Source: Emcibacter sp. (GTDB taxonomy: Bacteria > Pseudomonadota > Alphaproteobacteria > Sphingomonadales > Emcibacteraceae). From it: a stretch of 40,166 bases of DNA. Every line of letters begins with the position of its first letter. Within the stretch, counting starts at the first letter, position 1. The DNA is taken from positions 1 through 40,166 of the forward strand of contig JAJFIP010000252.1 in assembly GCA_021774875.1 (NCBI GenBank). Reading direction: 5' to 3'. Under the pieces are notes generated by a model. That model had not been told where the DNA came from, ran no database searches, and saw nothing but the letters and a program-made list of their open reading frames with translations. Of the stretch, positions 1-40,166 are shown one piece after another. A program made the position numbers and the translations under genes.

Positions 1-1402
1 GGCCCATGGCAATACCGGAAACCGGACGTTTTAGTGGCACACCCGCATCCATCAGCGCCAGTGATCCACCGCAAACAGACGCCATGGAAGACGACCCGTT
101 GGATTCGGTAATTTCAGAAACCACGCGAATGGTATAGGGAAATTCTTCATGGTCAGGCAGAACCGCACGCAGGGCACGCCATGCCAATTTACCATGTCCG
201 GTTTCCCGGCGACTTGTACCCATCATGCGGCCAACTTCACCCACGGAATAGGGCGGGAAGTTATAATGCAGCATAAAGCGTTCTTTATAAGTCCCGGTCA
301 GAGCATCAATGAACTGCTCATCATCGCCAGTACCTAATGTGGTCACCACAGTTGCCTGTGTTTCACCGCGGGTGAATAGTGCTGACCCATGAGTACGGGG
401 CAGGATATTCACTTCGGATGAGATGGCACGAACCGTATCCAGATCACGACCATCAATGCGTTTTTTGGTTTTGATGATGTCACCGCGAACGATGCTCTTT
501 TCCAGATTTTTCAGCAGATCACCAACAACACCGGCTTCCACAGTTTCATCTGTTTCGGTCAGTACGGTGGTAACCCGATTTTTAATGTCACTAAGCTGAG
601 TGGAGCGAACCTGTTTCACGGTTTCACCATAGGCGGCGCGAAGATCAGCTTCGGCAAGCTCGGCAACCTTGGCAGCAAGCGCGGAATGATCTACCGGCTC
701 TGGCAGTTCCATTGGCTCTTTGGCGGCAACTTCGGCAAGCTCGATAATGGTATCAATAACCACCTGCATCTGTTCGTGACCGAACATCACAGCACCTAGC
801 ATGACATCTTCAGAAAGCTCATTGGCTTCTGATTCCACCATCAGCACCGCATCTCTTGTTCCGGCAACAACCAGATCAAGGTCGGATGTTTCCAACTGTT
901 CATATGTTGGGTTCAGGACATATTCGCCGTCAATGTAGCCCACACGAGCCGCACCAATGGGGCCCATGAACGGAAGGCCGGAAAGGGTCAATGCCGCACT
1001 TGTGCCGATCAGAGCCGTAATATCCGGGTTATTTTCCAGATCGTGAGACATCACTGTGCTGACAACCTGAGTTTCATTTTTGAAGCCTTTAACAAACAGA
1101 GGACGAATTGGTCGGTCAATCAACCGACAAGTCAGTGTTTCTGCTTCGCCGGGGCGTCCTTCGCGCTTGAAAAATCCGCCCGGTATTTTACCTGCGGAGT
1201 AGGCGCGTTCCTGATAATTCACTGTGAGCGGGAAAAAATCGATGCCCACTCTTGGTGTTTTGGCAGCCGTTACCGCCGTCATAGATGATGTTTCGCCGTA
1301 AGTGACAATCACGGCACCATTTGCCTGACGTGCCATACGACCGGTTTCCAGAACCAATGTCCGGCCACCCCAATTAATTTCTTTTTTATGTATTTCAAAC
1401 AT
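1..1402 (-). CDS. pnp: Polynucleotide phosphorylase (3' part missing, off the left edge)
   Basis: This is the phosphorolytic 3'-5' exoribonuclease of the RNA degradosome, acting on cytoplasmic mRNA. The frame is open from an ATG at 1402 to the window edge, giving 467 codons of a protein usually about 700 residues long. The N-terminus ([19 protein letters not shown]) and the later [14 protein letters not shown] and [16 protein letters not shown] segments are typical of the two RNase PH-like domains. The C-terminal KH and S1 RNA-binding domains lie outside the window. The gene follows rpsO on the same strand, the classic rpsO-pnp order. The 108-base gap between them holds a long hairpin suited to RNase III-dependent autoregulation. 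Confidence 0.97.
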
Positions 1403-1421
1403 ATATTTTACCTTAACCTAC

Positions 1422-1473
1422 GGTTTTCGTGCTCTGTTCCGGGCCCATCCCAGATCACAGCGATCCGAAAACC
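1422..1473 (-). promoter_or_regulatory. Long leader hairpin upstream of pnp
   Basis: A perfect 8-base outer stem (GGTTTTCG / CGAAAACC) encloses a second imperfect stem of about 13 pairs, with three interruptions and a five-base loop. The whole fold is 52 bases and begins about 20 bases upstream of the pnp ATG. In enterobacteria, RNase III cuts a long stem in the pnp leader and PNPase then degrades the product to repress its own mRNA. The position and shape here suggest the same control, but this is inferred from pairing alone. Confidence 0.6.
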
Positions 1474-1510
1474 TTGTTGCATAACCCCTATGGTCATGCC
1501 TGATTTTCTA

Positions 1511-1780
1511 TTATTTACGAAGACCAAGCCGCTTGATCAAAGACTGATAACGGGCTTCATCTTTTGATTTCAGATAACTGAGCAGACTGCGGCGTTTGTT
1601 GACAAGCATCAACAGGCCCCGACGTGAATGGTTATCTTTTTTGTGAGTGTTAAAATGTTCGGTCAGATTACCAATTCTGGTTGTCAGAATGGAAACCTGT
1701 ACTTCCGGGGAACCGGTATCGCCTTCACAAGTGGCATATTCTTTAATCAGTTCCTGTTTTTTTTCAGCTGTAATCGACAT
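1511..1780 (-). CDS. rpsO: 30S ribosomal protein S15
   Basis: S15 is a primary 16S rRNA-binding protein of the small-subunit platform. The 89 residues match the universal family length. The sequence carries the hallmark segments [35 protein letters not shown] and [10 protein letters not shown]. The ATG at 1780 has an AGGAG ribosome site eight bases upstream. It lies 19 bases downstream of truB and precedes pnp, the standard alphaproteobacterial order. It is likely co-transcribed with the nusA-infB block; no separate promoter was recognised in the short gap. Confidence 0.98.
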
Positions 1781-1799
1781 CGAATACTCCTGTTAAAAA

Positions 1800-2708
1800 T
1801 TAAATATTAAACACCCGCACCGGTTTTATGATCGTAAATTCAGCAGTGATTTCAACATCACACAACGCCACAAGACGTGTGCCCGTCATCACCCTGATGA
1901 TCCCCGGTGCCAGGTGGTCCGAGACTTTAAGTTGTTGTCCATGGGACAATAACTTTGCTTCTTCTTCCGTAACGGCCAGTGCCAAGATGTCGTCCAGCAC
2001 GGTCACCACGGGAAGAATCCATGTCTCAGGCGGCGCACTATGGCTTAATTCCTCCAGCTTTTCCAGTGAAATCGACGTATTAAAATTAAAAGCTCCGACC
2101 CGGGTGCGCCGCAGGGCTGAAACATAGCCTTTAGTACCCAGTTTTTCTGCCAAATCCCGCGCCAGAGATCGAATGTAAGTCCCTTTGCCGCAAGTGGTTT
2201 TTAAGGTTGCCTCTTGACCGTCATACGACAAAAGATCAAGACTGAAAATATCCACTTCGCGTTCCTTGCAAGCCACCTCTTTTCCGGCGCGTGCAAGATC
2301 GTAAGCCCGTTTGCCATCTATTTTTACGGCACTATAGATGGGCGGCACCTGCGTGACCCGACCAGTAAATTCCGGCAAGGCGTCCTTAATTTCCTGTTCC
2401 GTCGGACGTATATCGCTGGTGGCTGTCACCTTACCCTCGGCGTCATCTGTGGCCCTGCTTTCGCCAAACATAACAGCAAATTCATAGATTTTCCGGGCAT
2501 CGGTAATAAAGGGGATGGTTTTTGTTGCCTCGCCAAATGCGATGGGCAAAATTCCTGTGGCAAGCGGGTCAAGTGTGCCGCCATGACCGGCCTTTTGGGC
2601 CTTGGTCAGCCAGCGGCATTTCCCCACAACCTGAGTTGAGGTCATTCCAGGAGGCTTGTCTATGGCTAACCAGCCATCCAGCTTGATCCCTTTTCTCTTA
2701 CGGGACAA
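1800..2708 (-). CDS. truB: tRNA pseudouridine(55) synthase TruB
   Basis: TruB converts U55 in the tRNA T-loop to pseudouridine. The 302-residue protein has the catalytic motif GHGGTLDPLATGILP with the nucleophile Asp47, then the KIYEFAVMFGESRATDDAEG and CGKGTYIRSLARDL segments. The C-terminal part resembles a PUA-like domain. The chosen start is a TTG at 2708, two bases after the rbfA stop, and an AGGA lies about ten bases upstream. No in-frame ATG precedes the conserved DGWLAIDKPPGMTS region, so TTG with translational coupling to rbfA is the best reading. Confidence 0.96.
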   Translation of the reverse strand: MSRKRKGIKLDGWLAIDKPPGMTSTQVVGKCRWLTKAQKAGHGGTLDPLATGILPIAFGEATKTIPFITDARKIYEFAVMFGESRATDDAEGKVTATSDIRPTEQEIKDALPEFTGRVTQVPPIYSAVKIDGKRAYDLARAGKEVACKEREVDIFSLDLLSYDGQEATLKTTCGKGTYIRSLARDLAEKLGTKGYVSALRRTRVGAFNFNTSISLEKLEELSHSAPPETWILPVVTVLDDILALAVTEEEAKLLSHGQQLKVSDHLAPGIIRVMTGTRLVALCDVEITAEFTIIKPVRVFNI

Positions 2709-2710
2709 GC

Positions 2711-3118
2711 TCAGTCGTCCTTATCCAGATCTTGGGCAACATGGGGGCTATGGAGCAATTGTTCAATATGATCCGCCTCACCAAAGCTGCCATCACCAGT
2801 GAATTTCAGGTTTGGCAGATATTTCATGGATACCATGCGTGATAGCTGGCCACGAATATATTTACGGCTTCTGTTCAGCCCTTCGACAACGTCCTTTTCA
2901 TTAACCCCGCCAAGGGGCATGACAAAAACAGTGGCATTGCGCAGGTCAGGACTGCAACGAACCTCGGTCACGGTAACAGATATTTCTTCGAGAGACGGGT
3001 CATGAATTTCGCCACGGGCAAATATTTCTGACAAGGCGTGGCGAATATTTTCACCAACCCTGAGCAACCTGTGACTGGGGCCGTGAGTATGGCTTGAGTC
3101 ATGATGTGATCTGGACAT
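2711..3118 (-). CDS. rbfA: Ribosome-binding factor A
   Basis: RbfA is a cold-shock assembly factor of the 30S subunit that binds near the 5' end of 16S rRNA. The 135 residues fit the family. The single KH-like domain runs from about residue 18 to 125, with RVGENIRHALSEIFARG, ITVTEVRCSPDLRNA-type and YIRGQLSRMVSMKYLPNLKF segments. The histidine-rich N-terminus (residues 4-16) is typical of alphaproteobacterial members. It lies between infB and truB and is part of the same transcript. Confidence 0.96.
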   Translation of the reverse strand: MSRSHHDSSHTHGPSHRLLRVGENIRHALSEIFARGEIHDPSLEEISVTVTEVRCSPDLRNATVFVMPLGGVNEKDVVEGLNRSRKYIRGQLSRMVSMKYLPNLKFTGDGSFGEADHIEQLLHSPHVAQDLDKDD

Positions 3119-3151
3119 ATCCTATCCTTACCTTACAGGTCTTATGCTGGC

Positions 3152-5701
3152 TTAATCCAGAGACCGTTCAATTTCCTCGACCTCGTAACATTCAATGATG
3201 TCCGCTTTTTTCAGGTCATTATAGGAGGCAAAGTTCATGCCGCACTCAACACCGGAAGCGACCTCTTCCACATCGTCCTTGAAACGGCGGAGCGATCCAA
3301 GATCACCTTCAAAGATCACCACATCATCCCTGAGCAGTCGCGCATTGGCCCCTTTACGCATAACGCCATCCAGCACCAGACAACCCGCTGCCTTACCTGT
3401 TTTCCCGGCAGAGAAAATATCGAGGATTTCCGCAGAACCCAGAATTGTTTCGCGTAATTCCGGTGCCAGCTTGCCGGACATCACCGCCCTGATGTCATCC
3501 ACAAGATCATAAATCACCGAATAATACCGAATTTCCACGCCTTCCTGACGGGCAAGTTCGGCAGCCTTGTGGCTGGCCCTGACATTAAAGCCCAATATGG
3601 GCGCACCCGAAGCTACCGCAAGGGTCACATCGGATTCTGAAATTCCGCCCACCGCTGTATGCAGTATTTTTGCCTGCACTTCTTCCGTATTCATGGCCTC
3701 CAGCGCACCTGTGATGGCTTCGGAGGAGCCTTGCACATCTGCTTTGATCACCAGGGGTACGATTTCCGCCTGCTTGGTGCTGAGTTTTTCAAACATGGCC
3801 TCGAGTGTTGCTTTCGGGGCGGCTTCTTTTTCCAGCCGTTCCCGGTTTTTACGGAACTCGGACACTTCGCGGGCTTTTGCCTCCGTATCAACCACAATAA
3901 AGCTGTCACCGGATATGGGCATTCCATTCAGGCCCAGAACAGCCACCGGCACAGAAGGTTCGGCTTTTTTCACATTTTTGCCTCGGTCATTGAACATGGC
4001 GCGGACACGGCCCCATTCGTTGCCACAGACAAAAATATCGCCGATTTTCAGGGTACCGCGTTGAACCAAAATTGTCGCTACCGTTCCCTGCCCTTTATCA
4101 AGGCGGGATTCCACCACAAGACCTTCTGCATTGCGGTTTTTATTGACTTTCAGATCGAGCAATTCTGCCTGAAGCTGTATGGCCTCTGCTAATTTGTCCA
4201 GATTGGTGCCATTCAATGCAGATACTTCCACATCCAGAACTTCACCACCCATAGTTTCGACAAAAACCTCATTCTGCAGCAGATCCTGTCGAACCTTGTC
4301 AGGATTGGCCCCTGCCTTGTCAATTTTGTTGATCGCCACAATAATTGGTACTTCTGCGGCCTTGGCATGGCTGATCGCTTCAATGGTCTGGGGCATGATG
4401 CTGTCATCAGCTGCCACCACCAGAATAACAATATCCGTTGACTTAGCCCCACGGGACCGCATGGCCGAAAATGCGGCATGGCCCGGGGTATCCAGAAAAG
4501 TCACCTTGTCGCCATTTGCCATGCGAACCTGATAAGACCCGATATGCTGGGTTATGCCCCCGGCTTCCCCGGTAACCAAAGATGACTTGCGAAAAGCATC
4601 AAGGATAGAGGTTTTGCCGTGATCCACATGGCCCATCACCGTCACCACAGGCGCACGTAAGGTCATGTCTGTTTCCTGGTCTTCGGGACCGGAAAGATCA
4701 ACTTCCACATCTGCGGCACTGATCCGCCGCACCTTATGACCAAATTCCTCAACAATCAGTTCGGCTGTATCCTGATCTATTTCCTGATTTGCTGCGGCCA
4801 TAACATCCATTTTCATGAGCGCGCGTATCACATCAACTGTTTTCTCTGTCATCCTGCTGGCCAGTTCTGCCACGGTGATCATGTCAGGAATAATAACTTC
4901 ACGGAAAAGTTTTTGCTGCGGGCTTTGACCACCTTTCCGCTTTTCCTTTGCCCGGGCGCGTTTCAATGCGGCAAAGCTGCGTTGACGTTCCTGCGCACCA
5001 CCTGACAAGGCTTGGGTAACTGTCAGACGACCCGTCCGACGTATTGGCTCACCCCGACCACGGGATGGTTTTGCATTCGAGCGTTTTTCTTCTGTAGTCT
5101 TTTCTGGCTGCACATGTTTTTTAGCGACGGGGGCAGGTTTGTTTTTTGATTTTTCCGCTGCCTGTTTTTCTTCCTGATCCGCCTTGGCCTTTAGCTCGGC
5201 TTCTATTTTTTTCTTAATCTCCATGTCGGCCTGGAATTTAGCCTCATCGGTCGCAGTTTTTTTCGCATTCTCTGCATTGCGGTCTGCTTTCTCTTTATCA
5301 GATTCAGACCTGGAGGCTTTCTCTACTGCCTTTTTCTTTGCAGCTTCTGCCTCTTGGCTTGCGCGTTTTTCAGCTTCTACTTTCGCCAATTCCAGCGCAT
5401 GGGCGCGGGCCTTCATTTCACTTTCCGTCAGTTGGCGACCAGATGATGCTGTTGACTTTTTCTCAGCTGAAGGTGAAGACAATATTTTCTTTTTCACAGC
5501 CGGAGCAGCAGGCGCCGGTGCACTAGGTGTTCCAGCGGGTTTTTCCCCCGGTTTCAGCATCAGTTTTTTCTTGCGCTGAACGACCACACCACCTGACGCC
5601 CGCATAGCAGCTGGGCTCGCAGTCGAAGGTTTCAACTGTAGCGTTTTTCTGCCAGACCCGGAAACCGACAATGGTTTTTTTGTGTCCTTTTCGTCACTCA
5701 T
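3152..5701 (-). CDS. infB: Translation initiation factor IF-2
   Basis: IF-2 is the GTPase that places initiator tRNA on the ribosome. The 849 residues fall in three parts. The N-terminus carries the alphaproteobacterial RKTLQLK motif, then a long charged Ala/Lys/Glu-rich linker from about 90 to 220. An IF2_N segment follows near 265-315. The G domain has GHVDHGKT at about 356-363, DTPGH at about 403-407 and NKID at about 458-461, followed by the C-terminal beta-barrels and tRNA-binding domain. The ATG at 5701 is the natural start. Upstream is the YlxR-L7Ae gene and downstream is rbfA, 33 bases away. Confidence 0.98.
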
Positions 5702-5750
5702 TCTATATTCGCCTTCAGCACTAAAAAATAAAGATTGTCATGCGCGTATT

Positions 5751-6440
5751 CTATCGCATAACGACACCTTCATACCGGGAAACCTCATCCAAAAAGCTTT
5801 CCGTCACTCCACCAGACAATAATGCCACATGTACGGCATTTGACAAACCCAGCGTTTGTCCCAACTCATCGCGGGTGAACATATCAATCACCGGCAATTT
5901 TTCAAGTACATTCCCCAGACCCGAGCATATTTTATTACGCCCACCCTCTGCGGCGTCTTTTGCTGTAACCAGCACCCGGCATTTGTTCGTCTTTAATACC
6001 GCCCGCGCCTTTTCAAACCCTGATACCAATCTTCCGGCCCGGTTTGCCAGACCCAGATAATTAAGGCATCTTTGCCGAAGCAACTGCACTACAATGTCCG
6101 GCAGATTATCATCCACCATAACCTGTAATTTTTTTATCCTGCCGCCTTCCTGGCCATCTTCCTGATTTCCGGTCGTCCCCCTATCACCAGTCATTGGACC
6201 TGAGGAGGCCAGAACCTTATGTCCAAAACGAACAAATATATTTTTCTTCATGGCACTTTTCAGCATCTTGCCTTCTGCCAGAACCCAGCCACCGCGTCCC
6301 GGCAATTTTGCTGCCACATCCGGGATTACATTACCCTCGGGGTCCAAAACAAACCGGATCAGCTTCTGGGTCGCATATGACTCCCCTGTTACCAGACATT
6401 TTCTTTCCCTGTTTTTCCTGGCCATGTTTTTTTTGGCCAT
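5751..6440 (-). CDS. YlxR (DUF448) plus L7Ae-like RNA-binding protein
   Basis: This is a two-domain RNA-binding protein found between nusA and infB in alphaproteobacteria. The YlxR domain starts at RERKCLVTGESYA and contains LPGRGGWVLAEG. The C-terminal half, from about LGLANRAGRLVSGFEKA to VAEGG-like AKDAAEGGRNK, resembles the L7Ae/L30e fold. YlxR homologues are reported to act as RNase P modulators or nucleoid factors; the role here is unproven. The start is unclear. An in-frame GTG at 6485 would give 244 residues, but it overlaps the only strong Shine-Dalgarno (AAGGAG). The ATG at 6440, giving 229 residues, is preferred and may be reached by re-initiation after a short upstream ORF. Confidence 0.88.
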   Translation of the reverse strand: MAKKNMARKNRERKCLVTGESYATQKLIRFVLDPEGNVIPDVAAKLPGRGGWVLAEGKMLKSAMKKNIFVRFGHKVLASSGPMTGDRGTTGNQEDGQEGGRIKKLQVMVDDNLPDIVVQLLRQRCLNYLGLANRAGRLVSGFEKARAVLKTNKCRVLVTAKDAAEGGRNKICSGLGNVLEKLPVIDMFTRDELGQTLGLSNAVHVALLSGGVTESFLDEVSRYEGVVMR

Positions 6441-6445
6441 GCTTT

Positions 6446-6481
6446 TTATTGGGCGAATATTCTTAGGCACCGGGATTCCAT
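6446..6481 (-). other. Possible 11-codon leader ORF between nusA and ylxR
   Basis: An ATG at 6481 stands three bases after a strong GGAG. Its frame encodes MESRCLRIFAQ and stops with TAA at 6446. The next ylxR-frame ATG (6440) is five bases further on. The best ribosome site in this junction therefore points at this frame and not at ylxR. It may be a translational-coupling leader or simply chance; there is no other evidence for a peptide. Confidence 0.3.
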
Positions 6482-6494
6482 TCACTCCTTAATA

Positions 6495-8069
6495 TTATTC
6501 CGTTTCCGGCTGTTCTTCTTCAGCGACTTCCTCTGTAGTCTCTTCTGTCTCTTCATCATCAAACCAGTGGGCGCGGGCTGCCATAATAATATCATTGGCC
6601 TGGTCATCACTCAGTCCGGTCTCCCGCAAGATCCCATCTTCCGTGCTGGTCAGTTCATCGGCTGATAAATCACCAAGGTCATCCAATGTCTTGATTCCTG
6701 CCTCCCCTAAAAGCACCATCATTGGCGCAGTCAGGCCCGAAATTGCTGCGATCTCATCAGATACACCCAGTTCAAGCCGGCTTTTTTCGGATTGAACCGC
6801 CTGCCGTTCCAGTGACTCCCGCGCTCGATTTTGCAACTCTGCCACCAGATCAGCATCAAAACCCTCGATTCCGGCAAATTCTTCTGGCGCAACATAAGCC
6901 ACCTCTTCCATATTACGGAAGCCTTCGGCTACCAGCAACAGGGCCAGTGTCTCATCCACATCCAGCTGATCAACAAACAACTCGGTGCGGACTTTATATT
7001 CTGCCTGACGTTTTTCCGATTCTGCGGCTTCGGTCATGATGTCCACCTGCCACTCACTCAGCTGGGAAGCCAGGCGGACATTCTGTCCGCGTCGGCCAAT
7101 GGCGAGGCTCAGTTGGTCTTCAGGCACAACCACATCAATACGTTTTCTGTCTTCATCCAGCACCACTTTGGACACTTCTGCCGGGGCGAGGGCACTGATG
7201 ATGAGAGTTGCCGGGTCCGCAGACCATTGAATGATGTCGATTTTTTCACCCGCCAGCTCATTAACCACTGCCTGTACTCTGCTGCCACGCATACCGACAC
7301 AGGCACCAACCGGATCGATGGAGCTGTCAGCACTGCTCACCGCAATCTTCGCCCGGCTACCCGGATCACGGGCAACACCAACAATCTCGATAATGCCGTC
7401 ATAGATTTCCGGTACTTCCTGGGTGAAAAGCTTGGCCATAAAATCCGGATGAGACCGGGACAGAAAGATTTGTGGTCCTCTTATTTCCCGGCGCACATCT
7501 GCTATATAAGCCCGAATCCGGTCGCCGTTACGCATATGTTCGCGTGGTATCATCTGGTCCCTGCGGATAATGGCCTCGGCCTGTCCCACATCAATGATCA
7601 CATTGCCATATTCGACCCGTTTGACTACACCATTGATGATCTCGCCAACCCGGTCCTGATATTCGTCAAACTGGCGCTGACGTTCCGCGTCACGTACTTT
7701 CTGCACAATGACCTGCTTTGCGGCCTGTGCGGCAACCCGGCCAAAATCAATCGGTGGCAATTCGTCGGCCAAAAGGTCTCCTATTTCAGCATCTTTCTTG
7801 AATTTCCCGGCTTCCTTCAGGGTCAGTTCGGTCGCATGATTTTCCACATGTTCCACAACTTCCAGAACCCGATAGAGTTTGATATCACCGGTTTTTCGTT
7901 CGATATGGGCCTTGATCTCATTCTCCGCACCATAACGGGATCGGGCCGCTTTCTGGATGGCTTCTTCCAAAGCCTCCAGAACAATTTCCTTGTCGATATT
8001 TTTTTCCCGTGCGACCGCATCAGCAATTTGCAGTAATTCAATCCTATTCGCACTAACTGCCGTAGTCAT
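6495..8069 (-). CDS. nusA: Transcription termination/antitermination factor NusA
   Basis: NusA binds RNA polymerase and nascent RNA and modulates pausing, termination and rRNA antitermination. The 524-residue protein has the N-terminal polymerase-binding domain (about 1-125), an S1 domain (about 140-200, GEIINGVVKRVEYGNVIIDV), and KH1 (about 230-285, GACVGMRGSRVQAVVNEL). KH2 follows (about 300-350, IGRRGQNVRLASQL). The C-terminal region has two helix-hairpin-helix-like repeats and ends in a strongly acidic tail, as in proteobacterial NusA. It starts three bases after rimP, so translation is probably coupled. An operon leader hairpin upstream of rimP may serve NusA autoregulation. Confidence 0.98.
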   Translation of the reverse strand: MTTAVSANRIELLQIADAVAREKNIDKEIVLEALEEAIQKAARSRYGAENEIKAHIERKTGDIKLYRVLEVVEHVENHATELTLKEAGKFKKDAEIGDLLADELPPIDFGRVAAQAAKQVIVQKVRDAERQRQFDEYQDRVGEIINGVVKRVEYGNVIIDVGQAEAIIRRDQMIPREHMRNGDRIRAYIADVRREIRGPQIFLSRSHPDFMAKLFTQEVPEIYDGIIEIVGVARDPGSRAKIAVSSADSSIDPVGACVGMRGSRVQAVVNELAGEKIDIIQWSADPATLIISALAPAEVSKVVLDEDRKRIDVVVPEDQLSLAIGRRGQNVRLASQLSEWQVDIMTEAAESEKRQAEYKVRTELFVDQLDVDETLALLLVAEGFRNMEEVAYVAPEEFAGIEGFDADLVAELQNRARESLERQAVQSEKSRLELGVSDEIAAISGLTAPMMVLLGEAGIKTLDDLGDLSADELTSTEDGILRETGLSDDQANDIIMAARAHWFDDEETEETTEEVAEEEQPETE

Positions 8070-8072
8070 ACC

Positions 8073-8582
8073 TTAAACTCCAATTGATGCTTGTTTAAGC
8101 AATTCATCTGTCAAAATAAGTTTTGAACGGTTTATATTATTGAAATCCATTTCAAAAACTTCGCCATCCACTTCAATCTTCACCAAATCTTCCGTGATGC
8201 CCAGTAATTTACCCCGGTAGCGACGTCGGCCATCATCAGGAACCGACAATTCAATCCGGGCGTCATAGCCGGCATAATTTCTAAAATCCTTGCGCCGGGT
8301 CAATGGGCGATCAATGCCCGGTGTGCTGACCTCCAGCACATATTCTTCCGAGATCGGATCCTCAATATCCATAATCACAGAAATCTCGCGACTGAGACGC
8401 GCACAATCTTCAACCAGCATCGTACCATCGGGTCTTTCCGCCATGATTTGCAAAGTTACCGCTCCGCCCCGAGCTGAATTCTGCAAGGCAATGCGTATAA
8501 TTTCATAGCCCATTGCCTCCGCAACAGGGTCAATGATCTCATGCAATATGTCTAATCGTGATGACACAATATTTCCGTTCAA
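8073..8582 (-). CDS. rimP: Ribosome maturation factor RimP
   Basis: RimP assists 30S subunit assembly. The family segments are IIDPVAEAMGYEIIRIAL, DCARLSREISVIMDIEDPI and YVLEVSTPGIDRPLTRRKDF. The C-terminal domain is SH3-like. An open frame reaches a GTG at 8627, but that codon lies inside an intrinsic-terminator hairpin, so this longer form is unlikely. A TTG at 8582 with GGTG five bases upstream, or a GTG at 8567 with GGA upstream, gives a normal N-terminus of about 165-170 residues. TTG is used here, with the GTG nearly as likely. It is the first gene of the nusA-infB transcript. Confidence 0.93.
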   Translation of the reverse strand: MNGNIVSSRLDILHEIIDPVAEAMGYEIIRIALQNSARGGAVTLQIMAERPDGTMLVEDCARLSREISVIMDIEDPISEEYVLEVSTPGIDRPLTRRKDFRNYAGYDARIELSVPDDGRRRYRGKLLGITEDLVKIEVDGEVFEMDFNNINRSKLILTDELLKQASIGV

Positions 8583-8593
8583 GCTTTCACCAA

Positions 8594-8625
8594 TAAAAAA
8601 GCAGGCCAGTGAAACACTTGCCCGC
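8594..8625 (-). terminator. Intrinsic terminator or attenuator between trmB and rimP
   Basis: On the minus strand an 11-base stem (GCGGGCAAGTG / CACTGGCCTGC) has one G-U pair and one mismatch. It closes a four-base loop and is followed directly by six T residues. It lies 86 bases after the trmB stop and about a dozen bases before the rimP start. It could end the metK-trmB transcript. It also sits downstream of a good promoter, so it could act as an attenuator in the rimP-nusA leader. Confidence 0.75.
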
Positions 8626-8660
8626 ACTTATTATTTATTTCAAGTGATTCGGTTGCTATA

Positions 8661-8688
8661 TATATAGTCGAAACTTCAGGAACTTCAA
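8661..8688 (-). promoter_or_regulatory. Candidate promoter of the rimP-nusA-infB operon
   Basis: On the minus strand TTGAAG (8688-8683) is followed after 16 bases by TATATA (8666-8661), which lies within a run of TA repeats. This predicts a start near 8653 and a leader of about 70 bases containing the terminator-like hairpin. No experiment supports it; the assignment rests on consensus match and position. Confidence 0.5.
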
Positions 8689-8710
8689 GCGAATAGTAGC
8701 ACAGGCGGGA

Positions 8711-9421
8711 CTATGGATGGCGGGGACGGCGGATAAAGCGCAGGTAACTGCTTTTGCGCCCCTGTTCCATTGACTTGATTTCATAGCGACTGGCTGGCCA
8801 GTCATCGGGTCGGCTGCGCCAGTCTTCCGGGCTGTCAGATGCCCAGATGAAGTCTGGATTATCCATCATATGGGCCATAATCCAGCGGCAATATTCCATA
8901 TGGTCGGTCCCTATGCGAAGCTCGGCACCATCTTTTAAAATGCGGGCCAGAACCACTATATTCCCCGGCCCCACTATGCGACGCTTATGGTGGCGGGATT
9001 TGGGCCAGGGATCGGGAAATAATATAAATGCCCGGCCAATTGAACTATCCGGCAGGCTGTCCATCAGCAGTCTGGCATCATCAGTAAAAATCCTGACATT
9101 GGCTAGATTACTCTGATCCACAAGGTCAACAAGACCTGACACCCCATTAAGGAAGGGCTCACAACCGATCATGCCAATATCAGGGTGGGATTGCGCCTGT
9201 GCCGCCAGATGCTCGCCCTTGCCAAATCCAATCTCAAACCAGAAGTCTTTCCGGGCCATATTAAAATAGCATTGTGGGGCAGTGGCTGATTTCTGTTCGG
9301 GCAGGATTATTTCAATTTCCGGCAACCATTTGTCAAGACGACCCTGACGGGCAGCGGAAAGTGCTGGGCCCTGCCTGCGGCCATAAACCCGACTGCCTTT
9401 AATATTTTCAAGATTACGCAT
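8711..9421 (-). CDS. trmB: tRNA (guanine-N7-)-methyltransferase
   Basis: TrmB uses S-adenosylmethionine to methylate G46 of tRNA. The 236-residue protein has the SAM-binding EIGFGKG at 63-69. The family-specific PDPWPKSRHHKRR segment is at 136-148. The C-terminal substrate loop includes RSRPDDWPASRYE. The start ATG at 9421 has no clear ribosome site and lies 18 bases after the metK stop. It is therefore likely coupled to metK, the enzyme making its methyl donor. Confidence 0.96.
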   Translation of the reverse strand: MRNLENIKGSRVYGRRQGPALSAARQGRLDKWLPEIEIILPEQKSATAPQCYFNMARKDFWFEIGFGKGEHLAAQAQSHPDIGMIGCEPFLNGVSGLVDLVDQSNLANVRIFTDDARLLMDSLPDSSIGRAFILFPDPWPKSRHHKRRIVGPGNIVVLARILKDGAELRIGTDHMEYCRWIMAHMMDNPDFIWASDSPEDWRSRPDDWPASRYEIKSMEQGRKSSYLRFIRRPRHP

Positions 9422-9439
9422 ATGGTATAGTATAAAAGC

Positions 9440-10603
9440 CTAGAAGTGGCCTTTCAAGTTCTCAACCAGATCGAGCTTTTCCCATGAAAAGCCGCCATCT
9501 GCCTCAGGCGTGCGACCAAAATGTCCATAGGCTGCTGTCCGCTCATAAATAGGCCGATTCAAATTCAGATGTTCCCGGATACCTCGGGGGCTTAAATCCA
9601 TCATTTCAAACAGTGCCTTTTCAAGTCTGGCTGGATCAACTTTACCTGTATTATGGAAATCCACATATAAAGATAGAGGATGAGACACACCGATCGCATA
9701 AGCCAGTTGAATAGTACAGCGGTCCGCCAATCCTGCAGCCACCACATTCTTAGCCAGATAGCGCGAAGCATAGGCTGCTGAGCGATCCACCTTTGTCGGA
9801 TCTTTGCCGGAAAAAGCGCCGCCGCCATGAGGGGCAGCGCCGCCATAGGTATCGACTATGATTTTCCGCCCGGTAAGACCCGCATCGCCGTCCGGGCCAC
9901 CAATGACAAAATTTCCTGTAGGATTGATGTAAAGCTCATCATCAGGGCACATCCAGCCCGACGGCAGACTATTCTCAATATGTTCAAGAACAATTTCCCG
10001 GATTCGTTCCTGAGTGACATCCTGCCCATGTTGAGTCGACACCACAACTGACGTAGCCCTGACCGGCACACCGTCCTCATATTTCAAGGTGACCTGACTT
10101 TTGGAATCAGGTCCTATTTCTGTCACTCCGCCGTGGCGAGCATCGGCCAGCGATTTCAGAATCAGATGAGAATAATGCAGGGGAGCCGGCATATATACGT
10201 CAGTTTCATTGGTGGCATAACCAAACATGATGCCCTGGTCTCCGGCACCTTCGTCCTTATTATCTTTACTGTCCACACCCATGGCTATATCAGCGGACTG
10301 CCCGTGAACATGTATTTCAACTGACATATTATCCCAGTGAAATCCATCCTGCTCATAGCCTATTTTTTTAACTACTCTGCGGGCGGCAGCTTCCATAATA
10401 TCCGCATCAATTGATGCCGGACCCCTGACTTCACCTGCAAGCACCACCCTATTTGTCGTGGTCAAGGTTTCAACCGCTACGCGGGCCTCAGGCTCCGCAG
10501 CCAAAAATAAATCAACGATGGCATCGGAAATACAATCTGAAACTTTGTCTGGATGGCCTTCTGATACTGATTCACTGGTGAATAAATAATTTTTTCTGGA
10601 CAT
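9440..10603 (-). CDS. metK: S-adenosylmethionine synthetase
   Basis: MetK makes S-adenosylmethionine from ATP and methionine. The 387 residues fit the family. Diagnostic segments are [10 protein letters not shown] at 14-23, [12 protein letters not shown] at 119-130 and the phosphate-binding [17 protein letters not shown] from 260. The ATG at 10603 has GGAGAA eight bases upstream. The roughly 150-base leader is very AT-rich and holds several perfect palindromes, but nothing in it matches a SAM riboswitch that I know. The upstream neighbour is an unrelated sugar transferase, separated by a terminator. Confidence 0.98.
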
Positions 10604-10660
10604 GGGAAATTCTCCGGCAATAAAATAATAATGTCTGATTCGATATATAACATATCATTT

Positions 10661-10727
10661 ATATAAAGAAACCTTTATATTTTTGTTAACAACGAAATTT
10701 ATTTTCTGCCTGCCCGGGATTTCCCGG
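10661..10727. promoter_or_regulatory. Cluster of perfect palindromes in the metK upstream region
   Basis: Three perfect inverted repeats lie close together: ATATAAAG-AAAC-CTTTATAT (10661-10680), TTGTTAACAA (10683-10692) and CCGGGA-TT-TCCCGG (10714-10727). They lie 58 to 124 bases upstream of the metK ATG, in an AT-rich stretch that should contain its promoter. They may be protein-binding sites or leader hairpins. No promoter could be picked out with confidence. Confidence 0.4.
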
Positions 10728-10748
10728 TCGAGTTATGTGTATTGCTCA

Positions 10749-10783
10749 TAAAAATAAGCCTGAGATCTTTTGATCTCAAGCTT
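10749..10783 (-). terminator. Intrinsic terminator after the sugar transferase gene
   Basis: On the minus strand a 12-base stem (AAGCTTGAGATC / GATCTCAGGCTT, one mismatched pair) with an AAAA loop is followed by ATTTTTA. It begins 22 bases after the sugar transferase stop codon and separates that gene from metK. Confidence 0.8.
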
Positions 10784-10804
10784 GTCATGACAGCAAATCA
10801 TTTG

Positions 10805-11449
10805 CTATTCGGAAGGAGTATCATCAACGGGTATTTCAGCATTTGCCCATTCGGGCATGGTAACATGATTTTCCGCAGAAACGCCTGCCCGGCCAAAGAC
10901 TATTGGAAAAGTACGTAGCAAAATATTAAAATCTGTAAATAGGCTACAATTATCAACATACCAGACATCCAGAATGAATTTCTGATTCCAGCTGATGGAA
11001 TTACGACCCATCACCTGCGCCCAGCCGCTTATGCCGGGACGGACCTCATGACGGCGCATCTGTTCTGCCGTATAACGAGAGCCATATTCAGCAATGAAGG
11101 GCCGTGGACCGATCAAGCTCATATCACCGATGATAACATTCCAAAGCTGGGGCAATTCGTCGATACTGCAATCCCGAAGCAATTTACCAAATTTCGTCAA
11201 TCGATATTCATCGGCCAGAAATTCCCCATTCTCGTCCACACAATTGGTCATGCTGCGGAATTTCCAGATAGTGAAGGATTTTCCGTTAAGGCCTAATCGC
11301 TCCTGAGTGAAGAATATGGGACTACCCAGTTTGATACGAACCATGACTGCCGCCAAAAGCAGCAGTGGAGACAGGAATACGATCAATAGCACAGAACCCA
11401 CAACGTCCAGAAGCCGTTTCAGGACAATATTATAGGTAACTCCTCGCAT
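10805..11449 (-). CDS. Undecaprenyl-phosphate sugar phosphotransferase (PglC/WcaJ family)
   Basis: This is a monotopic phosphoglycosyl transferase that would start synthesis of a surface glycan by moving a sugar-1-phosphate onto undecaprenyl phosphate. The 214-residue protein has one re-entrant or membrane helix at about 11-37. It then has KFRSM at 63-67, the catalytic Asp-Glu pair in SIDELPQL (97-98), GDMSLIGPRP at 108-117 and RPGISGWAQV at 137-146. It is the small catalytic form, without the extra N-terminal helices of WbaP. No other glycan genes are nearby, so the sugar and pathway are unknown. AGGAGG stands only two bases before the ATG, so the start is a little uncertain. Confidence 0.92.
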   Translation of the reverse strand: MRGVTYNIVLKRLLDVVGSVLLIVFLSPLLLLAAVMVRIKLGSPIFFTQERLGLNGKSFTIWKFRSMTNCVDENGEFLADEYRLTKFGKLLRDCSIDELPQLWNVIIGDMSLIGPRPFIAEYGSRYTAEQMRRHEVRPGISGWAQVMGRNSISWNQKFILDVWYVDNCSLFTDFNILLRTFPIVFGRAGVSAENHVTMPEWANAEIPVDDTPSE

Positions 11450-11481
11450 TTCCTTCCTCCTTATTCCTCATAGTCGATATT

Positions 11482-11511
11482 CCTGTATTAAACCTTCAAG
11501 GTTAATGCAGG
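11482..11511. promoter_or_regulatory. Inverted repeat upstream of the sugar transferase gene
   Basis: The arms CCTGTATTAAACCTT and AAGGTTAATGCAGG pair almost completely, with one wobble and one bulge, around a central C. The core AACCTT-C-AAGGTT is a perfect palindrome. It lies 33-62 bases upstream of the sugar transferase ATG. No T run follows on either strand, so it is more like an operator or leader hairpin than a terminator. The rest of the gap (11450-11730) is AT-rich with no gene seen; AACATT-ACTC-AATGTT at 11717-11732 overlaps the lysS stop. Confidence 0.4.
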
Positions 11512-11730
11512 ATTAACATTTATAAATAATATAATAAAGGGTTACAAAACACCGAAACGCCCCAAAAAAACTGCATATCTGCAATATACGGCTCAACCTA
11601 TGGCTGTGCATACTGAGAATTACCTGTCTTAATATACGGACTAACATCTTATTATTACCATTGCAAGCAAAAAACTCTATCTTCCTCGTGGATTAGCCGT
11701 TTTTCTTCGCAGGCGCAACATTACTCAATG

Positions 11731-13320
11731 TTATCGTTGATTTTCAGACAGCACCATATGGATAAGATCGATAGTTTTCTGACGTCCATATAGAGCGATG
11801 AAGGATCCCATACGCGGTCCCTGTTTTTGACCCAGCAGTATTTCATACAGAGCCCCGAACCAGTCGCGCAGATTGTCATATCCCTGTGCATTGCCCACAG
11901 CAAAGACCGCATTCTGATAGTCGGAAGCGGGCTGAAGATCGTCCAGCTTATCCAGTTCCTGAATCAGGCTTTCAAGAGCGGCGGCCTCTTTATCTGTTGG
12001 GGCCCGATAGTTTTTATGGGGCTTAACAAAATTTTCATAATAGACCAGCGCGTAACCAGCCAGCTTATCAAGCAAGGGAAATTCTTCCGCTGTGGTTCCT
12101 TCGGCATAATTACTGATATAACCCCACAATGTTTCCTTGTCTTCCGCATTGCTGGCACTTACCAGATTGAGCAAAAGAGCAAAGGTAACTGGTAGCTTTT
12201 GCTCAGGTGGGGTGCCATTATGCACATGCCAGACCGGGTTGGTTAATTTCAGTTTGTCGTCCTGATCGCTGTATTTGGCGAGATGGGTAATATATTCATC
12301 TACAGTCTTTGGAATAACATCAAAAAACAACTTTTTTGCCTTGCGGGGCGAATGGAACATATAAAGTGACAGGCTTTCCGGCGTACCATATTTCAGCCAG
12401 TCTTCCATGGTCAGGCCATTGCCTTTGGATTTGGATATTTTTTCGCCGTTTTCATCCAGAAACAATTCATAACTGAACCCTTCCGGCGGCACAGCCCCGA
12501 GAATACGGGTAATTGCGCCCGACAGTTTGACAGATTCCATCAAATCCTTGCCAGCCATTTCATAATCAACCCCCAACCCGACCCAGCGCATGGCCCAATC
12601 CGCTTTCCACTGCATTTTGCATCCGCCGCCGGTAACGGGAACTTCCACCAGCTTGCCGGTTTCTTCATCGCGGTAAGTAACCGTACCTGCATCCAGATCC
12701 CGTTCCACTATTGGCACTTGCAGAACAATGCCCCTATGGGGACAAATGGGTAGAAACGGGCTGTATGTGGCCTGCCGCTCGGCACCCAATGTAGGCAGAA
12801 TCACTTTCATGATCCTGTCATAGGCCTCGAGCATCTTTAGCAGGGTTTCATCCATTTCCCCACTGGTATAGACCGTGGTGGCACTTTTGAATTCATAGTC
12901 AAAACCAAAGCTATCGAGAAAATCCCGCAGTCTCGCATTATTATGATGGGCAAAGCTCTCGTGTGTACCAAAAGGATCGGGAACTTTTGTCAGAGGCAGA
13001 CCGATATGCTTTGCCAGCATATCCTGATTAGGCAGGTTGGTTGGCACTTTGCGAAAACCATCCATATCATCGGAAAAAGCAATCAGTTTTGTTGGAATGT
13101 CACTGATGCGCTGAAAGGCTTGGCGCACCATTGTGGTGCGGGCCACTTCACCAAAGGTGCCAATATGGGGCAGACCGCTGGGACCATAGCCAGTTTCAAA
13201 TAAAACATAGCCTTTATCATTACCGAATTTTTCCAGTCGTTTCATAACAGAGCGGGCTTCCTGAAAGGGCCAGGCCTTGCTTTCCAGAGCCTGCTGAATA
13301 ATTTCCGGGGCATATGACAT
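11731..13320 (-). CDS. lysS: Lysyl-tRNA synthetase, class I
   Basis: This enzyme charges tRNA-Lys with lysine. It belongs to the class I, archaeal-type family (LysK) that alphaproteobacteria use in place of the class II enzyme. The 529 residues include the HIGH-like GYGPSGLPHIGTFGE at 44-58 and the KMSKS-like KISKSKGNG from 294. The anticodon-binding helical domain is at the C-terminus. The ATG at 13320 has no strong ribosome site. A good promoter lies about 30 bases upstream and gives a short leader. No terminator was recognised after the stop. Confidence 0.97.
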   Translation of the reverse strand: MSYAPEIIQQALESKAWPFQEARSVMKRLEKFGNDKGYVLFETGYGPSGLPHIGTFGEVARTTMVRQAFQRISDIPTKLIAFSDDMDGFRKVPTNLPNQDMLAKHIGLPLTKVPDPFGTHESFAHHNNARLRDFLDSFGFDYEFKSATTVYTSGEMDETLLKMLEAYDRIMKVILPTLGAERQATYSPFLPICPHRGIVLQVPIVERDLDAGTVTYRDEETGKLVEVPVTGGGCKMQWKADWAMRWVGLGVDYEMAGKDLMESVKLSGAITRILGAVPPEGFSYELFLDENGEKISKSKGNGLTMEDWLKYGTPESLSLYMFHSPRKAKKLFFDVIPKTVDEYITHLAKYSDQDDKLKLTNPVWHVHNGTPPEQKLPVTFALLLNLVSASNAEDKETLWGYISNYAEGTTAEEFPLLDKLAGYALVYYENFVKPHKNYRAPTDKEAAALESLIQELDKLDDLQPASDYQNAVFAVGNAQGYDNLRDWFGALYEILLGQKQGPRMGSFIALYGRQKTIDLIHMVLSENQR

Positions 13321-13347
13321 AAATTTTGCTCACTTTATTATTGGGCC

Positions 13348-13376
13348 TTAATAAATCCCTTTAGGGGCCACGTCAA
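13348..13376 (-). promoter_or_regulatory. Candidate lysS promoter
   Basis: On the minus strand TTGACG (13376-13371) and TATTAA (13353-13348) are separated by exactly 17 bases. This predicts transcription from near 13341, about 20 bases before the lysS ATG. It is the best match to a housekeeping promoter in the window. Confidence 0.6.
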
Positions 13377-13439
13377 CTCCCGGGCACTTACTTAACAAAA
13401 GGATGCTGATGGAGAGCTAATTATTTTGGCTCACGTCAA

Positions 13440-14357
13440 TCACACTTTATTTTCAAAGGCATTGGTGATGAATTTCTGGCCTTGATCGGAGCCTTGTTGG
13501 TATGGCTTGGCGGTGGTCATGTCAGACAGACTATTCCAGCTTTCTGCAATCATTTCAGGCGTCGCGTCAAGCCCCAGGAACAACCCTTCGCTTTCCATAA
13601 TCTGGGCGCGAGCAAAAGTTCCGGCACCGGCGGTGATAATCTCACCGGTCGGGGCATCCTTGCCACAAAGATATAATACGGCCGGCGAGACACTCTCCGG
13701 CGTCAACAGCTCAAGCATTTGAGGCGGCATCAGGTCGTCTGTCATGCGGGTTGCTGCCACAGGGGCCAGCACATTGACCCTGATGCCATATTTGAATAAT
13801 TCGAGCTTCAGAGTATTTGTCAGGCCAATAAGTCCCAGTTTGGCTGCCCCGTAGTTGCTCTGGCCAAAATTTCCGTATAGCCCACTTGAAGATGTGGTCA
13901 TGACGATGCGGCCATATTCCTGGGTTTGCATCACCGGGAGCACGGCACGGGTGGCAATGACACTGCCCTTCAAATGAACGTCCATAACCGCCTGAAAATC
14001 GACAAGCTCCATTTTACTGAACGTCTTGTCCCGCAATATTCCGGCATTATTAACCAGAATATCTATACGCCCGAACGCCGACATGGTTTGATCTACCATG
14101 GCCTTCATATCAAATTCTGATGTCACATTACCGCCATTTAAGATTGCCCTGCCACCAAGATCAGTGATTTCCTTAACCACCTTTTCTGCCGCTGTGAGTG
14201 ATGTGCTGTCAGAATTTTTCCCCCCGTCCCGGGTTCCGCCAAGATCATTTATTACTACCATCGCCCCCCGGGCGGCAAAGGCCAGTGCATGGGCGCGGCC
14301 TAGTCCGCCACCAGATCCGGTGACTATGGCGACCTGTCCAGTAAAATCATAAGACAT
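13440..14357 (-). CDS. Short-chain dehydrogenase, (R)-3-hydroxyacyl-CoA dehydrogenase-like
   Basis: This is an NAD(P)-dependent oxidoreductase of the short-chain family. The 305 residues include the Rossmann motif TGSGGGLG at 13-20, NNAG at 103-106 and a catalytic serine near 156-158. The YGAAK motif follows (Tyr169, Lys173). The NDLGGTRDGG loop and the C-terminal extension resemble the (R)-hydroxyacyl-CoA dehydrogenase domain of peroxisomal multifunctional enzyme 2. A role in fatty-acid or side-chain beta-oxidation is therefore inferred. The ATG at 14357 has AAGGA eight bases upstream. A perfect inverted repeat stands 45-67 bases upstream, so a ligand-responsive repressor is plausible. Confidence 0.88.
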   Translation of the reverse strand: MSYDFTGQVAIVTGSGGGLGRAHALAFAARGAMVVINDLGGTRDGGKNSDSTSLTAAEKVVKEITDLGGRAILNGGNVTSEFDMKAMVDQTMSAFGRIDILVNNAGILRDKTFSKMELVDFQAVMDVHLKGSVIATRAVLPVMQTQEYGRIVMTTSSSGLYGNFGQSNYGAAKLGLIGLTNTLKLELFKYGIRVNVLAPVAATRMTDDLMPPQMLELLTPESVSPAVLYLCGKDAPTGEIITAGAGTFARAQIMESEGLFLGLDATPEMIAESWNSLSDMTTAKPYQQGSDQGQKFITNAFENKV

Positions 14358-14401
14358 TTATTCATTCCTTTAATTTAGCATAGTTGCATTGTTATTTTTT
14401 C

Positions 14402-14424
14402 TTAACATAGATCAAGTATGTTAA
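14402..14424. promoter_or_regulatory. Operator-like perfect inverted repeat before the dehydrogenase gene
   Basis: TTAACATA, a seven-base spacer and TATGTTAA form a perfect 8-7-8 dyad. It lies between the divergent dehydrogenase and feoA genes, closer to the dehydrogenase. On the minus strand it overlaps a weak TTGATT / TATGTT promoter-like pair. The size fits a dimeric regulator of the TetR or MarR type; the regulator is not identifiable. Confidence 0.5.
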
Positions 14425-14484
14425 AATAATCAATCATTTACAGATTCTGCCATTTACAAATCAGCAAAAATCATGTACGTGTTC

Positions 14485-14512
14485 TTGATAATTATTATTA
14501 ACTGCGTATATA
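14485..14512 (+). promoter_or_regulatory. Fur-like box and promoter of feoAB
   Basis: The 17 bases at 14485-14501 form a near-perfect dyad (TTGATAATTATTATTAA, one mismatched pair) resembling the Fur consensus. The first six bases, TTGATA, can serve as the -35. TATATA at 14507-14512 lies 16 bases later as the -10. The predicted transcription start falls at or next to the feoA ATG at 14520, so the mRNA may be leaderless. Fur with iron would block this promoter. Irr or another iron regulator is an alternative. Confidence 0.6.
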
Positions 14513-14519
14513 TCATAGT

Positions 14520-14768
14520 ATGAGATATTTGAGCGATTTAAACATAGGTGATGAAGCCAAAGTCCTCGGATTTGAGGCGGAACGCTGCAAGGATATAGAG
14601 TTTGCCCGTGATCTGGAAGATCGTCTGCTTGAAATCGGCTTTGAAGAAGGGCTGGACGTTAAAATCCTTCATGAGGGCCCCGTCTCCCGCGACCCCATTG
14701 CTGTCCGCATCGGTCAAATGACCATAGCTCTGCGCCGGATGGAAGCTGATGCTGTGAAAATTTCATGA
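14520..14768 (+). CDS. feoA: Ferrous iron transport protein A
   Basis: FeoA is a small SH3-like cytoplasmic partner of the FeoB ferrous iron permease. The 82 residues show the family pattern: a DL..GDEAKVLGF start, then LEDRLLEIGFEEGLDVKIL and DPIAVRIGQMTIALRRMEADAVKI. No ribosome site precedes the ATG, which fits a leaderless transcript from the predicted promoter. Its stop overlaps the feoB start in an ATGA, so the two are translated together. Confidence 0.93.
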   Translation: MRYLSDLNIGDEAKVLGFEAERCKDIEFARDLEDRLLEIGFEEGLDVKILHEGPVSRDPIAVRIGQMTIALRRMEADAVKIS

Positions 14769-16636
14769 ATATTATGCCTGAAATGACCAAGGAAATTAAA
14801 ATTGCCCTCGTTGGCAGCCCGAACAGCGGTAAGAGCTCCCTGTTCAATGCCCTGACCGGAAGCCGTCAGAAAGTTGCCAATTATCCCGGCGTCACTGTGG
14901 AGCGGCGCAGCGGAAAATACACGACAAAAAACGATCAGAATATTGTCCTGATTGATTTGCCCGGTATTTATAGCCTCAAGGACCGCACCCTTGATGAACG
15001 GGTCAGCCGTGAAGTTATTACTGGCGTCCACACCAGCGAAAGTCGTCCCGACATTCTTCTATGTGTCGCCGACAGTACCAATCTGCGAGTTCATCTGCGG
15101 CTGGTTCTGGAATTAAAACATTTAGGATTACCGGTTATTCTCGCCCTCAACATGCATGATATGGCAGAGAGGGACGGAATCGATATTGACCCGGAAATTC
15201 TGTCCCGGGAACTTGGGATTCCAGTGGTCACAACTATTGCCGTACGTAGTGGCTCACTGGACGGGCTGAAAACACAGTTATCAAATTCCATTACCGACCT
15301 GATCCCGCCGAAAGATGCTGTTCAGGCCCCGACAACACGGGAATTACAAAAACAGGCCCGCACCCTTGCCAAAACTGCCATCATATCAGAAGGCATCCAC
15401 CATAAAGTCACGCGCGAGCTGGACAAAATTCTGCTGCATCCTGTTTTGGGCATCATTATTTTCTTCATTACTTTGTTCGGCATGTTCCAGCTGGTTTATT
15501 TCTGGGCCGAAACCCCCATGAGCCTTATTGAACAGGGGTTTCTGGCGTTACGGGGAATTATCTCAGGCTTGTTGCCCGATAACTGGCTACGTAGCCTGTT
15601 GGTCCATGGGGTCATAGCCGGGGTGGGCAGTGTGCTGGTTTTTCTGCCCCAGATTTTAATCCTGTTCACCTTCATTCTTATTCTTGAGGCCACGGGATAT
15701 ATGGCTCGAGCAGCCTTTATCATGGACCGTCTGATGGCTCTGGTCGGCCTGAACGGGCGGGCGTTCATCCCATTGATGTCCAGTTTTGCCTGTGCCATTC
15801 CGGGCATTATGGCGACCCGAACCATCGAGCATCACCGGGACCGGCTCACCACCATTATGATTGCCCCGCTGATGACTTGCTCAGCACGGATCCCTGTTTA
15901 TGCCCTGCTGATAGGGGCTGTTGTTCCCAATAATCCGGTAATTTTTGGTCTGTTCGGATTGCAGGGGCTGGTTCTGTTCGGATTATATCTGGCTGGTATT
16001 ATCAGTGCCCTGATTGTGGCGGCGGTTCTGAAAATGACCCTGACCAAGGGGGCGGCTCAGCCGTTCCTGATGGAGCTGCCCAAATATCAACTGCCAGTCT
16101 TGAAACATCTATTGATAAATCTGTGGGAGCGAGCGCGGATTTTCCTGAAAAGGGCCGGGACAATCATCCTTTATTCTGCCATTGGTCTTTGGGTTCTGGC
16201 GCAATATCCAAAAAAACCATTGGGGGCAACAGAGCCTGATATTTATTATAGCTATGCGGGAACATTGGGCCGCGCCTTGCAATATATTTTTGAGCCACTT
16301 GGTTTTAACTGGGAAATGTCCATTGCCCTGATTCCCGGCATGGCTGCCCGTGAAGTCGCCATTGGCGCATTGGGTACTGTCTATGCCCTGCAGGGAAGTG
16401 AAGATCAGATTGCCCAGGGCATGCGCACCGTAATCCAGAACAGCTGGTCACTGCCAACGGCCTTTGCCTTCCTCGCCTGGTATGTTTTTGCCCCCCAGTG
16501 TCTGGCAACGCTGGCCACCGTCCGGCGGGAAACCAACAGTTGGGGCTGGACCAGTTTTATGACCATATATCTATTTGCCCTCGCTTATCTCGCGGCCTTT
16601 ATCGTGAATAATGTCGCTATCGCCCTGCTCGGATGA
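14765..16636 (+). CDS. feoB: Ferrous iron transporter B
   Basis: FeoB is the inner-membrane Fe(II) transporter with a cytoplasmic G domain. The 623-residue protein has G1 GSPNSGKS at 17-24, G3 DLPG at 64-67 and G4 NMHD at 129-132. A helical insertion follows, then about 8-10 membrane segments from residue 222. The Gate region has SFACAIPGIMATRT near 339-352 and MTCSARIPVYALLIGAVVP further on. It is shorter than the roughly 770-residue enterobacterial FeoB, and G1 reads NSGKS where many FeoBs have NCGKT. Both occur in other bacterial FeoBs. No feoC follows. Confidence 0.95.
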   Translation: MNIMPEMTKEIKIALVGSPNSGKSSLFNALTGSRQKVANYPGVTVERRSGKYTTKNDQNIVLIDLPGIYSLKDRTLDERVSREVITGVHTSESRPDILLCVADSTNLRVHLRLVLELKHLGLPVILALNMHDMAERDGIDIDPEILSRELGIPVVTTIAVRSGSLDGLKTQLSNSITDLIPPKDAVQAPTTRELQKQARTLAKTAIISEGIHHKVTRELDKILLHPVLGIIIFFITLFGMFQLVYFWAETPMSLIEQGFLALRGIISGLLPDNWLRSLLVHGVIAGVGSVLVFLPQILILFTFILILEATGYMARAAFIMDRLMALVGLNGRAFIPLMSSFACAIPGIMATRTIEHHRDRLTTIMIAPLMTCSARIPVYALLIGAVVPNNPVIFGLFGLQGLVLFGLYLAGIISALIVAAVLKMTLTKGAAQPFLMELPKYQLPVLKHLLINLWERARIFLKRAGTIILYSAIGLWVLAQYPKKPLGATEPDIYYSYAGTLGRALQYIFEPLGFNWEMSIALIPGMAAREVAIGALGTVYALQGSEDQIAQGMRTVIQNSWSLPTAFAFLAWYVFAPQCLATLATVRRETNSWGWTSFMTIYLFALAYLAAFIVNNVAIALLG

Positions 16637-16741
16637 AACCGTCTTTTCCGTCACGTAAAGTTGATGCCAAGTGATATGACATTACCCGGACATTCTGCAA
16701 AAATTAAGTAATGAACCGTAGCAAGGAGTGTCTGCTTATTT

Positions 16742-17170
16742 ATGAATATGGATTATAGTCTGAAAAATATTGAAGAAAATACCCTTATAGAAGCTCGGCT
16801 TACAGGGCCTGTCAGAAATGATGACTGGGTCGGTTTCTTTGATATGATCGCTCACAAGATTGAAAATACCAAACGGCTGTATATGCTGATCGATGAAAAT
16901 AAATTTGAAAATGACATCAATTATGAAACAGCCCGCGCCCTGTTAAAGAAAGCATCCAACGTCCCTATTAAAGAGTTTATCATCAGTTTTTCCACTTCAG
17001 ATCCTCTGAAAGTGCATGTGGAAAAATTATTCCGGGCCATGGCAAAAATAGCCGACGTTCCCCTTGCCATCAGTTATCGTCTTTCTCTGGCTGAAGCCCG
17101 AAATGTCATCACAAGCCTGTGTCTGTCCTGCTATACAAAAATGTCCTCAATAGTGAAAAATAAATCCTAG
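16742..17170 (+). CDS. SpoIIAA/STAS-like small protein
   Basis: This 142-residue soluble protein has no signal peptide or membrane segment. The pattern of alternating strands and helices (TLIEARLTGPV, KRLYMLIDENKFEN, IKEFIISFSTSDPLKVHVEKLFRAMAKIA) resembles the SpoIIAA-like STAS fold, but this is a weak assignment by eye. An AAGGAG lies some 12 bases before the ATG at 16742; an ATG at 16748 is also possible. It follows feoB by 105 bases without an obvious terminator. Its stop codon overlaps that of the convergent iorB in a shared CTAG. Function is unknown. Confidence 0.7.
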   Translation: MNMDYSLKNIEENTLIEARLTGPVRNDDWVGFFDMIAHKIENTKRLYMLIDENKFENDINYETARALLKKASNVPIKEFIISFSTSDPLKVHVEKLFRAMAKIADVPLAISYRLSLAEARNVITSLCLSCYTKMSSIVKNKS

Positions 17171-18633
17171 GCTGCGATTTCTCGTTTTAGAGTATTACCT
17201 TCATCATCGGCAAGGGCCGCATTGCGAAGACTGGCTATCCTGTCAGCCTTGACCCGCCCCTGATCAATGACTGTCATGATGGTATTGAAATTACGCAGTC
17301 CCCGTGCGTATGTTTCACCGTATCCCTTGATCACTCTCTGACAACGGATGATTTCAACGGCCAGATCATAATCTTTATTAACGGTTTCGCGCACCCGCGC
17401 CAGCCAAAGATTGATCAGCAGATGTTCCTGAACATAACGAGAAGTTCTGCGCCGCATAAATCTGAGCGATGCGAGGAAATAAAGCATCAGGAATGATGAT
17501 AGCCTCGTTGTGTCTAACGTACGGGGCCCGGTGAATATCCTGAAGAACCATTTGAGCAATGGTGATCTGTTCACCAGATTTGCCATACCATTTGGCATGG
17601 TGCCGATAATTTCCTCCAGCCTCGGATTCATATATTCAACCATATGGACGATCTGATTCGGTTCTGCGCGCACTTCTTCGCGGTAGGTTGTGATTCTATC
17701 CGCGCGGGTTTTAATATCCGCCACCTTGATCACATCGTCAAAGGCCATCCACAAGGCAAGATATCGCGCCATCTCCCGGGTTAAATCATGGGGTGACTTA
17801 TCCTGTGCGGCAAAGCTTTCCACCTGGTTCAGATACTGGGTTGCATAGTCAATATCCTGATACTCCAATAATTTCTTCGCCCCTGCGTAAGCAAATTCCC
17901 TTGCCTCTGACGGTAAGGCATTGATCCGTTTGATCAGATTTCCAGCTTCTGGTGTATTGGCATTGCCAATAATTTGTCCGAGAGGTGTACTAATATCTTT
18001 TTTAAATTCAAATTTGGTCTGAGCGGCCTTATATCCCGCAGCAAAACCTTTCAGGTTGGCCGCCACCATCTTGCCTTCGGCGCGAATGGCGTCCTCGAAT
18101 TTGTCCCTTGAAAAAGGCAGGGTCTTTGATCCGGCAATGGCACCAAACATTATGGAACTGATGACGCAATTCATGCTCGCGGCCAGGCTTTCCATATCAA
18201 AGGCATAAAATTTCTTTGCCGCTTGCTCTGCTGCCCTGATCACGGTTTCCTTGTCCCCCGTGCCGTCCCCCAGCGCCATTTTTTCAGATATGGAATAAAC
18301 CCGGTGAGTGGAGGCAATCAGCGTGGTTTTTTCCGGGGTCACGAACTGCCGCTGCACGGCTCGTCCGGCTTCCATAAGCTCTGCCGCCACCACAAGGTCC
18401 ACATCTCCGGCCATAGGCATTAGTGCCATGACCGGCATGTTATCTTTCGCATCCGCTTTGGGGGAAATTTCCAGATAATAGATGGTCGCGCCCGTACGCT
18501 GGGCCACACCGGGGACCGAAGTGGCCTGAGCAAAATAATCACTATTTTCCGCCAGGGCGACCAGCCAGTTGGTCAGCACGCCGCCGCCCTGACCGCCAAG
18601 GGCTGAAATCACTATGGTAATCGGTCGATTCAT
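17167..18633 (-). CDS. iorB: Indolepyruvate:ferredoxin oxidoreductase, beta (gamma-domain) subunit
   Basis: This is the partner subunit of IorA in oxidative decarboxylation of aryl pyruvates to aryl-acetyl-CoA. The N-terminal half has SALGGQGGGVLTNWL at 10-24, PGVAQRTGATIYYLEI and DLVVAAELMEAGRA, as in the gamma domain of pyruvate:ferredoxin oxidoreductases. At 488 residues it is more than twice the length of archaeal IorB (about 200). The extra C-terminal half, from about 230, is mostly helical and resembles the DUF6537 region of alphaproteobacterial proteins. Its ATG overlaps the iorA stop (ATGA), so the two are coupled. Confidence 0.92.
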   Translation of the reverse strand: MNRPITIVISALGGQGGGVLTNWLVALAENSDYFAQATSVPGVAQRTGATIYYLEISPKADAKDNMPVMALMPMAGDVDLVVAAELMEAGRAVQRQFVTPEKTTLIASTHRVYSISEKMALGDGTGDKETVIRAAEQAAKKFYAFDMESLAASMNCVISSIMFGAIAGSKTLPFSRDKFEDAIRAEGKMVAANLKGFAAGYKAAQTKFEFKKDISTPLGQIIGNANTPEAGNLIKRINALPSEAREFAYAGAKKLLEYQDIDYATQYLNQVESFAAQDKSPHDLTREMARYLALWMAFDDVIKVADIKTRADRITTYREEVRAEPNQIVHMVEYMNPRLEEIIGTMPNGMANLVNRSPLLKWFFRIFTGPRTLDTTRLSSFLMLYFLASLRFMRRRTSRYVQEHLLINLWLARVRETVNKDYDLAVEIIRCQRVIKGYGETYARGLRNFNTIMTVIDQGRVKADRIASLRNAALADDEGNTLKREIAA

Positions 18634-20762
18634 AGCGTAACCCTTGCCCGTTTCCCATCAGTCCGCCTTTGCAGAAAGCCGATGACCGCATGACGCAGGG
18701 CATGTATAAAGCGGTCCCATAGATTCGGATTAAAAATCAAATCTGCCCTTGAGAAAGACGGACACAGCACGGCCACATGGGCATTATCGCCGCACACGCC
18801 ACAGCCAACGCAACTGTTATCAACATAAGCCACCGGGTCTTCGCGCAGAATATCCGGACTGGGTTTGATGGTCAGTGACGGACAGCCGGACAGACGGATG
18901 CAGGCATGATCACCCGTACAGGTTTCCGCTTCCACGTAGAAGCGCGTTTTAACTTGCCGCTTGCCGGACTTTATATGTTGCGCCACAACCGGCTTTTCCC
19001 GACGCTGGCGGTTGAGCATACATTCGCCCTCAATCACGATGACTTTGGGGCCATAAAATTCTGACGTCATGGCGTCGCCAACCAGAGCCTTGACATCGGC
19101 AATGTCGTAGGACCGAATAGTCCGCAACCATTTCACCCCGACGCCCTGCACCGCATCCTGTATCCGGGCTTTCTGTTCATCCTGTTTCAGGCTTGTCCGT
19201 GATGAGGGGATATGCTGGCCGCCCGTGGCCGCCGCATAGCCATTGTCGACAATGATAAAAACATTATCGCTATTGTTATAAACCGCGCTGGCAATACCGC
19301 TGGTGAGACCATTATGCCAGAAACCACCGTCACCCATAATAGAGATGGCCCGCTTGCCCCGCGCAGAACTGAACGCAGACGAGCTGGCCGCACCAAGGCC
19401 GTAGCCCATTATGGTATTGCCAATCTGGAACGGGGGCAGGGTGCCAAAAGAGTTGCAGCCAATATCTGCCGAGATATGAATCTCGCCATATTCCGCCTCA
19501 AGCATTTTCATAGCGGCAAAAAAAGGCCGCTCGGGGCATCCTGTGCATAACCCCGGTGGCCGGGCAGGTATGGCACGGTCCAGATCGGACAAGTCCGTGA
19601 ATGATGTCTGCGGCTCATCAGATGTCACCAGATCCGGTCTGTTTTTTTCAATAAATGCCCTGATGCCGTCTTTGATCACCTGCCCGGTATATTCTCCGCC
19701 AGCTGGCAGAACATCTTTGCCAGAAATTTTACACGTCAGTTCCCCGTCATTGAAAATCTTGTTCATGGATTGCTCAATATAGTTGGGCTGGCCTTCCTCA
19801 ATCATCAACACGGCTTTTTTAGTACGGGCAAAGTCCCTAAGTTCCCCATCCACCGGAGGATAGGTGACATTCATCACATATAACGGCAGCTGACATTCGC
19901 CCATACTATCAGCCAGCCCCAGAATCTGCAGGGCGCGGATCACCACATTATACAGCCCGCCCTCAAGAATTATGCCGATGTCCTGTTCTGGGTGATCAAA
20001 AATTTCGTTCAGACCATTGTCGGTTATGAATTTCATCGCTGCGGGCCAGCGTTGCTCCAGTTTTTGTTTTTCATGGTTGAACGTAAACGGTGGCAGGATG
20101 ATCTTGTCCGGTTCACGCCTTGGGTTTTCCAGTGCCTCAGCTAGGGAAACGGCGGGCCTGATATTATCTTTGGCCTCAAATTGACCCTGCAGGTGACAGG
20201 CCCGGATACGCATCTGAAAAAACACCGGCGTGTTGCTTGCCTCCGATAACTGAAAGCTTTTTTCCAGCATATCGACCATTTTCGGCAAATTAGGCCGGGG
20301 GTTAATCAGCCATATTTGCGATTTCATGGCAAAGGCATGGGAGCGTTCCTGCATGATGCTGGCCCCCTCGCCGTAATCTTCACCGATGATAATAACCGTG
20401 CCGCCGATAACTCCGGCAGAGGCGAGGTTGGACAGGGCATCTGACGCCACATTGGTGCCGACCGTGGATTTCCATGTCACCGCCGCCCGAAGCGGATAAC
20501 TGATAGAGGCCGACAGCATAGCGGCGGCACTGGCTTCGCTGCCATTGGCTTCAAAATGCACGCCAAGCTCGCTGAGAATTTCCTGCCCGTCAGCCAGAAC
20601 ATCCATCAGATGGGATACGGGTGATCCCTGATAGCCGCCCACGTAAGCCACGCCGGATTGGAGCAGGCCTTTGGTGACCGCAAGAATACCTTCGCCGTGA
20701 AAAGTCTCCCCCGCGCCAAGACGCAGCTTTTTCACCTCTTTGGCAAAGGAACGTTCGGTCAT
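18630..20762 (-). CDS. iorA: Indolepyruvate:ferredoxin oxidoreductase, alpha subunit
   Basis: This subunit carries thiamine diphosphate and, at the C-terminus, iron-sulfur clusters. It decarboxylates indolepyruvate or related 2-oxo acids and passes electrons to ferredoxin. The 710 residues show GYQGSPVSHLMDVL near the N-terminus, ARPPGLCTGCPERPFF in the middle and the ThDP motif MGDGGFWHNG from 476. A ferredoxin-like tail has Cys651, Cys654 and Cys657 in CVGCGVCG, preceded by CIRLSGCP. Substrate is inferred from family only. It is 12 bases downstream of the cyclase-family gene and overlaps iorB. Confidence 0.94.
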   Translation of the reverse strand: MTERSFAKEVKKLRLGAGETFHGEGILAVTKGLLQSGVAYVGGYQGSPVSHLMDVLADGQEILSELGVHFEANGSEASAAAMLSASISYPLRAAVTWKSTVGTNVASDALSNLASAGVIGGTVIIIGEDYGEGASIMQERSHAFAMKSQIWLINPRPNLPKMVDMLEKSFQLSEASNTPVFFQMRIRACHLQGQFEAKDNIRPAVSLAEALENPRREPDKIILPPFTFNHEKQKLEQRWPAAMKFITDNGLNEIFDHPEQDIGIILEGGLYNVVIRALQILGLADSMGECQLPLYVMNVTYPPVDGELRDFARTKKAVLMIEEGQPNYIEQSMNKIFNDGELTCKISGKDVLPAGGEYTGQVIKDGIRAFIEKNRPDLVTSDEPQTSFTDLSDLDRAIPARPPGLCTGCPERPFFAAMKMLEAEYGEIHISADIGCNSFGTLPPFQIGNTIMGYGLGAASSSAFSSARGKRAISIMGDGGFWHNGLTSGIASAVYNNSDNVFIIVDNGYAAATGGQHIPSSRTSLKQDEQKARIQDAVQGVGVKWLRTIRSYDIADVKALVGDAMTSEFYGPKVIVIEGECMLNRQRREKPVVAQHIKSGKRQVKTRFYVEAETCTGDHACIRLSGCPSLTIKPSPDILREDPVAYVDNSCVGCGVCGDNAHVAVLCPSFSRADLIFNPNLWDRFIHALRHAVIGFLQRRTDGKRARVTL

Positions 20763-20774
20763 TCAGGATGCCCT

Positions 20775-21551
20775 TTATGGTGTCAGGGCAATCACTCTGA
20801 GCGGACTGCCTGACCCGTGAGTGATTTTCAGAGGTGCGGCCACAATGACGGCACCCTTTGGCGGCAACTGATCCAGTTTGGTCAGCGACGCCAGGCCGAA
20901 TTTATTATTGCCGTGCATCAGGGTATGTGCCGGAAAAGCTGGCTCAAAGGCAAAGGCCTGCCCTGCATCCGTACCCACCGTTTCCACACCGAACCCCAGA
21001 ATATCCCGCTCTGTTGTAAGGAATTCCATACATTCCACCGATGGTCCGGGCGTATGGGGGCCGTCTTCGGCATAATTCAGGAAATCTTCAGGGCCCCGCT
21101 TGCTCCAGTCGGTACGCATCAGTACCCATGTACCGGGCTCTATTTTGCCATGATCAGCTTCCCAGTTTTTAAGTTTGTCAGACGTCAGAAGATAATCCGG
21201 ATTTTCGGCGGACTCTGCACTCACATCAATGACATTAGCCGCCCCGATCAATTTTTCCGGGGGGATGGTATCAGTGCAACCATCGGCATAATCTTTACCT
21301 GTAACCCAATGGCCCGGCGCATCAAAATGGGTGCCGGTATGTTCGCCGCAGGAAAATCTGTTCCAATACCAGGCTGGCCCTTTGTCATCAAACTGCGATA
21401 TCTGTTCCAGCTTAAAAGCCGGGGACTGTTCAAATTCCTCGGGCAGACCAATCACCGGCGTATTTTCATCCAGAGATATGGTAAGATCCACCACCCGGAT
21501 CGCGCCATTTGATACTTCCCCCATAAGCTTGGTCAATGTCTCATTCGTCAT
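20775..21551 (-). CDS. Cyclase-family metal-dependent hydrolase (kynurenine formamidase/isatin hydrolase-like)
   Basis: This 258-residue protein belongs to the PF04199 cyclase family, which includes bacterial arylformamidase (KynB) and isatin hydrolase. The metal-binding signature HTGTHFDAPGHW is complete (His71, His75, Asp77, His81). A segment near 95 (PPEKLIGAANVIDVS) is also family-typical. It is the first gene of a tight cluster with iorA and iorB, which act on indolepyruvate. A substrate from tryptophan or indole-acetate metabolism is therefore attractive but unproven. Its promoter is overlapped by a perfect inverted repeat, pointing to substrate-dependent control. Confidence 0.88.
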   Translation of the reverse strand: MTNETLTKLMGEVSNGAIRVVDLTISLDENTPVIGLPEEFEQSPAFKLEQISQFDDKGPAWYWNRFSCGEHTGTHFDAPGHWVTGKDYADGCTDTIPPEKLIGAANVIDVSAESAENPDYLLTSDKLKNWEADHGKIEPGTWVLMRTDWSKRGPEDFLNYAEDGPHTPGPSVECMEFLTTERDILGFGVETVGTDAGQAFAFEPAFPAHTLMHGNNKFGLASLTKLDQLPPKGAVIVAAPLKITHGSGSPLRVIALTP

Positions 21552-21595
21552 TTTTTAATGCCTTATTTTTAATTGTATATTACTTATAAAATTGC

Positions 21596-21640
21596 ACTAT
21601 AAAACATTTCCCGTCTTTTTGCCAAGGAAAAATTTCCTTG
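21596..21640 (-). promoter_or_regulatory. Promoter and operator of the cyclase-iorAB operon
   Basis: On the minus strand TTGGCA (21625-21620) and TATAGT (21601-21596) are 18 bases apart, giving a start near 21589 and a leader of about 38 bases. A perfect dyad, CAAGGAAA-AA-TTTCCTTG (21623-21640), overlaps the upstream end of the -35. A dimeric repressor bound there would block polymerase. The remaining part of the 255-base gap to the divergent gene is AT-rich with no other clear site. Confidence 0.6.
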
Positions 21641-21806
21641 ATATTTGGACTTTTATTTAGACGACTTCATGTTTAAATGACATCTTTACAGGATATTTAC
21701 GCTTTGGCGGTAAATAATAACTGGAAAAAGTTGTCTGGTAGGCGTATTTTTTAATAAACTTTGAGTCGTGGCTTCATAGCAGTCCGCTGAAAAGTTAAAC
21801 ATAGGG

Positions 21807-22970
21807 ATGCATCTTAAAAGATGTATGGAGAAAATGAATCCTGTCGAATATGCGGGCAAAGAAAAAAGAATAACCTTCCAATTATATAATTATTGGTTTG
21901 GGTTAGCTGGTGATGGCGGTATTCCTCCTCTTAAATCCTTGTCGCCTGAGGATATTGCTGCATATAAAAACAATATGGTTCTCATCGACCTTCGAGACCC
22001 AAATGATGAGCCAACTTTACAGGTTATCGGCCAACTTTTAAATGAAGACCTGGATCAAAATCTTTGTCTCAAAAATATTAGTGATATTCCCCGCCGCACC
22101 CTGCTTAGCCGGATCACAGATCATTATATGGAGGTTCTGGCCAACAAAAGCCCCATATCCTTTGATGCAGAATTTAATAACAAAGCTCGGGAAAAAGTCC
22201 TCTATCGTGGCATATTGTTGCCCTTCAGTGATGATGGGGAAAATATCAATTTTATTCTGGGGGCTATCCGCTGGATTACCGAGGAAGAACTGCTTGCCGC
22301 CAAAGGGGAAGCCAAAAGACCAGCCACTTTGGATGCGCAGGATGAAATAAAAATAGAAGACGTGGCTACACTTCAGAAACATCTCAATAAATGTCGTAAA
22401 CTGGTGCAGGGGCAAAACCCATCCGATACCAGATCTCGAAAATCACTGTATGAGGCTCTGGGTGCCATCCTTGATTTTCATAAATTATGTTTGTCAAACC
22501 TTGCGATCTACGAAGGCCTTTTAGAGGCTGAAGAATTAAAATCCCAAAAACGGGCGCCTTTCACACCCACATTGAAATTATGTTTTGGCCGGAAATACGA
22601 TAAAACCCGCTTAACTGAATATGCTGCCGCCCTGTCTTTCGCCCTGAAAAACGGTCAGGATGGCACAAAGTTACCGGAATATCTGGAACGGTATCCGGGT
22701 GGCATCAAAGGCTGCGTACAGGCGGAACGTGACAGCAATAATATTACCGCTGCCAAGTCTACGAAAAAGCGATTGGAAGACTTTGAGGAAATCGCGTGTA
22801 ATATGACCGCCATAGCAAGCTTTGATGTCAATGATAACAGTAGCGGAGATGATAAATTATGCCTGCTACTTGCCCGCCGGAGCGGATCACGCATGGAAGT
22901 AATCAAAATATTGAAGCAGGACAAAAAGGTCATGGCGCCAATTTTGAAACAAGTAGCCAATGATCCCTGA
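21807..22970 (+). CDS. PAS_5-like domain protein of unknown function
   Basis: The N-terminal part (about 20-140) resembles the PAS_5 family common in alphaproteobacteria: an F.LYNYWFGL start, GGIPPLKSLSPEDI, then MVLIDLRDPNDEPTLQVIGQ and a late YRGILLPFSDDGENINFILG strand. The remaining 240 residues are unrecognised and largely helical. No kinase, cyclase or DNA-binding domain is seen in the 387 residues. The start is uncertain: the ATGs at 21825 and 21834 are in frame, and a GGAG stands three bases before the latter. A small hairpin (CATCTT-AA-AAGATG) covers the first codons. It is 46 bases upstream of the glutamate dehydrogenase gene, probably in one transcript. Confidence 0.72.
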   Translation: MHLKRCMEKMNPVEYAGKEKRITFQLYNYWFGLAGDGGIPPLKSLSPEDIAAYKNNMVLIDLRDPNDEPTLQVIGQLLNEDLDQNLCLKNISDIPRRTLLSRITDHYMEVLANKSPISFDAEFNNKAREKVLYRGILLPFSDDGENINFILGAIRWITEEELLAAKGEAKRPATLDAQDEIKIEDVATLQKHLNKCRKLVQGQNPSDTRSRKSLYEALGAILDFHKLCLSNLAIYEGLLEAEELKSQKRAPFTPTLKLCFGRKYDKTRLTEYAAALSFALKNGQDGTKLPEYLERYPGGIKGCVQAERDSNNITAAKSTKKRLEDFEEIACNMTAIASFDVNDNSSGDDKLCLLLARRSGSRMEVIKILKQDKKVMAPILKQVANDP

Positions 22971-23016
22971 AACTGACCAGAAATTGACACGTATAATGTG
23001 ACAAGAGGAAAATAAA

Positions 23017-26000
23017 GTGACGAGCTGGACACAAAAAAAACTGCGTATAGATGCCATAACCGATTTTGCTTCTGAGCGGCTGAAATCATCGCAAAACAAT
23101 GACTTCACTAGCTTCGTCAGGGATATGTATAAATATGCCTCTCCCGAAGAATTGGCCAACCGACCAATTGAGGAGCTGTACGCCGCAGCCCTTTCCTTGT
23201 GGAAATACAGCGAAAAGCGCGATGTGGGATGCTGCAAGATACGAGTATTTAACCCCACATTGGAAGAGCATGGTTGGCCTGCTACCCACACTATTATCCA
23301 GATTGTCAATGATGACATGCCATTTCTTCTGGATAGCGTAACTTCTAATCTGCTCGAGGACGGTAATGACCTGCATATGCTGGTTCATCCGATCATAGAG
23401 CGCCGCCGGGATCAGGATGGCAGAGTGACAACTGATGAAAAAAGGGAAATAGTCGCCGAATCCATCATGCATATTGAAATTACCGCTATGACGGACCCGG
23501 CACAGATATCCGAACTGGAAGTCAAGCTGAATAAGGTGTTGAAATTTATCCGCGCCGCCATTGAGGATTGGAAAATCATGCTTGGCAAGATGGATAGGGT
23601 GAGCAAGAATCTGGCTGCGGCGCCAAAATCTGTTGCCGATCCCAAGCAAACTCAGGAGGCAATTAAATTTCTCGAATGGCTTAAGGATGATAATTTCACT
23701 ATTCTTGGTTACCGGGAATATTTTCACGACCTTAAAGACCCTCACAAGACTCAAGGGGATGGCTATGGCGTCTTGCGGGATCCTGATGTTTATGTGTTGA
23801 AAGGCCCGGACGGATTGGTGCCCACATCACCTGAGATTGAATATTTCATGGAACAGCCTCAGGTTTTTCTAATTGCAAAAGCCAATGTGAAATCTCTGGT
23901 TCACCGGGTTGTTCATATGGACTATGTGGGATTCAAAAACTATGACAAAAACGGCAAAGTAATCAGCGAAATTCGTTTCGTTGGACTGTTTACCTCTCAG
24001 TCCTATAATCAACAGGCTCAAACCGTGCCCTTTCTTGACCGCAAGGTCCGCAATGTGGTGGACGCTTCGGGATTTGCCGCCAACAGCCATGATGGTCGTG
24101 CCCTGTTGCATATTCTGGAAACCCTGCCCCGGGACGAATTGTTCCAGATAGAAGAAGATCAGCTTCTGGAAACCGCCATGGGAATCTTGCATTTGAAAGT
24201 GATGCCACGTTGCATGGCTTTTATCCGCAAGGACCGTTTTGAACGTTATGTCTCAGCATTGGTGTATGTGCCGCGCGATATGTATGATTCCACCCTGCGG
24301 GGAAAAGTGGAAAGAATATTATGTGAAGCTTTTAACGGCGAAATTTCATCCCATTATGCCCAGTTAAGTAACGAGCGGATTGCCCGCTGGCATTTTATCA
24401 TTCGCACAACACCGGGAAGCGTCCCAAATCCCGATGCCGCCAGCATAAACAAGCGCCTTGCCGAAGTAGCCCAACGCTGGACTGATCATCTGCAGGAAGT
24501 GCTTAGTGACCGCTGGGGTGAAGAAGTAGGGACCACCCTGTTCAGGAAATATTATCGGTCCTTCTCTTCCTCCTACCGGGAACATTTTGATGCCCGCTTT
24601 GCGGTCACGGATGTGGAAAAACTGGAAAGTTTGCCAGATAACCAGAATATCCAGTTCAACTTCTATCATCTGGCTGAAGATGTTGATTACGCCATCCGGC
24701 TGAAAATATATACCAGCCGAAAGACTATTGCTCTCAGTGACTGCCTGCCCATGCTGGAAAATCTGGGCCTGCGGGTTATTGAAGAATACGCCTTCACTGT
24801 GGTTACTGAAGAAAGCGGGGAAAGCATTACTCATACTATCCATGATTTTTACATGGAAGATCCGACAAAAACTTCTTTTGACCTGTCTGCAATGAAAGAG
24901 CAACTGGAAAATACCCTGCGCGTGGTCTGGATCGACAGTATAGATAATGACGGATTTAACAAGCTGGTACTGCGGGCTGGTATGAGTTTTCATCAGGTAT
25001 TAATATTAAGAATTTACAGCAAATATCTTCGCCAGCTCGGTCTGTCATACAGCGAAATATACATGCAGGATACCTTGACCCAATATTGGGAAATTGCCAG
25101 GGATCTTGCTGCATTATTTGAAATGCTTTTCAAATTGACCGTGCCCGAGAACATCAACCGGGAAAAAGAATCCGGCAGGCTTGAGAAAAACATCCGCAAA
25201 CAATTGGGAAAAGTGGATAGTCTGGATCAGGACCGCATGCTCAGAAGTTACCTCAATGTGATCACCAGCTCCCTCAGAACCAACTTTTTTCAAACCGAGA
25301 AAGATGGTATTCATAAACCATATATCTCTATTAAGATACAAAGCAGCGCGGTCAAAGAGGCACCAAAACCCAGACCTTATGCTGAAATTTTTGTCTATTC
25401 GCCGCGCATCGAGGGAGTCCATCTCCGGTTTGGCCCTGTGGCCCGGGGAGGGCTGCGCTGGTCTGATCGGCGCGAAGATTACCGGACAGAAGTTCTGGGG
25501 CTGGTCAAAGCCCAGCAGGTTAAAAATACCGTCATTGTTCCTGTCGGGGCCAAGGGCGGCTTTGTGCCGAAAAAAATGCCTGTTGGTGGTAGCCGGGAAG
25601 AAATTCTGGCCGAGGGTATTGCCTGCTATAAAATCTTTATTTCCGGACTGCTGGATATTACGGATAATCTGAAAGATGGGGCGGTTATTCCGCCAAAAGG
25701 GGTCATCCGGCGGGACGATGATGATCCTTATCTGGTGGTCGCCGCCGACAAAGGAACCGCTTCTTTCTCTGATATCGCCAATGGTCTGGCTCAGGATTAT
25801 GGCTTTTGGCTGGATGATGCCTTTGCCTCTGGTGGCTCCAATGGATATGACCATAAAAAAATGGGCATCACGGCTAAAGGGGCCTGGGTATCTGTACAAC
25901 GTCATTTCCGGGAAAAAGACATTAACGTCCAAACTGACTCCATAACCATTGTTGGGGTTGGCGATATGTCAGGGGATGTATTTGGCAATGGACTTCTGTG

Positions 26001-27831
26001 CTCTGAAGCCGTGAAACTTGTCGCCGCCTTTGATCATCGGGATATATTCATTGATCCTGATCCTGATCCGGCCAAAAGCTTTAAAGAACGTCAGCGTATG
26101 TTCGACCTGTCGCGCTCCAGCTGGCAGGATTATAACAGCAAGCTAATCTCAAAAGGCGGCGGTATCTTCAGCCGCAAATCCAAGGCGATCAGCTTAAGTA
26201 CGGAAATGAAAAGCTTGCTCGGCTTTGACGATGCTCAGGAAAGTGCAACCCCCAATGAGCTGATGAAAGCAATTCTGAAATCCCACACAGATCTGCTGTG
26301 GTTTGGTGGAATAGGCACCTATATTAAATCTTCCCGCGAAAGCAATACCCAAGTAGGTGACCGGGCCAATGATGCCATCCGCATCAATGGCAATGACCTC
26401 AATTGTCAGGTTATTGCCGAGGGCGGGAATCTTGCCTGTACCCAAAGGGGCCGCATCGAATATTGCCTGAAAGGTGGCCTGATCAATACTGATGCCGTTG
26501 ATAATTCTGCTGGCGTGGATTGCTCTGATAATGAAGTAAATATCAAAATACTGCTCAATGCTCTGGTTCAGGACGGCAAGCTCACGCCAAAGCAGCGCGA
26601 CGCATTGCTGGTGGAAATGACCGATGAGGTAAGCGATATTGTTCTCAATGACAACTATCTGCAAACCCAGGCCATCAGTATAGCCCGCTCTAGCAGTATT
26701 CGAGAGCTTGACAGTTTCGTGCGCTTTATGGATGACCTGGAGAAAACAGCCAATCTGGATCGGGAGCTGGAATTTCTACCCTCTGATGACGATTTGATTG
26801 AACGCACAGAGCAGGAACTGGGTCTGACCCGGCCTGAAATAGCCATATTGGTCGCCTATTCCAAAATGGGTCTTTATGACGACCTGATGAAAAGCGATAT
26901 TCTGGATGACCCTTACCTTGATAAATTTCTCATCCGGGCTTTCCCGAAACAGCTCAGGGAAAAATATGCCCCGGAAATATGTAGCCACCAATTGAAGAAA
27001 GATATCATTGCCAAGGAAATCTGCAACGAAATTGTCAATCGCGGCAGCATTCAGGCCATCAAAGAAGAAACCGGCGCCATGCCAGCGGAAATAGCCCGGG
27101 CCTTTTATCTGGCGGCAGAAGTTTTTGAATTGACTGCACTCTACGAAGAAATAGAGAATCTGGACTATGTGGTACCCGCCACTATTCAGATCCTGATGCT
27201 GATGGATGTGGAGGCCTTTGCCCACCGCCAGACCATCTGGTTTCTTAATAACACCGATTCAAGCCGGCCCATAGAAGAAGTTATTGACCAGTTCAAACCC
27301 GGCGTCCAGCAATTATTCAGCAAATCATTTTCGCTTGAGAATCAAATTGATGACAGCCTGAAATTCAAGGTTGCCATGTATTGTGAGCAAAATGTTGGTA
27401 AGGATCTGGCAACCCATATCTCAAATCTGGAGTTGGAAATTGCTGCCTGTGATATTGTTATGGTCGCTGATGAAATGAAAATTGACGTGACCGATGTTGC
27501 ACAAGCCTACTTTATGCTGGGCGAAAAAATCGGCTTTGACTGGTTACGGGCCGAAGCCGATATGGTGGAATCCTCCGATCATTGGGATCGCCTGGCTGTC
27601 AACAGTGTGGTTGCTGATCTTCTGGATCAACAGAAGAATCTGACCCGGACGGCCCTGTGCGGACAAAAGAATGGCGATAGCATGAAAGCCACAAAAGCAT
27701 GGCTGAAAAAGGCAGAAAGTTCCACCAACCGCATCCAAAAACTGATCCGGGATTTCCAGACAACAGGCCGGGTCAATGTCACCAAACTAGGCTTTGCTGC
27801 CAGACAGATCAGAAATGTAATTGTGGATTAG
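23017..27831 (+). CDS. gdhB: NAD-specific glutamate dehydrogenase, large (GDH-180) type
   Basis: This enzyme reversibly deaminates glutamate to 2-oxoglutarate with NAD, mainly for glutamate catabolism. At 1604 residues it fits the GDH-180 class known from Caulobacter and Pseudomonas. The N-terminal 700 residues carry regulatory ACT-like regions. The catalytic core begins near 805 with GPVARGGLRWSDRREDYRTE, then LVKAQQVKNTVIVPVGAKGGF with the conserved lysines, and a nucleotide-binding GVGDMSGDVFGNGLL. A long helical C-terminal domain follows. The GTG start at 23017 has GAGGAA six bases upstream. No terminator was found, but a structured GC-rich element follows. Confidence 0.97.
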   Translation: MTSWTQKKLRIDAITDFASERLKSSQNNDFTSFVRDMYKYASPEELANRPIEELYAAALSLWKYSEKRDVGCCKIRVFNPTLEEHGWPATHTIIQIVNDDMPFLLDSVTSNLLEDGNDLHMLVHPIIERRRDQDGRVTTDEKREIVAESIMHIEITAMTDPAQISELEVKLNKVLKFIRAAIEDWKIMLGKMDRVSKNLAAAPKSVADPKQTQEAIKFLEWLKDDNFTILGYREYFHDLKDPHKTQGDGYGVLRDPDVYVLKGPDGLVPTSPEIEYFMEQPQVFLIAKANVKSLVHRVVHMDYVGFKNYDKNGKVISEIRFVGLFTSQSYNQQAQTVPFLDRKVRNVVDASGFAANSHDGRALLHILETLPRDELFQIEEDQLLETAMGILHLKVMPRCMAFIRKDRFERYVSALVYVPRDMYDSTLRGKVERILCEAFNGEISSHYAQLSNERIARWHFIIRTTPGSVPNPDAASINKRLAEVAQRWTDHLQEVLSDRWGEEVGTTLFRKYYRSFSSSYREHFDARFAVTDVEKLESLPDNQNIQFNFYHLAEDVDYAIRLKIYTSRKTIALSDCLPMLENLGLRVIEEYAFTVVTEESGESITHTIHDFYMEDPTKTSFDLSAMKEQLENTLRVVWIDSIDNDGFNKLVLRAGMSFHQVLILRIYSKYLRQLGLSYSEIYMQDTLTQYWEIARDLAALFEMLFKLTVPENINREKESGRLEKNIRKQLGKVDSLDQDRMLRSYLNVITSSLRTNFFQTEKDGIHKPYISIKIQSSAVKEAPKPRPYAEIFVYSPRIEGVHLRFGPVARGGLRWSDRREDYRTEVLGLVKAQQVKNTVIVPVGAKGGFVPKKMPVGGSREEILAEGIACYKIFISGLLDITDNLKDGAVIPPKGVIRRDDDDPYLVVAADKGTASFSDIANGLAQDYGFWLDDAFASGGSNGYDHKKMGITAKGAWVSVQRHFREKDINVQTDSITIVGVGDMSGDVFGNGLLCSEAVKLVAAFDHRDIFIDPDPDPAKSFKERQRMFDLSRSSWQDYNSKLISKGGGIFSRKSKAISLSTEMKSLLGFDDAQESATPNELMKAILKSHTDLLWFGGIGTYIKSSRESNTQVGDRANDAIRINGNDLNCQVIAEGGNLACTQRGRIEYCLKGGLINTDAVDNSAGVDCSDNEVNIKILLNALVQDGKLTPKQRDALLVEMTDEVSDIVLNDNYLQTQAISIARSSSIRELDSFVRFMDDLEKTANLDRELEFLPSDDDLIERTEQELGLTRPEIAILVAYSKMGLYDDLMKSDILDDPYLDKFLIRAFPKQLREKYAPEICSHQLKKDIIAKEICNEIVNRGSIQAIKEETGAMPAEIARAFYLAAEVFELTALYEEIENLDYVVPATIQILMLMDVEAFAHRQTIWFLNNTDSSRPIEEVIDQFKPGVQQLFSKSFSLENQIDDSLKFKVAMYCEQNVGKDLATHISNLELEIAACDIVMVADEMKIDVTDVAQAYFMLGEKIGFDWLRAEADMVESSDHWDRLAVNSVVADLLDQQKNLTRTALCGQKNGDSMKATKAWLKKAESSTNRIQKLIRDFQTTGRVNVTKLGFAARQIRNVIVD

Positions 27832-27898
27832 GTATCTATTGTAATATTTTATCCGCAAATGACGCAGTAACCGAGCCCGATCAGGGTGAGGCAAGGTC

Positions 27899-27969
27899 CC
27901 CATAAATTTTGGGTGGCCGCCCGAGCTTGCGCGAGGAGGGGGAGTGCGCGAGCACGGAGGAAATCCCCC
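27899..27969. repeat. GC-rich palindromic element between convergent gdhB and purH
   Basis: This element fills the gap between two converging genes. It starts with a near-perfect palindrome (CCCATAAATTTTGGG, 27899-27913). It ends with a hairpin whose outer stem GGGGGA / TCCCCC (27938-27943, 27964-27969) encloses a perfect GTGC-GCGA-GCAC hairpin (27944-27955) with a GNRA-type loop. The heptamer GCGCGAG occurs on both sides. No T run follows on either strand, so it is not a standard intrinsic terminator. It looks like a dispersed intergenic palindrome; copy number cannot be judged from one window. Confidence 0.55.
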
Positions 27970-27977
27970 ATCAACAT

Positions 27978-29558
27978 TTAATGCCTGAAATGGCGCATTC
28001 CGGTCATAACCATGGCGAGGCCGCGTTCATTGGCGGCAGCGATCACTTCATCATCACGCAGGGAGCCACCGGGTTGAATCACTGCCGTAACTCCGGCTTC
28101 TGCGGCACTGATCAGGCCATCGGCAAAGGGGAAAAAAGCATCTGATGCAACAACAGAGCCTTTGGTCATGACTTGTGAAAGACCAGCCGCTTCACTTGCA
28201 TCTTCAGATTTTCGGACTGCAACACGGGCACTATCAAGCCTGCTCATCTGCCCCGCACCAATGCCCACCGTTGCCCCATCCTTGACATAAATGATGGCGT
28301 TGGATTTCACATGCTTGCAAACGGTAAAGGCAAACAGCAGATCCTTCAGTTCCTGTTCGGTTGGCTCCCGTTCGGTGACTACTTTCAAATCTTCCATGGT
28401 AATTTTGCCATTGTCCCGGCCCTGCAACAGATAACCCCCTGCCACAGATTTAAGGGTCTGCCCCGCTGCGCGAGGATCAGCCAGGCCACCGGTGAGCAGC
28501 AGGCGCAAATTCTTCTTGGACGACAATAATTCCAATGCCGCCCCGTTGGCATCCGGGGCAATAACCACTTCGGTGAAAACTTTGGCAATTTCTGTAGCCG
28601 TAGCCTCGTCCAAAGTTCCGTTCAGGGCAATTATGCCGCCAAAAGCGCTAGTGGGGTCACAAATCAATGCCCGTTTATAAGCTTCGCTCATCGTCGCCGC
28701 TTTTGCCACACCGCACGGGTTGGCATGCTTGATGATCGCCACCGCAGGACTGGATTCGGGGTCAAATTCACTGACCAGCTCGAACGCCGCATCGGTATCA
28801 TTGAGATTATTATAGCTCAGCTCCTTGCCCTGAAGCTGCCGGGCTGTGGCAATGCCCGCGCGTTCATTGCGCGTGACATAGAAGGCCGCATCCTGATGTG
28901 GGTTTTCCCCATAACGCAAGATCTGCTGGCGGCTGGCGGTGATATTGATCCGGTCGGGATAGGTTTCGCCCTGCTGTTCTGCAAACCATGCCGAGATTGC
29001 CGCATCATAGGAGCCGGTGCGGGCAAAGGCCGTTGCCGCCAGCCTGCGGCGCAACTCTGCCGACGTCGCGCCATCATTTTCCAACATGGACGCCATGACC
29101 GCTTCATAATCACTAGTCTCCACCACTACGGTGACAAAGCTATGGTTTTTAGACGCCGAACGAATCATTGCCGGACCGCCAATATCGATATTTTCTATAC
29201 AGGTGGCGAAATCTGATCCTTTTTCCACAGTTTCTTCAAAGGGATAAAGATTAACCACCAGCAGATCAATGGCGGAAATGTCATGGTCGGTCATGGCTTT
29301 GACATGGGCTTCATTATTGCGCAGGGCCAAAAGTCCGCCGTGGATTTTCGGGTGCAGGGTTTTTACCCGGCCATCCATCATTTCAGGAAATCCTGTATGG
29401 TCAGAAACTTCTGTCACCGCGACTCCCGCTTCTGCCAGAGCCTTTGCCGTGCCGCCGGTGGACAGGATTTCAACGCCCTGCCTTTCCAGAAACTGTCCAA
29501 ATTTTATCAGTCCGCTTTTGTCTGATACGGACAATAATGCCCGTTTTATCGCTGCCAT
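27978..29558 (-). CDS. purH: Bifunctional AICAR formyltransferase/IMP cyclohydrolase
   Basis: PurH performs the last two steps of IMP synthesis. The IMP cyclohydrolase domain (about 1-200) begins [16 protein letters not shown] and includes TGGTAKAL and [15 protein letters not shown]. The transformylase domain includes [24 protein letters not shown] and [10 protein letters not shown]. From the ATG at 29558 the protein has 526 residues, the usual length. The open frame extends 60 bases further to an ATG at 29618, but the extra residues are not family-like. AGGAG lies 11 bases before the chosen start. It is the last gene of the rsmB-rpe-heparinase-purH run. Confidence 0.97.
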
Positions 29559-29633
29559 ATTATTGTCGCTCCTGTTTGATAAATATATTGATTTACGACC
29601 TAAAGGGTCATCTGCCATTTCGCAAGGGAAAAA

Positions 29634-31358
29634 TCAGATATTATGCTCTATGCGGCGCAGTGACCACTTAATAACAGTTTTCTTCAGATCGGCCTTTCCT
29701 GACACCACAATCTGCCTTGAATTCTGAACCCGCACGCCGTCCCCCAGATAAATGCTTTCCTCCAGAGCAATCATACCGCCCGAACATTGAAACTGCCAAT
29801 ATTCAGAAGTAGGTAGCCTGAGCAGCAGGCGATCTGCTGCCCCCTGCCGGCTTATGGTAAGGTCGGGATGAATATGAAAGCGCAGATCAAACTTCGGTGT
29901 GTGGGTGCCAACTTTCGGACATTCCAGAACATCCTCGCCGCGCAAATCATCGCCTGTTTCACTCAAATATATAGTCCGGTGATGAATAATACCAAAGCGA
30001 GACAGATAACCATCATGGCTGGCCTCCAGAAGACTATGACCTGCCTCAGATGTTGCTTTGCTGTTAACCCGCGTGGGCCCGTGACCGATCAGACCATCGT
30101 CACGGATTTCACTGGAATTCATATCATTCAGAATCAGGGTTGAGTGGGCGGCTGTTGACCGGGACAACTTATCAAAATCCGTTTCTGCCATCAGGGCAAG
30201 GGAACGGCTACTGCCGCAATTGACAATGATCCTCTGCTTACCATCGCTCATTTCAAAAGATAGTGTTCCGGCATGACATTTCTGGCTGATGTCCCTGTCT
30301 GCTGGCGGACCAGCATCCACGATTACTGCTACGACACCATTTGCAAGTCGTCTAAAGCCACTTTCCCCGCCGTCGCCACCAACAGCTTTCTCTTCCAAAT
30401 CTGCCGCAAAGGCAAAAGTTTTTGCAATATCCTGAGCATTTTGTTCAACCGAGCCATTGAATAAAGCCAGCCTGCCATCGCCGTGTAACAGATTTTTCAA
30501 CGCGGGGATCATTCGGCAGATCGCGTCGTCCAGAGTTTGTGGAATGTTGTGTGCTGTCGCTTTATAAGATGCCCGAATCATCAATAGATTCTGCAAAACC
30601 CGGTTCATATCTTCTGGACAGCGGGTGGAAATCCCGCCATCAGCCAGAATTTCCTGGGCCAGTGCCAACTTTAACAGGGCCGTACCTCTATCAAGCCAAC
30701 TTTCTCCACCCGGCACATAAAGCCCCGCAATAATCAGTCCGCCTATGGCCTGTATCCGGGGCAGACCCCGTAGCATTTCATCACCGGCATGATAAAGATG
30801 TCTCGCCTGCCGCGCCAATGAGTTCAGCAACTTGCTACGATATATCAGATCATCACTATCAAGAATCAGCGGCGCATAAGCCATCCAGCCGATCAACCGC
30901 TGACCGATAATATCCGGGGACCAGGCCAGGTCATGCCAACTGTCAAAATCCTGTAACCAGTTGCGCGTCAGTATAATCGCTTTGTCTCTGGCGGCCTTAC
31001 GGTCAACGACCCGGTTTAAATCCCGCAGCCAGCAAAAGGAATGTAAATGCTGTTGCCATTTCGGACTCAGATTCATTGCCTGCCAAATCTGACCATCCTG
31101 CCATTCGCCCTTGGCGTGATCAGGATTACTGAGCAATCCACCCTCATTAAAAAAATTGCCCGCCAGGATATGAGACCCAGCTGTTACCGATCCTGCCCAG
31201 GGGTCCTTCGGGGTACCAAGCAGGCGCAGAGGGTGGGGGCCCTTCAGGTAAAGTTCATGGATGGGGCTGGCATAAATCAGCTTCCTCGCCATTTCTTTCA
31301 GTCGTTTTAGCAGCCTTTCAGCTAGCGGTGTGACTGATTGACGACGAAGTTGCGACAT
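29634..31358 (-). CDS. Heparinase II/III family protein
   Basis: This 574-residue protein resembles polysaccharide lyase-like proteins conserved between rpe and purH in alphaproteobacteria. The N-terminal half (about 60-290) is helical, toroid-like, with WLRDLNRVVDRKAARD and CPEDMNRVLQNLLMIRASYK. The C-terminal half (about 330-570) is beta-rich and matches the heparinase II/III-like domain (SFEMSDGKQRIIVNCGSS, AAHSTLILNDMNSSEI). No signal peptide is seen, which is odd for a polysaccharide lyase and suggests a cytoplasmic or unconventional role. Its substrate is unknown. It starts two bases after the rpe stop. Confidence 0.88.
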   Translation of the reverse strand: MSQLRRQSVTPLAERLLKRLKEMARKLIYASPIHELYLKGPHPLRLLGTPKDPWAGSVTAGSHILAGNFFNEGGLLSNPDHAKGEWQDGQIWQAMNLSPKWQQHLHSFCWLRDLNRVVDRKAARDKAIILTRNWLQDFDSWHDLAWSPDIIGQRLIGWMAYAPLILDSDDLIYRSKLLNSLARQARHLYHAGDEMLRGLPRIQAIGGLIIAGLYVPGGESWLDRGTALLKLALAQEILADGGISTRCPEDMNRVLQNLLMIRASYKATAHNIPQTLDDAICRMIPALKNLLHGDGRLALFNGSVEQNAQDIAKTFAFAADLEEKAVGGDGGESGFRRLANGVVAVIVDAGPPADRDISQKCHAGTLSFEMSDGKQRIIVNCGSSRSLALMAETDFDKLSRSTAAHSTLILNDMNSSEIRDDGLIGHGPTRVNSKATSEAGHSLLEASHDGYLSRFGIIHHRTIYLSETGDDLRGEDVLECPKVGTHTPKFDLRFHIHPDLTISRQGAADRLLLRLPTSEYWQFQCSGGMIALEESIYLGDGVRVQNSRQIVVSGKADLKKTVIKWSLRRIEHNI

Positions 31359-31360
31359 GT

Positions 31361-32023
31361 TTATTCACCGCGAAGTTTTTGGATATTTATCTCATACTGG
31401 GACGGCCCACCAGTGAAGGTAGCGGTTCCAGCCACAAGAACATCGGCCCCGGCTTCCACTGCCCATCCTGCTGTTTCCATATTGATACCACCATCAACCT
31501 GCAGATCAATATCGCGGCCACTGTTATCGATCCTTTGTCTGATACGGCGGATTTTCTCCAACTGACTGACAATAAATTTCTGACCGCCAAATCCCGGATT
31601 AACGCTCATCACCAGAATCAGGTCCACCATATCCATCACATTGTCGAGCAGCTCTATGGACGTGCCGGGGTTGAGCGAAATTCCCGCCTTTTTATCCAGA
31701 GACTTGATCAGCTGGATTGTGCGGTGGCAATGGGGGGTTGCTTCAGCGTGGATGGTAATGATGTCACTGCCCGCATCAGCAAATTCCCTGATATAATTAT
31801 CCACCGGAGAAATCATCAGATGGACATCAAATGTTTTTTTACTGAACGGTCTGATCGCCTTGACCACGGCAGGGCCAATGGTAATAGCAGGTACAAAATG
31901 GCCATCCATAACATCCACATGAATGTAATCCGCGCCCGCAGCATCAATGGCGGCAATCTCCTCGCCCAGTCTGGCAAAGTCCGCGGAAAGGATCGAAGGG
32001 GCTATTCTGGTTTCTCTTTGCAT
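31361..32023 (-). CDS. rpe: Ribulose-phosphate 3-epimerase
   Basis: Rpe interconverts ribulose 5-phosphate and xylulose 5-phosphate in the pentose phosphate pathway. The 220-residue TIM-barrel protein has [15 protein letters not shown] at 8-22, the metal and catalytic residues in [11 protein letters not shown] (His35, Asp37, Asp40), [13 protein letters not shown], and the phosphate-binding VDGGIN followed by [11 protein letters not shown]. Its ATG overlaps the last base of the rsmB stop codon (TAATG), so it is translationally coupled to rsmB. Confidence 0.97.
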
Positions 32024-33339
32024 TATGGTCCTTCTTCAGAAATTTTTACCAGACGACTGATGAAAAAACCATCCATGCCGCCGGATATATGATGCGGTAA
32101 AGTCTGAACATCGCCGCCGTCAAGACGAGAATTCTCAAATCCGGACAATTCCGCAAGGTCTATCCCTTTTCGTTTTACCGTTCCATTGCGGTCCAGTAAA
32201 GCCTTTATCTGCTCCGGGCCTTCTTCTGACTGAAGGGAACAGACGCAATAGATTAAAATACCGCCCACTGGCATCATACCAACTGCGGCATCCAACAGGT
32301 GGGTCTGTATTTCTGCCAGGGCCATAATATCCTTTGACCCTCTGGCGCGGCTCACATCCGGGTGGCGGCGCAGAGTACCCGTAGCTGAACATGGCGCGTC
32401 CAGCAGGATAAAGCCATATTCTTTGTCCGGTCTGAAATCTGCCGCATCTGACGTCACGACGTCACAGACAAGGTTTAGCCGGTCCATATTTTCCTGCAAC
32501 CGCCGGAGCCTTCGTGCTGAACGGTCCACCGCCGTAACCCGGCATCCGCTGGCGGCAAGCTGTGCAGTTTTGCCCCCGGGAGCCGCGCAAAGTTCCAGCA
32601 CCGGATCACCGCACCCTGCCCCTAGCAGATTTACCGGGAGACTGGCCGCCACGTCCTGTATCCACCAAGACCCCTCTTCATAACCAGCAAGATTCTGCAC
32701 TAGCCCCGCCTTTTCCACCCGGACCGAACCGCCCGGCAACAGAACCCCGTCCAGCATTTCCGCCCATGTCGCCCCCTCGCATTCGGGCTTCAGGGTGAAA
32801 TCCAGCGGCGGTTCGCCCAGTACAGCAATAGCTATTTTAGCGAACTCCTCTTTGCCATAGCGTGTCTGCCAATTTTCTTTCAGCCATTTGGGAATATTCA
32901 GGGTCGGGGAAAATCCGCCTGAAAATTTTTCCCTTTCCCGGTCTATGCGTCTGAGAATGGCATTGACCATGCCTTTGCAGTGGCGATCTGAAGTATTTTT
33001 CTGCTTGTCGGTCATTTTAACGGCAGAATTCACCGCTCCATGGGCGGCTACCTCCATATAAAGCAGCTGGGTGATGCCCAGTCTCAGAATATTACGGACT
33101 GTTTTCTGTTTGCCGGTCAGTTTCTTTTGGGTGCAATGATTGATCATGGCATCCAACTGGCCCAGATGGCGCAGGCAGGTGGTGCCCAGATGACGAACGA
33201 AACCCCGGTCCTGAACGGATAATTTATCCCCGAACTGGCGGCAAGTGTTGTCAAAGGCCTGATCCAGTGGCACATGATCATCGAGAATTTTTTCCAGAAA
33301 AGCAAGTGCTGCCCACCGGCCCGTCAGGTCATTTGCCAT
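32023..33339 (-). CDS. rsmB: 16S rRNA (cytosine-5) methyltransferase, RsmB family
   Basis: This enzyme methylates a cytosine of 16S rRNA (C967 in E. coli). The 438 residues begin with a NusB-like RNA-binding domain (about 1-140: [27 protein letters not shown]). A Rossmann methyltransferase domain follows. The SAM motif [15 protein letters not shown] lies near 245-258. LDAPCSATG near 315 carries one conserved cysteine and [11 protein letters not shown] near 360 carries the other. It is the first gene of the rsmB-rpe-heparinase-purH run, divergent from the DUF1674 gene; the 71-base AT-rich gap must hold both promoters. Confidence 0.94.
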
Positions 33340-33410
33340 ATTTTATCCACTCGCCTTAACATAACTGCTATATATGTAATTAATATAAGATTTTAGCAAG
33401 AGAATGTCTG

Positions 33411-33566
33411 ATGAATGATCAAAGAAAACCACCGCCCTCACAAACGGATACCAAAGAAACGACTAACAGGAAGCCTGCCCCAACAAAAGAAGTCGGTGGT
33501 CGCAAAGGCCCAGAGCCAACCCGCTACGGTGACTGGGAAAATAATGGCATAACATCTGACTTTTAA
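33411..33566 (+). CDS. DUF1674 protein, SDHAF4-like succinate dehydrogenase assembly factor
   Basis: A 51-residue ORF starts at an ATG with AAGAGA eight bases upstream and ends at TAA. The C-terminal half, EVGGRKGPEPTRYGDWEN followed by GITSDF, is the hallmark of DUF1674. That family includes the mitochondrial SDHAF4 protein, which helps flavinylated SdhA join the complex. The N-terminal half is polar and probably disordered. The gene is divergent from rsmB and 24 bases upstream of the SixA-like gene. Membership is clear; the role in this organism is inferred. Confidence 0.9.
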   Translation: MNDQRKPPPSQTDTKETTNRKPAPTKEVGGRKGPEPTRYGDWENNGITSDF

Positions 33567-33590
33567 AAATAGGCCTGATCAACAAAACCA

Positions 33591-34091
33591 ATGAAACGAC
33601 TTTTTCTTCTCAGACATGCTAAAACCGGCTTTGGGCTCAGCGATCAAACCCGGCCCCTTGCAGAGCGCGGCAAACAAGAGGCCTTTTGGCTTGGACAATA
33701 TTTAAATAAAGCTGATCTGCTGCCCGAATATATTCTCTGCTCCTCTGCTGTCCGGGCCCAGGAAAGCCTGAGCCAACTTTTAAGCGGAGCAGAAACTGAC
33801 ATTACCCAGAGCATCCGCGACGATTTATATCTGGCTTCAGGACAAAATATGGCTGGTCTGGTCCGAACCCTCACATCAGCCATCAATAGCGCGATGATTA
33901 TTGGTCATAATCCGGGTCTTTCGTTATTATTTCAGGATTTGGTCGCTGATTCTGCCAATGCTGGTACTGGTGTGAATTATCCCACTTGTGCTGTTGGCAT
34001 ATTAGACTTTGACATAAATGACTGGTCTGACCTAAAAAGTAAGTCAGGACAGGTTGTTGAATTTATCATCCCGTCGGAAAAAATCGGATAG
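33591..34091 (+). CDS. SixA-like histidine phosphatase
   Basis: This 166-residue protein belongs to the histidine phosphatase superfamily. The catalytic RHAKT motif is at 8-12 (His9), the second histidine is in MIIGHNPGLS near 103-112, and an ARGK-like TRPLAERGKQEA segment lies in between. The best-known relative, E. coli SixA, dephosphorylates phosphohistidine of phosphotransferase proteins. Substrate here is unknown. It ends three bases before the patatin-like gene, so the two are probably translated together. Confidence 0.9.
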   Translation: MKRLFLLRHAKTGFGLSDQTRPLAERGKQEAFWLGQYLNKADLLPEYILCSSAVRAQESLSQLLSGAETDITQSIRDDLYLASGQNMAGLVRTLTSAINSAMIIGHNPGLSLLFQDLVADSANAGTGVNYPTCAVGILDFDINDWSDLKSKSGQVVEFIIPSEKIG

Positions 34092-34094
34092 TAA

Positions 34095-36614
34095 ATGCAG
34101 GAAAAAGAATTAAGATTAGCTTTGGTCTGTTTTGGCGGGGTTTCGCTTGCCGTATATATCCATGGAACCTCCAAGGAAATTCTGAAACTGGTCCGTGCAT
34201 CCAAGGCCTTTCACAATGACCCTGATATCCATGCCGCCAGCCGGAAAAAATATATTTATCCCAATGAACATCTGCTCGATAAGGCGGATACGGAACTGGT
34301 TTATTTTGACATTCTGAAAGCACTGTCCCCCGAACTGGAACTCCGGGTAATCGTTGATGTTATCGCCGGAGCATCTGCGGGCGGCATGAATAGTATTTTT
34401 CTGGGTCGGGCCGTGGCCCATGATCTGAGCATGGATCACCTGCGCGATCATTGGCTGGAAGAAGCAGATGTCAGTCGTCTGGTCGGCCAGAAAAAACCCG
34501 CCGGAACGTTGGACAAAATGCTTTCCAAGCCCATTGTAAATTACTTGAGCCGTAAATATCTCGGCGATACGGCACTGGCCGATCAGGTACAAAATAAACT
34601 CCCGGCCCTGATGAATATCTGGAAATTAAAGCCGCCCTTTGATGGTAAACATTTTCTGGGACTGATGTATAAGGGACTAAACGCCATGGGTAAGATCAAG
34701 GGCCATTCCCTGATGCCTTATGGCCATCGGCTTGATCTTTATGTCACAGTTACCGACTATTATGGCTTTCGGCGCGTGATCCCGCTCAATGATCCCCCAT
34801 ACATTCATGAACGAGAGCATCGCCATAATCTTCATTTTTCCTATCTTAACAAGAAGAACAGTAATGCTGCTGAAAACAACAACCCCGATAACAATATTGA
34901 AACAGATTTTGAGTATTTTGACATTCCGGCATTAAGCTTTGCCGCCCGGGCCACATCAAGTTATCCCGGGGCTTTCCCGCCAGCACAGCTTAGGGAAATG
35001 GACAATTTTTTAAAAGATCTTGATAAAAGCTGGGTTAGAAAAGACGACTTTTTAAAGAGAAATTTTTCAGAATATGAAAAATCCGGCCTTGACCCCATGC
35101 TGACATCTTTTCTTGACGGCAGTATTCTCAATAACAAGCCCTTTGATCAGGCGATTTCGGCCATTCAAGGACGGGCGGCCTTCAGGGAAGTGGACAGACG
35201 GATTATCTATGTTGATCCCAACCCGGAACGGCTGATTATCCCGCCGACTGGGGCGCCACCCTCTTTACTTAATACCATCAAGGGCGCCATGTCCAATATT
35301 CCCATGAATGAGCCAATGCATGATGATCTGACCGATATTCAGGTCTATAACCAGCAAATCAGAACCATTAAAACCGTGATCGACCATGCCAAACCTGAGA
35401 TAGAGGAACTGGTGGCTGAGATTTCCGGCAAGACCCTGGATACCATAACAGATGCGGGGCAAATCACTTATCTGCGTATCATAGCCAATGTAAAATCCGT
35501 AACCGGGGCCGGGTTTTCTTATGGTGGCTACGCACGACTGAAAGTGCGCAACACGGTTGCCGCCCTGACCAATCTGATCGCCGATATTTGTGGCTTTAAC
35601 CCCGGCAGCCGTCGGCGAAGACGGTTATTTTGTGTGCTGCATCATCTGGCTTTCAGGGATAAATTTGATTTTTCCGCTTATTCTGAAAGGATGGAAAAAC
35701 ATAACCAGTCAAAACTAATGGGCTGGGTTAAGGGGCTAATGCAAAAAAATGGCCGGGCTGACCCCTTGCCCTCATGGGGCTATTTCCTGACTAAATTTGA
35801 TATTAAATATCAGCGACGCCGTCTGCTGTTTGTCATTAAAGACCTCAACACCCATTATTCTCATCACCCTCAGGATGCGCGGAAACTGGATCAGCTGAAA
35901 CGATCACTTTATGATATTCTGGAAGATGTCAGTAATTGTGCCAACCCGGATACCATTCCGCCCAAGGTTAAAGAGGCCCTGCTGCGCGCCTTTTGCCCGG
36001 TAGCAGAACTTGATATTGATGATGATATGCCAGAGACTATGATTGGGGAAATGCTGAAAGATCATATGACGGGTCTGAATTCCGCCCTGGACGGTCTGGC
36101 GAAAATTCTGCATCTTGATCATTATAAATACGCTGCTGACAAGCTTATTGCCGACCAATATAACATTAACTGGGAAAGCGGGCTTACCAAGAGTCTGGCC
36201 ATCAGCTATATCGGGTTTTCCTTTTGGGACGTGACAACATTTTCCATAATGGGCTCAAAAGAGCTCGGTGAATTCAACGAAGTAAAAGTCAACCGCATCA
36301 GCCCCAAAGATACTTCGGTACTGCGCAGGAAAAGCGATGACATGCCGCTTCATGGCATTGCAATGGCCGGATTTGGGGCTTTTTTCAGTCGCAAAGATCG
36401 GGAGAATGATTATCTCTGGGGAAGAATGAACAGCGCAGAACGGCTAATTGACCTGCTTTATAATCAGGCCCAGATTTCCGGTCTGGATCATAAGCTGGAT
36501 GTGGTTGCTCTGAAAAAACGCGCCTTCCTGACCATATTGGATGTGGAAGAAAAACACTTGAACGAAATCCCCGGCCTATTCACCGAGCTGCGCGAAAAAG
36601 TTAGCAAGCTCTAG
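34095..36614 (+). CDS. Large patatin-like phospholipase (DUF3376 type)
   Basis: This 839-residue protein carries a patatin hydrolase domain at its N-terminus. It has an oxyanion-loop-like CFGGVSLAVYIHG at 11-23, the nucleophile elbow GASAGG with Ser94, and the catalytic Asp in LDGSI (Asp341). The Ser-Asp dyad is thus complete. The long C-terminal part (about 380-839) is mostly helical and matches the DUF3376-bearing patatins of actinobacteria and proteobacteria. No signal peptide or clear membrane segment is seen. It probably acts on lipids at the inner face of the membrane. Its TAG stop is the first three bases of the palindromic element that follows. Confidence 0.88.
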   Translation: MQEKELRLALVCFGGVSLAVYIHGTSKEILKLVRASKAFHNDPDIHAASRKKYIYPNEHLLDKADTELVYFDILKALSPELELRVIVDVIAGASAGGMNSIFLGRAVAHDLSMDHLRDHWLEEADVSRLVGQKKPAGTLDKMLSKPIVNYLSRKYLGDTALADQVQNKLPALMNIWKLKPPFDGKHFLGLMYKGLNAMGKIKGHSLMPYGHRLDLYVTVTDYYGFRRVIPLNDPPYIHEREHRHNLHFSYLNKKNSNAAENNNPDNNIETDFEYFDIPALSFAARATSSYPGAFPPAQLREMDNFLKDLDKSWVRKDDFLKRNFSEYEKSGLDPMLTSFLDGSILNNKPFDQAISAIQGRAAFREVDRRIIYVDPNPERLIIPPTGAPPSLLNTIKGAMSNIPMNEPMHDDLTDIQVYNQQIRTIKTVIDHAKPEIEELVAEISGKTLDTITDAGQITYLRIIANVKSVTGAGFSYGGYARLKVRNTVAALTNLIADICGFNPGSRRRRRLFCVLHHLAFRDKFDFSAYSERMEKHNQSKLMGWVKGLMQKNGRADPLPSWGYFLTKFDIKYQRRRLLFVIKDLNTHYSHHPQDARKLDQLKRSLYDILEDVSNCANPDTIPPKVKEALLRAFCPVAELDIDDDMPETMIGEMLKDHMTGLNSALDGLAKILHLDHYKYAADKLIADQYNINWESGLTKSLAISYIGFSFWDVTTFSIMGSKELGEFNEVKVNRISPKDTSVLRRKSDDMPLHGIAMAGFGAFFSRKDRENDYLWGRMNSAERLIDLLYNQAQISGLDHKLDVVALKKRAFLTILDVEEKHLNEIPGLFTELREKVSKL

Positions 36615-36715
36615 AATATTCTGCGTTTAATCGTGGCAAGGCAGCCGAGGCGAAGTGTACATGAGTACATGAGACGAAGTCTACCGCTGTCCACGGTTGA
36701 AGGCAGAATATTCTA
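36612..36715. repeat. Long inverted-repeat element between convergent patatin and sufA genes
   Basis: Perfect 13-base arms, TAGAATATTCTGC (36612-36624) and its complement (36703-36715), bound the element. The pairing continues inward for 12 positions with two wobbles and one mismatch. The core holds the direct repeats GAGGCGAAGT (36647-36656) and GAGACGAAGT (36671-36680). Between them is a tandem octamer (GTACATGA twice) that can form a TGTAC-ATGA-GTACA hairpin. The two arms provide the TAG stops of patatin (plus strand) and sufA (minus strand). It may act as a two-way terminator or mRNA 3' stabiliser. Confidence 0.75.
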
Positions 36716-37045
36716 AACGCTGAAACTTTCCCCGCAACCGCAACTGCCTTTTGCGTTGGGGTTTGTGAAAATGAACCCGCTTTGAAATTTCTCATTTCGG
36801 TAGTCCATCTCGCTGCCGAGCAAGTAAATCAGCGACATGGCATCCACATATAGGGTGATGCCTTTATCCTCTATTTTTTCATCAGCAGGATTAACATCGT
36901 CCACATAATCCACCGTATAAGACAGACCATTGCAGCCTTTGGTCGATGTGCCGAGCCGAACCCCGTGACAGGCCTTGCCCCGGCTATGCAATATTTCCCT
37001 GATCCGGTCTGCGGCGGCATCGGTTATGGTAATTACCCTGTCCAT
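36713..37045 (-). CDS. sufA: HesB/IscA-family iron-sulfur cluster assembly protein (SufA)
   Basis: This A-type carrier accepts iron-sulfur clusters from the Suf scaffold and passes them to target proteins. The 110 residues contain the three conserved cysteines: Cys38 in TSTKGCNGLSY, and Cys102 and Cys104 in the C-terminal GSCGCGESFSV. It is the last gene of the suf operon, two bases after sufT. Its TAG stop lies in the arm of the inverted-repeat element shared with the convergent patatin gene. Confidence 0.94.
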   Translation of the reverse strand: MDRVITITDAAADRIREILHSRGKACHGVRLGTSTKGCNGLSYTVDYVDDVNPADEKIEDKGITLYVDAMSLIYLLGSEMDYRNEKFQSGFIFTNPNAKGSCGCGESFSV

Positions 37046-37047
37046 AT

Positions 37048-37431
37048 CTACATAAAGCCCATTTCAAGTCGAGCGGCTTCGCTCATCATATAGATGGTCC
37101 AGGGCGGATCCCAGACCAGATCCACATTAACGTCCCGTACCCCATCCACATCACCAGCCTGCAACTGCACATCGCCGGGCATGGTTTCTGCCACCGGACA
37201 ATGGGGCGTGGTCAGGGTCATAATAATGTCCACATTGGCATCCGCCGCCACATTCACTTCATAGATGAGACCCATCTCATAAATATCAATAGGTATTTCC
37301 GGGTCATATATTTCCCGCATCCGCGCAACGATCTGTTCCTGCAGGAATTTCCGGGTATCTTCGTCAAGAGGGATGGAAAAATCCCGTTCCTCAGAAGTTG
37401 TCTCAATTGACTGTTCTTCGCTGCTGTTCAC
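37048..37431 (-). CDS. sufT: SUF-system protein SufT (DUF59/MIP18 family)
   Basis: SufT is a DUF59 protein needed for iron-sulfur protein maturation under high demand. The 127 residues include MREIYDPEIPIDIYEMGLIY and the conserved cysteine in TTPHCPVAETMPGDV, then VNVDLVWDPPWTIYMMSE. A polar N-terminal extension of about 25 residues precedes the domain. It lies between sufS (30 bases upstream) and sufA (two bases downstream), the usual alphaproteobacterial order. Confidence 0.95.
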   Translation of the reverse strand: MNSSEEQSIETTSEERDFSIPLDEDTRKFLQEQIVARMREIYDPEIPIDIYEMGLIYEVNVAADANVDIIMTLTTPHCPVAETMPGDVQLQAGDVDGVRDVNVDLVWDPPWTIYMMSEAARLEMGFM

Positions 37432-37461
37432 TTTTCTATCCTGTTCTTCTATCGTGGAAAT

Positions 37462-38700
37462 TCATGAAAAAATCCGGTTAACCTTATGAAGACCGTCCAC
37501 AAGCCGGTCAATGTCCTGTTCCGTATTATACAGCCCCAGTGACGCCCGCGCCGTTGACGGAATATCGAAAAAATCCATCACCGGCTGGGCGCAATGATGT
37601 CCGGTACGGATGGCGATGCCGTCCTGATCCAAAATGGTGCCAATGTCATGGGGATGGGCGAGATCCATGGTAAAAGATATTATCCCCGCCATGTTATCGG
37701 CCTGACCGATCAGTCTCAACCCCTTTACCTCTTGAATTTTTCCGAGCGCATAGTCAAGCAACCGGTCCTCATACTGGCCAATATTATGGAACCCCAAGTC
37801 TTCCACATAATCAAGGGCCGCGCCAAAGCCTATACCGCCTGCGATATGGGGGGTTCCGGCCTCAAACTTGTGGGGCAGGTCATTATAGACCGTTTTCTCA
37901 AAAGTCACTGACCGGATCATATCACCACCGCCCTGATATGGCGGCATGGCGTCAAGCAAGTCTTCTTTGGCATAAAGCACACCAACACCAGTGGGGCCAT
38001 AAAGCTTGTGTGCGGAAAAGACATAAAAATCCGCGTCCAGCTCCTGCACATCCACCCGCATGTGCGGCACGGCCTGACAGCCATCTACCAGAACTTTTGC
38101 GCCAACCTTATGGGCGGCTTTGATAATATCCTTGATGGGCGTAATAGTGCCGAGCGCATTGGATATATGGGTGATGGCTACCAGCTTTACTTTTTCACTG
38201 AGCAGCTTTTCAAATTCGTCAAACAAAAAGTTGGCTTTATCATCAATGGGGGCGACCGTAATCACAATATCTTTCTCATCGCGTAGTATCTGCCACGGCA
38301 CTATATTGGAATGGTGCTCCAAGCGGCTTAAGACAACCTCATCACCAGATTCTAGAAATTTGCGGCCCCATGTCTGGGCCACAAGATTGATCGCTTCCGT
38401 GGCCCCACGGACAAAGATAATCTCTTTATGGCTTTTCGCATTGATAAAATTCTGGATTTTGACCCTGGCATCCTCATATTTCTGAGTGCCTACCTGCGAC
38501 AGATAATAGACCCCCCGATGGATGTTGGCATATTCCTCAGAATAACTTTTCTGGATAGCATCCAGCACCCTTAGTGGTTTTTGTGCAGACGCCCCGCTAT
38601 CAAGAAAAGTCAGCGGTTTGCCATATATTTTCTGATTGAATATGGGGAAATCCTTGCGAATTTCCTCAACATTATAATTACTTAGGGGATTAGGCGTCAT
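37462..38700 (-). CDS. sufS: Cysteine desulfurase SufS
   Basis: SufS is a pyridoxal-phosphate enzyme that takes sulfur from cysteine for cluster assembly. The 412 residues carry the PLP-binding lysine in FSAHKLYGPTG (Lys232). The persulfide-forming cysteine is in RTGHHCAQP (Cys370), the short-loop arrangement of group II desulfurases. RGATEAINLVAQTWG and LSRLEHHSNIVPWQ are further family segments. Its ATG overlaps the sufD stop (ATGA). No sufE is seen within the window. Confidence 0.97.
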   Translation of the reverse strand: MTPNPLSNYNVEEIRKDFPIFNQKIYGKPLTFLDSGASAQKPLRVLDAIQKSYSEEYANIHRGVYYLSQVGTQKYEDARVKIQNFINAKSHKEIIFVRGATEAINLVAQTWGRKFLESGDEVVLSRLEHHSNIVPWQILRDEKDIVITVAPIDDKANFLFDEFEKLLSEKVKLVAITHISNALGTITPIKDIIKAAHKVGAKVLVDGCQAVPHMRVDVQELDADFYVFSAHKLYGPTGVGVLYAKEDLLDAMPPYQGGGDMIRSVTFEKTVYNDLPHKFEAGTPHIAGGIGFGAALDYVEDLGFHNIGQYEDRLLDYALGKIQEVKGLRLIGQADNMAGIISFTMDLAHPHDIGTILDQDGIAIRTGHHCAQPVMDFFDIPSTARASLGLYNTEQDIDRLVDGLHKVNRIFS

Positions 38701-40013
38701 AATGCCACCTCCCCGGACAGCCAGCCTGCGGCTTGTTCTGTGAATTTATCCTTTACTATTTCATCATCCAGCTGGTCAAATACTTCGGCAACAAAGGCCT
38801 CGACCAGCAGACCCTTGGCAGAGGCTTCATCCAGACCCCGTGATCTCAGATAAAAAAGTTGATTGGCGTCCAATTCTCCCACCGTTGCCCCATGAGAACA
38901 TTTCACATCATCGGCATAGATCAGAAGTTCCGGCTTGGCATTGGCCTCTGCCTTGCGGCTAAGCAGGAGATTCTTATTGGACTGGTCGGCATTGGTTTTC
39001 TGGGCATCACGGGCAACAACCACTTTTCCCTGAAAAGCCGACTTTCCGCCCTCATCCAGTACACCGCGATATATTTGGCTGCTCTGGCAGTTGGGCTGAT
39101 TGTGATTGATGCGGGTAAATATATCATGAGATTGGCTGATTCGGCCAAGATATGCGCCGCGCAGCTCTATTTCAGCAAATTCACCGGTGAAGCTGTTAAC
39201 CAGTTCGGTACGGCTGATCTCGGCACCAAGTTGCAGGCTGATATGGCTAAAACGTGCCTTTTCTGCCACTTTGGTATGCAGTTCTGTCATATGGATGGCC
39301 TGTTTGCCCTGTAACTGGAATTGGACCAGCGACAGTTCAGCAGTTTCCTGTAGCGTGATTTCGCTGATCATATGGCTCCAGTAGCGCTGATTTTCCGGTC
39401 CAATAAAAGTTTCAATAATTCTGGCCTTAGACGCTTTGCCCGCCGTAACCTGTGACCGGACCGGCAGCAGCTTCATATGGGTGCCGGAAGTGACAATATG
39501 GATAATCTGTATTGGTTGGGTAACTTCCGCGCCGGCGGCCAGTTCAAGATAATAGCCATCGCTGACCATGGCCCGGTTCAGGTTGTTTAAAGCCGTAGAG
39601 CTTTCAGAAGTCACCAAAGACAAACGAAAATTTTCGGTATTTTCTGAAAATACCGCGAATGTAACGCCATCCCCAACCGGGTATGACGACAAGTCCGGAT
39701 AGATATGGCCATTGACAAAAACCACTACCGGGCCATCAATGTTATCCAGATAAGCCTGATCAAACAGACCTTTGATTTCCGTCTGCTGGTTATCAATATT
39801 AGCAACTTCATAATTCTCATTAGCTAAAAACCCAAGATTGGTATATTTCCATTCCTCTAACCGTGGGCCGGGAATACCGGTGGCGGTAAATTCACTCATG
39901 GCATCACGGCGCAGTTCATCCAGCCAGACCTGATCCGCACCGGTAAGAGACGCTCTAACCGCTTCAAATCTATTACCTATTTCAGGATTATCCAGATGTA
40001 AAATTTTTACCAT
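38697..40013 (-). CDS. sufD: Fe-S cluster assembly protein SufD
   Basis: SufD forms the SufBC2D scaffold on which new clusters are built. The 438 residues show a helical N-terminus with PGPRLEEWKYTNLGFL, then the long right-handed beta-helix. The C-terminal signature is ADDVKCSHGATVGELDANQLFYLRSRG-like (here read in two parts: DDVKCSHGATVGELD and QLFYLRSRGLDEASA). It starts three bases after the sufC stop and overlaps sufS, so the operon is tightly coupled. Confidence 0.96.
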   Translation of the reverse strand: MVKILHLDNPEIGNRFEAVRASLTGADQVWLDELRRDAMSEFTATGIPGPRLEEWKYTNLGFLANENYEVANIDNQQTEIKGLFDQAYLDNIDGPVVVFVNGHIYPDLSSYPVGDGVTFAVFSENTENFRLSLVTSESSTALNNLNRAMVSDGYYLELAAGAEVTQPIQIIHIVTSGTHMKLLPVRSQVTAGKASKARIIETFIGPENQRYWSHMISEITLQETAELSLVQFQLQGKQAIHMTELHTKVAEKARFSHISLQLGAEISRTELVNSFTGEFAEIELRGAYLGRISQSHDIFTRINHNQPNCQSSQIYRGVLDEGGKSAFQGKVVVARDAQKTNADQSNKNLLLSRKAEANAKPELLIYADDVKCSHGATVGELDANQLFYLRSRGLDEASAKGLLVEAFVAEVFDQLDDEIVKDKFTEQAAGWLSGEVAL

Positions 40014-40016
40014 ATC

Positions 40017-40166
40017 TCAAGCCGCATTTTCTTTTATACCCAGACCAACATAACCCTTGTCTTCCAATTCCAGGGCTAATTGCTTGTCTCCGGTTTTGAC
40101 GATTTTGCCCGCTGCCAGAATGTGAACAAAGTCCGGCACCACATAATCCAGCAGTCTTTGATAGTG
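40017..40166 (-). CDS. sufC: Fe-S cluster assembly ATPase SufC (C-terminal fragment, off the right edge)
   Basis: Only the last 49 codons and the TGA stop are in the window. The sequence [19 protein letters not shown] followed by [19 protein letters not shown] is the typical SufC C-terminus after the switch region of this ABC-type ATPase. The nucleotide-binding motifs lie outside. Identity is supported by the position directly before sufD. Confidence 0.92.

Follow-up and report, generated by a model that had tools for sequence, protein, structure and literature searches.

The DNA analysed here, called the window throughout, is a stretch of 40,166 nt from an alphaproteobacterium of the family Emcibacteraceae, whose minus strand carries, in this order, metK, trmB, rimP, nusA, a ylxR-like frame and infB. 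Pfam domains identify metK (9440–10603, S-AdoMet synthetase domains), trmB (8711–9421, Methyltransf_4), rimP (8073–8567, RimP_N and the RimP C-terminal domain) and nusA (6495–8069, NusA_N, S1 and KH). The open reading frame at 5751–6485, part of the rimP-nusA operon, is presumably ylxR-like, a name given by position, and the one at 3152–5701 we take to be infB from its IF-2 sequence features and the order of the operon. The leader examined here lies immediately 5′ of rimP-nusA-infB, with trmB as its upstream neighbour. Between a sugar-transferase-like frame and metK there is another terminator-like hairpin of 12 pairs with an ATTTTT tail (10783–10756, minus strand), so metK-trmB is probably a separate unit.

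The leader, also on the minus strand, starts with a putative promoter composed of a -35 element, CTTGAA (8684–8689), and a -10 element, CTATAT (8662–8667, the start of CTATATATATAG); read as TTGAAG (8688–8683) and TATATA (8666–8661), the two hexamers are separated by a spacer of 16 nt. A conserved box, CCGAATCA (8645–8652), lies at or adjoining the expected transcription start. It is followed by the terminator hairpin (8601–8625), which reads GCGGGC-a-AGTG-TTT-CACT-g-GCCTGC and is predicted to form 10 pairs, one of them G.U, interrupted by an A.G mismatch (-13.4 kcal/mol), and by a U-run (TTTTTT, 8595–8600), interrupted within TTTTTTATT. From the U-run to the GTG start codon of rimP (8567) there are 27 nt, within the 4–130 nt described for rimP-leader terminators, and these contain a possible ribosome binding site, CGGAAA (8572–8577), with GGAAA-like sequences in many relatives. 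The 25-nt hairpin by itself is more stable than expected (z -3.2; 0 of 200 shuffles equally good), although within a 61-nt stretch it is only moderately unusual (z -1.9; 6/200 shuffles). A simple promoter and terminator scan of the window listed neither the leader promoter nor the leader terminator, because its rules require the -10 form of E. coli and an unbroken stem.

The first-pass annotation had proposed that the longest rimP frame, of 184 aa from GTG 8627, does not begin at the true start, and the comparison of relatives agrees. This GTG sits at the foot of the hairpin and is in frame with, and open to, rimP in only two of 30 family leaders, whereas an ATG or GTG at the position of GTG 8567 is common to them; the 184-aa frame was thus rejected.

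Gene rimP was detected in 58 of the 60 genomes searched, the source of the window included, and the corresponding loci (L001–L058) were read; the leaders of the 30 loci assigned to the family (L001–L030) were excised and aligned. All 30 leaders preserve TTG, AGT (as TTG(A/C)AGT at the -35 element), TATATAT and nearly every position of the hairpin, and at least five T are found in the eight bases that follow it in 29 of them. Likewise, CCGAATCA (8652–8645 in the window) is invariant in 30/30, at about the expected transcription start. The spacer between the -35 and -10 elements is of 16 nt in 29 leaders and of 15 nt in one, and the hairpin begins 60–69 nt from the -35 element; the distance from the trmB stop codon to the -35 element ranges from 10 to 73 nt, leaving aside L004, whose contig lacks trmB, and L029, with a misread stop. 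For the leader, identity to L001 was 0.89 in members of the genus and 0.87 beyond it, compared to 0.77 and 0.71 for the coding DNA of rimP and 0.79 and 0.70 for that of trmB (two trmB values are missing). Since this non-coding DNA has changed less than either flanking gene, the alignment indicates that the leader sequence itself is under selection in the family.

The order of promoter, hairpin and rimP start put forward in the first-pass annotation, with every element in its place in the window, is maintained in these 30 leaders, and the hairpin that it expected in close relatives is there: the same leader precedes rimP in 30 of the 31 family genomes in which this gene was found, with G018 as the diverged exception. 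As judged from this comparison, which decides the matter, the arrangement in front of rimP is not due to chance. The stem pairs are invariant save for one outer pair in two of the 30 leaders, and there are no double changes among the ten pairs, so covariation within the family does not prove the structure. The G.U pair is kept in 30/30 leaders, and the A.G mismatch in all but L021 (A.A) and L016 and L017 (a single bulge). A covariance model built from the family leaders gave one strong match per genome, of 97–126 bits and situated at rimP, in 30 of the 32 family genomes, whereas the next best match anywhere in these genomes reached 31 bits; the model was trained with the same 30 leaders, and the informative part is only the absence of second copies. 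A search of the window's own genome likewise gave one match. The two exceptions are G001, 62% complete and with no rimP found, and G018, scoring 18.8 bits at rimP.

In an alphaproteobacterial register, the window promoter reads CTTGAA-16-CTATAT and agrees with CTTGAC-n-CTATAT at 11 of 12 positions; CTTGAC is the -35 consensus, and was used for scoring in place of CTTAGAC. The latter is how the -35 element is printed for Sinorhizobium, followed after n17 by the -10 element CTATAT (PMC2245857). Over the 75 nt that precede the hairpin, the best match is of at least 9/12 in 107 of 126 leaders, which are related sequences and hence not 126 independent tests, compared to 7.4% of shuffles. The promoter proposed between trmB and the hairpin is therefore supported, as far as sequence allows, by a -35/-10 pair conserved in place.

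The gene order in the window also allows for a hairpin that is solely the 3′ terminator of metK-trmB, with rimP-nusA being served by another promoter or by transcripts leaking through. In the window and most relatives trmB ends 10–73 nt before the promoter, and the 21 nt that separate them in the window contain no other terminator; nothing else lies between trmB and the hairpin, so metK-trmB transcripts must meet it. This reading is nevertheless very unlikely, because a conserved promoter separates trmB from the hairpin, because the 27 nt from the U-run to the rimP start are too few for another promoter and because the hairpin does not travel with trmB. A GGGC-type hairpin was found in 52 of the 58 loci of relatives, with at least five T in the next eight bases in 47, and in a set of 80 named alphaproteobacterial loci the hairpin was present in 75 and the U-run in 65; the two sets overlap in some genomes, and some hairpins were placed by hand patterns. 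Gene trmB lies apart from rimP in G034 (2.7 kb), G037 (about 0.58 Mb) and G044 (different contigs, the weakest case, since the assembly is broken), and the three genomes retain the hairpin at rimP (L052, weak; L050; L037) and have no GGGC-type hairpin behind trmB. The upstream neighbour is a long divergent frame in 16 of the 18 listed Rhizobium-type loci, the four tested all being MFS transporters (MFS_3), and the hairpin is still found about 90–170 nt before rimP, where it would act only on transcripts begun just upstream of rimP, the neighbour being divergent. By its persistence at rimP when trmB is elsewhere or the neighbour diverges, the hairpin is a 5′ leader element of rimP. The suggestion in the first-pass annotation that it may be the end of metK-trmB is thus retained in part: it probably also ends that unit in the window, but this is not the whole story, because it follows rimP when the genes part. 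In L066 and L067 (genomes of the G036 family), one TGA was counted within the trmB match.

That the element is a leader of rimP still allows for mechanisms other than plain attenuation. In a terminator/antiterminator switch, the first ca. 20 nt of the transcript would pair with the purines of the terminator base, and a signal would select the fold. This was examined with 126 leaders, omitting 12 of 138 (Sphingomonadaceae and a few others) in which no hairpin could be recognised. Over 44 clusters, 5′ and 3′ parts from the same leader paired at -3.7 to -4.1 kcal/mol, versus -2.7 to -3.2 kcal/mol for swapped parts (equalled in 10 and 1 of 10000 permutations); the contrast held when 29 clusters were used (31 and 6 of 10000) and was reached by shuffled 5′ parts in 0 of 60 cases. 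It was also apparent separately in Kordiimonadaceae (63/10000), judged by this swap test since the alignment shifts the 3′ arm by 1–2 bases between rows, and in Rhizobiales (298/10000). Across the class, the hairpin arms vary while their pairing is kept, as read by eye. In Rhizobiales leaders (e.g., L128 and L148) we observed a 5′ stem, TCTTGATC...GATGAAGA, that is replaced by TCTTGGTC...GAACAAGA in leaders of the Brucella type; its 3′ arm is shared with the terminator base. In the family of the window, however, own parts fit no better than swapped ones (9328/10000), the CACTTG box is altered in five of 30 members (L022, L023, L026, L028 and L029) while CAAGTG is unaltered, and the bases shared by both helices are so few that these might coexist. 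An antiterminator by pairing of CACTTG with CAAGTG, or CACTT with AAGTG, attractive by eye, was rejected on the swap test; for this reason the 5′ stem has no part in the explanation for the window and is a lead for other lineages, and a switch appears improbable. A wider proposal has somewhat better prospects but is still doubtful: alphaproteobacterial rimP-leaders might be true switches with a lineage-specific, coevolving 5′ box, in which the Kordiimonadaceae helices would work without a U-run and control nusA beyond plain intrinsic termination, with the Emcibacteraceae having lost the switch. Most of the 26 Kordiimonadaceae leaders read keep the hairpin and the 5′ stem without the U-run, which also favours a hairpin acting mainly on the fate of the RNA, as an RNase III site, by protecting mRNA ends or as a coupling pause, with termination as a secondary role. 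Although the E. coli operon is described as having RNase III processing sites (PMC6511841), the U-run is kept in the family of the window and in most other lineages, and there is little chance that RNA fate is the main role.

The lineages that depart from the common form do so in different ways. Most leaders of L172–L199 (the G035 family, Kordiimonadaceae according to its named loci) have a GCCATAACGCA- or GCGATAACC-like stretch in the place of the U-run, and L152–L171 and L054–L058 (the G036 family, Sphingomonadaceae by inference) lack the GTGGGC hairpin and show a recurrent GGCTGGCGCC...GGGGCCGGC-like stem without a U-run. The loss of the U-run or of the whole hairpin in several lineages, including these two families, implies that termination at a U-tract is not universal at rimP.

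The preferred reading, a rimP leader with its own promoter and a plain terminator, has precedents. The gene that most frequently has a premature terminator in front of it is rimP, and the family designated rimP-leader is described as a GGGc(...)gCCC terminator with no visible antiterminator and NusA as the best candidate regulator (Naville and Gautheret, 2010; PMC2965389). The window leader shares with it the position before rimP-nusA-infB, a short terminator with conserved arms, G-rich on the 5′ side and C-rich on the 3′ side, and the U-run. It differs in that the stem is GGGC...GCCU, one G.U replacing a G-C pair, with relatives from other families having GGGC...GCCC; in the extension of the hairpin by AGTG/CACT and a fixed mismatch; and in the family-specific CCGAATCA box. 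As in the published family, there is no visible antiterminator in the Emcibacteraceae, from which other lineages differ. The main text of that publication names Firmicutes and Gammaproteobacteria, without the word Alphaproteobacteria (PMC2965389). Among the literature matches listed none deals with an alphaproteobacterial rimP leader, and the main text of the S. meliloti and Zymomonas papers examined does not name nusA (nor, in some, rimP, yhbC or infB). In Rfam, RF01770 (rimP) is a leader-type family for the same gene that detects E. coli; its gathering score was not reached in the window, nor was there an RF01770 match in the window's own genome. Searches of the window and of 17 loci from relatives gave no Rfam match at gathering level, and only chance-level matches were obtained for 8450–8850 with E up to 10; the best of these, RsaOG, AbsR25 and L20 leader, were discarded, as they fit any hairpin followed by a U-run.

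In E. coli K-12, rimP is preceded by GGGCTTTAGGCCC and then a T-run. The primary paper on the nusA leader of B. subtilis is said to be that of Mondal (2016). The metY-rimP-nusA leader of E. coli (t1, t2) resembles that of the window in its GGGC...GCCC terminator and U-run right before rimP, but has tandem terminators and an upstream tRNA gene, and NusA of this species is reported to regulate the operon that encodes it (PMC6511841). In B. subtilis, nusA is controlled through intrinsic termination in its 5′ leader, which NusA stimulates; this was demonstrated by experiment, whereas for the window we infer it (2025 review, PMC12288461). In S. agalactiae, from another phylum and likened to the window by description rather than by sequence, transcription of the rimP-nusA leader terminates 31 nt after the start, and NusA feedback was proposed (PMC4448216).

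The promoter, the hairpin and the U-run have been kept as a set and, on the evidence of the loci compared, belong to rimP. We consider it highly probable that they constitute the alphaproteobacterial form of the rimP-leader, with a promoter, a weak terminator, read-through into rimP-nusA-infB and, presumably, feedback by NusA. RNA polymerase would start at the sigma-70-type promoter, about 30 nt ahead of the weak intrinsic terminator, and a share of the transcripts would end after about 55–60 nt, with only read-through reaching the operon. By analogy with the leaders above, abundant NusA would strengthen termination and lower expression of its own operon, a negative feedback without an antiterminator; metK-trmB transcripts would meet the same hairpin and probably end there as well. 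In B. subtilis, NusA has its greatest influence at terminators whose hairpin is weak or whose U-run is interrupted (PMC12288461), and the G.U pair, the mismatch and the broken U-run would fit a terminator kept weak for NusA. The window leader thus looks like a local version of a known self-limiting switch, a kind of element already described. A rimP-leader attenuator with its own promoter would then run through the Alphaproteobacteria, overlooked by genome annotation because the current Rfam model misses this form, and its natural variants, with a weak stem, a lost U-run or an added 5′ stem, could serve for tests of NusA feedback beyond E. coli and B. subtilis.

Follow-up and report, generated by a model that had tools for sequence, protein, structure and literature searches.

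The 104-nt near-palindrome that separates a patatin-like phospholipase gene from a convergent sufA-like gene in the window, a stretch of 40,166 nucleotides from Emcibacter sp., is a 100-bp insertion flanked by a duplicated TA dinucleotide. With a probability of about 0.82, it represents an old copy of a miniature inverted-repeat transposable element (MITE), non-autonomous and directed to TA, that inserted where the stop codons of two convergent genes overlapped. Each of the present stop codons is chimeric, the TA stemming from the target and the G from the end of the element. Empty orthologous sites, the TA duplication, the protein ends and homologous copies elsewhere support the steps of this insertion.

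Structure of the element and its flanking genes

The patatin-like gene (34095-36614, plus strand; an ORF of 839 aa; Pfam Patatin, E 4.9e-12, and DUF3376, E 3.7e-17) ends at the element border with the TAG at 36612-36614, and the facing sufA-like Fe-S biosynthesis gene (36713-37045, minus strand; an ORF of 110 aa; Pfam Fe-S_biosyn, E 5.9e-22) ends at the opposite border, where CTA at 36713-36715 is its TAG. The near-palindrome (36612-36715) comprises the MITE-like palindromic element proper (36614-36713), delineated by its hairpin, empty orthologous sites, a second genomic copy and copies in sister species, and the two TA duplicates, of which the left one (36612-36613) constitutes bases 1-2 of the patatin stop and the right one (36714-36715) bases 1-2 of the sufA stop on the minus strand. 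Its terminal inverted repeat consists of a left arm, TAGAATATTCTGCGTTTAATCGTGG (36612-36636, plus strand), and a right arm identified by complementarity, TAGAATATTCTGCCTTCAACCGTGG on the minus strand (36691-36715). In between lies a conserved hairpin core, TGGCAAGGCAG...ACCGCTGTCCA (36634-36693, plus strand), which measures 56 nt from TGGC to CGCTG. The sole listed ORF over the element encodes 64 aa and runs antisense to the end of the patatin gene.

A first-pass annotation of this DNA had correctly recognised that the outermost TAG of both arms provides the stops of the two genes, but had given the arms 13 bases, while they extend over 25 nt each and are 88% complementary. The internal features it described are present as well, namely a 10-base direct repeat (GAGGCGAAGT at 36647-36656 and GAGACGAAGT at 36671-36680, 24 apart), a tandem GTACATGA at 36657-36672, which forms the apex stem TGTAC-ATGA-GTACA, and the self-complementary AGAATATTCT found in each arm. 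The spaced GAGNCGAAGT pair (24 apart) is unique in the window's genome, and the GTACATGA tandem is not kept as a tandem in other copies of the element.

Insertion at a TA shared by two stop codons

The sufA/patatin junction was compared in 12 other genomes of the genus, none of which carries the full element there. In four of them the stops have one TA in common within a 4-nt overlap, which is TTAG in G004 (empty site GTTTAGAG) and TTAA in G014, G009 and G012 (empty site GTTTAAAG). In G013, a 36-nt spacer at the orthologous junction folds into a short hairpin whose two arms carry matching changes. In the remaining genomes the stops lie 2-19 bp apart, among them G001 with 7 bp (also L020), a distance read by eye because the contig ends within the partner frame. 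The element is taken as 100 bp plus a duplicated TA because joining the window flanks at one TA yields GTTTAGAGCTT, which matches the empty site of G004, GTTTAGAGTTT.

SufA ends in ESF(S/H/T)V or ESFHI and the patatin partner in a KL, NL or RL dipeptide at an unchanged position, in either case with or without the element. Since the proteins are the same without the repeat, the element trimmed neither of them and merely regenerates pre-existing stops; trimming of patatin or SufA, which the earlier annotation had raised for comparison with orthologues, is rejected, given that the protein ends are alike across the genus. Its proposal that the element supplies both stop codons holds only for the terminal G, which completes each TAG; the TA comes from the target, where the stops existed prior to insertion.

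In the proposed course of events, sufA and the patatin gene would originally have converged with stops overlapping by 4 nt and a single TA (YTAR) in common. A 100-bp palindromic element would then have inserted at the shared TA and duplicated it, and the G (A in some copies) adjoining the duplicated TA at both ends would have created TA+G on each strand. With a purine next to TA at both ends, the stops would therefore have been kept at the same codon and the proteins left unchanged.

Further copies and their placement

A second copy in the window's genome (C33:1397-1492) is 83% identical, and further copies reside in G001 (L032, L040), G004 (L033) and G013 (L016, L034), amounting to six independent sites (window, C33, L032, the L033/L040 junction, L016 and L034), with 75-83% identity of the cores at unrelated junctions. 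The suggestion of a repeat family inserted exactly at gene ends thus gains substance from six sites, TA duplication and empty sites in relatives. As evidence against its own proposal, the first-pass annotation had named the lack of further copies together with element-free junctions that retain the same protein ends; copies do exist, whereas the protein ends are indeed retained. A covariance model (R1) run against 196 genomes of the order gave strong matches confined to this genus and weak matches in one genome of another family. Several candidate matches were discarded: weak ones in the window's genome (L006-L009) have no arms, one in G015 (L017) lies within coding sequence and was taken as coincidence, and none of 66 pattern matches in IMG/VR has paired arms, so that these were attributed to chance and viral carriage was rejected. 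Plasmid-borne spread was likewise rejected, as blastn against PLSDB returned no match.

The second junction with empty counterparts is that of L033 (G004) and L040 (G001), which is empty and stop-sharing in the window's genome (CCCTAAAAGGGCC) and in G011 (GCCTAAAACGGCC). When flanks are joined, one TA is common to both converging stops at four of the six sites (window, L032, L033/L040 and L016). The origin as a MITE is somewhat weakened by the fact that the empty states at two of these four, L032 and L016, derive from the flanks alone and were not seen in orthologues, and by the two other sites: the C33 copy, located 0-3 bp from the stops of the convergent genes on its two sides, has an imperfect duplication (TA/TG), and the L034 copy borders one stop only.

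In a 400-kb sample of G013, with genes called as simple long ORFs, shared-stop TA sites number 5 among 22,021 TA, 3,757 non-coding TA and 810 non-coding YTAR. Against non-coding YTAR from this sample, the probability of at least four shared-stop sites among six is ~2e-8, and that of three among five, with the window copy excluded, is 2e-6. Convergent genes of the genus are in general very tightly packed. In the background samples, comprising the 400 kb of G013 and 230 kb of the window's genome, about 9% of the convergent pairs share a TA in a 4-nt overlap (5/55 and 2/22; L136-L155, and L156-L175 plus the window). One such pair lies in the window itself, where stops overlap on CTAG at 17167-17170 and no element is present, constituting a natural empty target.

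Related MITEs and a possible mobilising element

The pattern TAGARYATTCTGCG exceeds its reversed control in G010 (34 vs 2), G006 (15 vs 1) and G008 (9 vs 1), and is not clearly enriched in the window's genome (6 vs 2). In G010 this pattern identifies a palindromic MITE of 264 bp, whose ends measure 33 bp and whose copies are 93-98% identical. This MITE resembles the element in its terminal repeat (TAGAGCATTCTGCGCTTAGATACGG..., related to the left arm), its CTAR target and its TA duplication, but is longer, mostly unlike in its interior, and present in more and younger copies. The young copies target CTAG or CTAA at ordinary intergenic CTAR sites and not at shared stops. G010 additionally contains 107-bp derivatives, whose end units of 16 bp are arranged in tandem, as well as solo ends located at the 3' termini of genes. 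At L079:625-811 and L035:411-613 the 107-bp palindromic derivative is followed by 6-7 tandem 16-bp TAGAGCATTCTGCGCT units, which are copies of the element's own end. Solo MITE ends of ~25 nt occur at gene 3' ends in G006, G008 and G010 (L060/L077, L070/L095, L083, L085, L088/L094), and several of them provide the stop or the final codons of the gene.

An IS630-type IS in G008 (L125:928-2050) with a split transposase frame is bounded by TAGAGCGGTTTCG ends and is inserted on the CTAG at which the upstream gene stops. The IS630 family (DDE_3 transposase) shares the TA target and, in G008, a location on a CTAG stop; on the other hand, the ends of this IS match the related MITE ends clearly at the outermost TAGAGC only, and no autonomous partner with ends matching beyond TAGAGC was present among the DDE_3 transposase loci scanned in the genus. 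The case for IS630 as the mobilising partner is suggestive only. The absence of a matching partner among these loci speaks against an origin as a MITE, as does the mere pair of copies in the window's genome.

Assignment to the TA-ended bacterial MITEs

A known class of TA-ended bacterial MITEs, 100-200 bp in size and giving rise to long hairpin transcripts, includes Correia/NEMIS, RUP and ERIC (PMC2229807, PMC2649163). The element is assigned to this class as a new member, because its size, ends, TA duplication and hairpin fit: it is 100 bp long, within the class limit of ~300 bp, has no coding capacity, carries terminal inverted repeats, shows TA duplication relative to empty sites at two junctions, and occurs in dispersed copies, albeit in low number (two in the window's genome, more in three sister genomes, six sites). 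In the portions of the literature on TA-ended bacterial MITEs that were covered, neither its sequence family nor the genus nor the stop-sharing placement is described.

Among the known systems, the Correia elements of Neisseria (NEMIS, CREE) share a short class of 104-108 bp, terminal inverted repeats, TA target duplication and long hairpin transcripts, which are cut or bound by RNase III in the Correia case (PMC2649163, PMC2229807). Their terminal repeats are unlike by eye (TAGAATATTCTGCG-type in this element), and their reported copy number of ~100-250 contrasts with two in the window's genome. When the core was aligned to a Correia sequence, 0/500 shuffles reached the score of the family consensus, but 50/500 that of the window copy. 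RUP of Streptococcus pneumoniae, ERIC and RPE are likewise small, with TA termini, inverted repeats and long stem-loop transcripts (Table 1 of PMC2229807), and IS630-Spn1 has been proposed as mobiliser of RUP (PMC2229807); unlike in the present element, stop codons shared by convergent genes are not described as their placement in the relevant parts of PMC2229807. Integron attC sites were considered on account of CTAACGC-like motifs and set aside, since the R/L boxes lie elsewhere than at the ends.

A hairpin core shared between MITE types

The core TGGCnAGGCA...TAACGCTGyCCA also occurs inside two other TA-flanked MITE types of ~266 bp with different terminal repeats, the first in G012, G014 and G009 with TAGGGTCTGTGGACAATTA ends (TAGGGTCTGTGGACA ends), the second in G067 with TAGAGCATA ends. 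The spacing from TGGC to CGCTG is 56 nt in all three, and when the family consensus core was locally aligned with either of the other two types, 0/500 shuffles reached the score. Loci of these core-bearing MITEs are L038:1472-1739, L041, L042, L043, L036, L044, L037, L045:590-855 and L046:215-479. The recurrence of the core across MITEs with different terminal repeats is unexpected and the least explained part of the findings. It could, though this is improbable, be a functional module common to MITEs with TAGARYATTCTGCG or TAGGGTCTGTGGACA ends and kept since the transcribed hairpin is useful. At overlapping converging stops, the module would on this view have been co-opted as a 3'-end element for both directions, its arms drifting freely under a pairing constraint.

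Pairing constraint and the role of the hairpin

The whole 104 nt fold as a single hairpin of -55.2 kcal/mol with short flanks (z = -6.4 on the plus strand, with 0/200 shuffles as low, and z = -5.7 on the minus strand). Across six copies, nine two-sided pair changes, all in the outer stem, compare with 3.1 in shuffles, and 5' arms form 17.0 of 19 pairs with their own 3' arm vs 14.3 with those of other copies. Arms thus differ between copies while pairing stays, even at one junction, where the arms of G001 (L040) and G004 (L033) differ and yet each pairs.

Such maintained pairing fits selection at the RNA level. Arm-to-arm template correction or transposase recognition could, however, leave an equal trace. 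On neither strand is the hairpin followed by a U-tract, the 3' flanks lack T runs beside the stem, and a scan of both strands found no terminator-like site at the element. A canonical intrinsic (Rho-independent) bidirectional terminator, defined by a GC-rich hairpin and a subsequent U-tract, is therefore rejected, as is a known Rfam family, given that covariance models yielded no match at E up to 1 over 36400-36900.

An insertion at this site would be harmless to both genes, and both messages would carry the hairpin at their 3' ends. Old copies may persist because the hairpin gives two genes without a spacer a common 3'-end element, which could hinder exonucleases, serve as a substrate of RNase III, or aid Rho-dependent or hairpin-assisted termination. 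Judged from the maintained pairing, the 36-nt hairpin derivative in G013 and the siting, such a shared 3'-end role is tentative, its odds somewhat short of even. The two-way terminator suggested by the first-pass annotation, or another 3'-end role, is plausible in view of conserved arm pairing and the retention of copies between convergent genes, and terminator roles of MITEs are considered conceivable in a recent review (PMC10969869). Relatives that dispense with the element, their stops overlapping or 2-19 bp apart, count against any need for such a terminator.

Alternative explanations

A MITE copy could equally lack any function, insertions elsewhere having been purged and pairing having been kept by palindrome-templated mutation instead of selection. 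MITEs are generally non-coding passengers, and template switching corrects quasi-palindromes towards perfect pairing; the young 264-bp copies of G010, which are not at shared stops, agree with this. The bias towards shared stops is nevertheless strong even against non-coding YTAR, and the differing but paired arms of G001 and G004 at one junction are not readily accommodated, leaving this explanation with a substantial minority share of the probability. It is rather unlikely that the placement reflects target choice instead of retention, with a transposase or hairpin substrate favouring the ends of convergent genes or CTAR in particular flanks: the four of six sites on a shared TA, the G008 IS630-type IS on a stop codon and the CTAG or CTAA targets of young MITEs would agree, but young 264-bp copies with related ends occupy ordinary intergenic CTAR sites. 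It is very improbable, and disfavoured as the origin of the element, that selection shaped it at the junction primarily as a bidirectional terminator or mRNA 3'-end structure, with copies alike through common function, since the long hairpin on both strands between convergent genes, the compensatory arm changes and the short hairpin kept in G013 are outweighed by core homology at unrelated junctions, TA duplications, empty sites, larger MITEs with related ends, the missing U-tract and the many convergent pairs of the genus within 10 bp that have no such hairpin.

Implications

Insertion of a MITE at overlapping stops would provide a concrete route for transposons into a compact genome without harm to either neighbour, in that a TA-targeting element with a purine beside the TA regenerates the stops on both strands upon landing in overlapping convergent stop codons. 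Moreover, the genus offers a natural series of empty overlap, full 100-bp element and 36-nt remnant hairpin, which would allow the effect of a hairpin on convergent 3' ends to be measured.
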